A stretch of DNA of 64,000 nt from Christensenellaceae bacterium (GTDB lineage: Bacteria; Bacillota; Clostridia; Christensenellales; Christensenellaceae), in the NCBI GenBank assembly GCA_022846035.1, contig AP025580.1, positions 2,418,001 through 2,482,000 of the forward strand. The letters run 5' to 3'. The notes under the pieces were generated by a model, which worked only from the letters and a program-made list of their open reading frames with translations, was not told the DNA's origin and searched no databases. A program made the position numbers and the translations under genes. Shown piece after piece: positions 1 through 64,000 of this stretch. The number at the start of each line of letters is the position of its first letter. The first letter of the stretch is position 1.

Positions 1-11
1 TTTTGTAACTT

Positions 12-917
12 TTATAAAAGATCCGCCGGTTTTAAGATCATTTTGTACGACTGATACACCGGAACCATTTGCGCTTCCGTCATAATTTCATAATCCGCGT
101 TGGTCATCACATACAGATGGTTCATAAGGTCAGCGTCATACACCGGCTGCAGAGCTTTATCGATTGCAAGCTCATGATAGGCCGCGAAAGCGTCCGCCGT
201 TTTTCTCAGTTCTTTTTCCTCCCGTTCCATATGGACCATATTTGTGTCCCAGTCCTGCGCGTCCAGAAAATATTCAATGCTCATATAATATACCTTGCCG
301 ATGTCGTCATCGATCACCAGATGGTAACGTTCGCCCGTCTTGGGATTGGAGATCAGTCCCTGCCAGAAACAAAATTCCGAATTGGACACCGTCGGGTCGG
401 ACGCGCGCCAGAAAGCGATACTTTCCACCGCGCTGTAATCGCCCTGTTTTCCGAGGTCGAAATGCGGGATCGCGCCTGCGCTTTGCAGCAACCTCGCTTC
501 CCGCACAAGCGCCATTTCCGCCTGTGCCTGCGTCATGACGGCCGCTTTCTTCGCGTCTTTTCCGTCGAAAATCTCAACCTGTACCGACGGTATATACTCG
601 TCTGCCATTGGCGCGGGGCCTGCTTCTGTCTTCTCGAAAGGGGCGGCTGATTCGGCTGCCGTCTGTTCCCGCCGCAGGTTTGTTCCGAAAAAGTCGCCGT
701 TTGCCTCGATAATTTCATAAAGCACCTTGGTTTTTTGATACTTGGACGCTTTATATTGGTAAGATTCCGAGGCCTGCGTATCCTTGCTTATTTTCCCCAG
801 AAACACCTGATCGTTCTTTTTGGCGAGATACGGCGGCAGGATAGCGCTCGCGACGACCACGCAAAGGGCGATTATGGCGACCAGGGCATATTTCAATGTT
901 TTTTTCAGCCTGCTCAT
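12..917 (-). CDS. Membrane-anchored protein of unknown function, partner of a two-component system
   Basis: 301 residues. An N-terminal basic stretch is followed by one hydrophobic segment (about residues 9-31), so the rest is probably outside the membrane, anchored by an uncleaved signal. I do not recognise a domain in the extracytoplasmic part. The start codon overlaps the stop of the histidine kinase gene in an ATGA arrangement, so the two are translationally coupled and the gene is third in the operon regulator-kinase-this gene. That position fits an accessory sensor or a protein acting on the same signal, which is inference. Similar third genes are common next to clostridial OmpR/HK pairs. 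Confidence 0.8.
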   Translation of the reverse strand: MSRLKKTLKYALVAIIALCVVVASAILPPYLAKKNDQVFLGKISKDTQASESYQYKASKYQKTKVLYEIIEANGDFFGTNLRREQTAAESAAPFEKTEAGPAPMADEYIPSVQVEIFDGKDAKKAAVMTQAQAEMALVREARLLQSAGAIPHFDLGKQGDYSAVESIAFWRASDPTVSNSEFCFWQGLISNPKTGERYHLVIDDDIGKVYYMSIEYFLDAQDWDTNMVHMEREEKELRKTADAFAAYHELAIDKALQPVYDADLMNHLYVMTNADYEIMTEAQMVPVYQSYKMILKPADLL

Positions 918-2323
918 ACCCGCTTGGGCCTCCTTGCCCGCCGTACGCGCACGCAGACGATCGTGCCCGTGCCGACAATACTCTTAAATTCCAGGCGCGT
1001 TCCGTGCAGCGAGGCAATTTTATCCGCGAGCGCCAGCCCCAATCCCGCTCCGTTTTGTGCCCGCGCCCTGCTTTTATCCACCATGTAAAACGCTTCCGTG
1101 ATCTTGCGTATCTCCTCCGGCGGGATCCCCCGCCCATGATCCTTAACGCAGAAAACGTAGTCGCGCCCGTCGATCTTCCCGTATAGCTCAATGGCGCTTC
1201 CCGGCTCGGATGCTTTTTTTGCGTTATCGATCAAATTGACAAGCAGCGTCTTAAAAAGATCCGGTTCCAGCACCACAATCGCATTCTGCGCCGCTACCTT
1301 AAGCTCCATGCCCGCTTTTTCCATGACCGGACGCATGAGCCCGTTAAGCTCCTCAATCAGGATACGCGGATTGACCCGCTTCTTTTCAAACTCGCTTCTG
1401 TTTAAGACCATGAGCTCCAATAGCTTAAGCGACAACGCCTCCAGGCGTTTTCCCTCGGTAAAAATATAACTCGACGCCATGAACATTTCTTCGGGCGTCA
1501 TATTGCGCGAACGCAGCATATCCGCATAACCGATAATGGAAGTGAGCGGCGTTTTAAGCTCGTGCGCGAAGCTGGCGACAAAATCCTCTTTTTGACGGGC
1601 GGCGTTTTCCAGGTCGTAAATCTTGTCCTCCACCGCATCCGTCATCAAATTGAAATCCCGAGTGAAATCCCCAATCTCGTCGTTGCTCATAACTTTCATG
1701 CGCTCGCTGTAATTCCCCTGCGCAATACGCCGCGTCGTGGCCGAAAGCTTCCTGAGCGGCCGCGTCAAAAACATGGAAACAAGCCACATCACGCCTGCGG
1801 CGGCAAGCAGCAGGACAATGCTGATTTTGATATACGTCCGGAATTGCTCCGTGCGCTGCATGAAAATATCCGAAATATCCCGCGAGGTCTCAAGGTACAT
1901 CGTGCGCCCGCCCGCGATCGATTTGCAGCTGACGGCAATCCAGTATTCCCCGCTATATTCGCCGATCGTATAGGAACGTCCCTCGTCCGTGCTCTTAAGA
2001 AGTTCCTGCTCCGCGTCTTCACCGCCAAAGCTGGAAAAAACCGTTTTGTAGTTTTCATCCGAAAGGACAATGCCGCGCCGGCCGCCGTTTTCAAGCTGGG
2101 AGGCAATAATCGTAACCGCCTCGTCCGTCAGCTTGGTTCCCTCATAGGGAATGGCCGCGCTTTCATACGCGAGCTTCATCAATTGGTTTTCCTCAAGCGC
2201 ACGCTCCGTCTCGCGCTGCAAGGCCGAATCAAAAGAAGAGGTAATCAAAACATAGCCGCCGATTGCGAATACGACGGCTATCACCATGATCGTCGATAAA
2301 AAGACCTTCCAGGCAAATTTCAT
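914..2323 (-). CDS. Sensor histidine kinase (HAMP, HisKA, HATPase)
   Basis: 469-residue membrane histidine kinase that would autophosphorylate and pass phosphate to the adjacent response regulator. Visible order: TM1 (about 7-29), an extracytoplasmic loop of about 135 residues, TM2 (about 165-186), HAMP, the H-box with the phospho-acceptor His254 in SFAHELKTPL, the N-box (LLVNLIDNAKKA), and G-boxes (DHGRGIPPEEI and GAGLGLALA). All catalytic motifs are intact. The start lies one base after the response-regulator stop and is preceded by GGAAG inside that gene. The signal sensed cannot be read from the loop sequence. Confidence 0.95.
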   Translation of the reverse strand: MKFAWKVFLSTIMVIAVVFAIGGYVLITSSFDSALQRETERALEENQLMKLAYESAAIPYEGTKLTDEAVTIIASQLENGGRRGIVLSDENYKTVFSSFGGEDAEQELLKSTDEGRSYTIGEYSGEYWIAVSCKSIAGGRTMYLETSRDISDIFMQRTEQFRTYIKISIVLLLAAAGVMWLVSMFLTRPLRKLSATTRRIAQGNYSERMKVMSNDEIGDFTRDFNLMTDAVEDKIYDLENAARQKEDFVASFAHELKTPLTSIIGYADMLRSRNMTPEEMFMASSYIFTEGKRLEALSLKLLELMVLNRSEFEKKRVNPRILIEELNGLMRPVMEKAGMELKVAAQNAIVVLEPDLFKTLLVNLIDNAKKASEPGSAIELYGKIDGRDYVFCVKDHGRGIPPEEIRKITEAFYMVDKSRARAQNGAGLGLALADKIASLHGTRLEFKSIVGTGTIVCVRVRRARRPKRV

Positions 2324-2324
2324 A

Positions 2325-2978
2325 CTATACTTCCAGCCTGTACCCCACCTTATAGACCGCCACGATCAGCTTTTCCCAGCCAAGCTTTTTCCGCAGGCGC
2401 TGCACGTGCAGATCCACAGTGCGGGTATCTCCCAAATATTCGCTCTGCCAAACGCGTTCAAAGATTGTCTCCCTGAAAAGCGCGATATTCTTGTTACGGA
2501 TGAACAGCAATAGCAACTCGTATTCTTTCATCGTCAGGTCGATTTGCCGTCCGTTTTTTTTCACACTGCGCGACTGTGTATTGATTTGTACATCAGCGAT
2601 GGAAATTTTGCTTTCGCCCTTGTTGTAACGGCGCAGCACCGCTTCCACGCGCGCAAGAAGCTCCACGATCTCAAACGGCTTGACGATATAGTCGTCCGCC
2701 CCCAGATGCAGGCCCTTGACCCTGTCCGCAACGTCGTTTTTTGCAGTGATAAAAATAACGGGTACGTTAAGCGGACGGATATATTCCATCAGCTCATACC
2801 CGTTAACATGCGGTAGCATAATATCGAGCAGAATCAGGTCGTACGTATTTTCTTCAATCAAATCCGCCGCCTGCATTCCGTCGTTTACAACATCGCAACA
2901 ATACCCGTTTTCCTTGAGGTTCATGGAAATCAGGTTGGAAATCGGAAGTTCGTCTTCCACCACCAGTATATGTATCAT
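2325..2978 (-). CDS. OmpR/PhoB-family response regulator
   Basis: 217 residues: a receiver domain (about 1-115) with the acidic pocket VVEDE, phospho-acceptor Asp52 in LLDIMLP, switch Thr78 and Lys100 in IVKPF, followed by a winged-helix DNA-binding domain (about 125-217) with TRTVDLHVQRLRKKL in the recognition region. It is first in the operon with the kinase and the membrane protein. Two TTGTATCA direct repeats 11 bp apart lie upstream (3030-3048), the usual spacing for binding by this family, so autoregulation is likely. Confidence 0.95.
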   Translation of the reverse strand: MIHILVVEDELPISNLISMNLKENGYCCDVVNDGMQAADLIEENTYDLILLDIMLPHVNGYELMEYIRPLNVPVIFITAKNDVADRVKGLHLGADDYIVKPFEIVELLARVEAVLRRYNKGESKISIADVQINTQSRSVKKNGRQIDLTMKEYELLLLFIRNKNIALFRETIFERVWQSEYLGDTRTVDLHVQRLRKKLGWEKLIVAVYKVGYRLEV

Positions 2979-3029
2979 CTATATCCCCTGCCTTGCCCAA
3001 TTACTCTTGGACTTTACCATACACTGTTA

Positions 3030-3048
3030 TTGTATCATATTTGTATCA
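3030..3048 (-). promoter_or_regulatory. Tandem 11-bp-phased repeats, likely response-regulator site
   Basis: TGATACAA occurs twice on the minus strand exactly 11 bp apart, 50-70 bp upstream of the response regulator start. One-turn direct repeats are typical OmpR/PhoB-family sites. No good -35 hexamer is visible, while a TATGGT lies downstream as a possible -10, which fits an activator-dependent promoter. Binding is inferred. Confidence 0.5.
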
Positions 3049-3061
3049 ATCACGCCGCATT

Positions 3062-3086
3062 AAAAAAGAGGACGTTATCCGTCCTC
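3062..3086 (-). terminator. Intrinsic terminator overlapping the stop codon of the 84-residue gene
   Basis: On the minus strand GAGGACG-gataa-CGTCCTC is followed by six T. The TAA stop of the upstream gene sits in the hairpin loop, so termination follows directly on translation end. It closes the unit of three small genes at 3075-4132. Confidence 0.8.
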
Positions 3087-3329
3087 TTTAAAATCATCGT
3101 CTATCATTTTCTGCAGCCTGTCCCGCGCTTCTTCGATACGCTTTTTTAACTGCGGCTTATTAAGCGGCATCCTGTTTTTCGTATCGATGTCGTTTGTCAT
3201 ACGCAAATGGATCCAGCCGAGCGAACGCCACACTGTGCGTATCTCGCTCCTGACCCGCGCAAAGTCTTTTTGCGTCAGATAATCGTCTTTGCTGTATAGG
3301 GCGACGTTTGTCCACTTATCCTTTTCCAT
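3075..3329 (-). CDS. Small hypothetical protein
   Basis: 84 residues, highly charged, predicted mostly helical, no membrane segment, no signal and no cysteine. I do not recognise a family. It follows the zinc-ribbon helical protein by 6 bp and ends in a terminator hairpin, so it is the last gene of a three-gene unit. The Shine-Dalgarno sequence is weak, so translation may be coupled to the gene before it. Confidence 0.65.
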   Translation of the reverse strand: MEKDKWTNVALYSKDDYLTQKDFARVRSEIRTVWRSLGWIHLRMTNDIDTKNRMPLNKPQLKKRIEEARDRLQKMIDDDFKEDG

Positions 3330-3335
3330 GACCGT

Positions 3336-3809
3336 CTACAGCTTTTGTCCGCACTGGCTGCAATAATTATCGCCTATGTGGCACTTATTCCCGCATTCTT
3401 TGCAGTCTTTGGTAGACTGCGCACAGTTAATCGCCACCTCAATCTGCTGCAGCTCGCCGTACAGATCCTTGATTTTTTTACCGACCTCGGCCATATCGCC
3501 CCGAAGCCGTCCCTTTGCGTATGCCATTTCTCCGAGCTGCTTATAGGCCTCGTCCATTTCTTTTTGTTTTTGGGATTTTTGCGTATTGAGCTTGGCAGTC
3601 TCCATAATTTCCTTGGATTTGCTTGCCACAGTGTTGCCGAATGCCATAATCCCTTCTTTTGCTTTATCCGCCGCCGTTTTGGCCACTTTGCCCACTACCT
3701 GCCCCGCGTCCATCGCCCTATTCGCAGCTTTCTCTCCCACGTCCTTGGTCGCTTTTACAGCTTTTTGGGAAACGTCTTTCATTGTTTCTTTTGCATTTTT
3801 GACTGTCAT
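3336..3809 (-). CDS. Amphipathic-helix protein with C-terminal zinc ribbon
   Basis: 157 residues from the chosen ATG. The first about 120 residues are Ala/Lys/Val-rich amphipathic helix with near-11-residue periodicity (KATKDVGEKAANRAMDAG style), reminiscent of LEA or apolipoprotein-like proteins. The last 25 hold two CxxC pairs (CKECGNKC and CSQCGQ) that form a zinc ribbon. The start at 3809 has GAGGGG six bases upstream; an ATG at 3833 overlaps the preceding stop (ATGA) and could be used instead. Function unknown. A membrane-surface or nucleic-acid role is possible. Confidence 0.75.
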   Translation of the reverse strand: MTVKNAKETMKDVSQKAVKATKDVGEKAANRAMDAGQVVGKVAKTAADKAKEGIMAFGNTVASKSKEIMETAKLNTQKSQKQKEMDEAYKQLGEMAYAKGRLRGDMAEVGKKIKDLYGELQQIEVAINCAQSTKDCKECGNKCHIGDNYCSQCGQKL

Positions 3810-3829
3810 TTTCTTCCCCTCGCTTTCAA

Positions 3830-4132
3830 TCATTTCGTTACCGACACCGCCAGGTGCGCGGCTTCCGCCGCTTCGGTCATCGCCTGTGCCGATTGCCTTA
3901 AGTATTCTGCCGACTGTTCAGAAAATTCCTGTACGGCTTTTCCCTCCTGCCCGTCTCCGGAGGCCGCATACCTGCTTAAACAGTCCATCGCCTTGCGTGC
4001 CGCTTCCCTTGCCTGTTCCGCTACCGCGATCGCTTCTTCCACAGCGTCCTGCGTAGCTTTGACATAAAATTCTTTGCTTTTTAAGCGAGCTTTTTCAAGA
4101 AAGTTCGCCTCTTGTTCCGTGTGTTTGTCCAT
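3830..4132 (-). CDS. Small helical hypothetical protein
   Basis: 100 residues, Ala/Glu-rich and almost entirely helical, with no membrane segment and no recognised domain. It is first of the three-gene unit and is coupled to the zinc-ribbon protein. The Ala-rich helical composition of both products suggests that they form a coiled-coil pair; this is inference only. Confidence 0.65.
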   Translation of the reverse strand: MDKHTEQEANFLEKARLKSKEFYVKATQDAVEEAIAVAEQAREAARKAMDCLSRYAASGDGQEGKAVQEFSEQSAEYLRQSAQAMTEAAEAAHLAVSVTK

Positions 4133-4223
4133 ACCGATTGCCCCCGTGTGTTTTGCGAATTTTGATTATAATAAATATACACGGATCACCTGTATTTAAA
4201 CAACTAATCTATATCTTTCCCCT

Positions 4224-4229
4224 ATTATA
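4224..4229 (-). promoter_or_regulatory. Extended -10 promoter for the three small genes
   Basis: The minus strand reads TGG-TATAAT, a TGn-extended -10, about 90 bp upstream of the 100-residue gene. No clear -35 is seen. A second TATAAT at 4165-4170 is closer to the gene and may also serve. Confidence 0.45.
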
Positions 4230-4280
4230 CCATAAACAAAACCCGAAACACGCTTGTGTATTTTTTATTGCAAGATAACA

Positions 4281-4314
4281 AAAAAAGACATGGCCGGTAA
4301 AAAACGCCCATGTC
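4281..4314 (-). terminator. Terminator of the rplJ-rplL operon
   Basis: On the minus strand GACATGG and CCATGTC form a stem followed by a run of T, about 20 bp after the rplL stop. This places the end of the transcript directly after rplL, so rpoB is not transcribed with it. Confidence 0.8.
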
Positions 4315-4333
4315 TCTTTTATCGCCTTTGAAA

Positions 4334-4708
4334 CTATTTCATTTCTACTTCTGCGCCGGCTTCTTTTAAGGAAGCAACAAGCTTTTCCGCGTCGTCTTTG
4401 CCAAGAGCTTCCTTGATCGTGGAAGGAGCGCTGTCTACCATGTCCTTTGCTTCCTTGAGGCCAAGGCCCGTAGCTTCTCTTACTACTTTGATAACTTTGA
4501 TCTTTTCTGCGCCGGCAGCTTTCAGAACTACGTCAAATTCTGTTTTTTCTTCCGCAGCAGCAGCGCCGTCACCAGCAGCCGGAGCAGCAGCAACCGCTAC
4601 CGGAGCAGCAGCGCTTACGCCGAATTTCTCTTCCAGTTCTTTTACCAGTTCCGCGAGCTCTAAAACGCTCATCTTTTCAATCGCTTCAATGATCTGTGCT
4701 TTATCCAT
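4334..4708 (-). CDS. rplL: Ribosomal protein bL12 (L7/L12)
   Basis: 124 residues, the usual length. N-terminal dimerisation helices (about 1-32) are followed by an Ala/Gly/Pro-rich hinge (about 33-55) and the conserved C-terminal domain with [20 protein letters not shown], which contacts GTPase translation factors. It forms the ribosomal stalk with L10, encoded 53 bp upstream. Regulation is shared through the L10 leader and attenuator at 5322-5460. Confidence 0.98.
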
Positions 4709-4761
4709 AATAATTTAAACCTCCAAAATTGTTTCCTTTTCTATTTTTCTTTTTTCGCTTA

Positions 4762-5289
4762 TTAAGCTTCTTTTTGCTGTGCGATCGCGTTAAGCGCACA
4801 TACAAGTCCTCTCGGGATTGCCGCGAGCACGCCCACAAAGTTGGTAACCGGAGCGTTCATGCTGCCCAGCATTTTCGCGATGAGTTCTTCTTTCGACGGG
4901 AGCTTGGAGAGATTCGTGATCCCTGCCGCATCCATCACCTTGCCATCCAGTATACCGCCTTTGATCTCCGTTTTATTCGCGTCTTTTACGAATTTGCAAA
5001 GGATCTTTGCCGGAGCGACCGGATCTTCATAACCGAAAGCAACGGCGCTCGGGCCTTTGAAGTATTCGTCCACGCCCTCAATCTTGAGTTCATCCGCCGC
5101 GCGTTTAAGCATATTGTTTTTGATAACCTTATACTCTACGCCTGCCTGCCGGAACTGACTTCTCAGGTTCGTTACCTCTTCCACCGTGAGTCCGCGATAA
5201 TCGAGGACGATCATGCACTGCGCACGCTTCATTTTATCTACTACGTCCGCAACCGCCGCCTGCTTTGACTGTAATTTCGCTTCTTTCAA
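4762..5289 (-). CDS. rplJ: Ribosomal protein uL10
   Basis: 175 residues, typical length. The N-terminal domain binds 23S rRNA (MIVLDYRGLTVEEVTNLR region) and the C-terminal helix carries L12 dimers. L10, with L12, is also the known translational or transcriptional repressor of its own operon through the leader RNA, which is present just upstream. A promoter, leader and terminator precede the gene, and rplK/rplA are not next to it. Confidence 0.97.
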   Translation of the reverse strand: MKEAKLQSKQAAVADVVDKMKRAQCMIVLDYRGLTVEEVTNLRSQFRQAGVEYKVIKNNMLKRAADELKIEGVDEYFKGPSAVAFGYEDPVAPAKILCKFVKDANKTEIKGGILDGKVMDAAGITNLSKLPSKEELIAKMLGSMNAPVTNFVGVLAAIPRGLVCALNAIAQQKEA

Positions 5290-5321
5290 ACCGTTTCACC
5301 TCATTTTTGCGCCGGATTTAA

Positions 5322-5460
5322 ATAAAAAATGCTCTTATCAAAGCCATGAAGACCTTATAAGAGCACAACCAAGCATTCTTAGAAAATCAACCTCGTCAGG
5401 ATCTTACGGTTTAAGCTTACGCTCCTGAGTCTATGGCTTTTACGCATTATTCATTTTTAC
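5322..5460 (-). ncRNA. L10 leader RNA with transcription attenuator
   Basis: The 5' untranslated region of rplJ carries the structured elements expected of the Bacillota L10 leader: paired blocks around TCAGGAGCGTAAGC and CCGTAAGATCCTGA, followed by an intrinsic terminator whose stem TGCTCTTAT/ATAAGAGCA (5330-5338 with 5357-5365) runs into six T about 35 bp before the rplJ start. Binding of L10(L12)4 would favour termination. Family assignment comes from position and structure, not a covariance search. Confidence 0.8.
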
Positions 5461-5469
5461 GCAAGTAAG

Positions 5470-5498
5470 ATAATACCATACCCGCCCCTTTGTGTCAA
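5470..5498 (-). promoter_or_regulatory. Sigma-A promoter of rplJ-rplL
   Basis: Minus strand TTGACA (5493-5498), 17-bp spacer, TATTAT (5470-5475). A perfect -35 with optimal spacing fits a strongly expressed ribosomal operon. It lies just downstream of the HD-domain gene that ends at 5504. Confidence 0.85.
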
Positions 5499-5503
5499 GG
5501 GTT

Positions 5504-6082
5504 TCAGTTGAGTTCGTCGAGCGTCAGGGCATACCCCGGAAGAAAGTGTTCCATAAAGTAGGCGACCTCCGGCAGCTTCATATCCTCTATCGCCTCCCTG
5601 GTACGCGCGCACGCTTTTTCAAACTCCGTATTGCCGCTCTTTAATTCCTCCATGCATTTAATGTACGCGCTTAAGCGGTCCGCCGCTTTTACGAGCACGC
5701 GCACCTCCTCGCTGACCTCCTGCAGCACATACGGCCCGATACTGCCCCGCATCTCCTGCGGAAGCATGGAAACGAGGCGTTCCTCCGCATGCCGCTCGAT
5801 TTTTTTGTACGACTGCGTAATGTCCTCGTCAAAATACTTAATGGGCGTGGGCAGGTCGCCGGTAATCACCTCGCCCGCCTCATGGTAAAGTGCCGCGCAC
5901 AGTACGTCTTTTTCGCTGACGCCGCCCTGAAAATACGTGTTTTTGATCACGCACAGCGCGTGGGATAAAAGCATTACCGTAAAGGTATGCTCCGCCACGT
6001 CTTCTTCCATATTGTTACGCATAAGCCCCCAGCGCTTGATATGCTTTAAGCGCGACATATAGGCATAAAAGCTCTTTTTCAT
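5504..6082 (-). CDS. HD-domain 5'-deoxynucleotidase, YfbR-like
   Basis: 192 residues matching the YfbR family along its length: SRLKHIKRWGLMRN at the N-terminus, His32 in AEHTF, the LYHEAGEVITGDLPTP block and Asp135 in KAADRL. YfbR enzymes hydrolyse dNMPs to deoxynucleosides in the cytoplasm. The metal-binding His-Asp pair is His67-Glu68 here, an unusual D-to-E change; the catalytic Glu71 is kept. It starts 47 bp after the ykoC stop with no terminator seen between, so read-through from the thiamin operon is possible. Confidence 0.88.
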   Translation of the reverse strand: MKKSFYAYMSRLKHIKRWGLMRNNMEEDVAEHTFTVMLLSHALCVIKNTYFQGGVSEKDVLCAALYHEAGEVITGDLPTPIKYFDEDITQSYKKIERHAEERLVSMLPQEMRGSIGPYVLQEVSEEVRVLVKAADRLSAYIKCMEELKSGNTEFEKACARTREAIEDMKLPEVAYFMEHFLPGYALTLDELN

Positions 6083-6129
6083 CCTCTCATCCGCCTTTTT
6101 CGTTCCTTTTTGTCATCATAACATACCTG

Positions 6130-6834
6130 TTACAGCAAAACAATGCCAATGATGAGGAGGCCCGTTGTGATCACTGGGAACAATCTGTCCGCCGGCCGCA
6201 GGACAAGCGGCCTATAGCATGTGCGTTTCGCCTGGTCGTCAAATCCCTGCGACTCCATTGCCGCCGCGAGCGCCTCCGACCAGCGCACCGCTTTGACCAT
6301 CAGCGGCGTCAGGAGCGAGGGCGAAATGGCCGCCGGATACAATCCCCGCGCGCGGAAAGCGGCTTTTGTTTTTTTGTATTCATGGCTGATATTCGGCAAT
6401 AGCTGGAAAGACGCCAGCAGTCCGTAGACGAACTTGACCGGCATATGCAGTTGCTGCTCTAACGAGCGCACCAGTTTCATGGTGTCCGTGGTGAACACGA
6501 ACAGCATGCCCAGGCTGCCGAACGCCAGCACCCTGCTCGCGAGCTGCAGGCCGTTTCCCACCGCGCCGCCGGAAATGAGCGACGCCGTCGCCGCGCCTAC
6601 GCCTATGTTGGAACCGTCGTGGAATTTGTAACCCGTCATATACATCCCCACCGAGAGGATAAGCACAGGGATCAGAACCTTGAGTACATTTTTCCAGTTA
6701 GCGCGCGACAAGGCGAGCGTTGCCATACACACCGCAACGACCGCGAAGTTCAGTACCGTATTGTATACGAAAGCAATGATGACGATAGGGATCAGGATCC
6801 CAATCAGTTTGTAAGCCGGATTGATCCCTTTCAT
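6130..6834 (-). CDS. ykoC: ECF transporter transmembrane subunit (EcfT/YkoC type)
   Basis: 234 residues with several membrane helices and the EcfT coupling regions: an AxxxRG motif as AAFRARG (about residue 155) and a second helix region KAVRWSEALAAAMESQGF. EcfT links the S component to the ATPases. The chosen ATG at 6834 overlaps the stop of the ATPase gene (ATGA); the same frame stays open further upstream, but that part only shadows the ATPase gene. It is the last gene of ykoE-thiY-like-ykoD-ykoC, under a TPP riboswitch, so the cargo should be thiamin or its pyrimidine HMP. Confidence 0.9.
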   Translation of the reverse strand: MKGINPAYKLIGILIPIVIIAFVYNTVLNFAVVAVCMATLALSRANWKNVLKVLIPVLILSVGMYMTGYKFHDGSNIGVGAATASLISGGAVGNGLQLASRVLAFGSLGMLFVFTTDTMKLVRSLEQQLHMPVKFVYGLLASFQLLPNISHEYKKTKAAFRARGLYPAAISPSLLTPLMVKAVRWSEALAAAMESQGFDDQAKRTCYRPLVLRPADRLFPVITTGLLIIGIVLL

Positions 6835-8285
6835 TGTATTTCCTCCCGCACAAGCTTTCCGTTTTGCAGCACATACATCTCGTCTGCATAGTCGTATCCA
6901 AGCTGCCTGTCGTGCGTGGAAAAAATGAGCGTCAGGCCTTTTTCCACACGCCTGTCCAAAAGCTCCATCACTGCGCGGATCGCGTTCAAATCCTGCGCGT
7001 ATGTCGGCTCGTCGCACACCAAAATTTCGCAGTCGTAAGCAAGCAGTGCCGCCACCGCCAGCCTGCGCTGCTGTCCCTGACTTAACATAAACGGCGATAA
7101 AAATCGGTACTTCCATAATCCGATCTCCTTGAGGACCGCTTTCACCTGCGCCTGCATTTCTTCCTCCACCACCCGTTTCTTCAGGCTGACGGCGATTTCG
7201 TCAAATACGCTGCTGGTAACAAACTGGTCCTGCGGATTCTGGAACACAAACCCCAGCTTATGACTGAGGGTTTTTTTGCGCAGCTTCTTTAATTCCTTCC
7301 CATGCAGCAACACGCTGCCCCGATAAGGGATTATACCGCACAGCACGGAAAAAAACGTACTCTTTCCACTGCCCGAAAGTCCGGTAATCGCATAAGCCTT
7401 TCCCTTTGCAAAGGCAGCGTCCAGTCCGTTTAATATGTTTTTTTCGCCGTAGCCGGCGCACAAACCCTGTATGCGCAGCACTTCTTCATTCCCGCGCCGT
7501 TCCCGCTTTTTTTGCTGCCGGTAATTTTGTCCGGGATAAACAATGCCCAGCCCCGCGAACTTTTCCCTGTGCCGGTCAAGATTGTCGCGCGTGATGTTAC
7601 GCTCCAAAAGCGCGCCGCCCTCTCCCAGCAGGACGATTTCGTCCAGTATGGGAAGCCAGTGCGCCACCTGATGGTCTACCGCCACAATGCCGACGCCGCT
7701 TTTTTTGTGCAGCTCTCCCAACTTTTGCACCAGCTCCTTGGTGGATGCGGGATCGATATTCGCAAACGGCTCGTCCAAAAGCAACCATTCAGGGCGCAAC
7801 AACGTTACGCACGCCAGCATTACCTTTTGCTTTTCCCCGCCCGAAAGCGTATAAAGAGCCTTTTTCCTGAGGTGCGAAATACCGCAAAAGTCGAGCGCCT
7901 CATCCATCCGGCGCCGCATGTCCGACGGGTCCTCTCCCTTATTTTCCAAGCAAAAAACCAGTTCGTTTTCCACGGTATCCATGCAAAACTGAAGATCCGG
8001 ATTCTGGAACATCATGCCAACAAGCGGCATACGCGCGGACGGATTCAATTCCCCCACCGCCTGGCCGTTTACGGTCACTGTGCCGCCGTCGACGACGCCC
8101 GCGTTTTGCGGGTATACGCCCGCCATCAGGTATAAAAGCGTGCTTTTCCCGCAGCCAGACGAACCACTGAGCACAGTAACGCGCCCCTGCTCGATGAAAA
8201 GGGACGCGTGACTGATAATCTCATATTTGCTTGTCTGCGAATACCGGAAAGTAAGATCGTTTATTTCAATACCGTTTTTAGTCAT
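6831..8285 (-). CDS. ykoD: ECF transporter double ATPase (YkoD type)
   Basis: 484 residues with two ABC domains fused in one chain. First half: Walker A GSSGCGKST, signature LSGGEKQ, Walker B LLLDEPFANIDP. Second half: Walker A GLSGSGKST, signature LSQGQQRR, Walker B ILVCDEPT. The second signature differs from the canonical LSGGQ. This fused form replaces the EcfA1/EcfA2 pair and is typical of YkoEDC thiamin-precursor transporters. The start overlaps the end of the substrate-binding-like gene by 8 bp. Confidence 0.94.
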   Translation of the reverse strand: MTKNGIEINDLTFRYSQTSKYEIISHASLFIEQGRVTVLSGSSGCGKSTLLYLMAGVYPQNAGVVDGGTVTVNGQAVGELNPSARMPLVGMMFQNPDLQFCMDTVENELVFCLENKGEDPSDMRRRMDEALDFCGISHLRKKALYTLSGGEKQKVMLACVTLLRPEWLLLDEPFANIDPASTKELVQKLGELHKKSGVGIVAVDHQVAHWLPILDEIVLLGEGGALLERNITRDNLDRHREKFAGLGIVYPGQNYRQQKKRERRGNEEVLRIQGLCAGYGEKNILNGLDAAFAKGKAYAITGLSGSGKSTFFSVLCGIIPYRGSVLLHGKELKKLRKKTLSHKLGFVFQNPQDQFVTSSVFDEIAVSLKKRVVEEEMQAQVKAVLKEIGLWKYRFLSPFMLSQGQQRRLAVAALLAYDCEILVCDEPTYAQDLNAIRAVMELLDRRVEKGLTLIFSTHDRQLGYDYADEMYVLQNGKLVREEIQ

Positions 8286-9177
8286 GAAATTCGTTCGTAA
8301 AACGCTCCCCGCTTGCCGCGTAGTCTGTTTGGATCATACCCTGTTCTTTCATAAAGGCGCTGAACGCTGTCCAACGCTGCGGACGGATCGTGCCCCAATG
8401 CCCCTGCTCGTTTAAATACAACCCCGCTATATATTCCTGACTCTCGATGAGAAGATCGAGGTCGAAGTGCGGCGTATAGCCGTGCAGAATCTTCGCCGCG
8501 GAGACCGGATCGTTCGCCGCGTCGATAAAGCCCTGATCGCTGGCCTTAATAAACGCGCGCACCGCCTGTGGATCGCTTTCGATCAACGCGTTTTTTGCCG
8601 CGACCGCCGGCGCGCAGAAATCCATGACGTCGTAAAAATCTGCCAGCGCGAAATAATCGCAGTCCTTGCCCGCGTGTTTCATCACGAACCATTCCCAGTT
8701 TTTATAGATCCATACCGCGTCGCCGTCGGCGCCCAATGTTTCCACAATATCCCCTACGTCCTTGGTTACCAGCCTTACCTTGGAATAATCGCCGCCGTCC
8801 TCATTCACCGCATAACCGATCACCGCATGAAACCACTGCGGCGTCCAGTGAGTGAGACGCTTTCCCATAAGCTCGCGCGGGCGCGTCGCGCCGCATGACT
8901 TGAGGGAAATAATTCCTGAATCGTTACGCTGCGTGAGTACCGCGATCGCCGTCGCCTGGTCCTCTTTTTTTGCTTCGTCCATATAAACGAGCATCGCCGG
9001 CTCGGGCGCGACCACAATATCCGGCTGCCCCGCGAACTGGTGGCCGCAGCCGCCGAATTCGCCGTTAATATGTACGTCGATACCCAAATCCCTGTAATAT
9101 CCTTTATTGAGGGCGACATAAAATCCCGTGTGGTTCGTGTTTGCAAACCAGTCCAGTTCTACATGCAATACTTTCAT
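8278..9177 (-). CDS. NMT1/THI5-like (ThiY-type) pyrimidine-binding protein without signal peptide
   Basis: 299 residues. The N-terminus LDWFANTNHTGFYVALNKGYY and the downstream GIDVHI block are the NMT1/THI5 fold signature seen in ThiY, which binds HMP or formylaminopyrimidine. The ORF begins directly at this first strand, with a strong GAGGAGG ribosome site, so there is no signal peptide or lipobox and the protein should stay in the cytoplasm. The Cys-rich CCCFC motif of fungal THI5 is absent. It lies between ykoE and ykoD under the TPP riboswitch. Its role, as intracellular pyrimidine binder, regulator or enzyme, is open. Confidence 0.85.
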   Translation of the reverse strand: MKVLHVELDWFANTNHTGFYVALNKGYYRDLGIDVHINGEFGGCGHQFAGQPDIVVAPEPAMLVYMDEAKKEDQATAIAVLTQRNDSGIISLKSCGATRPRELMGKRLTHWTPQWFHAVIGYAVNEDGGDYSKVRLVTKDVGDIVETLGADGDAVWIYKNWEWFVMKHAGKDCDYFALADFYDVMDFCAPAVAAKNALIESDPQAVRAFIKASDQGFIDAANDPVSAAKILHGYTPHFDLDLLIESQEYIAGLYLNEQGHWGTIRPQRWTAFSAFMKEQGMIQTDYAASGERFTNEFHD

Positions 9178-9189
9178 TCTGTCCTCCTC

Positions 9190-9804
9190 TCAATCGTCGT
9201 CCGCGATGTCCTGATGCACATACTTCGCGCCGATCGCATAGCCTTTCAATACGCCCGTGCGCGCGAGCCCTTTGCCCAAAAGCCAGCTCAGGACGCCCGC
9301 GAACAGCAGCGACGTTCCCAGCCGCACCGCGAACATTCCGATCAGCATCGGCACGGCGAGCGCCGCATATCCATTTGTAAAATAAGTCCAGACAAAGCTT
9401 AAAATACACGCAAACATTGCCGAAACGCACATGCTGGCAAGGTTGTATTTCTTGTATCCGAATACGGCAAACCCAAGCTCCAGGCCAACCCCCTGTACAA
9501 GTCCTGTCGTAATGACCAATGGGAAATTTCCCATCAGCAGTTCCAAAAACGCCGCCAGCACTTCCGTCACCAGCGCCACGCCCGGTTTTTGCAGGATGAA
9601 CGCCGCCAGCGTCGCTGCCATAAACCACACGCCGTACACGATCTCAAAATTAAACGGCGCAAGACCGAACGGCGTCAAGGCCACGCCGATCGCCTGACTC
9701 AAATAAAACGCGCCCAGATAGATCGCTGCGAAGATCAGGCCTAAAATACCGATCATGATGATGTCCTTTAATTGCCAGCCTTTTTTTACCTTTACCTGTC
9801 CCAT
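9190..9804 (-). CDS. ykoE: ECF transporter substrate-capture subunit YkoE
   Basis: 204 residues from the ATG preceded by GGAGGAGAG; an in-frame ATG at 9876 would add 24 residues but has no ribosome site. Five to six hydrophobic helices with conserved loops (GEVLxxFLELLMGN-like region, about residue 85-95, and a G-rich LVQGVGLELGF segment) match YkoE, the S component for thiamin-related hydroxymethylpyrimidine. It is first of the riboswitch-controlled operon and supplies substrate specificity to YkoD-YkoC. Confidence 0.9.
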   Translation of the reverse strand: MGQVKVKKGWQLKDIIMIGILGLIFAAIYLGAFYLSQAIGVALTPFGLAPFNFEIVYGVWFMAATLAAFILQKPGVALVTEVLAAFLELLMGNFPLVITTGLVQGVGLELGFAVFGYKKYNLASMCVSAMFACILSFVWTYFTNGYAALAVPMLIGMFAVRLGTSLLFAGVLSWLLGKGLARTGVLKGYAIGAKYVHQDIADDD

Positions 9805-9921
9805 TTTTCTTCTCTCCTCCGTTCCCCGATCCATTGTCACCGGATCTTTCATCGGGAACCCTAGCGCTGCGCGCATACCGGTCTTTTGTCCTCGCCCGCA
9901 CGCCTCCGGATACCTGGAAAT

Positions 9922-9952
9922 AAAAAAATTCTTTCCAAGACACCGGAAAGAA
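9922..9952 (-). terminator. Riboswitch expression-platform terminator for the yko operon
   Basis: Minus strand TTCTTTCC-ggtgtctt-GGAAAGAA followed by seven T, beginning about 20 bases after the TPP aptamer. It would stop transcription when TPP is bound, leaving the ykoE operon off. Confidence 0.8.
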
Positions 9953-9967
9953 CCAACTCAAAAAACG

Positions 9968-10060
9968 TGCTCCCTCCGCCAGTGTGAACTGGATCAGGTT
10001 CAACGGGTCTAGACATAAGTCTACTCTCAGCCGGCAATGCGCGACTCCCCTGACATTCCA
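9968..10060 (-). ncRNA. TPP riboswitch upstream of ykoE
   Basis: The minus strand shows the thi-box in order: GGGGAGT, CTGAGA, GACCCGTTGAACCTGATC, then CACTGGCGGAGGGAG. All conserved blocks for TPP binding are present. A terminator follows, so control is by transcription termination. It governs ykoE, the ThiY-like gene, ykoD and ykoC. Confidence 0.95.
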
Positions 10061-10078
10061 TATTTAATTTCTTTTTTC

Positions 10079-10107
10079 ACTATAGCAGATACCCCGCGCC
10101 CTGTCAA
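10079..10107 (-). promoter_or_regulatory. Sigma-A promoter of the yko operon
   Basis: Minus strand TTGACA (10102-10107), 17-bp spacer, TATAGT (10079-10084), about 20 bp ahead of the aptamer. It is back to back with the thiT promoter. Confidence 0.88.
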
Positions 10108-10150
10108 TCGCCAAAAGCGAACGGATATGCCGCCCCTTATAAAACAATGC

Positions 10151-10179
10151 TTGACGCTTCCGCAAAACGGTGCTATGAT
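10151..10179 (+). promoter_or_regulatory. Sigma-A promoter of thiT
   Basis: TTGACG (10151-10156), 17-bp spacer, TATGAT (10174-10179). Start of transcription would fall just before the second thi-box. Only 43 bp separate its -35 from that of the divergent yko promoter. Confidence 0.85.
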
Positions 10180-10199
10180 GACCTCATAAAATTTCATTC

Positions 10200-10270
10200 A
10201 CTGCTGGGGGAGCTTCGGCTGAGAATTAAACCCTTACAACCAGCACGGTAATACGTGCCAGGGAAGCGTC
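10200..10270 (+). ncRNA. TPP riboswitch (variant) upstream of thiT
   Basis: GGGGGAGC, GGCTGAGA, AACCCTTACAACC and a closing CCAGGGAAG follow the thi-box order. The P4/P5 part is shortened: the usual CCTGATCTGG block is replaced by a small stem GCACG/CGTGC around GTAATA. Position before a thiamin transporter and the terminator just downstream support the assignment, but ligand affinity may differ from the standard aptamer. Confidence 0.75.
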
Positions 10271-10286
10271 TGTGCGTTGCTGTTCA

Positions 10287-10310
10287 CTCCTGCTTTCCGC
10301 AGGAGTTTTT
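10287..10310 (+). terminator. Riboswitch terminator before thiT
   Basis: CTCCTGC-tttcc-GCAGGAG followed by TTTTTCTTTT, 17 bases after the aptamer and 50 bp before the thiT start. It is the off-state element of the thiT riboswitch. Confidence 0.88.
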
Positions 10311-10360
10311 CTTTTGCAGTGATCAGAATTTTAAATCCACACAAATGAAGGAGATTTACT

Positions 10361-11050
10361 ATGTTTGATCAATTTTCACAACTGAATCTGCCCGCGCTCA
10401 TTATTGTATGCATCGCGATCGCCGCAGGGCTGGCCGGTTATTTTTTGTACCGCTCCCACACCAACGGCGGCCGTGAAGTCACAAAAAAATCGCAATGGAC
10501 GACCAAGGAGATCACCACGGCGGCATTATGCATCGCCGCTTCGTTCCTGCTAAGCTTTATCCGGATTTTCTCCATGCCCAACGGCGGTTCCATTACCCCT
10601 GCCAGCATGCTGCCGATGATGGCGTTTTCTTATGTCTACGGCTTTAAAAAAGGATTTATCGCCGGATTGTGCTACTCTTTGCTGCAATTTATCCAGGAGC
10701 CCTTTGCGCTTGCGCCGATGCAGGTGATTCTCGATTACCCGCTTTCGTTCTCGCTGCTCGCGCTGGCCGCATTCGCCAAAAAGAGTATTGTTTCCGGCAT
10801 TGCATACGGCTGCGCCGCGCGTTTTATCTGCCAGTTTCTTTCGGGCTGGATTTTCTTCGGTATGTATGCTCCGGAAGGCATGCCCGCCTGGCTTTATTCC
10901 CTGGGCTATAACGGAACCGTCGTCGGGCTCGAGTGCGCGATCTGCATCGCCGTTTCCCTGATTCCTGCTCTCCATAAGTTCCTGAATCGCACCAGGGCGC
11001 AGGCCCGCACGCAGCAAAAGGCTTTTATAAAAGCGCGCGCCGCAAACTGA
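10361..11050 (+). CDS. thiT: Thiamin ECF transporter S component ThiT
   Basis: 229 residues. An extra N-terminal membrane helix (about 12-31) and linker precede the six-helix ThiT body. Recognisable blocks are SMPNGGSITPASMLPM, YGFKKGFIAGLCYSLLQ, the QEPFALAPMQVILDYPLSF loop that supplies thiamin contacts, and the late YNGTVVGLE helix. ThiT uses the general EcfA-EcfA'-EcfT module, which is not in this window, unlike the dedicated YkoEDC opposite it. RBS AAGGAG lies eight bases before the ATG. Confidence 0.94.
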   Translation: MFDQFSQLNLPALIIVCIAIAAGLAGYFLYRSHTNGGREVTKKSQWTTKEITTAALCIAASFLLSFIRIFSMPNGGSITPASMLPMMAFSYVYGFKKGFIAGLCYSLLQFIQEPFALAPMQVILDYPLSFSLLALAAFAKKSIVSGIAYGCAARFICQFLSGWIFFGMYAPEGMPAWLYSLGYNGTVVGLECAICIAVSLIPALHKFLNRTRAQARTQQKAFIKARAAN

Positions 11051-11860
11051 TTATTTAAAGAATTCCGCGACCTTACGGTAGTTATCGAGCAGGTCGCCGT
11101 ATGTCTGATAGTCGCTCGGATATACCTCAAGCATCATTACGCCGTCATAGCCGACTTCTTTCAGCTTGTTTTTCATGCTGCCAAAGTCCATCTCGCCGTC
11201 AAACGGCAGGCAGGGAATGATCCCCTTTTGGGGATCCTTGCGGTAATCGCACACATGCACGTGCGCAAGGCGGCTGCCCATATCGTCTATATAATCCGCA
11301 ACTTCATACCCTGACTGCGCCGCCTGCTTGATGTCGAGTGTAAAATACAGGTTGTCGCTTTGCGTATATTTCAGGATATTCCGCGCAAAGCCCGGCTGCG
11401 CATACCAGCACCAATGTACGTTTTCGTACGCCAGCTTTACCCCGCGCTGACGGGCCTGCTCCGCCAGCACGGTCACGCGCTCGCCCGCGCGCTCATAATT
11501 CACATGGAAAGTCCTGGCATGCTTCAAGTTCATCGGTCCATGAAACACATAAATACCCGCCGAAAGCTCCGCCGCCGCATCCACTACCTGACTGTAGACG
11601 GAAAGCGCCTCTTCCCTCTGGCGTTCGTGCATGGAAAAAAGCTGCGGTTCAAACTGCGTGCACAGCGCGTGTACGGAACGCACGCGCATTCCTTCTCCGT
11701 CGCAGATACGCCGTATCTCGTCCGTAAAGGGCTTTTTGTATTCCATCATTGCCGAAAAAAACAATTCTATATCCTTGATTCCCAGTTTTGCTATTTCGCG
11801 GACCGAATCCTCATTATATAGCCTGCAGAAAAAGCAGGCGGTCGACATACCGGCTTCCAT
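11051..11860 (-). CDS. Sugar phosphate isomerase/epimerase-like TIM barrel
   Basis: 269 residues of the AP-endonuclease-2/xylose isomerase-like TIM-barrel superfamily: IKDIELFF early strand, IYVFHGPMN, LAYENVHWCW, FTLDIKQAAQSG, LAHVHVCDY and a final MMLEVYP. The Glu, Asp, His and Glu metal ligands at strand ends are all present. Such enzymes isomerise or epimerise sugars or act on inositol-like substrates; the substrate cannot be told. It converges on thiT with the two stop codons abutting. AGGAGA lies seven bases before the ATG. Confidence 0.82.
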   Translation of the reverse strand: MEAGMSTACFFCRLYNEDSVREIAKLGIKDIELFFSAMMEYKKPFTDEIRRICDGEGMRVRSVHALCTQFEPQLFSMHERQREEALSVYSQVVDAAAELSAGIYVFHGPMNLKHARTFHVNYERAGERVTVLAEQARQRGVKLAYENVHWCWYAQPGFARNILKYTQSDNLYFTLDIKQAAQSGYEVADYIDDMGSRLAHVHVCDYRKDPQKGIIPCLPFDGEMDFGSMKNKLKEVGYDGVMMLEVYPSDYQTYGDLLDNYRKVAEFFK

Positions 11861-11945
11861 TCATATCTCCTGTTTTTAAAATTCAAATTGTACTACTAAT
11901 CCATTTTATTTCTTTAAAAGCCTTTTGTCCAATCTATTTTTATTA

Positions 11946-11951
11946 TATAAT
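11946..11951 (+). promoter_or_regulatory. Probable -10 of the leuB promoter
   Basis: TATAAT about 40 bp before leuB, with TTTGTC 16 bp upstream as a poor -35. No T-box or leader peptide was found in the 130-bp intergenic region. Confidence 0.5.
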
Positions 11952-11991
11952 AGCGGTTGTAAGCAAATCTTAAAACAGGAAGGTAAGATAA

Positions 11992-13053
11992 ATGGAATAT
12001 AAAATAGCCAGGATCCCCGGCGACGGGATCGGCCCCGAAGTATCCGAGCAGGCCGTCAGGGTCCTTGAAAAAATCGGCAGGCTACACGGCCACTCCTTTA
12101 CGTTCACAGATGTAGACGCAGGCGGTATTGCCATCGATAAATACGGCGATCCCCTGCCGGAGGAACAACTGGAAATTTGCCGCAAGAGCGACGCGGTGCT
12201 GCTCTCAGCCGTGGGCGGTGAAAAATGGGATGATCTTCCGGTCGACAAGCGTCCGGAAAAGGGCTTGCTGCGCTTGCGCGGCGGACTCGGCCTGTTCGCC
12301 AATCTGCGTCCCGCGATTATCTATAACGAGCTTAAATCGGCCTGCCCCTTAAAGGACGAGATCGTCGGCGACAACCTCGATATTCTCATCCTGCGCGAAT
12401 TAACGGGCGACGTGTATTTTGGGGAAAAAGGCGGCGACGACCTTACCTATTCGTCCGACCTGATGAATTACCACGACTATGAAGTGGAGCGGATTGCCCA
12501 TCTCGCCTTTCAGTCCGCGCGTAAGCGCGACAAAAGGGTCACGAGCGTTGATAAGGCCAACGTTCTTTCCACCTCGCGCCTGTGGCGCAATACGGTAAAC
12601 CGTGTCGCCAAGGAGTATCCGGACGTGCAGCTAAACCATATGTACGTCGACAACGCGGCTATGCAGCTTGTGCGCAATCCGCGCCAGTTTGACGTGGTCG
12701 TTACGGGCAACCTGTTCGGCGATATTCTCACGGACGAGGCGAGCATGATCACCGGTTCTATCGGTATGCTCCCGTCGGCAAGCCTCGGAAGCACGAAGCT
12801 CGGCATGTACGAGCCGATCCACGGCAGCGCGCCGGACATCGCGGGTACGGGCAAGGCGAATCCCATCGCCATGATCCTTTCATGCGCTATGATGCTCCGT
12901 TATTCCTTTGATCTGGAAACCGAAGCGCAGTCCATCGAGTCAGCGGTAAAAGCTGTGCTTAAGAGCGGCGCACGCACGGCTGACATTGCGGCGGGCGGCG
13001 CGTTTATCACCACTCGGGAAATGAGCGACCTGATTCTGGACGCCCTGAAATAA
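11992..13053 (+). CDS. leuB: 3-isopropylmalate dehydrogenase
   Basis: 353 residues, normal length. It oxidatively decarboxylates (2R,3S)-3-isopropylmalate with NAD in leucine synthesis. Visible: N-terminal RIPGDGIGPEV, AVGGEKWDDLP, the substrate loop with LFANLRPA, RELTGDVYFGE, the active-site KANVL lysine, DNAAMQLVRNP, the metal aspartates in GDILTDEAS and GSAPDIAGTGKANP near the NAD site. leuA, leuC and leuD are not adjacent. The terminator 13062-13097 follows, so leuB is a single-gene unit. Confidence 0.93.
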   Translation: MEYKIARIPGDGIGPEVSEQAVRVLEKIGRLHGHSFTFTDVDAGGIAIDKYGDPLPEEQLEICRKSDAVLLSAVGGEKWDDLPVDKRPEKGLLRLRGGLGLFANLRPAIIYNELKSACPLKDEIVGDNLDILILRELTGDVYFGEKGGDDLTYSSDLMNYHDYEVERIAHLAFQSARKRDKRVTSVDKANVLSTSRLWRNTVNRVAKEYPDVQLNHMYVDNAAMQLVRNPRQFDVVVTGNLFGDILTDEASMITGSIGMLPSASLGSTKLGMYEPIHGSAPDIAGTGKANPIAMILSCAMMLRYSFDLETEAQSIESAVKAVLKSGARTADIAAGGAFITTREMSDLILDALK

Positions 13054-13061
13054 CAAGCATT

Positions 13062-13097
13062 AAAAAAGGCTGTCTCTGTAAGGGAGACAGCCTTTTT
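13062..13097. terminator. Bidirectional terminator between leuB and dac
   Basis: AAAAAAGGCTGTCTC and GGGAGACAGCCTTTTT form a stem flanked by A-run and T-run, serving both convergent genes. Confidence 0.92.
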
Positions 13098-13106
13098 ATT
13101 TATCTT

Positions 13107-14750
13107 TTACAAGCGGTGTCCGCGTCCGCCCGAACCTTGGCGGCGTGTCTTTACTGTGCGCGTAGGCGTAATATCCGCCTGCCGGCGTCTGACTCCGGCA
13201 TACCGTTTGCGCCTGCGGCTTAAATTAACCATGCGTACAATCAGCAGCGTAAGTATCAGCGCCGCCGGAATGATGATCCACAAATACCATATCTCAAAGG
13301 ATAATACGGGCACGCCGTATTCCTTGCTCGTTTCCATTTCGTCACCCGCCGGATAAACCTGGCGGCTCGCAAGAAGCGGCGCGTTATAGATTTCCTCGCC
13401 GTTCAGGATATAGGAAACCGTTCCCACCTGGTCTCCCTCGTTGATGGGCGCTTTTAAAGGCCCTTCGATATTCGTCTTTTGCTCCAATTGTACGGTTCCG
13501 TCCGCAAGCCCTTGCGCAGTCGCCGCGTCCACCAGGCGCACGTCCGTTTTATCCCCGCTCAGGTTGGCGGTCACTTCAAGCTGGCCGTCCTGCGGGTCGT
13601 TTCCCGCCGCGCCCTCGATCGTTTCCGTCACCGAAAACGGCGCCACATATTGCCCGAGGTCCACCTTTGCATAATTGGTAAAGCCGTAGTCAAACAAATA
13701 TTTGGCAATGTCCCACCGCGCGTATGAATTGGGGATACCCGCTTCCTTGTTGCCCATCGATTTATCGCCAAAAATAAGCGCGATCAGATTAAGATCCCCG
13801 CTCGTCGCGGTCGCCACCAGGCAGCCGTAGGAATCGACGACTTCCCCGCCGTTTAAGGTAATATGCTCCAGCAAGCCCGTTTTCAGGCCCGTCGCCTTGT
13901 CGTAAAGATACTTCGCGTATTCCGGCCTCGTTTCCGGCGTTGCAATCAGAAAATTCGAGCTTGTGAACTTACGCGGCGTTTCCAATCCCGCATCTGCATC
14001 CGGCGTATATTCCGTGACGCCTGCCGCTTCCATGATCTCCGGATGCTTGTATGCTTCTCGCGCGAGGATCGCCATATCCGCAGCCGTCGTATAGTGGTCG
14101 TACCCAACATTAAAAATATAGAGACCGTAAGGATTCAAAAAATGCGTATCCGACATCCCCATCTCCTGCGCCTTTTGGTTCATCAGGTCCACAAAGGCGG
14201 ATTCGCTTCCGGCAATATGTACGCCAAGGGCAACGGCGGCGTCGTTTCCCGAACAAATCATCAGTCCATAAAATAAATCCTTTACGGAAATCGTTTCGCC
14301 CTGTTTTAAATTCATCAGGCTGGAACCTTTGGAAAACTGGTTGACCTCCGCGCCTACGGTAACCATATCGTCCATATTACAGTTTTCCAGCGTCAGGATC
14401 GCGGTCATTAATTTTGTGGTGCTGGCAGGAAATACCTGCCAGTCCTTGTTTTTGGAGAAAAGAACCTCTCCCGTATCCGCGTCCAGAAGCATTGCGGAAT
14501 CGGCGGTAATCAGAGACATATCCACTTCCGGCGCGCCCTGCTTCAATTCGGATGTCGCTTCCGGAGTCGGCGTCGGCTCCGGCGTAGGAACAGGCGTCGG
14601 CGTCGCTTCCGGATTTGCGGCGTCCCCCGATGCCGCAGCTTCCGCGCTTGCCTGCGCGTCCGGTTCCGCAAACGCGATCGCCGGTATAAACGCGATCAAT
14701 AGGATCGTGATGATCAATGCTGTTATTCTTCTCAAACTCAATATCCTCAC
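13107..14750 (-). CDS. D-alanyl-D-alanine carboxypeptidase (PBP5/DacF type, peptidase S11)
   Basis: 547 residues, longer than typical DacF. It has an N-terminal signal peptide (to about Ala28), a Thr/Pro/Glu-rich spacer (about 46-68), then the S11 domain with Ser110-x-x-Lys113 in PASTTKLM, the SxN motif in CSGNDAA and KTG in ATGLKTGLLEH. A PBP5-type beta domain follows, then one C-terminal membrane helix (about 490-512) and a basic tail. It trims the terminal D-Ala of peptidoglycan stem peptides outside the membrane. The start is GTG with GAGGAAA upstream. Confidence 0.95.
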   Translation of the reverse strand: MRILSLRRITALIITILLIAFIPAIAFAEPDAQASAEAAASGDAANPEATPTPVPTPEPTPTPEATSELKQGAPEVDMSLITADSAMLLDADTGEVLFSKNKDWQVFPASTTKLMTAILTLENCNMDDMVTVGAEVNQFSKGSSLMNLKQGETISVKDLFYGLMICSGNDAAVALGVHIAGSESAFVDLMNQKAQEMGMSDTHFLNPYGLYIFNVGYDHYTTAADMAILAREAYKHPEIMEAAGVTEYTPDADAGLETPRKFTSSNFLIATPETRPEYAKYLYDKATGLKTGLLEHITLNGGEVVDSYGCLVATATSGDLNLIALIFGDKSMGNKEAGIPNSYARWDIAKYLFDYGFTNYAKVDLGQYVAPFSVTETIEGAAGNDPQDGQLEVTANLSGDKTDVRLVDAATAQGLADGTVQLEQKTNIEGPLKAPINEGDQVGTVSYILNGEEIYNAPLLASRQVYPAGDEMETSKEYGVPVLSFEIWYLWIIIPAALILTLLIVRMVNLSRRRKRYAGVRRRQADITPTRTVKTRRQGSGGRGHRL

Positions 14751-14933
14751 TGAAATTTCCTCGTTATAACATTCATATTATATATCAAAGCGGCGGCTTT
14801 GTATAGCGAATGTATCACTTTTGTAATGTATTTTCATAGTTTCTTCACAACTTTTTTATGCCTATGTACCTGATTTGTACATCCCGTATCGTATACTTTT
14901 TTTATCACCAGAAAAGCCAAGGAGGGCAAAATA

Positions 14934-15077
14934 ATGTTGGAAATTTTATTGTCGAAAGAGATCATCGCCATACTGGCCGTTGTGATAGCCGTTATCTGTG
15001 CAATCTGCATTTCCGCCGCGCTGCTGGAGCATAAGCCGCGCCATAAATACCGCAGGCCTACCGAATACCGCGAATAA
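14934..15077 (+). CDS. 47-residue single-span membrane peptide
   Basis: Short ORF starting MLEILLSKEIIAILA. A strong ribosome site AAGGAGG is followed after 7 bases by the ATG. Residues about 9-31 are hydrophobic (one membrane helix), and the C-terminal 16 residues are basic (HKPRHKYRRP), so the tail is probably cytoplasmic. It lies alone between divergent dac and the CoA-transferase. No homologue is recognised; codon structure and RBS support expression. Confidence 0.6.
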   Translation: MLEILLSKEIIAILAVVIAVICAICISAALLEHKPRHKYRRPTEYRE

Positions 15078-15094
15078 CAGGTCAGGATTTTCCC

Positions 15095-15123
15095 TTGAAA
15101 ATACCGGCAAAATGCAAGATAAT
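15095..15123 (+). promoter_or_regulatory. Promoter of the first CoA-transferase
   Basis: TTGAAA (15095-15100), 17-bp spacer, GATAAT (15118-15123), about 40 bp ahead of the start codon. Confidence 0.65.
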
Positions 15124-15161
15124 AGAAAGGCAATGAATTTTTAAAACAGGCAGGTATTTCC

Positions 15162-16685
15162 ATGAAACATCAGTTAATAACGGCAGCGCAGGCTGCGGAC
15201 CTTATTTTTGACGGCGCGACCCTCGCTGCCAACGGATTTATGATGACGGCGACGGCGGACGAGATCTATCACGCGATCGAACAGCGTTTTTTAGACACGC
15301 ACAGTCCTAAAGACCTTTCCCTTTTAAGCGTCACCTCGGTGGGCGACGGGGCGGACCGCGGCCTTAACCGCCTCGCGCATAAAGGGCTTGTAAAAAAACT
15401 AATAGCAGGGCATCTGAACCTGATGCCGCGCCTCCAGCAAATGATTTTTTCAGAGGATATTGAAGCATATAATCTCCCGCAGGGCGTAATTGCGCAGCTT
15501 CTGCGCGACACGGCGGCAGGCCGCCCGGGCCTTGTAACGCAAATCGGCCTTGATACCTTTGTCGATCCACGTCACTTTGGCGGGCGTATCAATAATTGCT
15601 CCAAAGAGGAATTGAATGAGATTATTACCCTGGACGGCAAGGATTATATCCGTTATAAACCGTTTACCAAAATCGATTTCGCCATTCTGCGCGGTACGCG
15701 CGCGGATAACGACGGCAACATCAGTATGGAAAAGGAAGCGGCAAAGGTGGACGCCCTGCCGATGGCGCAGGCATGCCATGCGCTTGGCGGCAAGGTAATC
15801 GTACAGGTAGAAGAAATCGTACATGATATTGCCCCGCATGAAGTGGTCGTGCCCGGTATTCTTGTGGATTATATTGTAAAAACAAGCGATATGGCCTATC
15901 ACCAGCAAACGGCGGCGTGCGACTATAATCCGGCTTATTCCGGACAAAGCCGCGCGCCTAAAGGCGCGATGCCCGTTCTTGATAAGGGACCCCGCCGCAT
16001 AATTGCGCTGCGCGCCTTAAAAGAGCTGGAGCAGGGCGGCGTGGTCAATTTAGGCATCGGCATGCCCGAGGGAATCGCCGCGGTTGCGGAAGAAAAGGGA
16101 ATCCGTGATTTTACGCTTTCGGTCGAAGCGGGCGGCATTGGCGGCACGCCGCTATCCGGCGTGGAATTCGGCAGCAGCCTCAATCCGCAGGCCATTCTTT
16201 TCCAGCACCAGTTGTTTGACTTTTATCACGGCGGCGGACTTTCGCAGGCGTTTTTGGGCCTTGCGGAAGCAGATCCGCAGGGCAATATCAACGTCAGCAA
16301 GTTCGGCCCGCGAATCGCCGGCTGCGGCGGTTTTATCTGCATTACGCAATCTACGCCCAAGCTTTATTTCATCGGCACCTTTACCGCCAAAGGCCTCAAG
16401 GAAGAGGTTGTAGACGGCAAGCTTCGTATCCTGCAGGAGGGCAGCATCAAAAAGTTCAAAAAAGAGATCGAACAGCTCACTTTCTCTGCCAAGCGCGCAA
16501 AAGAGCTGGGGCAGAAAGTTACTTTCATCACCGAACGCTGCGTCTTTGAGCTGCGCGAGGATGGCCTTACCCTAACGGAGATCGCCCCCGGCATTGACCT
16601 TGAACGCGATATTCTCGCCAACATGGAATTTTGTCCGCATATCGCAGACAGCCTGAAAGAAATGGACGCGGATATATTCGCATAA
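15162..16685 (+). CDS. Family I acyl-CoA transferase, fused subunits (propionate CoA-transferase-like)
   Basis: 507 residues; alpha and beta halves are fused as in propionate/acetate CoA-transferase. Shared blocks: AYNLPQGVIAQLLRDTAAG, GLDTFVDPRHFGG, RGTRADNDGNISMEKEA, VNLGIGMPEGI, FDFYHGGG-like loop and ISVSKFG-like strand. The catalytic glutamate lies in LSVEAGGIGG, where most relatives read ESG or ENG. It moves CoA between short-chain acyl groups and acetate or similar acids. It stands alone, with its own promoter, and is paralogous to the gene at 31189-32772. Confidence 0.9.
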   Translation: MKHQLITAAQAADLIFDGATLAANGFMMTATADEIYHAIEQRFLDTHSPKDLSLLSVTSVGDGADRGLNRLAHKGLVKKLIAGHLNLMPRLQQMIFSEDIEAYNLPQGVIAQLLRDTAAGRPGLVTQIGLDTFVDPRHFGGRINNCSKEELNEIITLDGKDYIRYKPFTKIDFAILRGTRADNDGNISMEKEAAKVDALPMAQACHALGGKVIVQVEEIVHDIAPHEVVVPGILVDYIVKTSDMAYHQQTAACDYNPAYSGQSRAPKGAMPVLDKGPRRIIALRALKELEQGGVVNLGIGMPEGIAAVAEEKGIRDFTLSVEAGGIGGTPLSGVEFGSSLNPQAILFQHQLFDFYHGGGLSQAFLGLAEADPQGNINVSKFGPRIAGCGGFICITQSTPKLYFIGTFTAKGLKEEVVDGKLRILQEGSIKKFKKEIEQLTFSAKRAKELGQKVTFITERCVFELREDGLTLTEIAPGIDLERDILANMEFCPHIADSLKEMDADIFA

Positions 16686-16702
16686 ACCAATCCGCCTGCT
16701 TA

Positions 16703-18103
16703 TCACGCCCGTTCGGCGCATAGCTGCGGCTGCGGCGGGGCAAGGGCGCGCAAATGCTTCATTTCTTTCGCGGCCAGCGCCAGCGCGATGAGAAAAGCGG
16801 TGGCGTCCGCCACGGGGCCTGCCCACAGCACGCCTTCCACGCCCAGGAAATGCGGCAGCACAAGCATCGCCGGCACAAGCAGCAACAACTGGCGGGACAG
16901 CGTGATAAGCGCCGCCTTGACGGGCTTGCCGAGCGCCTGGAAGAATATTCCCGTTACCATCTGAAAACCGTTCAGCAGGCAAAGCATCAGGAAAATCCGG
17001 AAGCTTTTCTGCGCAAATTCATTATACAATCCCTCTTCCGAACCAAACAGGTTGATGATACCCTGCGGAAAAAACTGAAAGAGGATAAATCCAACCACCG
17101 CGACCAAAGTGGCGCAGGTGACGGCAATGCGGTAAGCCTGCCTTACGCGTTTGCCGTGTTTTGCGCCGTAATTGAAACCCACGATGGGCTGCGCGCCCAG
17201 TCCGAATCCAATCATAAACGACAACAGAATCTGATTTACTTTCATCACGATACCAAAGGCCGCAAGCGGAATATCCGGCCCATAGACGGATGTAAGGCCG
17301 TACTGTACCAGCATATTGTTGGCGACGAGAATCGAGATGGTAATCGCAATCTGTGTGATAAAGCTGGATATGCCATAGCCCATCACGGTTTTCGCGGTTT
17401 TCAGCGCCAGCTTCATATCCATGCGTTTGATTCTGATCGTCTTCATTTTCGGCAGATAAGTGATGCTGACCAAAAGGGTGAGTATCTGGCCTAAGATGGT
17501 TGCCCAGGCCGCGCCTTCCACTCCCCAGTGGAACACGAAAATAAAAATGGGATCGAGCACCGTATTGACTACCGCTCCCGCGATCATCGACAGCATTGCC
17601 ACCTTGGGACTGCCCTCCGCCCTGATGCATGAGTTAAGCCCCGTACCTATAACCACAAAGGGCAGTCCGAGTACGATAATACGTCCGTAATCAAGCGCAT
17701 AAGGCATGGAGTTTTCCGTCGCGCCGAACATACGCACAAGCGGTTCTAAACAGAAAAAGCCGATCAGCAGGAACGCCACGCCAAACAGGATCATCAAAGT
17801 TAGCGCGTTGCCCACTCCTTTTTGCGCTTGCTGTTTTTGATTTTGGCCCAGCTTCAAACTGAGATAGGCCGCCGCTCCGTCGCCCACCAGCAGCGCAAAG
17901 GCAAGCGCGATCACGGTGATCGGGAAAATAACGTTGGTTGCGGCGTTGCCCAGATAACCGACTCCCTGCCCGATAAAAATCTGGTCGACGATGTTGTAAA
18001 GTGAATTTACCAGCAGCGAAATCACGCTCGGCACCGTGTACTTCATAATCAGCCTGGGAATCGGCGCGCTGCCCAATAATTTTGTTTCCGATAATGCTTC
18101 CAT
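16703..18103 (-). CDS. MATE-family multidrug efflux transporter
   Basis: 466 residues with twelve membrane helices. The N-terminus LGSAPIPRLIMKYTVPSVISLLVNSLYNIVDQIFIGQGVG is characteristic of the clostridial/MepA-like MATE group, and the GFNYGAK motif lies in the middle. It would export cationic drugs in exchange for Na+ or H+. It is divergent from a MarR regulator, and its promoter is overlapped by palindromes (18125-18185), so drug-responsive repression is likely. Confidence 0.93.
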   Translation of the reverse strand: MEALSETKLLGSAPIPRLIMKYTVPSVISLLVNSLYNIVDQIFIGQGVGYLGNAATNVIFPITVIALAFALLVGDGAAAYLSLKLGQNQKQQAQKGVGNALTLMILFGVAFLLIGFFCLEPLVRMFGATENSMPYALDYGRIIVLGLPFVVIGTGLNSCIRAEGSPKVAMLSMIAGAVVNTVLDPIFIFVFHWGVEGAAWATILGQILTLLVSITYLPKMKTIRIKRMDMKLALKTAKTVMGYGISSFITQIAITISILVANNMLVQYGLTSVYGPDIPLAAFGIVMKVNQILLSFMIGFGLGAQPIVGFNYGAKHGKRVRQAYRIAVTCATLVAVVGFILFQFFPQGIINLFGSEEGLYNEFAQKSFRIFLMLCLLNGFQMVTGIFFQALGKPVKAALITLSRQLLLLVPAMLVLPHFLGVEGVLWAGPVADATAFLIALALAAKEMKHLRALAPPQPQLCAERA

Positions 18104-18124
18104 AAAATATCAAACTCCTAAACC

Positions 18125-18138
18125 GTTGCCTAGGCAAC
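18125..18138. promoter_or_regulatory. Palindrome GTTGCCTAGGCAAC, candidate MarR operator
   Basis: Perfect 14-bp palindrome in the MATE leader, about 22 bp before its start codon. GGCAAC and GTTGCC half-sites recur at 18158-18175. Repression of the MATE gene by the divergent MarR protein is inferred. Confidence 0.6.
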
Positions 18139-18167
18139 TTTATATGCAGAATAATAGGCAACCATTT

Positions 18168-18185
18168 TAGTTGCCACTGCAACTA
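18168..18185. promoter_or_regulatory. Palindrome TAGTTGC-cact-GCAACTA at the MATE promoter
   Basis: Inverted repeat directly downstream of the -10 of the MATE promoter, so it covers the transcription start. Shares the GTTGC core with the palindrome at 18125. A bound MarR dimer here would block RNA polymerase. Confidence 0.65.
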
Positions 18186-18213
18186 TTATATTAAGATTTT
18201 TGGAAAGAGTCAA
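18185..18213 (-). promoter_or_regulatory. Sigma-A promoter of the MATE gene
   Basis: Minus strand TTGACT (18208-18213), 17-bp spacer, perfect TATAAT (18185-18190). Strong promoter that would need repression. Confidence 0.88.
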
Positions 18214-18228
18214 GTGCATTTCGGATAT

Positions 18229-18257
18229 TTGACAAGAATATGGAACGCGCTTAAAAT
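18229..18257 (+). promoter_or_regulatory. Promoter of the marR-type gene
   Basis: TTGACA (18229-18234), 17-bp spacer, TAAAAT (18252-18257), 30 bp before the ATG. It has no palindrome of its own; the divergent operators are 45 bp or more away. Confidence 0.8.
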
Positions 18258-18286
18258 AAAAACATCCCGCAAGAGGAGAACAAAAA

Positions 18287-18697
18287 ATGAAAGAACTCGC
18301 AAAAAAGCTTTCGATCCTGTCCCGCCGGTCCGGCATACATCTGGACAGGCTGCTAAAGGACCTGGGGATCACCCGTGGCCAGCTTGTATACCTGATGTGT
18401 ATTTGCGACAACGAGGGTTTGTCGCAGGAACAGCTCTCGGAAGCGTTGTGGATCAATAAAGGCGCGGTCGCGCGCGCGGTCCGCAAATTTGAACAGGACG
18501 GATACATCACCCGCGTGCTTTCTCCATCAGACCGCCGCCAATACGGACTCTTCCCTACAGAAAAAACCAAACGGGCCTATGACGCTATCCGCGCGGTCGA
18601 GACGGAATGGGAAGAGCAGATGACGCGCAATCTCTCCGATCAGGAACGCGAATCGCTCGACCGCCTGCTTGAAAAGCTGCTCCATAATATTACGTGA
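18287..18697 (+). CDS. MarR-family transcriptional regulator
   Basis: 136 residues with the MarR winged helix: GITRGQLVYLMCICDNEGLSQEQLSEALWINKGAVARAVRKFEQDGYITR forms helix-turn-helix and start of the wing, then DRRQYGLFPTEKT as the wing, with flanking dimerisation helices. It probably represses the divergent MATE pump and releases DNA on binding a small aromatic or cationic ligand. RBS AGAGGAG lies 9 bases upstream of the ATG. Confidence 0.92.
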   Translation: MKELAKKLSILSRRSGIHLDRLLKDLGITRGQLVYLMCICDNEGLSQEQLSEALWINKGAVARAVRKFEQDGYITRVLSPSDRRQYGLFPTEKTKRAYDAIRAVETEWEEQMTRNLSDQERESLDRLLEKLLHNIT

Positions 18698-18732
18698 GCG
18701 CGCAACCTTTTGCGGCGCGCCCGCTTGCCGCT

Positions 18733-19101
18733 TTATTCCGGATTCTCCTCCGAATAGTCGCAGAAATTTCCTTCCGTTTTCCACAACCGTTCCAACTGGT
18801 AAAACTCCCTTTCTTCCTTATGGAAGATATGCACGAGTACATCGCCGTAATCGATGACGACCCAGCGCCCCTCCCGCACCCCCTCCGTGCGAAGCGGACT
18901 TACTTCTTCTTCCTCGCGCATTTTAAACTGCACTTCTTCCGCCAGCGTCTGTACATGCGAAACGTTAGGCGCGCTCGCAACCACAAAATAGTCCGAGATG
19001 ATCGTCATATCCGCCACGCGCAAAATAACGATGTCCTGTGCTTTTTTGCTGTCAAGTATCTCTGCGATCCTACGTGCTCTTTTTGAAATTTCCAAACTCA
19101 A
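18733..19101 (-). CDS. rsfS: Ribosome silencing factor RsfS (Iojap)
   Basis: 122 residues, normal length. It carries the RsfS core VILRVADMTIISDYFVVASAPNVSHVQTLAEEV and WVVIDYGDVLVHIFHKEEREFYQLERLW, which binds L14 and blocks subunit joining in starvation. It overlaps yqeK by 4 bp and ends the nth-obg-yhbY-nadD-yqeK-rsfS run. Confidence 0.97.
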   Translation of the reverse strand: MSLEISKRARRIAEILDSKKAQDIVILRVADMTIISDYFVVASAPNVSHVQTLAEEVQFKMREEEEVSPLRTEGVREGRWVVIDYGDVLVHIFHKEEREFYQLERLWKTEGNFCDYSEENPE

Positions 19102-19670
19102 ATCTCCTCTCCCGGAAATAAACTCCGGTAGTAATTGTAAGCCTGCACACTGTCTGTATCAATGAGGCTTTTATTCCTTATGATGTTATCTATGGACATT
19201 TTCAGTCCTAATAAAACCGCTTTATCAATATTTTCAAACGCCAAAACACGCAAGGCTTCCACCCCCGCAAAGTCGCGGCCCGGCTCCATATAGTCTGCGA
19301 TATACACGATCTTCTCCAGTATGCTCATACCCTCTTTGCCGGTGGTATGCCAGCGGATCGCATCCAAAACATCCTTGTCTGTCACATAGCCCTTTTCTTT
19401 CAAAAGCGCCGCCGCCGTATGTCCATGCAGCGTCTTTTCCGTCAGGTAGGGGATATGGTATTTTTCCGCCAGCGCCACGTTGTCCATTTGTTTGGTGTAA
19501 TCGTGCAGCAATCCCGCCAGCCCCGCTTTGTTCCTGCTTGCGCCATAACGCTCCGCGAGCGCGAGCGCTGTTTTCTCCACGCCCAGGCTGTGTTCAAACT
19601 TTTCGCCCTTTACCTTGTCCGCGAGCTCTTTGACGATTCCCTCTCGGTCAGCGATATAGTCCATTAGCAA
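19098..19670 (-). CDS. yqeK: HD-domain Ap4A hydrolase YqeK
   Basis: 190 residues. HSLGVEKTALALAERYG gives the first His, LLHDYTK the HD pair, HGHTAA, ALRWHTTG and YIADYMEPGRD the remaining metal ligands. YqeK hydrolyses diadenosine tetraphosphate symmetrically to ADP. Its order nadD-yqeK-rsfS is the standard Bacillota arrangement. It overlaps nadD by 23 bp. Confidence 0.95.
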   Translation of the reverse strand: MLMDYIADREGIVKELADKVKGEKFEHSLGVEKTALALAERYGASRNKAGLAGLLHDYTKQMDNVALAEKYHIPYLTEKTLHGHTAAALLKEKGYVTDKDVLDAIRWHTTGKEGMSILEKIVYIADYMEPGRDFAGVEALRVLAFENIDKAVLLGLKMSIDNIIRNKSLIDTDSVQAYNYYRSLFPGEEI

Positions 19671-20301
19671 TGATGTATTCCTCCACGTTTTTGGGCACCA
19701 GCCCCTCGATACTTTTTCCCTGCGCTCTGCGCTGCCTGATGTAAGACGAGCTCACAAAAAGTCCGGTATATTCCGAAAGAAAGACGCATGCCCCATATTC
19801 TTCCTGAAGCCGCGCGATCTCCGCCGAAAGCTTCAGCGTGTCGTACGCCCCCCGCCGTACACAAACAAACCGTGTCAACGAAAAAAGTTCCCTGCATTGA
19901 TACCATGACGCAAGTTCGAACACAGTATCCGCGCCGACAATGAAATAATAATCCGTGTGCGGATTTTTTTTGCGCAGTTCGCGCATGGTATCCACCGTAT
20001 AGGTATATCCCTTACGCCTGGTCTCAATGTCGAGCACGTCCAGCCCGTCGCAGCCATCTACGCATAGCTGCGTCATTTTAAGGCGCATCGGCGCGGGCGC
20101 AATATCTTCCGTTTTATGCGGCGGCGTGCCGCACGGCATTAAAAACACCTCGTCCAGCATAAATTCCCGCTTCACATGCCGCGCCATGTCCACATGGCCG
20201 GTATGCGGCGGATTGAACGTCCCGCCCAGTATCCCCACTTTTTTATGGGGAAAGCGCAGCCGCGTACGTTCCTGTGTTTCCATGCCCTTTAGATATTCCA
20301 T
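19648..20301 (-). CDS. nadD: Nicotinate-nucleotide adenylyltransferase
   Basis: 217 residues. Adenylates nicotinate mononucleotide with ATP in NAD synthesis. The nucleotidyltransferase motif GGTFNPPHTGH (about residues 26-36) and the SSSYIRQRRAQGK motif near the C-terminus are intact. An inner ATG seven codons in is possible but too near a ribosome-like AAAGGG to be preferred. Starts 2 bp after yhbY. Confidence 0.96.
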   Translation of the reverse strand: MEYLKGMETQERTRLRFPHKKVGILGGTFNPPHTGHVDMARHVKREFMLDEVFLMPCGTPPHKTEDIAPAPMRLKMTQLCVDGCDGLDVLDIETRRKGYTYTVDTMRELRKKNPHTDYYFIVGADTVFELASWYQCRELFSLTRFVCVRRGAYDTLKLSAEIARLQEEYGACVFLSEYTGLFVSSSYIRQRRAQGKSIEGLVPKNVEEYIIANGLYR

Positions 20302-20303
20302 CT

Positions 20304-22490
<2,187 letters not shown>

Positions 22491-22618
22491 GCTATTATTT
22501 TAACACAAAAAAATTTTTTTGGGAGGTAAAAACGGCGTTTTTGTTTTTCGTTCCTTTCTCTGGTACAATAAAAGCGTCAAATTCCCGCTATTCGAGAGTA
22601 ATTCCCGTCATTTTGGCT

Positions 22619-22633
22619 GTCACTTCCTGTGAC
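22619..22633. promoter_or_regulatory. Inverted repeat GTCAC-ttcct-GTGAC before the XRE regulator
   Basis: Lies about 50 bp before the start codon and 60 bp after a TGG-TACAAT that could be the -10 (22564-22569). It may be an autoregulatory operator; this is inference. The rest of the 190-bp gap shows two AATTCCCG copies and nothing else clear. Confidence 0.4.
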
Positions 22634-22681
22634 GCATTTGTAGAATACAGGTATCAGACACATGCAAAGGAGAAACGATTT

Positions 22682-23935
22682 ATGGACAAAAAAACGATCG
22701 GAAGCTTTATCAGCATTCTGCGCCGGGCAAACGGTATGACGCAGCAGGAGCTTGCAGACCGGCTGCATGTATCCAACAAGACCATAAGCCGCTGGGAGCG
22801 CGACGAATCCGCGCCCGAGCTTGCGCTCATCCCCGTGATCGCGGAGTTGTTCGGCGTTACCTCGGACGAACTGCTGCGCGGGCAGAGGGATACGTCAGCA
22901 GGCGGCGAATGTCCAAGATCGCAGCAGCAGGTTTCCTACCTGATCAAAAACAGTATGGCCAAATACCGCATGCGTTCCCTGCTGGCCGTTTTTCTTTCCG
23001 TAACCGCTCTGGTTGCGATGGTCATTTTCGGGTTTGGCCTGCGCGCCCCTGTGGTAGGCATCGGCCTTTCGCTGGTCCTCATTGCCGCCAGCCTTATTCT
23101 CCAGGCAGACTCCCTTTCAACCGTGCGGCTGGCCCTCGGCGATACGCAGTCCGGCATGTCCGGTGTGCGCTCCCACCTTTACCGCGCCTGGCAGGTATTT
23201 TTTGTGGTCTGTTACCTGAATATTTTCATTTTTTTCAGCATCCTGCCCTTTATCACCGGCTATACAAGCATTGATTCCATCATGCCGCGGAACAGTTGGC
23301 TTTCTCTGCTTCCACTGTTCCTGTTTTTCGCCTTGGTTACCTGCCTCGCCTTTTCCTTTTTTGCGCCAATCATTATCTCCCGCCAGGATGATTTCGGAAA
23401 CGCATATGCGCCTGCCGAAAAGCGGAATGCGCGGCTGCGGCTCTTTTGTATAGGGATTTGCGCGGCTGCCCTTGTTTTATGCAGCGCTATCCAGTCAGGT
23501 ATCCACGCCAACATCAGCGACGTCGCGCAGGGCAAGACCTTTACCTCGTTTGAGGACTTCAAAAAATATGTAGAAACTCCCATTTCCGTGGACAGCTATG
23601 GAAACAGAGTTGTGATTGAAGACCAGAAGACAGGCGAAATGCGCTATTACGAGGAATCAGACAAGGTTTTCTGGAGCGATACCTACCTATTAGACGCTTC
23701 CGAAAAAAAATATCCATTCACATGGCGGAATCGGGACGCCTGTGAATTCGACTATAACGGCAATCTTTCACAGATTATCGTTTATTCACGCGCCGACCAG
23801 ATCGCGTACAATCATTATGTGGAACTACGCATGGCGTTGTTCGTATTTTTAAATACCGCTCTTGTCGCTGCCACCGTTATTGTCTATCTGAAGAAGCGCG
23901 TGCGCATCGGCACGATTGTGGACGACGTTTCCTAG
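22682..23935 (+). CDS. XRE-family regulator with C-terminal membrane domain
   Basis: 417 residues. An N-terminal Cro/CI helix-turn-helix (about 5-65: MTQQELADRLHVSNKTISRWERDESAPEL region) is fused to four to six membrane helices (about 95-115, 120-140, 170-190, 215-240, 260-280) and a final helix near 395-415, with a soluble loop (about 290-390) between. It is a one-component, membrane-tethered regulator type frequent in Clostridia. Start chosen at the ATG with AAAGGAG; the frame is open further upstream without RBS. Target genes unknown. Confidence 0.88.
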   Translation: MDKKTIGSFISILRRANGMTQQELADRLHVSNKTISRWERDESAPELALIPVIAELFGVTSDELLRGQRDTSAGGECPRSQQQVSYLIKNSMAKYRMRSLLAVFLSVTALVAMVIFGFGLRAPVVGIGLSLVLIAASLILQADSLSTVRLALGDTQSGMSGVRSHLYRAWQVFFVVCYLNIFIFFSILPFITGYTSIDSIMPRNSWLSLLPLFLFFALVTCLAFSFFAPIIISRQDDFGNAYAPAEKRNARLRLFCIGICAAALVLCSAIQSGIHANISDVAQGKTFTSFEDFKKYVETPISVDSYGNRVVIEDQKTGEMRYYEESDKVFWSDTYLLDASEKKYPFTWRNRDACEFDYNGNLSQIIVYSRADQIAYNHYVELRMALFVFLNTALVAATVIVYLKKRVRIGTIVDDVS

Positions 23936-23948
23936 GTCCGGCGCGCAC

Positions 23949-23980
23949 CAAAAAACAGGAAGCGTTTTTACGCTTCCTGT
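23949..23980 (-). terminator. Terminator after the TM1266-type gene
   Basis: ACAGGAAGCG/CGCTTCCTGT stem with six T on the minus strand, 15 bp beyond the stop codon. The plus-strand T-run is weaker, but it may also stop the XRE gene transcript. Confidence 0.85.
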
Positions 23981-23994
23981 TCTCATTTTCCTGT

Positions 23995-24246
23995 TTAATA
24001 CGTTTTGTTGGTCATCATACTCTTGACGGTAACGCCCCTGAGCTTTCCCAGCCGTCCGGTGATCGCTCCCAATTGTTCGGTGCTTACCTCGACCACAAGG
24101 GAAATGACGTAAATATCCTTTTCCTGGTTGGGCACGCCCATGCGCGCGTGGATACAGCCGGAATACTCCGACAATATGCGGTTGACCTCGGTAACGCTTT
24201 CCCTGTTCTCTTCTATGATAATTGCAATAATACCTATGCGGTTCAT
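23995..24246 (-). CDS. TM1266-family iron-only hydrogenase system regulator (ACT-like)
   Basis: 83 residues with a ferredoxin-like ACT fold: RIGIIAIIIEENRESVTEVNRILSEY at the N-terminus, ARMGVPNQEKDIYVISLVVEV and LGKLRGVTVKSMM at the end. It matches the small TM1266 family that in many anaerobes sits with [FeFe]-hydrogenase maturation genes. None of hydE/F/G or a hydrogenase is in this window, so it is separated from its usual context. Ends in a terminator; 11 bp follow the S41 protease gene. Confidence 0.88.
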   Translation of the reverse strand: MNRIGIIAIIIEENRESVTEVNRILSEYSGCIHARMGVPNQEKDIYVISLVVEVSTEQLGAITGRLGKLRGVTVKSMMTNKTY

Positions 24247-24257
24247 ACTTTCACTCT

Positions 24258-25481
24258 CTAATTCTGCGCAATAACCATTTCCCTGACCGTTGCGATCGCC
24301 TGCTGCAACTGCGTATCCGTTTCAAAAGTAAGCGTCGTAAGGTCAGCCGGCGGTAAGACCGGTACATCCGGCGTAATGCCGCCGTCGTTGATCAGGTTGC
24401 CGTTGGGCGTATAATAGACCGCCGTCGTCAGCTTCACGCCGCCGCCCGAATAAGGCATATCGAGTATCGCCTGGATGACACCTTTGCCGTATGTCTGGGA
24501 ACCCACGACCTTGCCGCGTCCCCGGTCCTGCACCGCGCCCGCAAAAATTTCAGCCGCGCTCGCGCTGTTCCCGTCCACCAGAACGACCAATGGCAGGTCA
24601 AAATAGTCCGCGTCCGCCGTCATTTCGTCTTTCTGCTCGTTTTTATCCACCGAATATGCAAGCAAGCCCTCCGGAACAATCTGATCCAGCATGTCTGTCA
24701 CTGCCTTTACGCTGCCGTCCATATTGCCGCGTAAATCGATGATTACGCCGTCCGCGCCCTCATCCTTTAAAAACTGGATCGCCCTCTGAAATTCCTCGAC
24801 GCACTTTCCGTTGAATTCCGAAATAACGATTTGCGCAATGTTCCAGTCGTCCACGGAATCGAGCATTGTATAGGTCACATACTGCGTGTCAAACGTGGCC
24901 CGCGTGATCGGAATATCCTGCGACCCATCTCCGGATACGACCGTAAGCGTCAGGTTCGAGCCACTCGGTCCCTTTAAAAGATTGAACGCGCTCTCATAAT
25001 CGAGATTCGCCAAGGCCACGCCGTCCACCGCCACGATGACGTCGTTTTCCTTAAGCCCCGCCGACTCCGCCGGTCCGCCCGAATAGACGCGCTCGATCTT
25101 CAATTGTCCCGTACCTTTATACGGTCCCGCCGAGATACCGATGCCCGCCAAGTCCGTTTCGCTCTTGGCCTTGTATTCCTTATATTCGTCTTCCGTGTAA
25201 TAAACGGAATAAGGATCGCCCAGCGATTCGACCATTCCCTTGAGCGTACCGTTTAAAAGCTGCTGTTCATCCGACTGCTGATAGAAGTTTTCATTGATCA
25301 GCGTTTCTAAATCGCTGGTCTCCATGTATTTTTTGAGATCCCCATAGTTCCCCTTGCCGGATGCACGCAGCTCGTTCCCGCGCATTTGCGACGTCTGGAA
25401 AAAGTATACGAACAGTCCCGTGACAAAGCTGGCCGTCGCAGCAATCGCCGCACACATCACTATGATCTTTTTTTTATCCAA
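24258..25481 (-). CDS. S41-family C-terminal processing peptidase
   Basis: 407 residues. N-terminal membrane anchor (about 7-28), then a PDZ domain (about 110-190, with GIGISAG and GPAESAGLKENDVIVAVDGV) inside the peptidase fold. The nucleophile lies in VDGNSASAAEIFAGA, and the general-base Lys in GSQTYGKG. It belongs to the CtpA/CtpB type that trims secreted proteins; in sporeformers CtpB cleaves SpoIVFA. Its promoter is at 25601-25629. FtsEX genes, often linked, are absent here. Confidence 0.95.
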   Translation of the reverse strand: MDKKKIIVMCAAIAATASFVTGLFVYFFQTSQMRGNELRASGKGNYGDLKKYMETSDLETLINENFYQQSDEQQLLNGTLKGMVESLGDPYSVYYTEDEYKEYKAKSETDLAGIGISAGPYKGTGQLKIERVYSGGPAESAGLKENDVIVAVDGVALANLDYESAFNLLKGPSGSNLTLTVVSGDGSQDIPITRATFDTQYVTYTMLDSVDDWNIAQIVISEFNGKCVEEFQRAIQFLKDEGADGVIIDLRGNMDGSVKAVTDMLDQIVPEGLLAYSVDKNEQKDEMTADADYFDLPLVVLVDGNSASAAEIFAGAVQDRGRGKVVGSQTYGKGVIQAILDMPYSGGGVKLTTAVYYTPNGNLINDGGITPDVPVLPPADLTTLTFETDTQLQQAIATVREMVIAQN

Positions 25482-25600
25482 ATACCCGTTACCTCCGCTT
25501 CAAACAAGCCAAAGTTTTCCAATCAAACAACGCACTCTGGCGCCGCTTTCCAAACCAACCGTGCGTTTTAATGAAAATATTACAAAGTTGTAACAACTAG

Positions 25601-25629
25601 ATTATACCCATTCCTACGCAAAAAAGCAA
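25601..25629 (-). promoter_or_regulatory. Promoter of the S41 peptidase gene
   Basis: Minus strand TTGCTT (25624-25629), 17-bp spacer, TATAAT (25601-25606). A palindrome AGTTGTAACAACT (25586-25598) follows at the start of the 120-base leader and might be an operator. Confidence 0.65.
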
Positions 25630-25654
25630 GTTTTTGTTATTGCTGCGCGCCCGT

Positions 25655-26230
25655 TCACGTTTTATTTGCATTTTCAAGATACGTACCCAGCGCCTTAAGG
25701 TCCGCTCCGTAGATTTCTTTGAGGGCCGGATTATAGATAATGCTCGCCGGATGATACAGCGCAAACAGCGTATATTGTTTTCCGTCCAGCTTGCATTTTC
25801 TCGCCTGACCATGGTATGCGCCGATTGTAGCGGAAAAATCATTGAGCACCGCCCGAAGCGGCGTATTTCCCAGAGTCACGATTGTCTGCGGCGTAATCAA
25901 AGCAATCTCTTCCCTCAGAAATCCGCTCGCCTGCCCGATTTCCTCTTTGGTGGGCGGCCTGTTTGAAACCGTACCCCTGTCGCTTATTTTATGCGGCCGG
26001 AATTTGCATACGTTCGTAATGTAGATGTCCGCCCGTGCGAGGTTTACAGCCTGCAAAAATCCGTCGAGGGTTTTCCCCGCCTTGCCCACAAACGGCCGTC
26101 TCTTTATTACCTCTTCCCTGCCTGGCGCTTCGCCGATGACGAGCAGAGAGGCACGCGCGTTCCCTTCTCCAAAAACAAGCGGCGTATCCCCATAGAATGC
26201 GCCGATTTTCTGATACAATCTATTCAGCAA
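25655..26230 (-). CDS. Uracil-DNA glycosylase family protein lacking Fe-S cysteines
   Basis: 191 residues of the UDG superfamily with the motif GEAPGREEV (first active-site loop), RRPFVGKAGKTLDGFL, ITNVCKFRP and YHPASIIYNP (second loop). Unlike its neighbour it has no N-terminal CxxC pair and only one internal cysteine, so the four-cysteine [4Fe-4S] site of family 4 is missing. Starts at TTG after GGAGGAG and overlaps the upstream UDG by 11 bp. It may be a cluster-free paralogue with altered substrate. Confidence 0.85.
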   Translation of the reverse strand: MLNRLYQKIGAFYGDTPLVFGEGNARASLLVIGEAPGREEVIKRRPFVGKAGKTLDGFLQAVNLARADIYITNVCKFRPHKISDRGTVSNRPPTKEEIGQASGFLREEIALITPQTIVTLGNTPLRAVLNDFSATIGAYHGQARKCKLDGKQYTLFALYHPASIIYNPALKEIYGADLKALGTYLENANKT

Positions 26231-26786
26231 TATGAAGCTCCTCCAGTTTTTGCCTTAAAACCCTGAAGTCCTCTTTCGCGCTTTCGACATAATCCGGATT
26301 ATGTAGCATGGCCGCCGGATGGAAAGTAGGCATGATCATAAAATCCTTAACCGCGATACACGTTCCGTGTTCTTTCATCATCTTGACGTCGCGTTTCAAT
26401 ATGACGCCGGCAGCGATCCGCCCCAGGCAAACGATGAGCTTCGGTTTGATAAACGCCACCTGCGCGCGTAAATAGTCCATACACGCCTGCCGTTCGTCTT
26501 CCTGCGGATCGCGGTTGTTCGGCGGGCGGCATTTTACTACGTTCGCGATATACACGTCTGCGCGCTTAAGGCCAATTTCGCAAAGCATTTTATCCAGAAG
26601 CTGCCCCGCCGGCCCCACGAACGGCCGGCCAAGCTCATCCTCCCGCGCGCCCGGTCCCTCGCCGACAAACATAATATCGGCCTTTAAATTCCCCTCGCCG
26701 AATACCACATGCGTGCGCTTTTCCCAAAGCTTGCATTTTTTGCAGTGCATCACCGTTTCATATAAGGTTTTGAAGCTGTCGTACAT
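26220..26786 (-). CDS. Family 4 uracil-DNA glycosylase (Fe-S)
   Basis: 188 residues from the ATG with AGAGGTG upstream; the frame remains open to 26933 but without support. Cluster cysteines: CKKC near residue 14, KCRPPNNRD and QACMDYL, the C-x2-C...C-x15-C pattern of thermostable-type UDGa. Active-site loops GEGPGAREDELGRPFVGPAGQLLD and FHPAAMLHNP are intact. It removes uracil from DNA. It is downstream of recR. Confidence 0.93.
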   Translation of the reverse strand: MYDSFKTLYETVMHCKKCKLWEKRTHVVFGEGNLKADIMFVGEGPGAREDELGRPFVGPAGQLLDKMLCEIGLKRADVYIANVVKCRPPNNRDPQEDERQACMDYLRAQVAFIKPKLIVCLGRIAAGVILKRDVKMMKEHGTCIAVKDFMIMPTFHPAAMLHNPDYVESAKEDFRVLRQKLEELHIAE

Positions 26787-26823
26787 CAAAAACACCTCTT
26801 TTGAGAAGTTGCAACCAATCTCC

Positions 26824-27414
26824 TTAAATCGTCGTCCTTCCCTCGAGCGCCTTGGCAAGCGTGATCTCGTCCGCATATTCAAGCTCCGCGCCAATGGGGA
26901 TACCGTGCGCGATGCGCGATACCTTAAGGTCAAAGCCTTTCAACAGCCTGCTGATATACGCTGCCGTCGCTTCTCCCTGCACATCCGGATTGGTCGCCAG
27001 AATGATTTCCTTTACCTCGTCGCCCAGGCGCTTAAGGAGCGGCTTGATCGCAATATCGTCCGGCCCGATGCCCTCAAGCGGCGAAATCGTTCCCCCTAGC
27101 ACGTGGTAAAGCCCGCGGTATTCATGCGTTTTTTCGATGGCGAATACGTCGCGCGCATCCTTGACCACACAAATCACCGAACGGTCGCGCTTTACGTCCG
27201 CGCACACCTCGCACACTTCTCCCTCGCAAAGATTGCCGCATACCTTGCAATACCGTACCTTACGCCGCGCGTCATACATATCGAGTGCGAACTGCTTCAC
27301 ATCCGTTTCAGGCATTTTTAAAATATAATAGGCCAGCCTCTGCGCCGTTTTAGCGCCAATGCCCGGCAGTTTGCAAAACTGCGCAACCAGCTTTGAATAA
27401 GATTGCAAATTCAT
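26824..27414 (-). CDS. recR: Recombination protein RecR
   Basis: 196 residues, standard length. N-terminal HhH (LPGIGAKTAQRLAYY), a zinc finger CKVCGNLCEGEVCEVC, then the Toprim domain with VKDARDVFAIE and ILATNPDVQGEATA. Works with RecF/RecO in gap repair. The dnaX-ybaB-recR order is conserved across Bacteria. Confidence 0.98.
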   Translation of the reverse strand: MNLQSYSKLVAQFCKLPGIGAKTAQRLAYYILKMPETDVKQFALDMYDARRKVRYCKVCGNLCEGEVCEVCADVKRDRSVICVVKDARDVFAIEKTHEYRGLYHVLGGTISPLEGIGPDDIAIKPLLKRLGDEVKEIILATNPDVQGEATAAYISRLLKGFDLKVSRIAHGIPIGAELEYADEITLAKALEGRTTI

Positions 27415-27419
27415 ATTGC

Positions 27420-27755
27420 TTAGAACATTCCTCCAAGATTCATGCCGCCGGTAACTTTACCCATCTCCGTCTGCATCATTTCATCCGCTTTCGCGAGCGC
27501 CTCGTTGACCGCAGCGATGATCAGGTCCTGCAGCATCTCCACATCGTCCGGATCGACCGCTTCTTCCTTGATTTCGATACTTTTTATGACTTTTTTACCT
27601 GTCGCGACTACGCGCACCACACCGCCGCCTGCCGTTGCCTCTACCTCGCGCTCTTCAAGTTCTTCCTGCACCTGCTGCATTCTCGCCTGCATCTGCTGCG
27701 CCTGACGCATCATATTCTGCATGTTCATTCCGCCCGGGAATCCGCCTTTTGCCAT
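27420..27755 (-). CDS. ybaB: Nucleoid-associated protein YbaB/EbfC
   Basis: 111 residues. N-terminal Met/Gly/Gln-rich segment ([20 protein letters not shown]) leads into the long helix and the [20 protein letters not shown] beta sheet. It binds DNA as a dimer with tweezer-like arms. Start at the ATG preceded by TTGGAGG; an in-frame TTG 18 bases upstream falls within the ribosome site. Between dnaX and recR. Confidence 0.96.
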
Positions 27756-27778
27756 TTTTTGTTCCTCCAACACTTGAT

Positions 27779-29374
27779 TTATTTAATGATTACTTTATCT
27801 TTGCCAACCAGCTCCGCCAGTTGTTCCTGCATACTTTTTTCCTCTTTTTGTTCCTTTTCATAAACAATATCCACGATCATCGGATGTCCGAATATCCTGG
27901 TTGTGATAGCGCCCATCTGCTCCGCGTATTCTTCTTTTTTCAGCATATCCGTAAGCGCGCTGTCCGCCTCGTCCGCGTAAAGGTCGAGGATGCTCCCGCG
28001 CGCGGCAAGCTTTTTCAGACATCCGCTTGCCGGTCCCAAAACAGGAAACGCCTGGCTCACCAGAGCTTTAAATTCCTTAAGCGCGGCGTCTTCATTGACG
28101 TCCGCCGCCTTTTCACGCTCCGCTTCTTCCGAATGTTCCCCCGCTTCCACGCTTTTTATCGCCGCCGAAGCCTGCGGTATTGTTTTTTCTTCCTCCGCCG
28201 GTTTTGTTTCCGAGGCGAGGGCTTTCCGCCCGGGCGGCATAGCCTGCTTCGCCGCCGTATCAAACCCGCTCCGCGCAATTCCCGCGGCGAGCTTTTCGAC
28301 CCTCTGCTCGAGCTTTTTCATGCGCAGCTCCATATCCTTGGTATCCACGTCCGTCGTGTTGCTTGCAGCGCGCACGACCGCCGCGATCAGCACCGCATCC
28401 GGCGTGCTTGCATAGCGCAGCGTATTCTGGTTGTAGATGAATATCTCGAGCACGCGCAGCAGGTTCGCGCACTTGTATGCGTCGCCCACGTCATGCGCGA
28501 GGCGCGCCGAAAACTCCACCACAATATCCCGCAGTATATTATGCGGCTCCACGCCGCCCGCAAGCATTTCATCCACCGCAAGCAGGGCCTGCTTCGGATT
28601 TTCTTCCAGAATCGCATCGCATAGAGCCTTTAGCTGCACGCTATCGGCGACGCCCATTGCCTCGTTTACATCCGATAGCGTCAGCGTCTTTTTACCGGCG
28701 ATACATTGGTCCATAATCGAAAGCGCGTCGCGCATCGCACCTTCCGCCGACTGCGCGATCATCGTGATCGCTTCTGGCTCGCACATCACGCCCGTCTTAT
28801 CCGCAACTTCCTTAAGGCGCGATACAATATCCTCTTCGGATATTCGCTTGAAATCATACCTCTGGCAGCGCGAGAGGATCGTACCCGGCAATTTTCGCAG
28901 CTCAGTCGTCGCCAGGATAAACACCGCGTGCGGCGGCGGTTCCTCCAATGTTTTCAGCAGCGCGTTGAACGCGCCGGGCGAGAGCATATGCACCTCGTCG
29001 ATAATATAGACCTTATATTTCCCGAGCGCGGGCAGAAGCGACACTTTCTCGCGAATATCGCGCACATTGTCAACGCTGTTGTTAGACGCCGCGTCGATCT
29101 CTACAATGTCCACAAAGGCGTCGTTTTTCATGTTTCTACAAACCTCGCATTTCCCGCAGGGGTTTCCATCCTGCGGATCAAGACAGTTCAGCGCGCCCGC
29201 AAGAATTTTTGCCGTACTCGTTTTCCCCGTGCCCCGCGGCCCGTAAAACAGGTAGGCGTGCGCCTGCCGCCCCGTCATAACCTGCTTTTTCAAAATGTCG
29301 GTAATATGCTGCTGTCCGTATACCTCGTCAAAGGTTGTCGGCCTAAATACCCGGTACAGCGTTTTATATGCCAT
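27779..29374 (-). CDS. dnaX: DNA polymerase III tau/gamma subunit
   Basis: 531 residues. AAA+ clamp-loader ATPase with Walker [15 protein letters not shown], Walker B IDEVHML, zinc-binding cysteines ([16 protein letters not shown] region) and sensor-1 ATTELRKLP. An acidic low-complexity linker (about 365-425) precedes a shorter C-terminal domain. No slippery A-run like the E. coli frameshift site was noticed. First gene of the dnaX-ybaB-recR-UDG-UDG set. RBS GGGGAG. Confidence 0.96.
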
Positions 29375-29440
29375 ATATTTATGCTCCCCGTTTTTTTATT
29401 CTTTATTATATCATACCGCCGCTCAAAACCGTGAACGGAT

Positions 29441-30163
29441 TCAGTCTTTTAATCTACTTTTTCTCTCCCGTATATAGCCGTTGAAAGCCTCGAGATTACG
29501 GCTTACGATCAGCTCCTGCGGGAATTCCGCTTCCAGGATAGCCGCTTCGGCCAGTCCGAATCCGCCAACGCGATAGCAAATGTGCGCGTCTGAGGATACT
29601 GTGATGCGTACGCCGTGTTTTTTGCACAACGCGAGGAAATCCTTGCAATTGGGCGCGCTCCCCTTGCGGTATAAAAAGGAATGGTCGTTGATCTCGATCA
29701 GCTTATCTAGCTTTTTGGCTTCCCGCACCACTGTTTCCCTGTCGATGTCGTAATACGGATTGCCGGGGTGTCCGATCACATCGATAAACGGATTATGAAG
29801 CGCTGCTGCCATCGCCGCCGTATTCTGCTCCCTCGTTCCCGGATCGATCACAATATCGTGCAGGGACGCGATGGCAAATTCCGTGAGCTTAAGAAAGCGG
29901 TCCGGAATATCGACATGCCCGTCATAATCGAGGATATTCGCTTCCGTGCTGCAAAAAACACGCACGCCCTCCATACTTTCTGGCAGGGACGCAAGCACCC
30001 CGATAATAAAATCGGGCGCGCCGCCCCGTATGCCCGGGCCGTGGTCCGCGCTGCAAATTGCTTCCATGCCTGTGTCGCGTGCGTATTCCACATTTTCCTT
30101 GAGCGTCGAATATGCGTGCCCGCTCGCAACCGTATGCGTATGCGTGTCCACCAAAAGTCTCAT
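29441..30163 (-). CDS. PHP-domain phosphatase/hydrolase (YcdX-like)
   Basis: 240 residues of the polymerase-and-histidinol-phosphatase fold: first metal motif DTHTHTVASGHAYST, AICSADHGPGI, then CSTEANI, IASLHD, VIGHPGNPYYD, LIEINDHSF and the final SSDAHICYRVG. All nine His/Asp/Glu ligands of a trinuclear zinc or manganese site appear. Substrate unknown; YcdX-type enzymes act as phosphatases. Followed upstream by ogg with a 13-bp gap, so the two are one unit. Confidence 0.92.
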   Translation of the reverse strand: MRLLVDTHTHTVASGHAYSTLKENVEYARDTGMEAICSADHGPGIRGGAPDFIIGVLASLPESMEGVRVFCSTEANILDYDGHVDIPDRFLKLTEFAIASLHDIVIDPGTREQNTAAMAAALHNPFIDVIGHPGNPYYDIDRETVVREAKKLDKLIEINDHSFLYRKGSAPNCKDFLALCKKHGVRITVSSDAHICYRVGGFGLAEAAILEAEFPQELIVSRNLEAFNGYIRERKSRLKD

Positions 30164-30176
30164 TGTGTTGCCTCCG

Positions 30177-31064
30177 TCAAGTTTTCAAAATTTTGTCCGG
30201 CGCTTTTTTCGCGCCGTAATTTTCCCGTTGCCAGAAAAACAAATATTGCTGCGCAATCCCCGCGTTTTCGCCAAACCGGTTCCGCGCGTATTCATATATT
30301 TGCCTGTCGTTTCCTACAAAGCCGTAATGCTCCTTTAGTATCCGCCTGATCCACACGTCCGCCGGAAAAGCATCCCGAAAACCAAGGGCAAACAGCAAGA
30401 TACAGTCCGCGACCTTAGGGCCTACGCCCGGCAGTTTTATCAGCTCCGCTTTTGCCGCAAAATACTCCATGCGCGCAAGACCGCAAAGGTCGAAACCGTC
30501 CGCCACCATACGAGCCGCGGCCTTTAAATAGGGCGCACGGTAGCCGCAGCCGCATTCTTTCAGGGTTTCAACGTCAAGGCCCGCAAGCGCATCCGGCTCC
30601 GGAAATCGGTAATAGGTCTTTCTTTCAAACGTAAACGGCTGGCCGCGCCTTTCACATATGCGCCGCAGGATGCCCTTGATCCGCTTTAAGTTGTTGTTGG
30701 CGGATACGATAAACGAAATCAGCGTCTCGAACGGCTCCTGGTTAAGCAGCCGCAATCCACAGCCGTATTCCCTGCCTTTGGTAAGCGCCGCGTCGCCGCA
30801 ATCGCAAAAGAGCCTGTCATAGTCGACCTCAAGGTCAAAATACCGCTTCCACACCTGTTCATATTCTTCCGCTCCGCACGGATACAGCGTCACAACTCTT
30901 TCCTTTTTCGCAACGCGCAAAAAACGGCCGTACGCAACTCCCTCAAATACGCCCTCCTCCGTCTCGTCAAAACGAAACGTCTGCCCGTTATCAAAAATGT
31001 GCCGCGGTTCAAAACAGGTCATACCCGTAATCACCGCCGCACCGTCCTGGAATCTTACTCTCAT
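30177..31064 (-). CDS. 8-oxoguanine DNA glycosylase (OGG1-like)
   Basis: 295 residues. N-terminal OGG domain with the FDNGQTFRFDETEEG block, then the HhH-GPD core: LPGVGPKVADCILL with catalytic Lys and FPADVWIRRIL with catalytic Asp. Excises 8-oxoG opposite C. The start at 31064 gives the usual bacterial length; another ATG at 31109 in frame would add 15 residues. The ATG sits about six bases after an extended -10 (TGGTATACT, 31071-31076), so the mRNA may be leaderless. Confidence 0.9.
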   Translation of the reverse strand: MRVRFQDGAAVITGMTCFEPRHIFDNGQTFRFDETEEGVFEGVAYGRFLRVAKKERVVTLYPCGAEEYEQVWKRYFDLEVDYDRLFCDCGDAALTKGREYGCGLRLLNQEPFETLISFIVSANNNLKRIKGILRRICERRGQPFTFERKTYYRFPEPDALAGLDVETLKECGCGYRAPYLKAAARMVADGFDLCGLARMEYFAAKAELIKLPGVGPKVADCILLFALGFRDAFPADVWIRRILKEHYGFVGNDRQIYEYARNRFGENAGIAQQYLFFWQRENYGAKKAPDKILKT

Positions 31065-31125
31065 GTTTTTAGTATACCATATTCCCGCATTTTTTTGTAG
31101 GGAGAACATCCGCTTTCCGCATACG

Positions 31126-31152
31126 AAAACGCTTTCGAAAAATCCGAAAGCG
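31126..31152. terminator. Terminator between ogg and the acyl-CoA operon
   Basis: CGCTTTCG-aaaaatc-CGAAAGCG flanked by AAAA and TTTTT, placed after the CoA-transferase stop. On the minus strand it ends the acd operon and insulates ogg. Confidence 0.85.
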
Positions 31153-31188
31153 TTTTTCCTGCAGTACTATATGATATTTTATCTTCCG

Positions 31189-32772
31189 TCACACAACATG
31201 CTTGCGCAGCCCGATCAGCCCCTCCCCAAACAACACGCTGTCCATTGTGCTCAGATGATCGCTGATCTTTGGGCAAAACTCCATTTGCGCCAGAATATCC
31301 CTCTCAAGATCGACGCCTGGCGCTATTTCGATCAGCTCAAGGCCGCTTCCCGTCACGCGAAATACCGCGCGTTCCGTGATATACAGCACTTCCTGACCGT
31401 TTTTAAAACCCATTTTTCCATGATACGTGATCTGGTCGATTTTTTGCAAAAACTTTTTATTTTTCCCCTCCTGCTCAATGACCAGCTTCCCTCCGCGAAA
31501 GCTTTCCCGCAGCCCTCCCGCAGTAAAGGTGCCGCAAAAAATCAGCCTTGCGGTGTTCTGCGAAATATTGATCGAACCGCCGCAGCCGTAAATCCTGGAG
31601 CCAAATCTGGAAATATTCGCGCTGCCTGCCTGGTCGGCCTGCGCAAAGCCGAGATACGTTACGTCAAGTCCGCCGCCGTCGTAAAAATCAAACTGGCTTT
31701 CCTGTTCGATCATCGCCACCGCGTTTCGCGCCGCGCCGAAATCTTTTCCCCCGCAGGGTATCCCGCCGATTACGCCGCTTTCCGCCGTCAGCGTCATCCG
31801 CTCGTAAACGCCTTCTTCATCCGCTACCGCCGCGATAAATTCAGGCGCGCCGATCCCAAGGTTGACGATAGCGCCCGACTTTAACTCCTGCGCGCATCTT
31901 CTGGCGATCACCTTTTTCGCGCTCATGGGCAACTTTCCGTTTTTCGTTTTCAGGGCGCGGCTATGGCCCGTCAGGGTTGGATCGTATCCGGTCATATCGC
32001 CGATCGGGCGGTGGTTTTTCTCCGGTTCGCCGCACAAGACGACCGCATCCACAAAAATGCCGGGCACATACGTCTTGTCCGCCGCAAGGCTGCCGCGCGG
32101 TACAATCCTTTTGACCTGCGCGATCACCTTTCCGCCGCAGGCCTTCACGGCCATCGCGATCAGGCGAATATCTGTTTTGACCACTTCCTCGTCGATACAC
32201 AGATTTCCGTCCGCATCCGCGGCCGTAGCGCGAACCAATCCAATGTCGAATTTCGGTACATCGTAGGACAGGTATTCCTCGCCTTTGATGGTAACAACTT
32301 CCACAATATCGTCGGTCGAGCGTGCAGTCATCCTGCCGCCCTCGAGCCTCGGATCCACATAAGTGTTCAGCCCGACTTTCGTCAGATACCTGTTCTCACC
32401 GCACAGCCGCGCGCGATACAAACGCATGACCGTACCCTGCGGCACGTTATACGCCTCTACCTCATTATTGGAAATCATCTCCCCGATTTTCAGGTTGGTT
32501 CCGAAAAAGGCTGATACGATGCGCTTCAAAAGTCCCTCGTGGGCCAAGTGGTCGCTGCCCCCGCCGGCAGAATCGCTGAGGCCGGAGCCCGAATACTGCG
32601 TTAAACCATGCGGCTGTCCGGTCTTCAAGAACCGCTCTTCCAACCGCGCAAGGACTTCTTCAGCCATTCCCGCCATACCAAATCCACTGGACGCCATCAC
32701 GTCTCCGTTTTTAATCAGGTCGAGCGCCTCATCCATGCTGCATATCTTATCTGTCATTCTGCTTTCCCTCAA
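31189..32772 (-). CDS. Family I acyl-CoA transferase, fused subunits, second paralogue
   Basis: 527 residues, same architecture as the gene at 15162-16685. Blocks: EAYNVPQGTVMRLYRARL, GLNTYVDPRLEGG, RATAADADGNLCIDEE, NLGIGAPEFIAA, catalytic Glu in TAESGVIGGIP and FDFYDGGGLDVT. Here the ESG motif is canonical. Last gene of the acd-etfB-etfA-ech-cat operon, so it would load or unload CoA on the substrate handled by the dehydrogenase and hydratase. The precise acids are not predictable. Confidence 0.92.
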   Translation of the reverse strand: MRESRMTDKICSMDEALDLIKNGDVMASSGFGMAGMAEEVLARLEERFLKTGQPHGLTQYSGSGLSDSAGGGSDHLAHEGLLKRIVSAFFGTNLKIGEMISNNEVEAYNVPQGTVMRLYRARLCGENRYLTKVGLNTYVDPRLEGGRMTARSTDDIVEVVTIKGEEYLSYDVPKFDIGLVRATAADADGNLCIDEEVVKTDIRLIAMAVKACGGKVIAQVKRIVPRGSLAADKTYVPGIFVDAVVLCGEPEKNHRPIGDMTGYDPTLTGHSRALKTKNGKLPMSAKKVIARRCAQELKSGAIVNLGIGAPEFIAAVADEEGVYERMTLTAESGVIGGIPCGGKDFGAARNAVAMIEQESQFDFYDGGGLDVTYLGFAQADQAGSANISRFGSRIYGCGGSINISQNTARLIFCGTFTAGGLRESFRGGKLVIEQEGKNKKFLQKIDQITYHGKMGFKNGQEVLYITERAVFRVTGSGLELIEIAPGVDLERDILAQMEFCPKISDHLSTMDSVLFGEGLIGLRKHVV

Positions 32773-33549
32773 TTATTTCAGGGGCGGAAAATCCGCTTTC
32801 CGTTTTTCCACAAAAGCCGTCATTCCTTCTACGCGGTCCGGACTGTCGTAGCACTGCCTGGTCAGCATTTCTTCCAGTACGATCCCTGTTTCCAAATCCG
32901 TCTCCGCGCCGCGGCCGATCGCCTGCTTCGCGGCGGCGACTGCCATCGGTGAATTGGCCGCGATCCTGTTTGCCATCGCAATCGCTTCATCCAGCAATTC
33001 TTCCGGCTCCACAACCTTATTGACAAGACCGATCCTGCAGGCTTCCTGCGCGTCGATACGTTCTGCCGTCATAATCAGTTCCTTGGCCTTGCCCGGGCCC
33101 AGTAAACGAACCATCCTCTGCGTTCCGTTAAAGCCCGGGATGATTCCCAGCCCTGTTTCCGGCTGGCAGAAAACCGCCTTTGAGGATGCGATCCGTATAT
33201 CACAGGCCATCGACATTTCCGTTCCGCCGCCCATGGAGTAGCCGTTAACCGCCGCAATGACGGGTTTGCGCAGTAATTCCAGCTTACGGAAGAATTTCAC
33301 TCCCACATGCGTAAAATACATTCCCTGTTCGACATCAAGCTGCAGCATATACTTTACGTCCGAACCTGCCATAAAGGCCTTTCCTTCTCCGGTGATGATG
33401 ATCGCCCGAATATTCGGATCGGCGTCCAGGTCATCGACGCACGCCGTCATCTTTTCGAACAACTCCACGCTGAAAATGTTAAGCCCCTTGTCCGAAGATA
33501 GCGTCATAATCCCCACGGGTCCTTGCTTTTGTACCGTTACATCTGTCAT
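32773..33549 (-). CDS. Enoyl-CoA hydratase/isomerase family protein (crotonase)
   Basis: 258 residues. Oxyanion-hole motifs GEGKAFMAGSDVKYM and YSMGGGTEMSMACDIRIA are present, and the active-site acid is supplied in the QPETGLGIIPGFNGTQ segment (one glutamate at Glu in PETG). Typical of hydratases of 250-260 residues. The stop is next to the CoA-transferase start. Likely hydrates or dehydrates the 2-enoyl-CoA that the acyl-CoA dehydrogenase/ETF reduces or forms. Confidence 0.93.
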   Translation of the reverse strand: MTDVTVQKQGPVGIMTLSSDKGLNIFSVELFEKMTACVDDLDADPNIRAIIITGEGKAFMAGSDVKYMLQLDVEQGMYFTHVGVKFFRKLELLRKPVIAAVNGYSMGGGTEMSMACDIRIASSKAVFCQPETGLGIIPGFNGTQRMVRLLGPGKAKELIMTAERIDAQEACRIGLVNKVVEPEELLDEAIAMANRIAANSPMAVAAAKQAIGRGAETDLETGIVLEEMLTRQCYDSPDRVEGMTAFVEKRKADFPPLK

Positions 33550-33569
33550 TTTAAATATTCCCCTTTCCC

Positions 33570-34580
33570 TTACTCTTTATTTTTCCGGTTGCGCAGCTCT
33601 TTGAGCAATGCCGGTATGATTTCCATAGCATCTCCCACAATCCCGTAATCCGCCGTTTTGAAAATCGGCGCATTCGGATCCGTATTGATGGCGATAACCG
33701 TTTTTGCCGAAGACACTCCCGTCATGTGCTGAATCGCACCGGAGATTCCGCAGGCGATATAAATATCCGCCTTGATACTCGCGCCCGTTTGTCCTACCAT
33801 ATGTTCATGGGAAATCCATCCCAGGTCTGTCGGCGGGCGGGATGACGCGGCGGCGCCGCCCAGCTCCCCCGCCAGTTCGCGAATCAGCTCAAACTGCTTT
33901 GCTCCGCCCATGCCTCTGCCGCCGGCAACAATAATTTTTGCTTTTTCCAGGCCGCAATTTCCCTCCTGCTCCTTACGTACCGACCCTATCAGCGCGGTGC
34001 GCGAAGATTTTTGCGGAACCGTTTCCCTGATAACCGCGCATTCTCTTTTGTTTTCCTCCATCCGGCGGAAAACCCCCGCGCGTACCGTCGCCATCTGCGG
34101 CCGGCGCTGCGGACATACAATGGTCGCCAGCAAATTGCCACCGAACGCAGGACATATAAAGCGGGTCACCTTTTCGTCTCCCGCCTTTATATCGATACAG
34201 TCAGCCGTCAGCCCCGTTTTAAGCCGTGCGGCAACTCGCGGCGCAAGATCCCTGCCGTTGTCGCTCGCACCGATGAGGATCGTATTCGGCCGGTATTTCT
34301 CCGCTAAAATACAAAACGCATCCGTAAAGGCTTCCGTATGGTATTCCCCGTATCCGCTTCCTTCAACGGCGATAACAATATCCGCACCCTGGGAGGCCGC
34401 ACACGCTATCATTGCGGATGTGATTTGCCCGCCGATCAGGACCGCGACCACGTCTTCATGGTATGCGTCCGCAAGCGCCCTCGCCGGAGCAAACAGCTCC
34501 AGGCCCGCTTTTTCCAGTTGCCCGTGATCCTGTTCAAGATATACCCAGATATTCTTGCATTGCAATCTTTCTTTTGTCAT
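33570..34580 (-). CDS. etfA: Electron transfer flavoprotein alpha subunit
   Basis: 336 residues. The C-terminal FAD-binding domain (about 205-336) shows GGRGMGGAKQFELIREL, SSRPPTDLGWISHEHMVGQTG and CGISGAIQHMTGV, then NTDPNAPIF. Pairs with EtfB, coded by an overlapping gene (4 bp), and shuttles electrons to or from the acyl-CoA dehydrogenase. Whether it bifurcates electrons cannot be decided from sequence alone. Confidence 0.96.
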   Translation of the reverse strand: MTKERLQCKNIWVYLEQDHGQLEKAGLELFAPARALADAYHEDVVAVLIGGQITSAMIACAASQGADIVIAVEGSGYGEYHTEAFTDAFCILAEKYRPNTILIGASDNGRDLAPRVAARLKTGLTADCIDIKAGDEKVTRFICPAFGGNLLATIVCPQRRPQMATVRAGVFRRMEENKRECAVIRETVPQKSSRTALIGSVRKEQEGNCGLEKAKIIVAGGRGMGGAKQFELIRELAGELGGAAASSRPPTDLGWISHEHMVGQTGASIKADIYIACGISGAIQHMTGVSSAKTVIAINTDPNAPIFKTADYGIVGDAMEIIPALLKELRNRKNKE

Positions 34581-35398
34581 ACCTGCCGTTCCTCACTGCC
34601 GCAAACCATTCCCTGCAGGATGTCCGCCATGCTGCCTGCGATTTCTTCTATACTGCCGTCAAGCATCACCGCGTCTTTTTCATGCGGTATGACGCAAACT
34701 TCGGTCACCTTTGTGGGGGAGCCTGCGCTTCCCGTACGTTCAGGCTCCAGAGCGTCCATGTCGCCTGGCCCTAAGATTAAAACCCGCGCTCTCATAGACG
34801 CCATTTTGCTTTTCATCGTCGGATAGCGCGGACTGACTTGCGCGTTGCCGATGGTCAGCACGCACGGCCCTTTCACCTTGATCTGATCAATAGCAGATTT
34901 ACGCTCACGTAGCACAAGATAGCCGTCCTCCGCCTGCTCAAATTCCACGGCACCCGTAACCTGCGGCAGGTCCAGCGCTTCGGCCAGTTCTGCGCCTACC
35001 TGCGCCGTATCGCTGTCCATCGCCTGTTTCCCACACAAAATCAAATCAAAACCGCCGATGTTTTTTCTCTGCATGATGATGCGCGCCGCCTGCGCGAGCA
35101 CATAACTGGTAGCAAGTGTATCCGCGCCGCCAAACGTCCGGTCGCTTGCCAGACACGCCTCGTCCGCCCCTACGGCAAGGCATTCCCGAAGCGCCGCTTC
35201 CGTTTGGCGCGGCCCCATGGAAAGCACGGTGACGCTGCCGCCGTGCCGCTCCTTATGCCGCACCGCCAATTCCAGCGCCAGGCGGTCGAAAGGATTGACG
35301 ATACACTCGATACCGTCGCGTATCAGCGTTCCCGTCTGCGGATCGATCCGGACTTCCATATCTGCGGGTACCTGTTTGATACATACCAGTATTTCCAT
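34577..35398 (-). CDS. etfB: Electron transfer flavoprotein beta subunit
   Basis: 273 residues, about the normal length. CIKQVPADMEVRIDPQTGTL at the N-terminus, INPFDRLALELAV-like recognition helix region, GKQAMDSDTAQVGAELAEAL and VLTIGNAQVSPRYPTMKSKM as nucleotide and dehydrogenase-contact segments. Coupled to etfA by overlap and starts 4 bp after acd. Confidence 0.96.
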   Translation of the reverse strand: MEILVCIKQVPADMEVRIDPQTGTLIRDGIECIVNPFDRLALELAVRHKERHGGSVTVLSMGPRQTEAALRECLAVGADEACLASDRTFGGADTLATSYVLAQAARIIMQRKNIGGFDLILCGKQAMDSDTAQVGAELAEALDLPQVTGAVEFEQAEDGYLVLRERKSAIDQIKVKGPCVLTIGNAQVSPRYPTMKSKMASMRARVLILGPGDMDALEPERTGSAGSPTKVTEVCVIPHEKDAVMLDGSIEEIAGSMADILQGMVCGSEERQV

Positions 35399-35402
35399 CC
35401 GC

Positions 35403-36536
35403 TTACCTCATAAGGTTGCCGGCGATTACCATGCGCTGTATCTGGTTGGTACCCTCGAGTATCTGGAAAACCTTTGCGTCGCGCATTAGCTTCTCCACAG
35501 GATATTCCCTGCTGTAGCCGTATCCGCCCAGTACCTGCAGCGCGTCGGTCACGACCTGCATTGCCATATCCGAGGAATAGCACTTTGCAATTGCCGCTTC
35601 CCTCGTCGTGCGCATACCGCTTTGCGCCATGTTCAGCGCGTGAATCATCATCTGCCGCGCGGTTTCGATTTTAATATCCATATCCGCGAGCATAAACTGT
35701 ATTCCCTGATTGTATATGATAGGCTTGCCAAACGTCGTACGTTCCTTTGCATAGGCGGTTGCCTCTTCCATGGCGCGCTGCGCGATGCCGATGGTGATGG
35801 CCGCCGTAAGGATACGCTCTATGTCAAGCGTTTTCATAGCGATACCAAATCCCTTTCCTTCCTGTCCGATCAGGTTTTCGGCCGGAATATGTACATTGTC
35901 GAAGAATACGGACGTCGTATTCGAAAGCCTGAGGCCCATCTTGTCCTCCTCTTTGCCTACGCTGACGCCCTGCCTGTCGCGCTCCACCAAAAATGCGGAG
36001 ATTCCCTTGGTGCCCGTCTGCTTATCCGTCATGGCAAAGACGATATAAATATCCGCAATGCCGCCGTTGGAAATGAAACACTTGTCGCCGCTTATGATGT
36101 ATTCGTCGCCCTCGCGTACCGCCGTCGTGCGCGTATTTGCCGCGTCGGACCCCGCCGCCGGCTCGGTCAGGGCAAAGGCACCGTATCCGCCCGCCGCTAA
36201 AACATCAGCAACCTTTTTTACCTGCTGCGCTGTTCCTGCCATCATAACCGGCTTTAACGCCATCGCGCTCGTCGCAAGCGTAGACGGTATTCCTGCATCC
36301 GCTTTGGCCATCTCTTCGTAAATCGCCGCGACCGTAACCAGGTCAAGGCCCATTCCGCCATGCTCCTCAGGCACTTCAATCAGATGAAGCTGCGTGGCCA
36401 GCGTTTTTTCCATAATGTCTGCCGGAAACTCTCCGGAAACATCATAAGCTTTACATTGCTCCTTGATTTCCCTCTCAGCGAAATTCTTTACCATGGACAC
36501 GAGCTCTTGTGATTCCGGTGTTAACAGATATCCCAT
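35403..36536 (-). CDS. Acyl-CoA dehydrogenase (short-chain type)
   Basis: 377 residues, typical. FAD-linked dehydrogenase with ALTEPAAGSDAANTRTTA, FISNGGIADIYIVFA, the FGKPIIYNQGIQFMLADM helix, LQVLGGYGYSREYPVEKLMRDAK and the C-terminal catalytic Glu in ILEGTNQIQRMVI. First gene of the acd-etfB-etfA-ech-cat operon. No thiolase or 3-hydroxyacyl-CoA dehydrogenase is next to it, so the operon is not the classical butyrate cluster. RBS GGAGGGT is near-ideal. Confidence 0.95.
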   Translation of the reverse strand: MGYLLTPESQELVSMVKNFAEREIKEQCKAYDVSGEFPADIMEKTLATQLHLIEVPEEHGGMGLDLVTVAAIYEEMAKADAGIPSTLATSAMALKPVMMAGTAQQVKKVADVLAAGGYGAFALTEPAAGSDAANTRTTAVREGDEYIISGDKCFISNGGIADIYIVFAMTDKQTGTKGISAFLVERDRQGVSVGKEEDKMGLRLSNTTSVFFDNVHIPAENLIGQEGKGFGIAMKTLDIERILTAAITIGIAQRAMEEATAYAKERTTFGKPIIYNQGIQFMLADMDIKIETARQMMIHALNMAQSGMRTTREAAIAKCYSSDMAMQVVTDALQVLGGYGYSREYPVEKLMRDAKVFQILEGTNQIQRMVIAGNLMR

Positions 36537-36564
36537 AACGTACCCTCCTGTATGAATTTTTTAT

Positions 36565-36789
36565 TTATATGATCTTACTTAGATTCAAACCGACGTCTTG
36601 AATAGAAATGGGGATGCTTTCTAAATTGGCTTTTATCTTAACAAATTCAATTTGGACTGTACAGGGTAATATTTCGACCCCCATAGGATTTTTATGCGCT
36701 GATCGGACTTTATTGACGCCTGCATAAACTGTAAATTTGCGGACATAAAGCCCCAATCCGGCATTGTTCTTTTTTATGAAACCGGACAA
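36565..36789 (-). other. Weak 74-codon frame in a 314-bp intergenic stretch
   Basis: The gap between acd and rpsR (36537-36850) has a terminator (36801-36830) and then about 230 bp holding one open frame on the minus strand, starting TTG without a convincing ribosome site. The peptide shows no motif. Either it is a remnant or chance frame, or the stretch is the long 5' untranslated region of the acd operon; its promoter is not clear. Confidence 0.3.
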
Positions 36790-36800
36790 AATTTTCCCAT

Positions 36801-36830
36801 AAAAAAACGGTATGGCAATTGGCCATACCG
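36801..36830 (-). terminator. Terminator of rpsF-ssb-rpsR
   Basis: Minus strand CGGTATGGC-caatt-GCCATACCG followed by seven T, 20 bp after the rpsR stop. Confidence 0.92.
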
Positions 36831-36850
36831 CTTTTATAAACAGCTTTTAC

Positions 36851-37099
36851 TTAGTCGGATACATACGGCAGGAGCGCCATGATCCGCGCGCGCTTGATTG
36901 CGATCGCGAGCTCTCTCTGGTGCTTCGCGCATGTGCCCGAAGCGCGTCTTGGCATAATCTTGCCGCGCTCCGTAATGAACTTCTTCAGTTTTGCAACATC
37001 TTTATAATCTATGGTTTCCGACTTATCCGCGCAGAAAGCACATACTTTCCTTCTCGGGCGTCTTGCACGCATAGGTCTTCTTGCTCTTTCTTCACTCAT
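36851..37099 (-). CDS. rpsR: Ribosomal protein bS18
   Basis: 82 residues. Conserved [33 protein letters not shown] core contacts S6 and the 30S platform. Two Cys near the start are ancestral zinc-ligand remains. Last gene of the rpsF-ssb-rpsR unit. Confidence 0.98.
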
Positions 37100-37124
37100 T
37101 GTGAAATACTCCTTTACTCAAGAA

Positions 37125-37574
37125 TCAGAAAGGCAGTTCCGCGTCGTCCAGCGGTTGGAAATCCGATAACTCTTCCGAGAAGAGATCGTCCGCATTTTGC
37201 TGCTGCGGCGGCTCAGACGGCGGAACATACTCGCCCTGGCCGCTTCCCTGGCTGTCGCGCCTGCTGTTTAAAAATTCAACCTCGTCCGCGATGATCTCGG
37301 TCACGTAGCGTCTCACACCGTTCGCATCGTCGTAGTTGCGCGTCTGGATCGTTCCCACGACGCCAACCTTGGAGCCCTTTGAACAAAACCGCGCAACGTT
37401 TTCGGCAAGGCCGCGCCAGCAAACCACCGGAATAAAATCCGCCTGCTGCTGCCCGTCCTGCGATTTATACCTACGCTGTACCGCAACTGTAAAACTCGTG
37501 ACGGAAATACCGCTCGACGTCGTACGCTGTTCAGGATCCCTTGTTAAATTTCCAACCAGAATCGCTTTATTCAT
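37125..37574 (-). CDS. ssb: Single-stranded DNA-binding protein
   Basis: 149 residues: an OB fold (about 1-105: MNKAILVGNLTRDPEQRTTSSG region) followed by a Ser/Gln/Pro-rich tail and the acidic C-terminal tip PLDDAELPF, with the DDxxLPF motif that recruits repair proteins. Between rpsF and rpsR, the usual arrangement. Confidence 0.98.
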   Translation of the reverse strand: MNKAILVGNLTRDPEQRTTSSGISVTSFTVAVQRRYKSQDGQQQADFIPVVCWRGLAENVARFCSKGSKVGVVGTIQTRNYDDANGVRRYVTEIIADEVEFLNSRRDSQGSGQGEYVPPSEPPQQQNADDLFSEELSDFQPLDDAELPF

Positions 37575-37635
37575 ACTGGAACCATCCTTTTTTTACAAAT
37601 CGTTTTCAGATACGAAAAACATATCTTTGCCTTTT

Positions 37636-37926
37636 TTATTTCTCGTCAAGATTAATGACCATAAAACGCAGTACATCGTCTGAGATTTTATAATTTCTTT
37701 CAAGCTCAGCCGGCAGTGTCGGTTCCGCTTCAAAGTTCATCAGTACGTAGTAGCCGTCGTTGATATACTGAATCGGATAGGCAAGACGTTTTTTACCCCA
37801 CTCGTCGATTTTTTCCACATTGCCGCCGTTGTTTACGACGATGTCGGAAAATCTCTTTACAAGCGCGTCTTTTTTTTCCTCTTCCATATCCGGCTTCAAA
37901 ATATACATTGATTCATACTTTGTCAT
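37636..37926 (-). CDS. rpsF: Ribosomal protein bS6
   Basis: 96 residues, standard. MTKYESMYILKPD, VEKIDEWGKKRLAYPIQYIND and YYVLMNFEAEP strands define the S6 fold that pairs with S18. First gene of its operon, with a promoter and a structured leader at 37927-38025 that may bind S6:S18 as feedback control. Confidence 0.98.
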   Translation of the reverse strand: MTKYESMYILKPDMEEEKKDALVKRFSDIVVNNGGNVEKIDEWGKKRLAYPIQYINDGYYVLMNFEAEPTLPAELERNYKISDDVLRFMVINLDEK

Positions 37927-38025
37927 CCGTAATTCACCTCCTCATGGACTAATGGCCCTGCTTTTGTCCGCAGAGCAAGGACGCTACATCAAAGTATTAT
38001 ATCTTATTTTTTATAGGAAAGTCAA
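37927..38025 (-). promoter_or_regulatory. Promoter and possible S6:S18-binding leader of rpsF
   Basis: Minus strand TTGACT (38020-38025), 18-bp spacer, TATAAT (37996-38001). The 70-base leader contains a stem GCTCTGC/GCAGGGC with loop GGACAAAA and a GTCC that can pair with it, close to the start codon. Bacillota rpsF leaders bind the S6:S18 complex; the match is suggestive rather than proven. Confidence 0.6.
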
Positions 38026-38035
38026 GCGGATGCTT

Positions 38036-39007
38036 TTATTCCGCTCTTTTCCTGACATCTGCAACTTTACGCTCATACTCTTCCGGCGTAATCACACCCT
38101 CATCCCGCAGTACGCTCAGGCGGCCTATGACATACTTGGCTTGCTCCGCCGCGTTTGCCCGCAGGACCGAATCGCGCTCAACAGCCGCCATCCGGTCGCT
38201 TTGCGCCTGTTCTTCCCGCCGGCGTTTTTTGTATTTCAGGTATGCGCATACCGCAACAATAACCGCAAGGACAATCCCGACCACAAGCGCCGCCATATTG
38301 GCCTGCGCGGCTGCTTCCATCTTCTTGCTCACCGCGTTGTCCACGGTATCGATCCTCACGCTGCCCATGATGTCCGCCATCAGCTTTTCATGCTCGGGCG
38401 TAATGTTTCCTCCGTTTTCACGCAGCGAGAAGTCCAGATTTTGTCCGTTTTTGACCGTCAGGTAATGCAATTGGTCGTATTCCTCGCCGTCCAGTTCCGC
38501 CACAATATGATAGGCAATGTAGACCGCGTCTTCTGCACGCACCTCTTTTACGTCCAGTACGTTCCCGCCGACCTCCTCCGCAAACTCCGCGCTCTGGAAA
38601 TACTCGATTTGCCCGTCGATATATCCCTGCTCCACCGTCAAAAAGTCGTCGATATACATTTGATTCAGCGAAGCCGACTGAAAGGGCGTATCAAAATCAT
38701 CCCCATCCGTCGTCATGCTGATCACAAATTCATTGCCGCCATCCAACTCCAGCGCGTCCAGATAAATATCCTGTGATTCCAGCGAATACCGCACGTCCTC
38801 TATATCCACCCCGAAGAGATCATAAACCGTCTGTTCCATTTCCAGATCGGCCATCGTTTCGTCCGTAAAGACAAGATAGCTGTCCGGAATATCAACGGTA
38901 AGGTTTAAAGCCGGTACGCTGCAAGGTATGCTTTGTGCGAACGCCGCGCCTGCGCACAGAATGACTAAAGCCATGGCAATAACGCCGGCAAAAAATTTCT
39001 TCTTCAT
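38036..39007 (-). CDS. Secreted or membrane-anchored protein with SHOCT domain
   Basis: 323 residues. Start chosen at the ATG nine bases after GAGGGGG; the frame overlaps the previous stop at 39022-39025. Signal peptide (about 1-24), then an extracytoplasmic region with alternating beta strands and acidic loops (about 30-205), a membrane helix (about 225-247) and a basic cytoplasmic stretch ending in a SHOCT motif (VLRDEGVITPEEYERKVADVRKR). I do not recognise the outer domain. The gene at 39022 carries the same terminal motif. Confidence 0.75.
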   Translation of the reverse strand: MKKKFFAGVIAMALVILCAGAAFAQSIPCSVPALNLTVDIPDSYLVFTDETMADLEMEQTVYDLFGVDIEDVRYSLESQDIYLDALELDGGNEFVISMTTDGDDFDTPFQSASLNQMYIDDFLTVEQGYIDGQIEYFQSAEFAEEVGGNVLDVKEVRAEDAVYIAYHIVAELDGEEYDQLHYLTVKNGQNLDFSLRENGGNITPEHEKLMADIMGSVRIDTVDNAVSKKMEAAAQANMAALVVGIVLAVIVAVCAYLKYKKRRREEQAQSDRMAAVERDSVLRANAAEQAKYVIGRLSVLRDEGVITPEEYERKVADVRKRAE

Positions 39008-39021
39008 ATCAGTCATCCCCC

Positions 39022-39600
39022 TCAAAGCCCCATCAAAAGTTTTCTTTTGCGCTCGGCGAATTCCTCATCCGACACGCTTCCCCCGTCATGCTGCTTTTTG
39101 ATTTCCTCAAGATCGGCAAACACCCTTTCCTGTTCCGCACTAAGACCCGCGACCGGCGCCGGAATCGGTTCTCCCACATAATGCGGCACCGCGTTCAGCC
39201 TGGTATGGAAATGATAAACGTTCGCCACCCTGCGCGACATCAGCAGATAAGAAATCAGCAACGCCTCAACGACCATCTGGCCGGCTGCCATCACGCCGTT
39301 CTGCGCCAGGAAATTGCTGAAAATACTCAGCGCCGCCAAAATGATATACAAGTAAACAAACGGCTTTTTCCTGAGAAAATAAAAGACCAGTACGACGGCT
39401 CCAAGAGCAGTGATAACCCCCATCAGCACGTCCGTGCCATAAAAGTAATACATGCCGCTTGCTTTATTAACCGCCATACCGGCAATACCGACAATATTCA
39501 TGATCAGCCCCACAACCAGCCGGAGCCCGATAAAAATGAGCCACCCGCCTATTCCCTGTTTGTTGGAAACCGGCTGCGGCGTAAGCATCTGCGCTTCCAT
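39022..39600 (-). CDS. DUF2569-like membrane protein with SHOCT tail
   Basis: 192 residues. A start KQGIGGWLIFIGLRLVVG motif matches DUF2569-type integral proteins; four membrane helices follow (about 18-40, 55-78, 82-100, 105-122). The C-terminus ends in a SHOCT motif (FADLEEIKKQHDGGSVSDEEFAERKRKL), which often mediates oligomerisation. First of a two-gene unit with the other SHOCT protein. An inverted repeat AAAAGTCAC-acgc-GTGACTTTT lies upstream of its promoter. Confidence 0.8.
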   Translation of the reverse strand: MEAQMLTPQPVSNKQGIGGWLIFIGLRLVVGLIMNIVGIAGMAVNKASGMYYFYGTDVLMGVITALGAVVLVFYFLRKKPFVYLYIILAALSIFSNFLAQNGVMAAGQMVVEALLISYLLMSRRVANVYHFHTRLNAVPHYVGEPIPAPVAGLSAEQERVFADLEEIKKQHDGGSVSDEEFAERKRKLLMGL

Positions 39601-39635
39601 AAGAACCCTCCCCTTTGGAACATATCTTTTGTTGG

Positions 39636-39678
39636 ATTATACCATATCCTGCCGTCAAAAGTCACACGCGTGACTTTT
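39636..39678 (-). promoter_or_regulatory. Promoter with GTCAC/GTGAC inverted repeat for the SHOCT pair
   Basis: An extended -10 TGG-TATAAT (39636-39641) is followed upstream at 39657-39678 by AAAAGTCAC-acgc-GTGACTTTT, nine-base arms centred near -38. It may be the binding site of an unknown regulator. Confidence 0.5.
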
Positions 39679-39684
39679 GCGCAT

Positions 39685-39713
39685 AAAAAAGCTGCCGGCG
39701 TCCTGTCGGCAGC
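39685..39713 (-). terminator. Terminator of glnS-gltX
   Basis: Minus strand GCTGCCG/CGGCAGC stem with six T downstream, at the gltX stop. Confidence 0.88.
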
Positions 39714-39719
39714 TCATCT

Positions 39720-41177
39720 TTACACCAGTTTTTCCTTTAACAGCGCAATACTTTTTTCAAGCCTGCTTAATGTTTCATGTTTTCCCAGCAGATACGCGAT
39801 CTCGATCGCGCCGCCCGGCGTGACCGCCACTCCTGAAATCGCTACGCGCAGCGGATACAAAAGCTGCCCGTTTTTGATTCCCAGCTTTTCCACAAGCTCC
39901 ATCATCGCGTCGTGGATAGCGGCTTCACTGAATTGCGGAAGATCCCGCAGGACCGGATAAGCCGCTTCGATATTGACCAGCGCGCTCTGCGGCGTAACTT
40001 TCATCTTCTTATGGTTGTAAAGGTCTATGTCATAATCCGGCATTTCTCCTAAGAAAGCAAGCTTGGCGGGAATTTCTGTCAGCACCTCAAGGCGCGGCTG
40101 TATCAGCCGCGTAATGAGCGCAAGGTCGAATTTGTCCGGATCGATCGCCTGCTCAAAATACGGCATCGCCGTTTTGATAAATTCCTCTTGAGACAGCGCG
40201 CGGATGTATTCCGCATTCATCCATGTAAGCTTTTCCACATCGAAGATGGCCGGACTTTTGCTGATACCCGCTACGTCAAAAGCGTCCACCAATTCAGGCA
40301 ACGTAAAAATCTCCTGGTTGCCAGCAGGGCTCCATCCCAGAAGCGCAATGTAATTGAGGATTGCCGGCGAAAGATAGCCTTTGGCAATAAAATCCTCGTA
40401 CGAAGCGTCGCCATGGCGCTTGCTTAGCTTGGCCTGCTTGTCGCGCATTACAGGCGGCAGGTGGATATACTGCGGCACGTCCCACTCCATCGCCTCATAC
40501 AGTAAATTGTATTTGGGCGTGGAGGAAAGATATTCGATCCCGCGAATCACGTGCGTAATGCCCATCAGGTGGTCGTCCACTACGTTTGCCAGGTTATATG
40601 TCGGGTATCCGTCCGATTTCAGCAGGATATTGTCTTCCATATCGCTGTTTGGCACGCTGACCGTTCCGTATACCATATCGCTGTACGTCGTTTCGCCTTC
40701 TGTGGGAATGTTCTGGCGGATAACATACGGTACGCCCGCGTCTAAATTTTTTTGTATTTCTTCAGGCGTCAGAGAAAGGCAATGCTTATCATATTTGAAT
40801 TGCTCTTTTCTCGCCTCGCACTCGCCGCGCGCTTCGGCGAGCCGTTCTTTGGTGCAAAAGCAATAATATGCCGCGCCGCGCCGCACCAGTTCCTCGGCGT
40901 ACCGGCGATAAATATCCTTACGCTCGGACTGGATATACGGTCCGTACGGCCCGCCTACGTCCGGTCCCTCGTCGTATACAAGCCCCGTATCCTTAAGCGT
41001 GCGGTAAATGACCTCGCTCGCCTGGTCCACCAAACGTTCCCTGTCCGTATCCTCAATACGCAGGATAAATTTCCCGCCGTTTTTTTTGGCAAATAGATAT
41101 GCGTAAAGCGCCGTCCGCAGGCCGCCGATATGAAGATAGCCCGTCGGGCTGGGCGCAAACCTCGTTCTTATTTCCAT
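39720..41177 (-). CDS. gltX: Glutamyl-tRNA synthetase
   Basis: 485 residues. Class I synthetase with [13 protein letters not shown] (HIGH), RIEDTDRER, and KLSKRHG (KMSKS) motifs. Starts at ATG 41177 with AAGGGA upstream; the frame opens two codons earlier at a TTG. It lies 2 bp after glnS. Whether it is discriminating is a question tied to the presence of GlnRS beside it. Confidence 0.97.
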
Positions 41178-41179
41178 GA

Positions 41180-42832
41180 TCAATTCCCTTTCAAAACCTG
41201 TTTTGCAAAACTGTCCTTAAGACTCACGATCTGGTTGAATACCAGAGTGCTATCCGTTGTATCCACAGGGTCGATACAAAAATACCCCTGCCGCATGAAC
41301 TGGAAGCGGTCGCCTTTGGCGGCGCCTTTGATATGCGGCTCCACCATCACGTCCGGCAGTATGGTCATCGAGCTTTCGTTGGTCACGCAGCTGCCGTCTT
41401 CCTGCTCTAAAAACAGGTAATCGTAAAGACGCACCTGCGCCCTGACAGCAGTATCCGCGTCCACCCAATGCAGCGTACCTTTGACCTTTTTCCCACTGTT
41501 TTCCCCGCCGGACCTGGTCGTGGGATCATAACTGCAAACCACTTCCGTAACGTTTCCGTCCGCATCCTTTATGACCCGTTCACATTTTATGATATATGCG
41601 TTTTTCAGCCGCACCTCACCGCCAACATACAGGCGGAAATATTTGTTGTTTGGCTTTTCTTCCATGAAATCGTCCCGCTCGATATAAAGGTGCTTCGAAA
41701 AAGGCACCTCATGACGGCTTTCGCTTCCGGGAAAGTCCTCCGCGCTGAGCGTCTCCGTCTTCCCGTCCGGATAATTTTCAATCGTCAATTTAAGCGGACG
41801 CAGCACTGCCATCACGCGCGGCGCATGCGCGTTCAAATCCTCGCGCACGCAATGCTCCAAAAGCCGGACGTCCACCTCTGAGACCGCCTTGGCCACGCCG
41901 ATCCGTTCACAGAAATCACGGATCGCTTCGGGCGTATATCCTCTGCGCCGCACGCCGGAAAGCGTGGGCATACGCGGATCATCCCAGCCGGACACCACGC
42001 CCTCGTCCACAAGCTTTTTCAGGTACCGCTTGCTCATCACCGTATTGGAAAGGTTCAGCCGCGCAAATTCGTACTGGCGCGGCACGTTTTTACAATCGCA
42101 GTTTTGTACCACCCAGTCGTAAAGCGGGCGGTGATCCTCGAATTCCATCGTACAAACGGAATGCGTCACGCCCTCAAAAGCATCCTCTAACGGATGCGCA
42201 AAATCATACATCGGATAGATGACCCACTTATCGCCCGTGCGGTGGTGCGGCGATTTTACGACACGGAAGATCGCCGGATCGCGCATATTGAGGTTGGGCG
42301 AACTCATATCGATTTTCGCGCGCAGTATTTTTTCTCCCTCCGCAAATTCGCCCGCCTTCATACGGCGGAACAGATCCAGATTCTCTTCGACGCTGCGCTC
42401 CCTATACGGGCTTTCCCTGCCCGGCTCCGTGAGCGTTCCACGGTATTCGCGCATTTGCTCCGCCGTTAAATCATCCACAAAAGCAAGGCCTTTTTTGATG
42501 AGCGTTTGGGCGCATTCATACATATAATCAAAATAATCCGAGCCGTATACTTCCTTGTCCCAGGAAAATCCCAGCCATTCTATATCTTTTTTAATCGCGT
42601 CCACATAAGAGGCGTCTTCTTTCAAAGGATTCGTATCGTCAAAGCGCAGGTTGCACTTTCCGCCGTATTCCTCCGCCAGCCCGAAATTCAGGCAAATGGC
42701 CTTTGCATGTCCTAAATGCAGATACCCGTTCGGTTCGGGCGGGAACCGCGTCACGACTTCCTTTACAACACCCTTTTCAAGGTCGTTTTCAATGATTTCT
42801 TCGATAAAATTCTTTGATTCTCCCTCTGCCAT
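41180..42832 (-). CDS. glnS: Glutaminyl-tRNA synthetase
   Basis: 550 residues, close to the E. coli length. Class I catalytic domain with [23 protein letters not shown] and [10 protein letters not shown], followed by the anticodon-binding beta barrels (from about 340). The ATG at 42832 has GGGAG six bases upstream; a GTG ten codons earlier lies at or before the likely transcription start (TATAAT at 42865-42870). Most Bacillota lack GlnRS and use the GatCAB route, so its presence is notable. Confidence 0.95.
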
Positions 42833-42876
42833 CTTCTGCTCCCATCCAAATAAATAATACACATATTATATCATAA

Positions 42877-43350
42877 CTATTTATGGTATGTCTCGTGATT
42901 TAGTATCTTAAACGCGCGAAAAACCTGTTCCAAAAGCACGATGCGGAACAGCCGGTGCGGCATGGTCATCTCCGACACGGACAGCCTTAAGTCCGCGCGG
43001 CTCTTCACCTCGCCTGAAAGCCCCAGCGACCCGCCGATCACAAAACTGATCACGCTGTTTCCACCCGTCATCAGCGTATCTATTTTGCGCGCAAAGGCTT
43101 CTGAAGAAAGCTGCCCAGCGCGCACGTCGCAGGCGATCACGTAGCCCTCGCATTTGGCAAGGATCCGTTTGCCCTCCGCTTCCCTGACCGCCGCCTGCGC
43201 TTTTTCCCCTTTGACGTTCGAAAGCGGCTCGTCCGGCAGCTCGTCGATCACAACGTCACAAAAACGCGCAAGCATCTTTGTGTATTCCGCCTGCGCCTTT
43301 GTATAAAAGTCTTCTTTCAGTTTTCCCACGCAAATGATCTTGATCCTGAT
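42877..43350 (-). CDS. rlmH: 23S rRNA pseudouridine-1915 N3-methyltransferase RlmH
   Basis: 157 residues if begun where the family begins. The start of the SPOUT fold IRIKIICVGKLKEDFY is intact, as are FVIGGSLGLSGEV (SAM knot) and the C-terminal LLEQVFRAFKILNHETYHK. A strong GGAGGT lies six bases before the first of these codons, but that codon is ATC; no ATG, GTG or TTG lies at the right place. The nearest in-frame ATG (43398) has no ribosome site. AUC initiation is the simplest reading. Follows the YycJ gene. Confidence 0.88.
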   Translation of the reverse strand: MRIKIICVGKLKEDFYTKAQAEYTKMLARFCDVVIDELPDEPLSNVKGEKAQAAVREAEGKRILAKCEGYVIACDVRAGQLSSEAFARKIDTLMTGGNSVISFVIGGSLGLSGEVKSRADLRLSVSEMTMPHRLFRIVLLEQVFRAFKILNHETYHK

Positions 43351-43445
43351 AACCGTACCTCCATTTGCTCGTTTAGCGGCGCACCCACGCGCAAGCATGC
43401 CGTCATCGCAAGCCGTATCTGTTTCGCCATATTTACCCGCGCCTT

Positions 43446-44240
43446 TTACAGCGCGCTGTACAGCCCCGTCACGCCTTCGCGCTTGGCCATGCCCACCGCC
43501 ACGTGTTTGCCGATCGTAATCCCGTTTTGCTGCAAAATGCCGCATACCGTTTCATATGCGAGTTCATAAAAATTATTTTTTTCCGAAAGATGTCCCAGCA
43601 GTATCCCGCGTACGCCGGATTGCACGAGCCTGCAGGCCGTCTGCGCCGCGTCGTCGTTGGAAAGATGCCCGTGCGTGGATAAGATACGCCGCTTCAGGTA
43701 ATACGGATATGGCCCGCATTTCAGCATTTCCACATCATGGTTGGATTCCAAAAGGACGATAGACGATCCCTCGGCCTGCTTTAATATCTTTTCCGTCACA
43801 TGCCCGAGGTCCGTCATCACGCTGACTTTTTTCCCGCCTGCGGTCAGGCTGTAACCGAAAGGCCGCACCGCGTCGTGTGAAATCGCATAGGGCTGTACGC
43901 ACAAATCCTTTACGTAAAAATCCTGTTCGTCGATCACGCGTATATTCTTGCTGTGCACCTGTCCTACGCGCGTCTGCATTTGCTCCCAGGTCTGTTCGTT
44001 TGCATACACGGGAATATCGTACTTGCGCGAGATCACACCGACGCCGCCGATATGGTCGCTGTGCTCGTGCGTTACCAGTATGCCGTCAATATCCGCCATG
44101 CTCACGTCCACTTTCTTAAGCTCCGCCGCGATTTTCGAGCACGAATATCCTGCGTCCACCAAAACTTTTGACGTTTCGGTGCCCACATAGATGCAGTTCC
44201 CCTTGGAGCCGCTGAAAAGCGGCGCGATTTCAAGTCCCAT
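43446..44240 (-). CDS. Metallo-beta-lactamase fold hydrolase, YycJ/WalJ type
   Basis: 264 residues. APLFSGSKGNCIYVG at the N-terminus and the metal motif THEHSDHIGG are diagnostic; ESNHDVEML, STHGHLSN and LLGHLSEKNN follow. YycJ-type 5'-exonuclease-like proteins act with the WalKR system or in mismatch repair; the WalKR genes are not here. Start at ATG 44240 with GGAAAGG; an upstream ATG (44270) falls inside the promoter. Confidence 0.92.
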   Translation of the reverse strand: MGLEIAPLFSGSKGNCIYVGTETSKVLVDAGYSCSKIAAELKKVDVSMADIDGILVTHEHSDHIGGVGVISRKYDIPVYANEQTWEQMQTRVGQVHSKNIRVIDEQDFYVKDLCVQPYAISHDAVRPFGYSLTAGGKKVSVMTDLGHVTEKILKQAEGSSIVLLESNHDVEMLKCGPYPYYLKRRILSTHGHLSNDDAAQTACRLVQSGVRGILLGHLSEKNNFYELAYETVCGILQQNGITIGKHVAVGMAKREGVTGLYSAL

Positions 44241-44273
44241 ATATTGTGCCTTTCCTACTTTCCAATACATTTT

Positions 44274-44302
44274 ATTGTATACCCATCTTTCTTTTTTTTC
44301 AA
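44274..44302 (-). promoter_or_regulatory. Promoter of the YycJ-type gene and rlmH
   Basis: Minus strand TTGAAA (44297-44302), 17-bp spacer, TACAAT (44274-44279). Confidence 0.65.
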
Positions 44303-44312
44303 CGTGTTTTAT

Positions 44313-44341
44313 TTGTAATACAGGGCTTTTTTCTGTATACT
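44313..44341 (+). promoter_or_regulatory. Promoter of the VOC-domain gene
   Basis: TTGTAA (44313-44318), 17-bp spacer, TATACT (44336-44341), 32 bp before the ATG. It is divergent from the promoter at 44274-44302. Confidence 0.65.
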
Positions 44342-44373
44342 GGAGGCAATCAATATTCCATCGGAGGTTTTTT

Positions 44374-44838
44374 ATGAAATTTATGTGCCCTTTGCTCGTC
44401 GTTTCGGATATGGAAGTATCGAAAGCGTTTTATCGCCATGTGCTCGGCGTACGCATCACCGCCGATTTCGGAGCGAACGTCACTTTTTCCGGTAAATTCG
44501 CTTTGCAGACGCTGGATACCTGGGGCGGCTTTATCGAGCGGCCCAAAGAGGATATTTTTGCCGGCAGCGACCATGAGCTGTACTTCGAGGAAGAAAGCTT
44601 CGACGAATTGATCGGGCGCCTGCAATCAAGGGGAGACATTGAATACGTCCACGGCGTAAAAGAGCACGCCTGGGGCCAGCGGGTCGTGCGCTTTTATGAT
44701 CCGGACCGTCACATCATCGAGGTCGGCGAAAGTATGAAAGCCGTTTGCAAACGTTTTTCAGACCTCGGCATGGATCAGGAAGCCATCGCCAAACGTATGG
44801 ATGTGCCTCTTTCTTATGTAAAGTCGCTGCTGCGCTGA
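44374..44838 (+). CDS. VOC (glyoxalase/bleomycin-resistance fold) protein
   Basis: 154 residues. Start at the ATG with CGGAGG upstream; the frame is open earlier but without support. PLLVVSDMEVSKAFYRHVLG opens a VOC domain, with FYDPDRHIIEVGES as its last metal strand. A C-terminal helical segment (about 125-154, FSDLGMDQEAIAKRMDVPLSYVKSLL) resembles a small helix-turn-helix. The substrate is unknown; VOC proteins bind metal or act as resistance proteins. Confidence 0.85.
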   Translation: MKFMCPLLVVSDMEVSKAFYRHVLGVRITADFGANVTFSGKFALQTLDTWGGFIERPKEDIFAGSDHELYFEEESFDELIGRLQSRGDIEYVHGVKEHAWGQRVVRFYDPDRHIIEVGESMKAVCKRFSDLGMDQEAIAKRMDVPLSYVKSLLR

Positions 44839-44888
44839 TGTTTTGCGTATCTTCCCTTGCATTTTTTGGCAAAGTAGTTTATAAATAA

Positions 44889-44912
44889 TTTATACTGACT
44901 GGTCGACACAAT
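44889..44912. promoter_or_regulatory. Imperfect TetR operator at its own promoter
   Basis: TTTATACTGACTGGTC and following bases match about 19 of 24 positions of the palindrome at 45570-45593. The TATACT (44891-44896) could be the -10 of the tetR-type gene, so binding would autorepress. Confidence 0.6.
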
Positions 44913-44929
44913 TTCAGGGGGAGAAACGC

Positions 44930-45484
44930 ATGAATAAAACCAAGGAAGCCATCTATAACGCATCCATCGATATTTTTTCGCGCTGTGGATATACGGGCGC
45001 GTCCATGGACGATATTGCCGTTTCAGCGGGAGTCGCCAAAGGCACCCTCTATTATCACTTCAAAAGCAAGGAAGAATTATTCCTCTTCGCCATGCAAACC
45101 GGCCTTAATCACCTGATCGACGACGCCAGGGGCGTGCTGCAAAAATCGCTGAAGCCGGAAGAAAAGCTGAGGGCGCTTTGCGTTTCGCAGCTTAAGGCTG
45201 TCTCCAAAAGCCAGAATTTCATCAAGGTTGTCATCAGCCAACTCTTCGGCCAGGAAGAGCGCCAGCAGCTTTTGCGCGGGGAGTTGGCCGAATATTCAAA
45301 TCTCATCAAGTCCTGCATTTTTGAGCTTGACGCCGCTTCAAGGACGCAGCAGCAAGCGGACGCGGCAGCCATAGGATTTTTGGGAATGCTCTCCTCTCTC
45401 GTCGTGTTCTGCGCGCTCCATCCCTCCTCTAAAAAAAGCGTTGAGGCTATCCTTCTTGAAAATTATTTGCACGGTATCCTGTAA
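44930..45484 (+). CDS. TetR/AcrR-family transcriptional regulator
   Basis: 184 residues. N-terminal helix-turn-helix (AIYNASIDIFSRCGYTGASMDDIAVSAGVAKGTLYYHFKSKEELF region) followed by an all-helical ligand domain. RBS AGGGGGAG. It precedes the YhgE/Pip protein gene, but a terminator and a promoter with a perfect 24-bp palindrome separate the two, so it should repress that gene and itself. Confidence 0.95.
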   Translation: MNKTKEAIYNASIDIFSRCGYTGASMDDIAVSAGVAKGTLYYHFKSKEELFLFAMQTGLNHLIDDARGVLQKSLKPEEKLRALCVSQLKAVSKSQNFIKVVISQLFGQEERQQLLRGELAEYSNLIKSCIFELDAASRTQQQADAAAIGFLGMLSSLVVFCALHPSSKKSVEAILLENYLHGIL

Positions 45485-45498
45485 AAGCGAAAGAGATT

Positions 45499-45527
45499 TC
45501 AGCAGTTTTTGCAAACTGCTGTTTTTT
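45499..45527 (+). terminator. Terminator after the tetR-type gene
   Basis: CAGCAGTTT-ttgc-AAACTGCTG followed by seven T, 15 bp beyond the stop. Separates the regulator from the YhgE gene. Confidence 0.92.
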
Positions 45528-45541
45528 TATGCGGAAAAGTG

Positions 45542-45593
45542 TTGACAAATGAAGTCGAAAGCAATATTATTTGTACTGACTAGTCAGTACAAA
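45542..45593 (+). promoter_or_regulatory. Promoter of the YhgE/Pip gene with 24-bp TetR operator
   Basis: TTGACA (45542-45547), 17-bp spacer, TATTAT (45565-45570). From 45570 to 45593 the sequence TTTGTACTGACT is followed by its exact reverse complement, covering the transcription start. A TetR dimer here would block initiation. A weaker copy lies at the regulator's own promoter. Confidence 0.88.
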
Positions 45594-45619
45594 TTCAATG
45601 CTGAAAAGGAGTGACTGTT

Positions 45620-48043
45620 TTGAAATTCGCAAAAATCACAGGACGTGATATTTCAAGCATTTTCAGGAACCGGTTTATCCGTGTTTCCGTCATTGCGATT
45701 CTGATCGTGCCCATGCTTTACAGCTTGTGCTATTTAGCCGCTTTCTGGAATCCCTACGGCCGGCTCGACCAGCTTCCCGTCGCGGTGCTCAACCTTGATG
45801 AAGGAGCACTGCTTGACGATAAAAACGTCAATTACGGAAGCGACGTGGTTGCTGACCTCAAAAAAAACCACGAGGTCGCCTGGTCGTTTATCTCGCAGGA
45901 TGATTTAAAAGATGGGCTTGCAGCTACCAAATATTATTCACTGTTCACCATTCCGAAAGACTTTTCCCAAAAGATCGTAAGTGCCAAGACACAGGAACCC
46001 GCAGTAGCGGAAATCGTCTACACCTCTAATCAGGCAAAAAATTTCCTGGCCTCGCAGATCAGCGGCAATGTGGAAACGCAGCTTAAGGACCAGGTTTCCT
46101 CCTCGGTCACCAAGGAATACGCAAAAGGCGCTTTCGACGGGTTGTATGACGCCAAAGACGGACTGTCCCAGGCCTTAAGCGGCGCAACGCGGCTTTACGA
46201 CGGCGTCAGCGAGCTGAACGGCAAACTTCCTGACCTGACTTCGGGCGTCACCGCGCTTACGGATGGTTCTTCCGCGCTCCAAAGCGGCCTCCTGCAATTA
46301 AACGCCAACGTACCTGCCCTGAAAAACGGCGGCACGCAGCTCAAAAACGGGCTGGATTCCTTAAACAGCCGTCTTCCCGCGCTCTCAGAGGGCGCAGGCC
46401 AGCTCGCTAGCGGCGCAGACGCGCTCAAAGGCGGAATCGACGCTTTAAACAGCAACAGCTCCGCGCTTATAGCGGGTATCGGCGCGGCCTATGACGGTTC
46501 TGTCAACGTAAACGACGGGATCAATGAGCTCAACAGCAATATGCCCGCGCTTACCGATGGCGCGGCCGCCCTCAAGACAGGAACCGCCACGCTCAAGACG
46601 ACTACGGATACCCTCCTGCAAGGCAGCAAGGACATTGCTTCCGGACTGGATACCATGATTTCCGAAACATCCTCCACCGCGCAATTTGAAACGACAGTGG
46701 ATCAGATCTCTGCACTGATCGATGCGGGCGACACCGCCAGCCTGGCAAACGCCAAGGCGCTTCTTGAGGGTCTCAGAGCTGCATATGTGGACGGACAGGG
46801 CAGCCTCCATGACGGCCTGACGGACGCGCGCGACGGCGTCGGGCAGCTTAAGACAGGCCTTAGCGGTATGCAGTATACGCTCGATCCGGCAAACGCTACT
46901 ATGCCGGACGGCTCCCCTGCCTTTGCCGCCGGCGTCAATCAACTGAACGCCGGTATCGGCGCGGCGGCAGACGGCGCGGGGCAGCTTGCAGTAGGTTCTT
47001 CCCAACTGGAATCCGGTCTTGCCGAACTCAACGGCAAGACGCCCGCCCTGGCGGAAAGCCTGGGGCAACTGGCGGGCGGCGCGGACAAGCTGGATATAGG
47101 CGCGGCCGCTCTTTCTCAGGGAACGCCTGCCCTGACAGACGGCGTTACACAGCTTACAACGGGAGGCAACGCCCTCTCTGCGGGGATCACACAAGCTTCA
47201 GCCGGCATTGGCCGACTTACCGACGGTTCTGCCGCCCTGTATGACGGCCTTGCCACCTTAAGCGGGCAGATGCCTGCGCTAACAGACGGCGCGGGGCAGC
47301 TTACCGACGGTTCTGCCGAGCTGAAAACCAAACTTGCGGACGGCGTTTCCTACATCGACGGCAATCTTGTAAACTCCAGCGAAACAATGGCCGAATACGT
47401 CAGCGATCCGGTCACGGTATCGAATCAGCCGATCAACCCCGTTCCCGATTACGGCACAGGCTTTGCCCCCTACTTTATCCCGCTCTCTCTGTGGGTAGGC
47501 GCGATCCTGATGTTCTTCATCATCTCGCCCAAAGAAGATCCGGCCTTGAAAGCAAACAGCGCCCAGGCGTCTGTCGGCAAGTACCTTTCCTATGCCTTTA
47601 TCGGGCTGTTGCAGGCAGTTATGGTCGGCGCGGTGGTATTAACACTGGGATTGAAACCGAATAACATTGCTCTTTATTTCCTTACCATTATTGTGATGTC
47701 TTTAACCGCCATTGCCATCGTGCAGACGCTCATTTCCCTGCTCGGTGATGCAGGGCGGCTGATCGCCATCGTACTGCTGATCCTGCAGCTGACGGCGGAC
47801 GCGGGTACGTTCCCCTTAGAGCTTGTGCCTAATTTCTTCAAGGTCCTCAACCCGTTTATGCCCTTTACCTACTGCGTCACTGCCCTCAGGGAGGCGATTT
47901 CCGGCAGCAATATTATGCTCATATGGCAGTGTATCGGCATGCTTCTCATTTTCCTCGGTGCATTCCTTACGCTGACTATCCTCTTTAAAAAACGCACGGA
48001 AAAAATGCAGGAACGGATACAGCAGCTCCGTTTTACGGAATAA
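45620..48043 (+). CDS. YhgE/Pip-family membrane protein with repeat region
   Basis: 807 residues. TTG start eight bases after AAGGAG; a GTG nine bases earlier falls on that site. Layout: N-terminal membrane helix (about 20-42), a long extracytoplasmic region (about 45-605) containing many Leu/Gly/Ala repeats of the type ALTDGxxxLxxGxxxLN (about 190-590), then six C-terminal helices of ABC-2 type (about 620-800). YhgE/Pip proteins are phage receptors or export components in Gram-positives. Control by the adjacent TetR is clear. Confidence 0.92.
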   Translation: MKFAKITGRDISSIFRNRFIRVSVIAILIVPMLYSLCYLAAFWNPYGRLDQLPVAVLNLDEGALLDDKNVNYGSDVVADLKKNHEVAWSFISQDDLKDGLAATKYYSLFTIPKDFSQKIVSAKTQEPAVAEIVYTSNQAKNFLASQISGNVETQLKDQVSSSVTKEYAKGAFDGLYDAKDGLSQALSGATRLYDGVSELNGKLPDLTSGVTALTDGSSALQSGLLQLNANVPALKNGGTQLKNGLDSLNSRLPALSEGAGQLASGADALKGGIDALNSNSSALIAGIGAAYDGSVNVNDGINELNSNMPALTDGAAALKTGTATLKTTTDTLLQGSKDIASGLDTMISETSSTAQFETTVDQISALIDAGDTASLANAKALLEGLRAAYVDGQGSLHDGLTDARDGVGQLKTGLSGMQYTLDPANATMPDGSPAFAAGVNQLNAGIGAAADGAGQLAVGSSQLESGLAELNGKTPALAESLGQLAGGADKLDIGAAALSQGTPALTDGVTQLTTGGNALSAGITQASAGIGRLTDGSAALYDGLATLSGQMPALTDGAGQLTDGSAELKTKLADGVSYIDGNLVNSSETMAEYVSDPVTVSNQPINPVPDYGTGFAPYFIPLSLWVGAILMFFIISPKEDPALKANSAQASVGKYLSYAFIGLLQAVMVGAVVLTLGLKPNNIALYFLTIIVMSLTAIAIVQTLISLLGDAGRLIAIVLLILQLTADAGTFPLELVPNFFKVLNPFMPFTYCVTALREAISGSNIMLIWQCIGMLLIFLGAFLTLTILFKKRTEKMQERIQQLRFTE

Positions 48044-48060
48044 AAACAAGTATGATAAAA

Positions 48061-48087
48061 AAGAGGCCTTGCGGCCTCTTTTTTTTA
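48061..48087 (+). terminator. Terminator after the YhgE gene
   Basis: AAGAGGCC-ttgc-GGCCTCTT followed by seven T. Confidence 0.93.
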
Positions 48088-48183
48088 TATCCTGCGCATT
48101 AGTTTATAAATTGTTTATTTTTTTATGCTATATTATATATTAGGTAAGTTTGTTTACTATTCTATTGGTTGAGGGAACTGTTT

Positions 48184-49236
48184 ATGTCAATATCATTCTC
48201 GGAATTTATTTCTCAAATGGGGACCAATCCCGCTTTCCTGATCACCGTCATACTGACGCTCGGCGTAATCCTTGTAAACGGATGGACGGACGCTCCCAAC
48301 GCGATCGCGACCTGTGTTTCAACCAGGGCTTTAAAGCCAAAGCCCGCGATCCTGATGGCGGCCGTTTTTAATTTTCTGGGCGTATTCGTGATGACTATGA
48401 TCAACGCCACGGTCGCGTATACCATTTACAGCATGGTCGATTTTGGCGGCGATCCGCACGAATCCATCATCGCTTTGTGCGCGGGCATGGTCGCTATCGT
48501 TACATGGGCCACCGTCGCCTGGCGTTTTGGGATTCCTACCAGCGAAAGTCATGCGCTCATCGCCGGTCTTTCGGGCGCGGCCATCGCCATGCACGGCGGT
48601 CTCGGCGGTATCAACGGCGCCGAATGGGTCAAGGTCCTGTATGGCCTTGCGCTTTCCACCGGCCTTGGTTTTGGCCTCGGCTGGGGCTCCGGCAAACTGA
48701 CCGCCCTTATCTGCAAGCATAAGGACTATCGCAAGACGACAAAGTTTTTCCATTACGGGCAGATCGGCGGAGCCGCCGCCATGTCTTTTATGCACGGCGC
48801 GCAGGACGGCCAGAAATTTATGGGCGTCTTCCTGCTCGGTTTATTCCTTGCCAAAGGGCAGGCCAACGTTACGTCTTTCGCAATTCCGATCTGGCTGATG
48901 ATCCTTTGTTCGGTTGTGATGGCGCTCGGCACTTCCATCGGCGGTTACCGTATCATCAAAGCCGTCGGTATGGATATGGTCCATTTAAAAGGCTACCAGG
49001 GCTTTGACGCGGATATGTCCGCGACCGTCTGCCTGCTCGCCTCCTCCCTGACCGGACTTCCCGTCAGCACGACGCATACAAAAACGACGGCGATCATGGG
49101 CGTAGGCGCCGCGCGCCGCGTATCATCCGTGAATTGGGGCGTAGTCAAGGAAATGTTCATGGCCTGGATTCTTACCTTTCCCGGCTGCGGTATCATAGGA
49201 TTTTTGATGGCCCTTCTCTTTATGGCGATCTTCTGA
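48184..49236 (+). CDS. pit: Inorganic phosphate transporter, PiT family
   Basis: 350 residues. Start at the ATG six bases after GAGGGAA. Ten-odd membrane helices; the duplicated PiT signature NGWTDAPNAIATCVSTRALKP appears near residues 32-52 and the second copy as SLTGLPVSTTHTKTTAIMGVG (about 285-305). It imports phosphate with Na+ or H+. A DUF47 gene follows 25 bp on, the usual partner. A TTGTTT-17-TATATT at 48112-48140 could be the promoter. Confidence 0.93.
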   Translation: MSISFSEFISQMGTNPAFLITVILTLGVILVNGWTDAPNAIATCVSTRALKPKPAILMAAVFNFLGVFVMTMINATVAYTIYSMVDFGGDPHESIIALCAGMVAIVTWATVAWRFGIPTSESHALIAGLSGAAIAMHGGLGGINGAEWVKVLYGLALSTGLGFGLGWGSGKLTALICKHKDYRKTTKFFHYGQIGGAAAMSFMHGAQDGQKFMGVFLLGLFLAKGQANVTSFAIPIWLMILCSVVMALGTSIGGYRIIKAVGMDMVHLKGYQGFDADMSATVCLLASSLTGLPVSTTHTKTTAIMGVGAARRVSSVNWGVVKEMFMAWILTFPGCGIIGFLMALLFMAIF

Positions 49237-49261
49237 TCAAAACAGAAAGGATTTATAAAAT

Positions 49262-49885
49262 ATGGCACGTAAACGTTCTTATGATTATTATGAGGGATTT
49301 GTTAATTTGGTCGGTTATTCGTGTAAAGCTGCGCACATGTTAAACGACATTCTGCGCCGTTTTGATCCGGATACCGTCGAAGAGGTCATGAACTCGATCC
49401 ACGAGATCGAACACGCCGCGGACAGCGCCAAGCACGAGATGATGCAGGTCCTTTTGCATGAGTTCCTGCCGCCCATCGAGCGCGAGGATGTTACAGAGCT
49501 TGCACAGCGCATTGACGACGTAACCGACGCCGTCGAGGACGTGATCGTCAAGATTTATACTTTCAATATCCGTTCCATCCGCCCCGAGGCGCTTGATTTT
49601 ATGGATATTATCGTTTCCTGCTGCGATATGCTCAAAAAAGCGATGCAGGAATTCTCCAATTTCAAAAAATCCACTTTGCTCGCGGAATGTATTATTGAGA
49701 TCAACCGCCTTGAGAGCGACGGCGACTTGCTTTATACCAAGGCCATGCGTGATTTGCATGTGAACTCAACTGATCCGATCGAGATTATGGTCTGGTCCAA
49801 AACTTTCAATTATTTTGAGGGCTGCTGCGACGCATGCGAGGATGTCGCCAACACGCTGGAAAGCATTATTATGAAGAACAGCTAA
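49262..49885 (+). CDS. DUF47/PhoU-like accessory protein of the phosphate transporter
   Basis: 207 residues, all helical, of the TIGR00153/DUF47 group: YYEGFVNLVGYSCKAAHML, IEHAADSAKHEMMQVL, and AQRIDDVTDAVEDVIVKIYTF with conserved E/D-rich metal-site pattern. These PhoU relatives bind and control PiT transporters. Co-transcribed with pit. Confidence 0.93.
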   Translation: MARKRSYDYYEGFVNLVGYSCKAAHMLNDILRRFDPDTVEEVMNSIHEIEHAADSAKHEMMQVLLHEFLPPIEREDVTELAQRIDDVTDAVEDVIVKIYTFNIRSIRPEALDFMDIIVSCCDMLKKAMQEFSNFKKSTLLAECIIEINRLESDGDLLYTKAMRDLHVNSTDPIEIMVWSKTFNYFEGCCDACEDVANTLESIIMKNS

Positions 49886-49897
49886 CCTGGTCGCAGT

Positions 49898-49930
49898 AAA
49901 AAACGGGAAGCGATCCGCTTCCCGTTTTTA
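49898..49930. terminator. Bidirectional terminator between DUF47 gene and accA
   Basis: AAAAACGGGAAGCG and CGCTTCCCGTTTTTA form a stem with runs on both flanks; serves both convergent units. Confidence 0.92.
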
Positions 49931-49936
49931 TATCTT

Positions 49937-50752
49937 TTATTCTGTTACCGCATCCTGCCCGAATGCCCTGATCTTTTCATAACGCTTTTCAAGCAGCTTT
50001 TCAATCGGCTGCTTGCGGAGTTCCTTTATCGTATCCGTCAGGTATTGCCCGATGACTTTGGCGAATTTCCCGCCGTCGTCTGATTGCGCGCCGCCCGCAG
50101 GCTCTAAAAGCACATCGTCGATCAAATCCATTTCCTTGATCTCTCCGGCGGTCATACGCATCAGTTCCGCCGCCTCCGCCGCCCGTGAAGAATCTTTCCA
50201 CAAAATACTGGCAAAGCCCTCGGGCGAAAGGATGGAATACAGGGAGTTTTCCAGCATCACGCGCTTGTCGGCGACACCCAGCGCAATCGCCCCGCCGCTT
50301 CCGCCTTCGCCTATAAATAAACTGATTACAGGCGTCTTCAAACGCGAAAGCTCCATCAGGCTGCGCGCGATGGATTCCGCCACCCCACGTTCTTCCGCGC
50401 CGATCCCGCAAAACGCGCCCTGCGTATCAATGATACAAATAACCGGACGGTGGAATTTCTCCGCCTGTTTTAGCAGCCGCAGGGATTTCCGGTACCCTTC
50501 CGGATTGGAGCAACCAAAATTGCGCGCCACCTTATCCCGCAGGTCCGTTCCCTTTTCCTGTCCGACCACCGTAACCGGAATATCGCCTAAATAACCGATC
50601 CCGCCGATCACTGCCGCATCGTCCGCAAACAGCTTATCGCCGTGCATTTCTATAAAATCCGTAAACACATGCTCAATGATATACTGGGATGTGATTCTCT
50701 TCGGGTCGCGCGCAATTTTCACAATGTCCCATGCCGAACGTTTCTCACTCAT
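49937..50752 (-). CDS. accA: Acetyl-CoA carboxylase carboxyltransferase alpha subunit
   Basis: 271 residues, shorter than the E. coli form (319) because the N-terminal extension is reduced. DFIEMHGDKLFADDAAVIGGIGY, GFGCSNPEGYRKSLRLLKQAEKF and EGGSGGAIALGVADKR carboxyltransferase blocks. Makes malonyl-CoA with AccD, AccB, AccC. Overlaps accD by 4 bp and is last in the operon. Confidence 0.97.
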   Translation of the reverse strand: MSEKRSAWDIVKIARDPKRITSQYIIEHVFTDFIEMHGDKLFADDAAVIGGIGYLGDIPVTVVGQEKGTDLRDKVARNFGCSNPEGYRKSLRLLKQAEKFHRPVICIIDTQGAFCGIGAEERGVAESIARSLMELSRLKTPVISLFIGEGGSGGAIALGVADKRVMLENSLYSILSPEGFASILWKDSSRAAEAAELMRMTAGEIKEMDLIDDVLLEPAGGAQSDDGGKFAKVIGQYLTDTIKELRKQPIEKLLEKRYEKIRAFGQDAVTE

Positions 50753-51666
50753 TTCGCGCTTCCTCCTTTATGCATTTGCAGCAGCTTTATAAGCGTACCT
50801 TTAAGCTCGCCCCTGGGCACGATCATGTCCACAAAACCCTTTTCAAGCTGGAATTCCGAGGTCTGAAAGGTTGACGGAAGCGCCTGCTTGATCGTCTGTT
50901 CGATCACCCTGCGTCCCGCGAAACCGATTGTTGCGTTAGGTTCTGCGATCGTCACATCGCCGAGCATTGCAAAACTGGCCGTTACGCCGCCTGTCGTCGG
51001 GTCCGTGAGCACTACGAAAAACGGAAGACCCGCTTCGTCGAGCTTTGCGAGCACCGCAGCCGTTTTACTCATCTGCATCAGGGAAATAAGCCCTTCCTGC
51101 ATGCGCGCCCCGCCTGAAACGGTAAAGGCGATAAGCGGCATCTTCTTTTCAATCGCATATTCCGCCGCCAGCGTAAACTTTTCGCCGACCGCCGCTCCCA
51201 TGGAGCCCATCATAAAAAAACCGTCCATCACCGCGAGTACGGCGTCTTCTCCGCCGATCTTGCACTGTCCGGTGATCATCGATTCCTTTTCATTGGTATA
51301 TCCGCGTATTTTCTGTATCTTCTGCTCGTATCCCGGAAAATCCAGAGGATTGGAGCCGACCATATCCGCGTGTATCTCCGTGAACGTATCGTCATCCGCC
51401 GTATACATGATCCTTTGGCGCGCGCTTAAACGAAAATGATGGCTGCAGTTTGTACACACGTTAAGATTGGCGATCAGGTCGTCCGTATAGATGACCGCGC
51501 CGCATTCCGGACACTTTTCCCACATGCCCTCGACTTGTTCTTCGTCATGCGCGACAGGCAGCTTCGTTTCCGGCATTGCGGCAGGTTCAAAGGCCTGCTG
51601 CGCCTGCTGGTTGGTGCGGTAGACACGCATGGTGATGTCCTTGCGTTTTTTAGAAAACAAACCCAT
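50749..51666 (-). CDS. accD: Acetyl-CoA carboxylase carboxyltransferase beta subunit
   Basis: 305 residues. N-terminal zinc ribbon CPECGAV...CTNCSHH (C-x2-C, C-x2-C) and the carboxyltransferase core VSGGARMQEGLISLMQMSKT and GFAGRRVIEQTIKQ. Pairs with AccA. Starts 3 bp after accC. Confidence 0.97.
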   Translation of the reverse strand: MGLFSKKRKDITMRVYRTNQQAQQAFEPAAMPETKLPVAHDEEQVEGMWEKCPECGAVIYTDDLIANLNVCTNCSHHFRLSARQRIMYTADDDTFTEIHADMVGSNPLDFPGYEQKIQKIRGYTNEKESMITGQCKIGGEDAVLAVMDGFFMMGSMGAAVGEKFTLAAEYAIEKKMPLIAFTVSGGARMQEGLISLMQMSKTAAVLAKLDEAGLPFFVVLTDPTTGGVTASFAMLGDVTIAEPNATIGFAGRRVIEQTIKQALPSTFQTSEFQLEKGFVDMIVPRGELKGTLIKLLQMHKGGSAK

Positions 51667-51669
51667 TTG

Positions 51670-53019
51670 TTATTTCCCCTCCATAATGCGCCCGACAAGT
51701 CCGGTATCCAGCCTGCCCGCCATTACGTCCTCGTTGTTTAGCAGGTCAAGCTGGAAGTCCGCGTTGGTTTCCACGCCGTCCACAACAAGCTCCGTTAAGG
51801 CTGCGCGCATCTTTGCCATGGCCCGCTCACGCGTGGGCGCATGGACGATCAGTTTGCCGATCATACTGTCGTACGTCGGCGGGATTTTATAATCCGTATA
51901 CACGGCCGTGTCAAAACGCACGCCCGGCCCTCCCGGCAGGTGCAGCGCCTCAATCGTGCCAATCGACGGCATAAAGTTCCTGGTCGGATCCTCCGCATTG
52001 ATACGGCACTCGATCGCGTGCCCCATAAGCGGGATGTCCTTTTGCTCAAACGACAGCTTCGCGCCGCTTGCAACCAAAATCTGCTCGCGCACAATGTCGA
52101 TACCGGTGATCATTTCCGTAACCGGATGTTCTACCTGCACGCGCGCGTTGAGTTCCATAAAATAATATTTTCCCGACGGCTCGTCATACAAAAATTCGAT
52201 TGTTCCTGCATTTTTATAGCCGGAAGCCTGTGCCGCACGCACGGCCGCCTCGCCGATCTCCGCACGTTTTTCGCTATCAAACGCGATACTCGGCGCTTCT
52301 TCCATCACTTTCTGGTTTCTTCTCTGCAGCGAGCACTCGCGTTCATAAAGGTAAACGGCGTTCCCGTAACTGTCGCACATAATCTGTACTTCGATATGCC
52401 GCGCGTCCATGATACATTTTTCCATATAAAGGGTGCCGTCGCCAAACGCGCCCAGTGCTTCCTTATAGGCCGCGTCAAACGCCTTTTCGATGTCCGCTTC
52501 GCTGTCGACCTTGCGGATACCGCGTCCGCCGCCGCCGTTAGCCGCCTTGATCATAACCGGATAACCGACCTTTTTAGCGATCTTTTTGGCGTCTTTCGCG
52601 TCTTTTAAAGCGTCCAGCGAGCCGGGGATCACCGGCACTTTCGCTTTGGTCATAATGAGGCGCGCCATCAGCTTGTCGCCCATCTTTTCCATCGCCTGTG
52701 CGTCCGGCCCGATAAACGTCACGTTGCTCTTGTTGCACATGCGGACAAACTTGGAGTTTTCCGACAGAAAACCATAGCCGGGATGGATCGCATCCGCTCC
52801 GGAAATGGTTGCCGCCGATAAAATGCTGTACGCGTTCAGGTAACTGTCTTTGGGCGCCGGCGGGCCAATACAAAGCGCCTCGTCGGCAAGCTGTGTATGC
52901 AGCGCGTTCGCGTCCGCCGTAGAATATACCGCCACGGTTTCTATCCCCATCTCGCGGCACGCGCGAATCACGCGCACGGCAATTTCGCCGCGATTAGCAA
53001 TCAAAACCTTGTTTATCAT
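51670..53019 (-). CDS. accC: Biotin carboxylase
   Basis: 449 residues, exactly the usual size. ATP-grasp enzyme with ANRGEIAVRVIRAC, GFLSENS, IKAANGGGGRGIRKV (P-loop), EVQIMCD, ECSLQRRNQKVMEEAP and ELNARVQVEHPVTEM. Carboxylates the biotin on AccB. Follows fabZ after 60 bp. Confidence 0.98.
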   Translation of the reverse strand: MINKVLIANRGEIAVRVIRACREMGIETVAVYSTADANALHTQLADEALCIGPPAPKDSYLNAYSILSAATISGADAIHPGYGFLSENSKFVRMCNKSNVTFIGPDAQAMEKMGDKLMARLIMTKAKVPVIPGSLDALKDAKDAKKIAKKVGYPVMIKAANGGGGRGIRKVDSEADIEKAFDAAYKEALGAFGDGTLYMEKCIMDARHIEVQIMCDSYGNAVYLYERECSLQRRNQKVMEEAPSIAFDSEKRAEIGEAAVRAAQASGYKNAGTIEFLYDEPSGKYYFMELNARVQVEHPVTEMITGIDIVREQILVASGAKLSFEQKDIPLMGHAIECRINAEDPTRNFMPSIGTIEALHLPGGPGVRFDTAVYTDYKIPPTYDSMIGKLIVHAPTRERAMAKMRAALTELVVDGVETNADFQLDLLNNEDVMAGRLDTGLVGRIMEGK

Positions 53020-53079
53020 TCGTGTTCTCCTTCAAATACGCGCTCTTTATCCTGCGCCGATTATTACTGCAAAAATATC

Positions 53080-53517
53080 TTAGTCCTGTTTTACCAGCAC
53101 GAACAGTATCTCGCCTTCGCAGACGGTCTTCCCTGATACGCTGGCTTTCACCTTGCCTTTGCCGCCCATAGCGGAAAGACGCAGGATCTCCGTTTCCAAA
53201 ATAAGGTCGTCGCCCGGAACTACCATCCCGCGATAGCGCACGCCGTCGATCCCGCCGAACACCGCCAGTCGGCCCTTGAATCTCTCGTCCTGCAGAATAG
53301 CGACCGCGCCCGCCTGCGCAAGAGCTTCGGTAATGAGCACGCCCGGCAAAATCGGATTGCCCGGAAAATGGCCCTTAAAGCAGAACAGGTCCTCCCTGAT
53401 ACGCCACAGTGCTTTCGTATATTTTGCGACCTCGCATTCCATGACCTCGTCCAAAAACAAAAACGGGTCGCGGTGCGGAATAATTTTTTTGATACCTTCC
53501 TGATCGATCGTCATCAT
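53080..53517 (-). CDS. fabZ: 3-hydroxyacyl-ACP dehydratase
   Basis: 145 residues. Hot-dog fold with catalytic His in IPHRDPFLFLDEV and Glu in GNPILPGVLITEALAQ. Dehydrates beta-hydroxyacyl-ACP in the elongation cycle. Between accB and accC. Confidence 0.97.
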   Translation of the reverse strand: MMTIDQEGIKKIIPHRDPFLFLDEVMECEVAKYTKALWRIREDLFCFKGHFPGNPILPGVLITEALAQAGAVAILQDERFKGRLAVFGGIDGVRYRGMVVPGDDLILETEILRLSAMGGKGKVKASVSGKTVCEGEILFVLVKQD

Positions 53518-53526
53518 CCGTTCTCC

Positions 53527-54018
53527 TTACTTGTAGTTAAAGAGCAGCTGGCCATATTCCACGCTGTCGCCTTCCTCGCAGGCCACCCACGCGATCTCGC
53601 CCGCCTCGGGCATGGTGATCTCGTTCATCAGCTTCATAGCCTCGACCATGCATACGACGTCGCCTTTTTTAAGCTTGTCGCCGATTTTGACCGCTTTTCC
53701 GTCCGCAAGCTTATGATAAATACCCACGAGCGGCGAGATAATCTCCTTGCCCCTGTCTTCCGCAACGGCCGGAGCTTCGCTCGCGGCGACCGCAGCCTCT
53801 GGAATAGCGGAAGCCGCCGGAGCCGCCGCAGGCGTGACCGAGGGTACCGCCGCCATCGGGGCAGAGGGCGCCGCGCCCGCCGTAACAACCACCTGCTGAG
53901 GCAAAACGTTCGTATTCCGTTCCAATTTCAGGCTGAAATCCTTGTCATTTAATTCCAGTGTGTCAAAGCCGGATTTATCCGCGGCTTTCAAAAGCTCCAG
54001 TATCGATTTTAAATCCAC
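53527..54018 (-). CDS. accB: Biotin carboxyl carrier protein
   Basis: 163 residues. N-terminal helix and a long Ala/Pro-rich linker (about 45-85), then the biotinyl domain with the biotinylated Lys in MVEAMKLMNEI and a thumb around GDKLKKGDVVCM. Carries carboxybiotin between AccC and AccAD. RBS weak but clear order. Confidence 0.96.
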   Translation of the reverse strand: MDLKSILELLKAADKSGFDTLELNDKDFSLKLERNTNVLPQQVVVTAGAAPSAPMAAVPSVTPAAAPAASAIPEAAVAASEAPAVAEDRGKEIISPLVGIYHKLADGKAVKIGDKLKKGDVVCMVEAMKLMNEITMPEAGEIAWVACEEGDSVEYGQLLFNYK

Positions 54019-54043
54019 TGTTTTATCTCCTATCTATACAAGA

Positions 54044-55285
54044 TTAATCAACTTTTTTAAAGAGAAGCGCCGCGTTATGTCCGCCAAATCCAAGGTTATC
54101 GGATATTGCCACATTCACTGTCGTCTTGCGGCCCGTATTGGGCGTGCAATCAAGGTCGCATTCCGGATCTTTCACCTTGTAATTGATCGTCGGCGGAATA
54201 AATCCGTCGCGGATCGCCATGATAGAATAAATCGCCTCGATACCGCCCGCCGCGCCAAGCGAATGGCCCGTCATGGATTTGGTGGACGAAATCGCCACTT
54301 TATAGGCGTCTTCGCCGAACGCTTTTTTGATCGCCAGCGTTTCCGTTTTCTCGTTCAGCTCCGTCGAGGTACCGTGCGCGTTGATATAGTCGACCTCTGA
54401 GGGCTTTACATGCGCTTCTTCCATCGCCACCTGCATCGCCTTTGCCAGCGGCTCGCCCTGCGGATCGGGCGCCGTCATATGGTAAGCGTCGCATGTCGCG
54501 CCATATCCGGCGATCTCCGCGTAAATTTTCGCGCCGCGTTTCCTTGCCATTTCATATTCCTCGAGCACCAGCACGCCCGCGCCCTCTGCGATCACAAAGC
54601 CGCTGCGCTCTAAGTCGAACGGTATGGAGGCCCGCTCAAGCCGGTCGGTCGTCGTCACCGCATGCAAGCCCAGAAATCCGGATATTGCCAGCATTTTAAT
54701 GGGGGATTCCGCGCCGCCCGCAAGCATCGCGTCCATGTATCCGTCCTTGATCATACGGAACGCGTCGCCCAAGGAATGCGAGCCGGATGCGCACGCCGTC
54801 GTAACCGTCGTGTTGTAACCTTTCAGTTGGTGCCGGATCGCCAGATGTCCGGACGCCATGTTGCTGATCATCATGGGAATCAGCAGCGGGTTCACCTTTT
54901 TAAAGCCCCTTGCATTGAGCTTGGTAATTTCTTTTTCCATGGTATCCAGACCGCCGATACCGCTTCCGACGAGCACGCCGAACCGGTATGGATCGTACGG
55001 GTTGTTGCCTGCCGTAAATCCCGCGTCCGCCATTGCCTGGTCGCCCGCAATCACGCCGTATTGCGCGTATTCGTCCATACGCCGAGCGTCCTTTTTATCC
55101 AGAAAATCGAGTACGTCAAGATCTTTCAGTTGTCCTGCAAAATGCACAGGAAGGCCCTCCGCGCCTGCCTTGGTAAGCGGCCCGATGCCGTTTACACCGT
55201 TTTTGGTGTTCTCCCATGCCTGCTTTACTGTATTTCCGTTGGGTGAAAGAATACCCATCCCTGTTACAACTACCCGTCTTGCCAT
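54044..55285 (-). CDS. fabF: Beta-ketoacyl-ACP synthase II
   Basis: 413 residues from ATG 55285 with AGGAGAG upstream; the frame opens earlier without support. Nucleophile Cys in TTACASGSHSLG, His in INAHGTSTELNE and His in SMTGHSLGAAGG. Condenses malonyl-ACP with growing acyl-ACP. Order fabD-fabG-fabF-accB is normal for Clostridia. Confidence 0.97.
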   Translation of the reverse strand: MARRVVVTGMGILSPNGNTVKQAWENTKNGVNGIGPLTKAGAEGLPVHFAGQLKDLDVLDFLDKKDARRMDEYAQYGVIAGDQAMADAGFTAGNNPYDPYRFGVLVGSGIGGLDTMEKEITKLNARGFKKVNPLLIPMMISNMASGHLAIRHQLKGYNTTVTTACASGSHSLGDAFRMIKDGYMDAMLAGGAESPIKMLAISGFLGLHAVTTTDRLERASIPFDLERSGFVIAEGAGVLVLEEYEMARKRGAKIYAEIAGYGATCDAYHMTAPDPQGEPLAKAMQVAMEEAHVKPSEVDYINAHGTSTELNEKTETLAIKKAFGEDAYKVAISSTKSMTGHSLGAAGGIEAIYSIMAIRDGFIPPTINYKVKDPECDLDCTPNTGRKTTVNVAISDNLGFGGHNAALLFKKVD

Positions 55286-55322
55286 AGATTGTTTCTCTCC
55301 TGCTTTATAGTATGCTTGTCTT

Positions 55323-56057
55323 TTATGCGTACATGCCGCCGTTGATGGAAAGGACGTGCCCTGTGATATAGCCGGCCTGGTCGCCCGCAAGGAACGATAC
55401 CGCGTCCGCAATATCCTCTGCCGTAGCGCCGCGTTTAAGCGGGATACTGCTTAAAATCTCCTCCCGCGCCTTTTCCGGCATTGCGTCCGTCATCGGCGTT
55501 TCCACAAAGCCCGGCGCCACCGCGTTTACCGTGATATTTCTGGAGCCGATCTCCTTGGCAAGAGCCTTTGTAAAGCCAATGACTCCCGCTTTGGAAGCCG
55601 CATAGTTTGTCTGTCCGCCCTGTCCCGAAAGCCCGACCACGGAAGCCATGTTGATAATGCGTCCACTTCTTTGCTTCATCATATAGGAAACCGCGTGGCG
55701 GCAACAATTGAACACGCTTTTGAGATTGACATTTATCACCGCGTCGAAATCCTCTTCTTTCATCCGCGCAAGCAATCCGTCGCGTGTAATGCCCGCGTTG
55801 TTCACAAGAATATCGATGGTGCCGAATTCTTCCTTGGCCTTTTCCATCATTTCCCTGACTTCGTCAAATTTACTCACGTCCGCTTTGATGGCAATGGCGC
55901 GCATACCCAAGGCTTCGATTTCTTTTACGATGCCCGCATAATCTTCCTCGTCAAACAAATAATTCACAACCACATTATTGCCGTCTTTTGCAAGGCGCAG
56001 CGCGACCGCCCTTCCGATCCCGCGCGACGCGCCCGTCACAACTGCTGTTTTTGTCAT
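55323..56057 (-). CDS. fabG: 3-oxoacyl-ACP reductase
   Basis: 244 residues. Short-chain dehydrogenase with GASRGIGRAVALRL, NNAGITRDGL and the catalytic Ser...YAASKAG triad. NADPH-dependent reduction of 3-oxoacyl-ACP. Starts 4 bp after fabD. Confidence 0.97.
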   Translation of the reverse strand: MTKTAVVTGASRGIGRAVALRLAKDGNNVVVNYLFDEEDYAGIVKEIEALGMRAIAIKADVSKFDEVREMMEKAKEEFGTIDILVNNAGITRDGLLARMKEEDFDAVINVNLKSVFNCCRHAVSYMMKQRSGRIINMASVVGLSGQGGQTNYAASKAGVIGFTKALAKEIGSRNITVNAVAPGFVETPMTDAMPEKAREEILSSIPLKRGATAEDIADAVSFLAGDQAGYITGHVLSINGGMYA

Positions 56058-56061
56058 TTTT

Positions 56062-57003
56062 TTACCCTCCGTATCCCATTGATTTCAGCGCCTCTACCGT
56101 CTGCGTAAACGATTCGAAATCGCTTATATGAAAGGTCTGCGCCTGATCGTTGATCCGCGCGGCAAAACCGGAGAGCGTCTTACCCGGTCCCACTTCCACG
56201 AACGTATCATATCCATCCGCACCCATAGCGCGGATAATCTGCTCGAACAAAACGGGATGAGACGTCTGCTCCGCCATAATCTGCTTCATATTCTCTTTTT
56301 CATAAGGCTTACCCGTACGGTTCGCGTAAAGCGTAAACGCCGGTTCTGAAAATTGTATCTCCTCGATTGTATCTGAAATCTTACGTGCGGCTTCCTCCAT
56401 ATGGGAAGTATGAAAAGCGCCCGAAACCGGAAGCTTTCTGCACTTTATCTTATTTTCTTTTCCATAGGCGATCATTTCGTCGATGCGGGCCTCGTCCCCC
56501 GCCACGACAATCTGTCCCGGACAGTTATAGTTGACGGGAAGCAGTACGCCGCCGGCCGCAAATTTTGCCGCCAAAGCCTCTACGGCTTCGGCGTCCTGCC
56601 CCAGCACCGCGCACATCGCGCCCGCTTTTTGATCTCCCGACTCCTGCATCCACCGTGCCCGCTTGATCACCAATAAAAGCGCATCCTCAAAGGAAAGCGC
56701 GCCCGCGCCGAAAAGCGCCGCATATTCTCCCAGCGAAAACCCCGCGCCCGCGTCTGGTCTGATCCCCGCTTCACGCAGCGCGGCATAGGCCGCCGCGTCC
56801 ACCGTAAAAACAGTGGGCTGCGTATTGATTGTCTGGTTCAATTCTTCCTGCGCGCCCGAAAAACATAATTCCATAATCCCCGGCGACACAGCTTCCGCCC
56901 TTAAAAATATCTCGCGCGACGCCGCTACATTGTCGTAAAGGCTTTTGCCCATGCCCGTTTTCTGCGCGCCCTGTCCCGCGAAAAGCACTGCAAGCTTACC
57001 CAA
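56062..57003 (-). CDS. fabD: Malonyl-CoA-ACP transacylase
   Basis: 313 residues from a TTG start at 57003, seven bases after GAGGAGG; this begins exactly at LGKLAVLFAGQGAQ, the family start. The nucleophile elbow reads GFSLGEYAAL rather than GHSLGE, a His-to-Phe change next to the serine; the catalytic His lies in VSGAFHTSHM. Loads malonyl onto ACP. Confidence 0.95.
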   Translation of the reverse strand: MGKLAVLFAGQGAQKTGMGKSLYDNVAASREIFLRAEAVSPGIMELCFSGAQEELNQTINTQPTVFTVDAAAYAALREAGIRPDAGAGFSLGEYAALFGAGALSFEDALLLVIKRARWMQESGDQKAGAMCAVLGQDAEAVEALAAKFAAGGVLLPVNYNCPGQIVVAGDEARIDEMIAYGKENKIKCRKLPVSGAFHTSHMEEAARKISDTIEEIQFSEPAFTLYANRTGKPYEKENMKQIMAEQTSHPVLFEQIIRAMGADGYDTFVEVGPGKTLSGFAARINDQAQTFHISDFESFTQTVEALKSMGYGG

Positions 57004-57162
57004 AAACTTTCCTCCTCTTGCCCGCAAAGTCCATATGTATTTCAGGTGGACTTTTGACGGGGGCTTCTCCATTCCTAACAATAAGGATATGCGGACGCTC
57101 ACCCAAAGAAGAACGTCCGCCGCCTAAAAGTTTCTATACTATATATGGATATATGGCGCTTC
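57004..57162 (-). other. 159-bp gap between acpP and fabD with two hairpins
   Basis: In most clostridial operons fabK, the enoyl-ACP reductase, sits here. This gap holds only a stem GCGGACG/CGTCCGC and a second AAGTCCA/TGGACTT, with no T-run. They may be RNA-stability or processing elements; no gene is seen. Confidence 0.6.
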
Positions 57163-57387
57163 TTATTTGTTGTCCTCAATGAACTTCACAAGATCGGCCA
57201 CGCTCTTCAAATTCTCCGCATCCTCAACGGAAACGTCGAATTCTTCTTCAATATCCATAACGATCTCAACCATATCCAGCGAATCGATCTTCAGGCTCTC
57301 AAAGCTGGAGTCCATTGTGATCTCATCTACGTCAATATCCATTTTGTCACTAATAATTTCTGCAATCTTTTCATAAATCATGTTCAT
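57163..57387 (-). CDS. acpP: Acyl carrier protein
   Basis: 74 residues, acidic four-helix ACP with the phosphopantetheine Ser in KIDSLDMVEIVM (DSL motif). Between fabH and fabD. Product carries the growing acyl chain for all Fab enzymes here. Confidence 0.98.
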   Translation of the reverse strand: MNMIYEKIAEIISDKMDIDVDEITMDSSFESLKIDSLDMVEIVMDIEEEFDVSVEDAENLKSVADLVKFIEDNK

Positions 57388-57429
57388 TTTCCTCCAAGAA
57401 AATTAATTTATTATACGCTTTTCGCGTTT

Positions 57430-58380
57430 TTACCATTCATATACGGCACAGCCGGAAGAAAGTCCGCCTCCAAAGCCCGCGATCACGAGTTTATCCCCTT
57501 TTTTGAGCATTCCTTTTTTATTCATCTGGTCGAGCGCGATCGGAATACTTGCCGCGGACGTATTAGACGTATCGTCGATGTTGGAATAAAATTTATCCAT
57601 CGGCATTCCGAGCCTCTGCGCAATCGTCTTTGTGATACGGTAATTCGACTGGTGCATTAAAAACCAATCAATATCCTCCGGCGCCTTGCCGGTTGCCTCG
57701 AGCGCTACGCGGATAACCCGCTCCGCCTCGCGCGTTGCAAACACATATACTTCTTTCCCCTTGAGCGTCGCATACGAGGGTTGCACCACGCCGTCAACAA
57801 GCGTATTCATGCCGTTGATCACGATCGTCCCGTCGACGTCCGGCTTGGAATAGACCTCGAAGTACTCCATGTTGTCGCCATATTCCACGATCACCGCGCC
57901 TGCGCCGTCCCCAAAAAGGATGCAACTCGCGCGGTCGTCCATATTCATAAAACGGGACAGCGTTTCCGACCCGCATACAAGGAACGGTTTGCCGCCCGGC
58001 CGCAGCAGTCCCTCCACCGCCTTTAACGCAAACATGAAACCTGTACACGCGGAATTCACGTCAAAGCAGATGGCCTGCGGAATCTCAAGTTCCCTTTGGA
58101 TCTGGCTTGCAACGGACGGAACGCCCATCTCGTTGGTAACGGATGCAACGACGATACCGCCCAGGTCGTCCTTTGTAATGCCCGCCTCTTTCATTGCGAT
58201 GCCCGCCGCGATCACGCACATATCTTTATTCCACATGCCGTTTTCGACGTAATGGCGGCGCTTGATACCCGTGCGTTTGGTAATCCATTCGTCCGACGTA
58301 TCTATTATCTTTTCAAAGTCTTCGTTTGTCACTACCTTTTCCGGCAGATAACTTCCTGTACCCAGGATACGTATACCCAT
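57430..58380 (-). CDS. fabH: Beta-ketoacyl-ACP synthase III
   Basis: 316 residues. Active-site Cys in VNSACTGFMFAL, His in LMHQSNYRI and Asn in DDTSNTSAAS, complete triad. Starts fatty-acid synthesis by condensing an acyl-CoA primer with malonyl-ACP. First gene of the fab-acc operon. GGAGGAAG precedes the ATG. Confidence 0.97.
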   Translation of the reverse strand: MGIRILGTGSYLPEKVVTNEDFEKIIDTSDEWITKRTGIKRRHYVENGMWNKDMCVIAAGIAMKEAGITKDDLGGIVVASVTNEMGVPSVASQIQRELEIPQAICFDVNSACTGFMFALKAVEGLLRPGGKPFLVCGSETLSRFMNMDDRASCILFGDGAGAVIVEYGDNMEYFEVYSKPDVDGTIVINGMNTLVDGVVQPSYATLKGKEVYVFATREAERVIRVALEATGKAPEDIDWFLMHQSNYRITKTIAQRLGMPMDKFYSNIDDTSNTSAASIPIALDQMNKKGMLKKGDKLVIAGFGGGLSSGCAVYEW

Positions 58381-58432
58381 ACTTCCTCCAATACTTAGAT
58401 GTCTATCCCCAGCTGCGATCCAGCAAGCAAAA

Positions 58433-58474
58433 ATTAGACAGTATAATGATATTCTAATCTGCTGTAAATGTCAA
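58433..58474 (-). promoter_or_regulatory. Promoter of the fatty-acid operon with ATTAGA/TCTAAT repeat
   Basis: Minus strand TTGACA (58469-58474), 17-bp spacer, TATCAT (58446-58451). The -10 lies inside an inverted repeat ATTAGA (58433-58438) and TCTAAT (58453-58458). It does not match the known FapR site, and no fapR- or fabT-like gene is present, so the regulator is unknown. Confidence 0.7.
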
Positions 58475-58475
58475 T

Positions 58476-58512
58476 AAAAGCAGGGAGCGCTTTGCACGCT
58501 TCCCCGCTTTTA
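58476..58512. terminator. Terminator of the aconitase gene
   Basis: AAAAGCGGGGAAGCG and GCGCTCCCTGCTTTTA form a long stem with A/T-rich flanks just after the aconitase stop on the minus strand; it also insulates the fabH promoter. Confidence 0.82.
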
Positions 58513-58525
58513 TGCCCGCAATTTC

Positions 58526-60460
58526 TCACTGCGCGTTTTTCTTTGTATAATTCAAAAGTCCACCCTCAAGGAGTATTTTGCGCAGGCGTTCCGAAGCTTC
58601 CAGCCGCACTTCAAAGTTCTTCCCTTTGGTCTCATTTTCCACGCAAAACACATCTTTGCCGTCCACATTGGCGCGCACGTCGACGATCTTTAATACATCC
58701 CCCTGGTCAATACCGTCATAATCCGCCTCATTGACAAAGACAAGCGGCAGTATTCCGCTGTTCATCAGGTTTGCCATATGGATACGGGCAAAACTCTTGG
58801 CAATAACCGCTTTTACGCCGAGATACAGGGGAGCGAGCGCCGCATGCTCCCTCGAGGAACCCTGCCCATAGTTTTGGCCCGCCACCAGAATAGATTTTCC
58901 GGCCGCTTTCGCGCGCGCGGGAAACGTCTCGTCCACCGGCGCCAGGCAGAAGTCCGAAAGATAAGGGATGTTGGAACGGTATGGCAGCAGCTTGGCGTTG
59001 GATGGCATGATATGGTCCGTCGTGATGTTGTCTTCCATCTTGAGCATAACCTCTGCCTTGATTTCATCAGGCATTGCCGAGTTGATGGGGAACGGCTTGA
59101 TGTTCGGCCCTCTGATTACTTCCACTTCGCACGCGCACTCAGCCGGTGGTACGATCATATTGTCGTTCACTTCGAATTTTTCCGGCATTTCAACGTCGAG
59201 TATGGAAAGGTCCGCGAGTTCGCGCGCGTCCGAAAGGTATCCGTTTATCGCCGTTACGGCAGCTGTTTCCGGACTGACGAGATAAACGCTGGCGCTCTTC
59301 GTTCCGCTACGTCCAAAAAAGTTGCGGTTGAACGTACGTACGGAAACCGCGTCTGTCGCGGGGGATTGCCCCATGCCAATGCACGGGCCGCATGCGCACT
59401 CGAGAATACGCGCGCCCGCGTCGATCATATCCGAAAGCGCGCCGTTCTTCGCCAGCATATTCATCACCTGCTTGGAGCCGGGCGAAATCGTCAGGCTGGT
59501 ATGCGGAGAAACCGTTTTCCCCTTGAGAATAGCCGCCACGCGCATAAGGTCGCGGTACGAAGCGTTCGTACAGCTTCCGATACATACCTGGTCGACTTTT
59601 ATTTTTCCAATTTCTTCGATCGTCTTTACGTTGTCAGGGCTGTGCGGCATCGCCGCCATCGGCTTTAAGGAGCTTAAATCAATCACAATATGCTCGTCAT
59701 ATTCCGCATCGGCGTCCGCGGCAAGCGGCTTAAAGTCAGCTTCCCTGTCCTGCGCCTTCAAAAATTCGCGCGTCACCTCGTCGCTGGGAAAAATGGACGT
59801 CGTCGCGCCTAATTCCGCGCCCATGTTGGTAATGGTCGCGCGCTCGGGTACGGAAAGCGTCTTTACGCCCTCGCCCGTGTATTCGATGATCTTGCCCACG
59901 CCGCCCTTGACGCTTAGCACGCGCAGCACTTCCAAAATGACGTCCTTGGCGGAAACGCCCGCTTTCAGCTCTCCGCGCAGTTCCACATTCACGAATTTAG
60001 GACAGTTTAAGTAATACGCGCCGCCGCCCATGGCAACGGCAACGTCCAGCCCGCCCGCGCCGATCGCGATCATCCCGATCCCGCCGCCCGTGGGCGTATG
60101 GCTGTCGGAGCCTAAGAGCGTCGCTCCGGGCACGCCGAAACGTTCAAGGTTGACCTGGTGGCAGATTCCGTTTCCGGGGCGCGAAGCATAAATCCCGTGC
60201 TTTTTTGCCACACTCATAATATAGTTATGGTCGTCTGCGTTCTCAAATCCGCTTTGCAGCGTATTGTGGTCGATATACGCGACCGATTTTTTCGTTTTGA
60301 CGCGGTCGATGCCCATCGCCTCAAACTGCAGATACGCCATCGTTCCTGTAGAATCCTGCGTCAATGTATAATCGATGCGAATCGATATTTCGCTTCCCGG
60401 GATCATTTCTCCCGATACGAGGTGTTCTTCCAATATTTTATAACCCAGCGGCTTTCCCAT
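58526..60460 (-). CDS. Aconitate hydratase
   Basis: 644 residues, the shorter aconitase type common in anaerobes. Cluster ligands are Cys in [14 protein letters not shown] and the CGPCIGMG pair, plus [11 protein letters not shown] and the swivel domain [17 protein letters not shown]. Interconverts citrate and isocitrate; similar enzymes include LeuC/homoaconitase, but full-length fusion with the swivel domain supports aconitase. No citrate synthase or isocitrate dehydrogenase is adjacent. Confidence 0.92.
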
Positions 60461-60504
60461 CTTTGCCCTTACCTCCGTTTTTCATGACAAATAATATGTT
60501 GTTT

Positions 60505-60533
60505 ATTTTATACGCAAAACGAACTTTTTTCAA
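60505..60533 (-). promoter_or_regulatory. Promoter of the aconitase gene
   Basis: Minus strand TTGAAA (60528-60533), 17-bp spacer, TAAAAT (60505-60510), 45 bp before the start. Confidence 0.7.
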
Positions 60534-60648
60534 GTGGCAGTGGTTCCTTTTTGACGCATATACCTTTATAATAAGGGGGGAACGGATGGGAAAAATGTTT
60601 TTTCTCCCGCATAATCTGTTATCAATAAACAAAAAGGATGGTTACGGC

Positions 60649-60909
60649 ATGCTCACACTCTGGGGAAAACTTTTAACGGACGGAAAAGTGCTGAAAGCGG
60701 ATACATACACCAGCGAAAAGGACGATATGTCCGACGCGCTTCTCGACGGCCTCGAGCATTTTTCCAAGGAATTCGACATCGAAGTTCCCATGTGGCATAC
60801 GGCCCATACCAAACAGCTTGGCCTCTTCCGCAAGGTTATGTTTAAGCAGGACGATTTTATCGATAAATTCCCGTACGATAAATTCGAGATGCAAATTATC
60901 GATAAGTAA
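60649..60909 (+). CDS. Conserved small protein of unknown function
   Basis: 86 residues from MLTLWGKLLTDGKVLKAD, after AAGGATGG. The pattern (LWGKL, then an acidic middle, FDLxxPxW-like WHT block, final DKFEMQII) matches a small clostridial family I have seen as unannotated; the function is not known. A longer reading from 60586 in the same frame is possible. Divergent from aconitase. TATAAT at 60567-60572 may be its -10. Confidence 0.7.
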   Translation: MLTLWGKLLTDGKVLKADTYTSEKDDMSDALLDGLEHFSKEFDIEVPMWHTAHTKQLGLFRKVMFKQDDFIDKFPYDKFEMQIIDK

Positions 60910-60943
60910 ACCGAGTGAAAAAAGAGTTTATAAGGAACAAAAT

Positions 60944-60969
60944 AAAACCGGCATAAATGCCGGTTTTTT
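60944..60969. terminator. Bidirectional terminator
   Basis: AAAACCGGCA-taaa-TGCCGGTTTTTT lies between the small protein and the convergent CARDB-like gene; serves both. Confidence 0.93.
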
Positions 60970-60978
60970 GTTTTCTGA

Positions 60979-62688
60979 TCAGAATTTATTCCTGTCGCCA
61001 TAGCCGCTGCCGCCGTTTTTGCCACGCGGGCGTTGCTGCCTTTGCTGCGGCGGTCTCTGCCCGCTGCCGCGCGGTTGCCGCTTTTGCTGCGGGCGCGGTT
61101 CGATGGACTCATGCGGCATGCTCTGCCGTTTTTGCTGCGGCTGCCGTTGCTGTGCCTGCCTCTGCTGCGGGCGTTCCTCATATCCGCGTTCCTGTTCCTT
61201 GCGCTGTTTTCCTTTCTTGCCGCCTGCTTTTTTGTTCTTATGCACCATCACCCCAAGGGCGATCGCCACGCCGATGATCGCGCATATGATAATAATCATC
61301 AATACCAGCAGGTTCATCATACCGCCAGCCGTTCCCTGCTTCACCGTGATTGTCTGGGATGGCAGCGAAGTCTCCACCGTCGTCCCGTCCGGCAGGGTTG
61401 CCCGGAGCTTAAACGTATAGCTTGCCGTTTCTTGCGCCTGCAAGGTATATGGTACGCTCTGCTCTGCTTCCGTCATAGCAGGAATATTCGCGATCTCGCC
61501 AAGCGTCGCTTCCGAGATGATCACGTTCGTTAATTCTTCTCCCGAAAGATTCTTGATCGTAAAGCCAATTTCCACCGGTCCCGCCTTTGCCAGCTCCACC
61601 GCGCTGATCTCCGCTTCCAGCCGGATGACGTTGTTTATGTCCACACTGGCCGTAGGGCTTGCTTCCGCGTCCACCTTGACCTGCACCGCCTGCGAGGTCG
61701 CCCTGACTTCGTTGCCGTCGCTGTCCGTCGCGGTAGCGGTAAAGGTATAGCTTCCATCCTTGGTGATTGTCGCTTCCAGGGTTCCTTCCGCCGACTCTCC
61801 GTCCGCCGCCAGCGTTTTGGAATCCATGGTCACGCTGTTGCCGTTCTGGTCCACAACTTTTAAATTTTTCAGGTCGGAAGAACCGTTGTTCTTCACGTCG
61901 ATGACGAACTTCACCTTTTCGCCGCTTTTGACCGTGGTGTTGTCGCTTGTTGCGCTTACCGTCATTGCGGCTTTTTTCTCTTCGCCGTCCGCCTTAACGC
62001 TGATCGTATCCAGCTTGAGCGTTTTTGTTTCGCCGTTCACCTTATAGGTAAACGAGGGCTTGACGTCCGTGCTCTCATTCAGCACCACGCTCCATTCGAG
62101 CGTACGCTTTTGCCCCGCAGAAAGTGAAAAGGTATCGCCAATCTGCGCGCCGTTTTTGATCGGCGGCGCTTTCAGGGCGCAATCCGTTATTTTTACATTG
62201 CCGTTATTTTGCAGTACAAAGGTAAACTTAACCTTGTCGCCCGCCTTAATGGTATCCGTACTAGCACTGGCGTTGCCGGACACGTCGACCACGCTTTCCT
62301 TGCGCGTAATCGTAAAGGGCTGCGTGCTTACCGATTTCTCCGAGCCGTCCTCCGTCGTGAACGTCAACTCGAACACCATCTCATTGCCGATCATATCGTC
62401 GCTGACCGACCATTCCGGATTGGTGTACGACTGCGTATCGCCGGACGCCATATTATCGAGCGAAACGGTATCGCCGCTTGCCGGATAATGCAGCTGCACA
62501 TTCGAGATCGTCACGCCGGACGTATTGCTGACGTCAACGCTCAGCTTTACAGTGCCCGCGCTCGCAAGCGAAGCCGGACTGACCGTCGCCTTGATGCTTA
62601 CGCCTGCGGCAGACGCAACGCCGCCAAGCGTCATACATAGTGTCAGTATGATCGCGATCGCCAGTATAACTGATACTAATTTCTTCAA
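60979..62688 (-). CDS. Secreted CARDB-like repeat protein with a basic cytoplasmic tail
   Basis: 569 residues, TTG start eight bases after GGAGGT. Signal peptide (about 1-28), four or so immunoglobulin-like/CARDB repeats (about 30-455; FTLQNNGNVKITDCAL and FVIDVKNNGSSDLKNLKV show the repeated NNG turn), a membrane helix (about 467-489), and an 80-residue tail very rich in Gln, Arg, Pro and Lys. The outer part is probably a cell-surface adhesion or scaffold module; the tail could bind RNA, DNA or acidic membranes. No homologue of the tail is recognised. Confidence 0.8.
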   Translation of the reverse strand: MKKLVSVILAIAIILTLCMTLGGVASAAGVSIKATVSPASLASAGTVKLSVDVSNTSGVTISNVQLHYPASGDTVSLDNMASGDTQSYTNPEWSVSDDMIGNEMVFELTFTTEDGSEKSVSTQPFTITRKESVVDVSGNASASTDTIKAGDKVKFTFVLQNNGNVKITDCALKAPPIKNGAQIGDTFSLSAGQKRTLEWSVVLNESTDVKPSFTYKVNGETKTLKLDTISVKADGEEKKAAMTVSATSDNTTVKSGEKVKFVIDVKNNGSSDLKNLKVVDQNGNSVTMDSKTLAADGESAEGTLEATITKDGSYTFTATATDSDGNEVRATSQAVQVKVDAEASPTASVDINNVIRLEAEISAVELAKAGPVEIGFTIKNLSGEELTNVIISEATLGEIANIPAMTEAEQSVPYTLQAQETASYTFKLRATLPDGTTVETSLPSQTITVKQGTAGGMMNLLVLMIIIICAIIGVAIALGVMVHKNKKAGGKKGKQRKEQERGYEERPQQRQAQQRQPQQKRQSMPHESIEPRPQQKRQPRGSGQRPPQQRQQRPRGKNGGSGYGDRNKF

Positions 62689-62720
62689 GATAGCTTACCT
62701 CCGCTGAAAGGCCGGACGCC

Positions 62721-63785
62721 TTATATCGTTTCAGTCCAGCCGAATTTATCCTTGATTTCGCCGTATTGTATCCCTGTCAGTATATCATAAAATTCCATTG
62801 CAAGCTTGCCCATTCCGCCGCCGGCAACCTGGAATGTCTCGTCGCCGTACATAAATTCGCCGACCGGACTCACCACTGCCGCCGTACCCGTACCGAACGC
62901 CTCGCTCATTGCTCCGGATTTCGCCGTTTCAATGATTTCCTCGACGGAAACCTTGCGTTCCTCGACAGTAAGGCCCATATCGCGCGCGATTGTCATCACG
63001 CTGTCGCGCGTGATGCCCGGGAGGATACACCCGTCAAGCTCAGGCGTTACCAGTTTGCCGTCGATGATAAACATAATGTTCATCGAGCCGACTTCCTCTA
63101 CATATTTACGTTCCTCCGCATCCAGCCAGAGCACCTGGTCACATCCCTGTTCGTGCGCCTCAACACCGGCGATCAGGCTCGCCGCATAGTTTCCACCCGT
63201 TTTAGCGAAGCCCATACCGCCTTTGGCAGAACGCGTATATTCCTTTTCAATCAGAATCTTTACAGGCTGCATACCGTTTGCATAATAAGCGCCCACCGGT
63301 CCCATCATGATATAAAACGCGTATTCCTTTGCCGCGCGCACGCCGATAAACGGGTCCATCCCGATATAATTCGGACGGATGTAAAGCGACGTTCCTTTCT
63401 TAAGCGGAATCCAGTCCTGCTCGATCTTCACCAGCTCGCGGAGCGCCTGATGCGCGAACTCTTCGTCAAAAAGCGGCATCGCCAGACGTTTTGCGGAATT
63501 ATTCATCCTCTTGAAATTATCTTTGGCGCGGAACAGCGCGATATTCCCGTTTACCTGCCTGTAAGCTTTCAGCCCCTCGAAAACCTCCTGACTGTAGTGG
63601 AACACGGTCGCCGCCGGCGAAATCTTAAAATCCTCATATTTCTTGATTTGCGCGTCGTGCCATCCTTTTCCCTCGGTATAGCGCATAATGAACATATAGT
63701 CTGAAAAAATCGTTCCGAAACCAAGATTGCTCTCGTCCTCCGGTTTTTTCTTTAGCTCATTTGTCTCCAAAAATTTGATCTCCAT
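62721..63785 (-). CDS. ilvE: Branched-chain amino acid aminotransferase
   Basis: 354 residues from the ATG nine bases after GAAGAGG; other in-frame starts lie 6, 9 and 18 bases upstream. Class IV PLP enzyme: HYSQEVFEGLKAYR, RPNYIGMDPFIGV, KTGGNYAASLIAG with the PLP Lys nearby in EYTRSAKGGMGFAKTGG, and EAFGTGTAAVVSPVGEF. Last step of leucine, isoleucine and valine synthesis; leuB is 50 kb away. Lies 32 bp before the CARDB gene with no terminator. Confidence 0.95.
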   Translation of the reverse strand: MEIKFLETNELKKKPEDESNLGFGTIFSDYMFIMRYTEGKGWHDAQIKKYEDFKISPAATVFHYSQEVFEGLKAYRQVNGNIALFRAKDNFKRMNNSAKRLAMPLFDEEFAHQALRELVKIEQDWIPLKKGTSLYIRPNYIGMDPFIGVRAAKEYAFYIMMGPVGAYYANGMQPVKILIEKEYTRSAKGGMGFAKTGGNYAASLIAGVEAHEQGCDQVLWLDAEERKYVEEVGSMNIMFIIDGKLVTPELDGCILPGITRDSVMTIARDMGLTVEERKVSVEEIIETAKSGAMSEAFGTGTAAVVSPVGEFMYGDETFQVAGGGMGKLAMEFYDILTGIQYGEIKDKFGWTETI

Positions 63786-63816
63786 CTTCATCATCCTCTT
63801 CACTATATATATTATT

Positions 63817-64000
63817 TTAAAAACCGACTGTTTTCGTGATGTAGCGTTCCCCTAAAACCCGCATCACATCCGCACCAAAAAAGGCCTCCCGTATCTTTTT
63901 CTCAGCCTGGGCAAATACCGCCTGCCGCACTACCATACGCGCGTCTACCTTGTCCGTAAATTCTGCCGTGACCTGCGCGCCGTATTCGCCGGCAATACTT
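63817..64000 (-). CDS. Partial gene, C-terminal end only (possible YigZ-type protein)
   Basis: An open frame of 60 codons on the minus strand enters from beyond the window and stops at 63817. It ends with RVLGERYITKTVGF, and an inner EYGAQVTAEFTDKVDA segment resembles the DUF1949 C-terminal domain of YigZ proteins. The match is weak, and the N-terminal part lies outside. Confidence 0.4.
   Translation of the reverse strand, partial: SIAGEYGAQVTAEFTDKVDARMVVRQAVFAQAEKKIREAFFGADVMRVLGERYITKTVGF

Follow-up and report, generated by a model that had tools for sequence, protein, structure and literature searches.

The NMT1-fold gene described here lies in a 64,000-nucleotide stretch of a Christensenellaceae genome (contig AP025580.1), which is called the window below. 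On the minus strand, a TPP riboswitch is followed by ykoE, nmt1, ykoD, and ykoC (Table 1), and the YkoEDC operon under a TPP riboswitch named in the preliminary description was thus recovered. When the 185 bases of the 5′ leader, riboswitch included, were folded, the result did not stand out from shuffled sequences (z 0.03); the element is identified by its Rfam match. No classical permease was found among the open reading frames and profile matches of the four-gene operon in the window, and neither a pyrophosphokinase gene nor any further enzyme gene was recognized there. A gene for another thiamine S component, thiT, is divergently oriented; the cell may therefore not need YkoEDC for plain thiamine.

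Table 1. Features of the nmt1 locus, in positions of the window.
Feature	Position	Strand	Basis
Leaderless (predicted cytoplasmic) NMT1-fold protein, 299 aa	8278..9177	-	ORF; PF09084; AlphaFold2 model, mean pLDDT 84.1
GGAGGA, ribosome-binding site for nmt1	9182..9187	-	read in sequence
ykoE, ECF S component (PF09819); real start probably ATG at 9804, as homologue comparison suggests	9190..9876	-	profile; closest solved structure 5edl YkoE, E 6.6e-33
ykoD, double ATPase; first 8 bases shared with the 3′ end of nmt1	6831..8285	-	ORF, profile
ykoC, ECF T component (PF02361)	6130..6837	-	profile
TPP riboswitch 5′ of the ykoE-nmt1-ykoD-ykoC operon	9953..10061	-	RF00059, 60.4 bits
Second, divergent TPP riboswitch-like element 5′ of thiT	10196..10281	+	35.6 bits, under Rfam's 54.3
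thiT (Thia_YuaJ), group II thiamine S component, divergent neighbor	10361..11050	+	TIGR02357, 119 bits against a cut-off of 108.45

The encoded protein matches the full PF09084 (NMT1) profile over residues 13-227 (131.5 bits against a cut-off of 20.5, E 5e-38). It had been said to begin at the first strand of the fold behind a strong ribosome site, and both points hold: the peptide MKVLHVEL comprises all residues ahead of the D-W motif, and GGAGGA at 9187-9182 precedes the ATG at 9177. A longer start is impossible, since the TGA of ykoE (9192-9190) lies in frame four codons upstream of the ATG; the whole open frame has 303 codons. At all seven named loci (see below) the frame is open for 1-24 codons 5′ of the aligned start. 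Alternative ATGs occur in the upstream open frame of L031 and L034, and inspection by eye found a hydrophobic stretch in none.

For comparison we assembled 31 exported relatives, consisting of the 28 best-scoring proteins from 93 matching genomes (the window's own genome, G000, and G267 set aside) and three from another search. All 31 entered the tests of leader and gene context; the residue table and the tree hold 29, as two were missed by the motif. Eight residues precede the D-W motif in each of the ten leaderless proteins, compared with 31-79 in all exported ones. The best 15-residue hydropathy within the first 60 residues was 0.27-0.81 (n = 10) versus 1.80-3.31 (n = 31), the ranges being disjoint, and a lipobox-like cysteine was detected in 0/10 versus 28/31. 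The NMT1-fold protein of the window has no leader. Its predicted cytosolic location, which follows from the missing leader, agrees with what had been expected, and signal peptides, named beforehand as evidence to the contrary, were seen only in exported cousins from other operons. Among these 31 relatives a classical permease adjoins the gene in 30, its ATPase in 30, and ykoE in none. There is next to no chance that the protein reaches the outside of the cell and acts there as a binding protein for YkoE or another importer; an N-terminal leader is present in every non-operon relative compared, but in none of the ten operon-linked proteins, which have little or no upstream frame, and the window's operon offers no classical permease.

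All nine further distinct loci (L108, the same record as L030, is left out) carry the same leaderless gene between ykoE and ykoD; they belong to Christensenellaceae, Oscillospiraceae, and Peptococcaceae. The gene order proposed for a search in other genomes thus recurs: ykoC comes next after ykoD in five of the nine, and the other four stretches end before or soon after ykoD. A TPP riboswitch was detected in front of the operon at all seven named loci, in five at Rfam's threshold and in two below it. These named carriers come from one collection searched with the exact peptide patterns DWFANTN and VWIYKNW, in which 63 stretches matched and seven encoded a relative; members with neither pattern were therefore missed in that collection. 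A separate profile search, free of this limit, covered a sample of 398 genomes (E 1e-20), with loci retrieved for the best 30 places. Of 30 PF09819 loci retrieved, the 22 matched by the window's YkoE in tblastn were counted. Most of the YkoE loci examined have neither a leaderless NMT1 gene nor YkoF, so that such a partner is not needed for transport in general. Eight PF09819 loci outside this count (L124-L131) had no NMT1 match either. ECF importers are thought to need no extracellular-type binding protein. A literature search of titles and abstract openings, with most subscription papers outside its range, returned no description of an NMT1 protein that lacks a leader and is encoded in a ykoEDC operon.

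The closest solved relative by sequence is the thiamin-bound 4nmy (E 4e-43, whole-length), the binding protein of an ABC importer of Clostridium difficile, ahead of ThiY and THI5. It also ranked first when the AlphaFold2 model was compared with known folds (Z 32.5, rmsd 3.0, 296 aligned, 28% identity). The motifs LDW..NTNHTG, W.Y..W, and TNEF are common to 4nmy and the leaderless proteins; however, the 31 relatives compared from the 4nmy lipoprotein family have a leader and, nearly all, a classical permease and ATPase, whereas the leaderless proteins lack the leader, are encoded between ykoE and ykoD, and have altered loops at the presumed pocket. The earlier label "ThiY-like" is correct as to homology (3ix1, E 6e-15, Z 30.0), but ThiY is more distant than 4nmy by both sequence and fold. 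The ligand of ThiY belongs to the HMP branch, which is of no known use to nine of the ten carriers. ThiY is exported and works with ThiX and ThiZ (PMC5627462). The HMP-P synthase THI5 (4esx, 4h67, 4h6d, 4esw, 4h65) has the same fold at 18% identity (Z 24.6-28.7). THI5 is cytosolic, and we take its Lys62 to be the PLP residue and His66 a substrate residue (H66 also appears in the title of 4esw). Pairwise alignment places Pro60 and Val64 opposite these two, and no lysine or histidine is invariant among the leaderless proteins at these positions or their neighbors; the last cysteine of the THI5 CCCFC stretch falls opposite Cys188. The suggested alignment with ThiY and THI5 has thus yielded remote homology and a shared fold, but not the THI5 residues. 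We reject a THI5-like HMP-P synthase because these residues lack counterparts and because ThiD and ThiE are missing from the window's own genome.

Phylogenetic analysis recovered the leaderless proteins as one clade (support 100/100) on a stem of 1.52 changes per column. In this tree, whose root is one ThiY-like sequence with a long branch, 10 of the 29 exported proteins join the clade in a group supported at 100/100; the clade thus lies within the exported, thiamine-type binding proteins that serve classical ABC importers. The partner YkoEs likewise form one clade (10/10, 100/100), separate from 20 other YkoEs. The two trees differ inside the clade, L032 grouping with Peptococcaceae for NMT1 and with Christensenella for YkoE. 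The leaderless gene is under purifying selection, with dN/dS of 0.05-0.13 in nine of ten Christensenella pairs and the tenth pair saturated. A single origin may be envisaged: a binding protein serving a classical ABC importer of the thiamine type would have lost its leader, entered a ykoEDC operon, and then diverged fast.

The YkoE of the window resembles the B. subtilis YkoE, for which thiamine binding with a Kd of about 4.5 nM is given in PMC5037267. Thiamine-site residues were taken from the same text, and their numbering was transferred via alignment with the window's YkoE: Tyr46, Trp49, Glu77, and Gln95 are kept in all ten partner YkoEs. The position of Asp131, which contacts the thiazole part in B. 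subtilis YkoE, is Thr, Gly, or Glu in all ten and Asp in 12 of the 20 others.

A profile search of the window's own genome gave no match to ThiC, TenA, TMP-TENI (ThiE), or Phos_pyr_kin (ThiD). Its sole PF02110 (ThiM) match scores 27.2 bits, where 27 is the cut-off; it is part of an NAD(P)H-hydrate dehydratase and not a convincing candidate by profile. Thiamine pyrophosphokinase is present there, as in all ten carriers. ThiC, ThiD, and ThiE occur at full strength in one carrier, G001, whose Phos_pyr_kin match reaches 307 bits, true ThiD strength. Matches to Phos_pyr_kin (PF08543) above cut-off were found in every carrier except G000, but the best one is a pyridoxamine kinase in G267, G459, G460, and G461 and ribokinase-like in G002, G003, G004, and G009; against TIGR00097 these eight score at most 66.5 of the 205 bits required, partly because six of the eight queries were matched fragments only. 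G461 may have a ThiE, its match passing the Pfam cut-off (33.6 bits against 27) but reaching only 28.3 of 145.1 bits on TIGR00693; TMP-TENI matches in G004 and G267 stay below cut-off at 19-20 bits. TenA had no match in any of the 12 genomes searched (of which G458 is apparently G267), which include all ten carriers, and HMP salvage through TenA is rejected on this basis. Judged by gene content, imported thiamine seems to be the carriers' sole source of TPP, and we infer thiamine auxotrophy for most of them.

The protein had been proposed to be a soluble HMP-binding carrier, a regulator, or a salvage enzyme. To our knowledge there is no route from HMP to thiamine without ThiD and ThiE, and HMP salvage is unlikely because the window's own genome lacks ThiC, ThiD, ThiE, TenA, and a convincing ThiM. 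A ligand carrier or regulator is still plausible, but the data do not support HMP as the ligand or a salvage enzyme. That the protein is a partner in salvage of HMP or formylaminopyrimidine is very improbable. It would fit the remote homology to ThiY, the ThiC, ThiD, and ThiE of G001, partner YkoEs that keep the pyrimidine-side residues and not the thiazole-side Asp131, and the alternative name of HMP transporter, which is given to YkoE in the title of 5edl and to YkoE and its operon in PMC5627462. Nonetheless, strong ThiC, ThiD, and ThiE are missing in nine of the ten carriers and TenA in all, the closest relatives are thiamine-type, and the B. subtilis YkoE binds thiamine.

Trp10, Trp111, Trp156, and Trp161 are kept in all leaderless proteins and in nearly all exported ones. 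Other constant or near-constant positions of the exported family are replaced in ten of ten leaderless proteins (e.g., Tyr/Phe58 by Pro, Thr86 by Asp, Glu116 by Phe, Tyr188 by Cys, and Thr/Ser189 by Ala), and for this reason the ligand may not be thiamine. His110, Trp115, His117, Cys188, Asp86, and Glu162, located in the presumed pocket loops, are invariant in the ten and absent or rare in the exported family, which leaves room for a changed ligand or an enzyme. Such an enzyme would act on a thiamine vitamer, the new invariant residues being catalytic, for example in repairing thiamine or releasing it from a modified form. We consider it unlikely: these residues are shared by all ten leaderless proteins, several cytosolic enzymes have the same fold (THI5, MqnD, DszB, and MqnA in the fold list), and Cys188 aligns with a THI5 cysteine, but opposite Lys62 and His66 there is neither Lys nor His, a cell lacking ThiD and ThiE could not use products on the HMP branch, and the four-gene operon contains no other recognized enzyme gene.

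YkoF is a soluble, leaderless protein. It is described as thiamine-binding and of unclear function, and in B. subtilis its gene belongs, with ykoEDC, to an operon behind a TPP riboswitch (PMC5037267). The leaderless NMT1 protein is likewise soluble, as predicted from its sequence, and encoded with ykoEDC behind a TPP riboswitch; its only domain, NMT1, is however unrelated to the YkoF domain PF07615. This domain was absent from all 11 genomes searched, ten of them carriers. In two non-carriers, G455 and G229, the Ykof gene adjoins and precedes ykoE, whereas the leaderless gene lies between ykoE and ykoD. Very few operons underlie this separation from YkoF. The leaderless protein would take the place occupied in the B. 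subtilis operon by YkoF, an unrelated soluble protein that binds thiamine and HMP, and it provides a second natural case for studying the role of a soluble partner of YkoEDC in the cytosol. One doubtful answer is an acceptor or chaperone without regulation, which traps cytosolic thiamine, thereby pulling transport, and either passes it to the pyrophosphokinase or protects it in the bound state. A soluble ykoEDC partner of the YkoF kind, for which such a role is also imaginable, the four conserved tryptophans, and the predicted auxotrophy of most carriers are in its favor; but the pocket loops are altered beyond the need of a simple retained thiamine trap, and a pyrophosphokinase gene was not recognized in the window's operon.

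Such binding proteins normally act on the outer side of the membrane; here one appears to be kept in the cytosol, in an ECF thiamine operon of gut and other anaerobic Firmicutes. We judge the chances to be about even that it binds thiamine, or a vitamer derived from thiamine, in the cytosol and acts as an accessory subunit to the thiamine importer YkoEDC. In the model we favor, the leaderless protein would as such a subunit bind the vitamer arriving in the cytosol, either thiamine or its product TPP, and report its filling state to the ATPase YkoD, whose gene overlaps its own. Precedents for a cytoplasmic binding-protein-like regulatory domain are described for NrtC and CmpC in PMC6603209 and PMC11349869. 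In comparisons with the predicted model, the CmpC/NrtC domain (9uak, 9uai, 9u9z, 8wm7) shows the same fold on the cytosolic side (Z 21.0-21.9), but it is fused to the ATPase of a classical importer for bicarbonate or nitrate, whereas the leaderless protein would gate an ECF importer as a free protein. We tentatively suggest a stand-alone intracellular vitamin sensor, a former exported binding protein that would sense cytosolic thiamine or TPP and adjust YkoD post-translationally, having evolved in parallel to CmpC/NrtC; we infer the ligand, the contact with YkoD, and the direction of control. If true, an ECF transporter would be subject to feedback in addition to its riboswitch, through a free-standing equivalent of the regulatory domain in CmpC and NrtC. 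The NMT1 gene has its own stop codon ahead of ykoD in the window and in all seven named loci.

The NMT1 gene of the ykoE-nmt1-ykoD-ykoC operon is a real, conserved, leaderless gene. Sequence reading places GGAGGA 4 bases ahead of its ATG and finds the ykoE TGA in the same frame, 4 codons 5' of that ATG, so that a longer start is impossible without stop readthrough. The NMT1 gene and ykoD overlap by 8 bases. The missing export signal of the preliminary description was thus borne out, as 5' extension of the frame is blocked. The thiT gene is divergent to the operon, and its TPP-riboswitch-like element lies back to back with the operon riboswitch.

Features of the ykoE operon and its surroundings
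Feature	Position	Strand	Remark
TPP-riboswitch-like element	10196-10281	+	front of thiT; 35.6 of 54.3 bits, below the Rfam threshold
TPP riboswitch	10061-9953	-	front of the ykoE operon
ykoE	9876-9190	-	probable start 9804
NMT1 gene	9177-8278	-	
ykoD	8285-6831	-	
ykoC	6837-6130	-	
Ribosomal protein L10 leader	5316-5454	-	RF00557, 50.1 bits; ahead of the next ORF
ORF	4762-5289		reads like ribosomal protein L10

A six-row family alignment used as query against 398 genomes of the phylum gave matches in 95 at a threshold of 1e-20; among these, only the window's own genome (624.6 bits) and G267 (447.8 bits) scored above 230 bits. Among the nearest genomes, four of the other five in the genus and one of the other 12 in the family had the gene. 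Seven loci came from scanning named genomes: Christensenella intestinihominis, Christensenella sp. Marseille-P2438, a MAG labelled Christensenella sp. UBA5399, two Peptococcaceae MAGs, Flavonifractor plautii and Neobittarella massiliensis. Several of these records duplicate carriers already in our genome set; distinct leaderless proteins number 10, including the window's. A search for the order ykoE-nmt1-ykoD-ykoC had been proposed; ykoE-nmt1-ykoD recurs in all nine further distinct loci. In five of them ykoC follows ykoD, and the remaining four stretches stop before or shortly past ykoD. A TPP riboswitch precedes the operon in 7/7 named loci (five at the Rfam gathering score, two below). Values of dN/dS were 0.05-0.13 in 9 of 10 pairs of Christensenella copies (the tenth pair was saturated), and are rough, as several pairs approach saturation at synonymous sites.

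The leaderless proteins were compared with 31 exported, leader-bearing relatives of the thiamine type. Eight residues precede the D-W motif in all 10 leaderless proteins, versus 31-79 in the exported ones; N-terminal hydropathy is 0.27-0.81 versus 1.80-3.31, with disjoint ranges, and a lipobox-like Cys (simple pattern) occurs in 0/10 versus 28/31. A signal peptide in homologues, named earlier as the finding that would overturn a cytoplasmic location, was therefore seen in none of the 10 operon homologues and in all 31 exported relatives. Of the 31 loci encoding the latter, 30 have a classical permease and 30 its ATPase, and none has ykoE alongside. The export state of the NMT1 protein, its conservation and its origin are well supported. 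The window's own genome also encodes a second NMT1-family protein (L002, C1:24756-25370; 94.1 bits) with a lipoprotein-like start.

In a tree with 29 exported proteins and one ThiY-like protein, the 10 leaderless proteins form a single clade (100/100), whose stem is long at 1.52 changes per column. This clade groups with 10 exported proteins (100/100), in a tree whose root is not firm because it depends on one long-branched outgroup sequence. The YkoEs of the NMT1 operons likewise form one clade (10/10, 100/100), apart from 20 YkoEs of genomes that lack the gene; for one of the 20 (L111) the downstream neighbour is off the contig. Judged from these sequences, the NMT1 protein and its S component seem to have moved together.

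The alignments with ThiY and THI5 suggested earlier gave E-values of 6e-15 (3ix1) and 4e-5; 4nmy, titled a thiamin-bound substrate-binding protein of C. difficile, is closer (4e-43). The AlphaFold2 model (mean pLDDT 84.1, pTM 0.86; residues 40-47 below 50) ranked them likewise, with Z 32.5 for 4nmy, 30.0 for ThiY and 24.6-28.7 for THI5 entries. The enzymes MqnD (Z 20.1) and DszB (Z 18.7) also match; fold likeness by itself is no proof of function. The HMP-salvage role raised earlier fared poorly. ThiC, TenA, TMP-TENI (ThiE) and Phos_pyr_kin (ThiD) gave no match in the window's own genome (one contig, 99.76% complete), where thiamine pyrophosphokinase (TPK) was found. A single marginal ThiM-family match there was rejected as NAD(P)H-hydrate dehydratase. 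Across 10 carriers (G000-G004, G009, G267, G459, G460 and G461), TPK was found in all and TenA in none; ThiC, strong ThiE and strong ThiD each occurred once, all in G001, single absences being weak in some carriers because they are drafts (G009 is 91% complete). The best ThiD-family match in the eight other carriers having one is pyridoxamine kinase or ribokinase-like. ThiC, ThiD and ThiE are all present in G005, a further genome of the genus, which gave no match to the NMT1 gene. To our knowledge, most carriers have no known route from HMP to thiamine, and thiamine itself is usable.

B. subtilis YkoE binds thiamine (Kd ~4.5 nM) via Glu77 and Gln95 with Trp49 on the pyrimidine side and Asp131 and Tyr46 at the thiazole (PMC5037267). 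In the partner YkoEs, Tyr46, Trp49, Glu77 and Gln95 are kept in 10/10 and Asp131 is missing in 10/10; the site is thus mostly kept, with one thiazole contact altered. Compared with 29 exported proteins, all 10 leaderless ones carry, among others, Pro12Ala, Gly55Val (Gly in 25/29 exported), Thr86Asp (Thr in 27/29), Tyr108Leu, Glu116Phe, Tyr188Cys and Thr/Ser189Ala. His110, Trp115, His117, Asn160 and Glu162 are invariant in them, and the exported proteins have these residues rarely or never. Across the two sets, all or nearly all proteins retain Trp10, Asn13, His16, Trp111, Trp156 and Trp161. In the secondary structure of the model, many of the altered residues fall in loops or at the ends of strands and the starts of helices, probably where ligands bind in such folds. 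The ligand may therefore have changed, for example to phosphorylated thiamine. Its thiamine-type class is reasoned from the relatives, YkoE and pathway content.

Among the 30 YkoE-family loci listed from the phylum sample, 22 were matched by the window's YkoE; ykoD lies behind ykoE in 21, the other being at a contig end. The NMT1 gene is inserted between them in two (the own genome and G267), and a two-domain Ykof gene stands ahead of ykoE in two other genomes (G455, G229). In B. subtilis, the unrelated soluble thiamine-binding protein YkoF is encoded together with ykoEDC under a TPP riboswitch (PMC5037267); YkoE and its operon also go by the name of an HMP transporter (PMC5627462). No Ykof domain was found in the carriers examined. 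Cytosolic binding proteins of different folds thus seem to have been recruited by ykoE operons at least twice. We favour the NMT1 protein as a cytosolic vitamer-binding partner of YkoEDC that would sense filling and act on YkoD; a plain acceptor of the vitamer comes next, and an enzyme third. Regulation of the importer is proposed by analogy with the cytoplasmic regulatory domains of CmpC and NrtC (PMC6603209, PMC11349869), which match the model at Z 21.0-21.9, amid many binding proteins at 20-23.

Single-domain Ykof genes occur within about 2 kb of a thiamine-type exported NMT1 gene in four genomes (G103, G171, G214, G334), which suggests cytosolic thiamine-binding partners also with classical ABC importers. 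At one listed YkoE locus (L125, 1348-2529), the YkoE-family S component ends in a C-terminal domain that matches Oxidored_molyb (PF00174; 34.1 bits, cut-off 24). ORFs at L129 and L130 resemble it by eye, and other PF09819 ORFs of ~345-500 aa among the listed loci may be similar.
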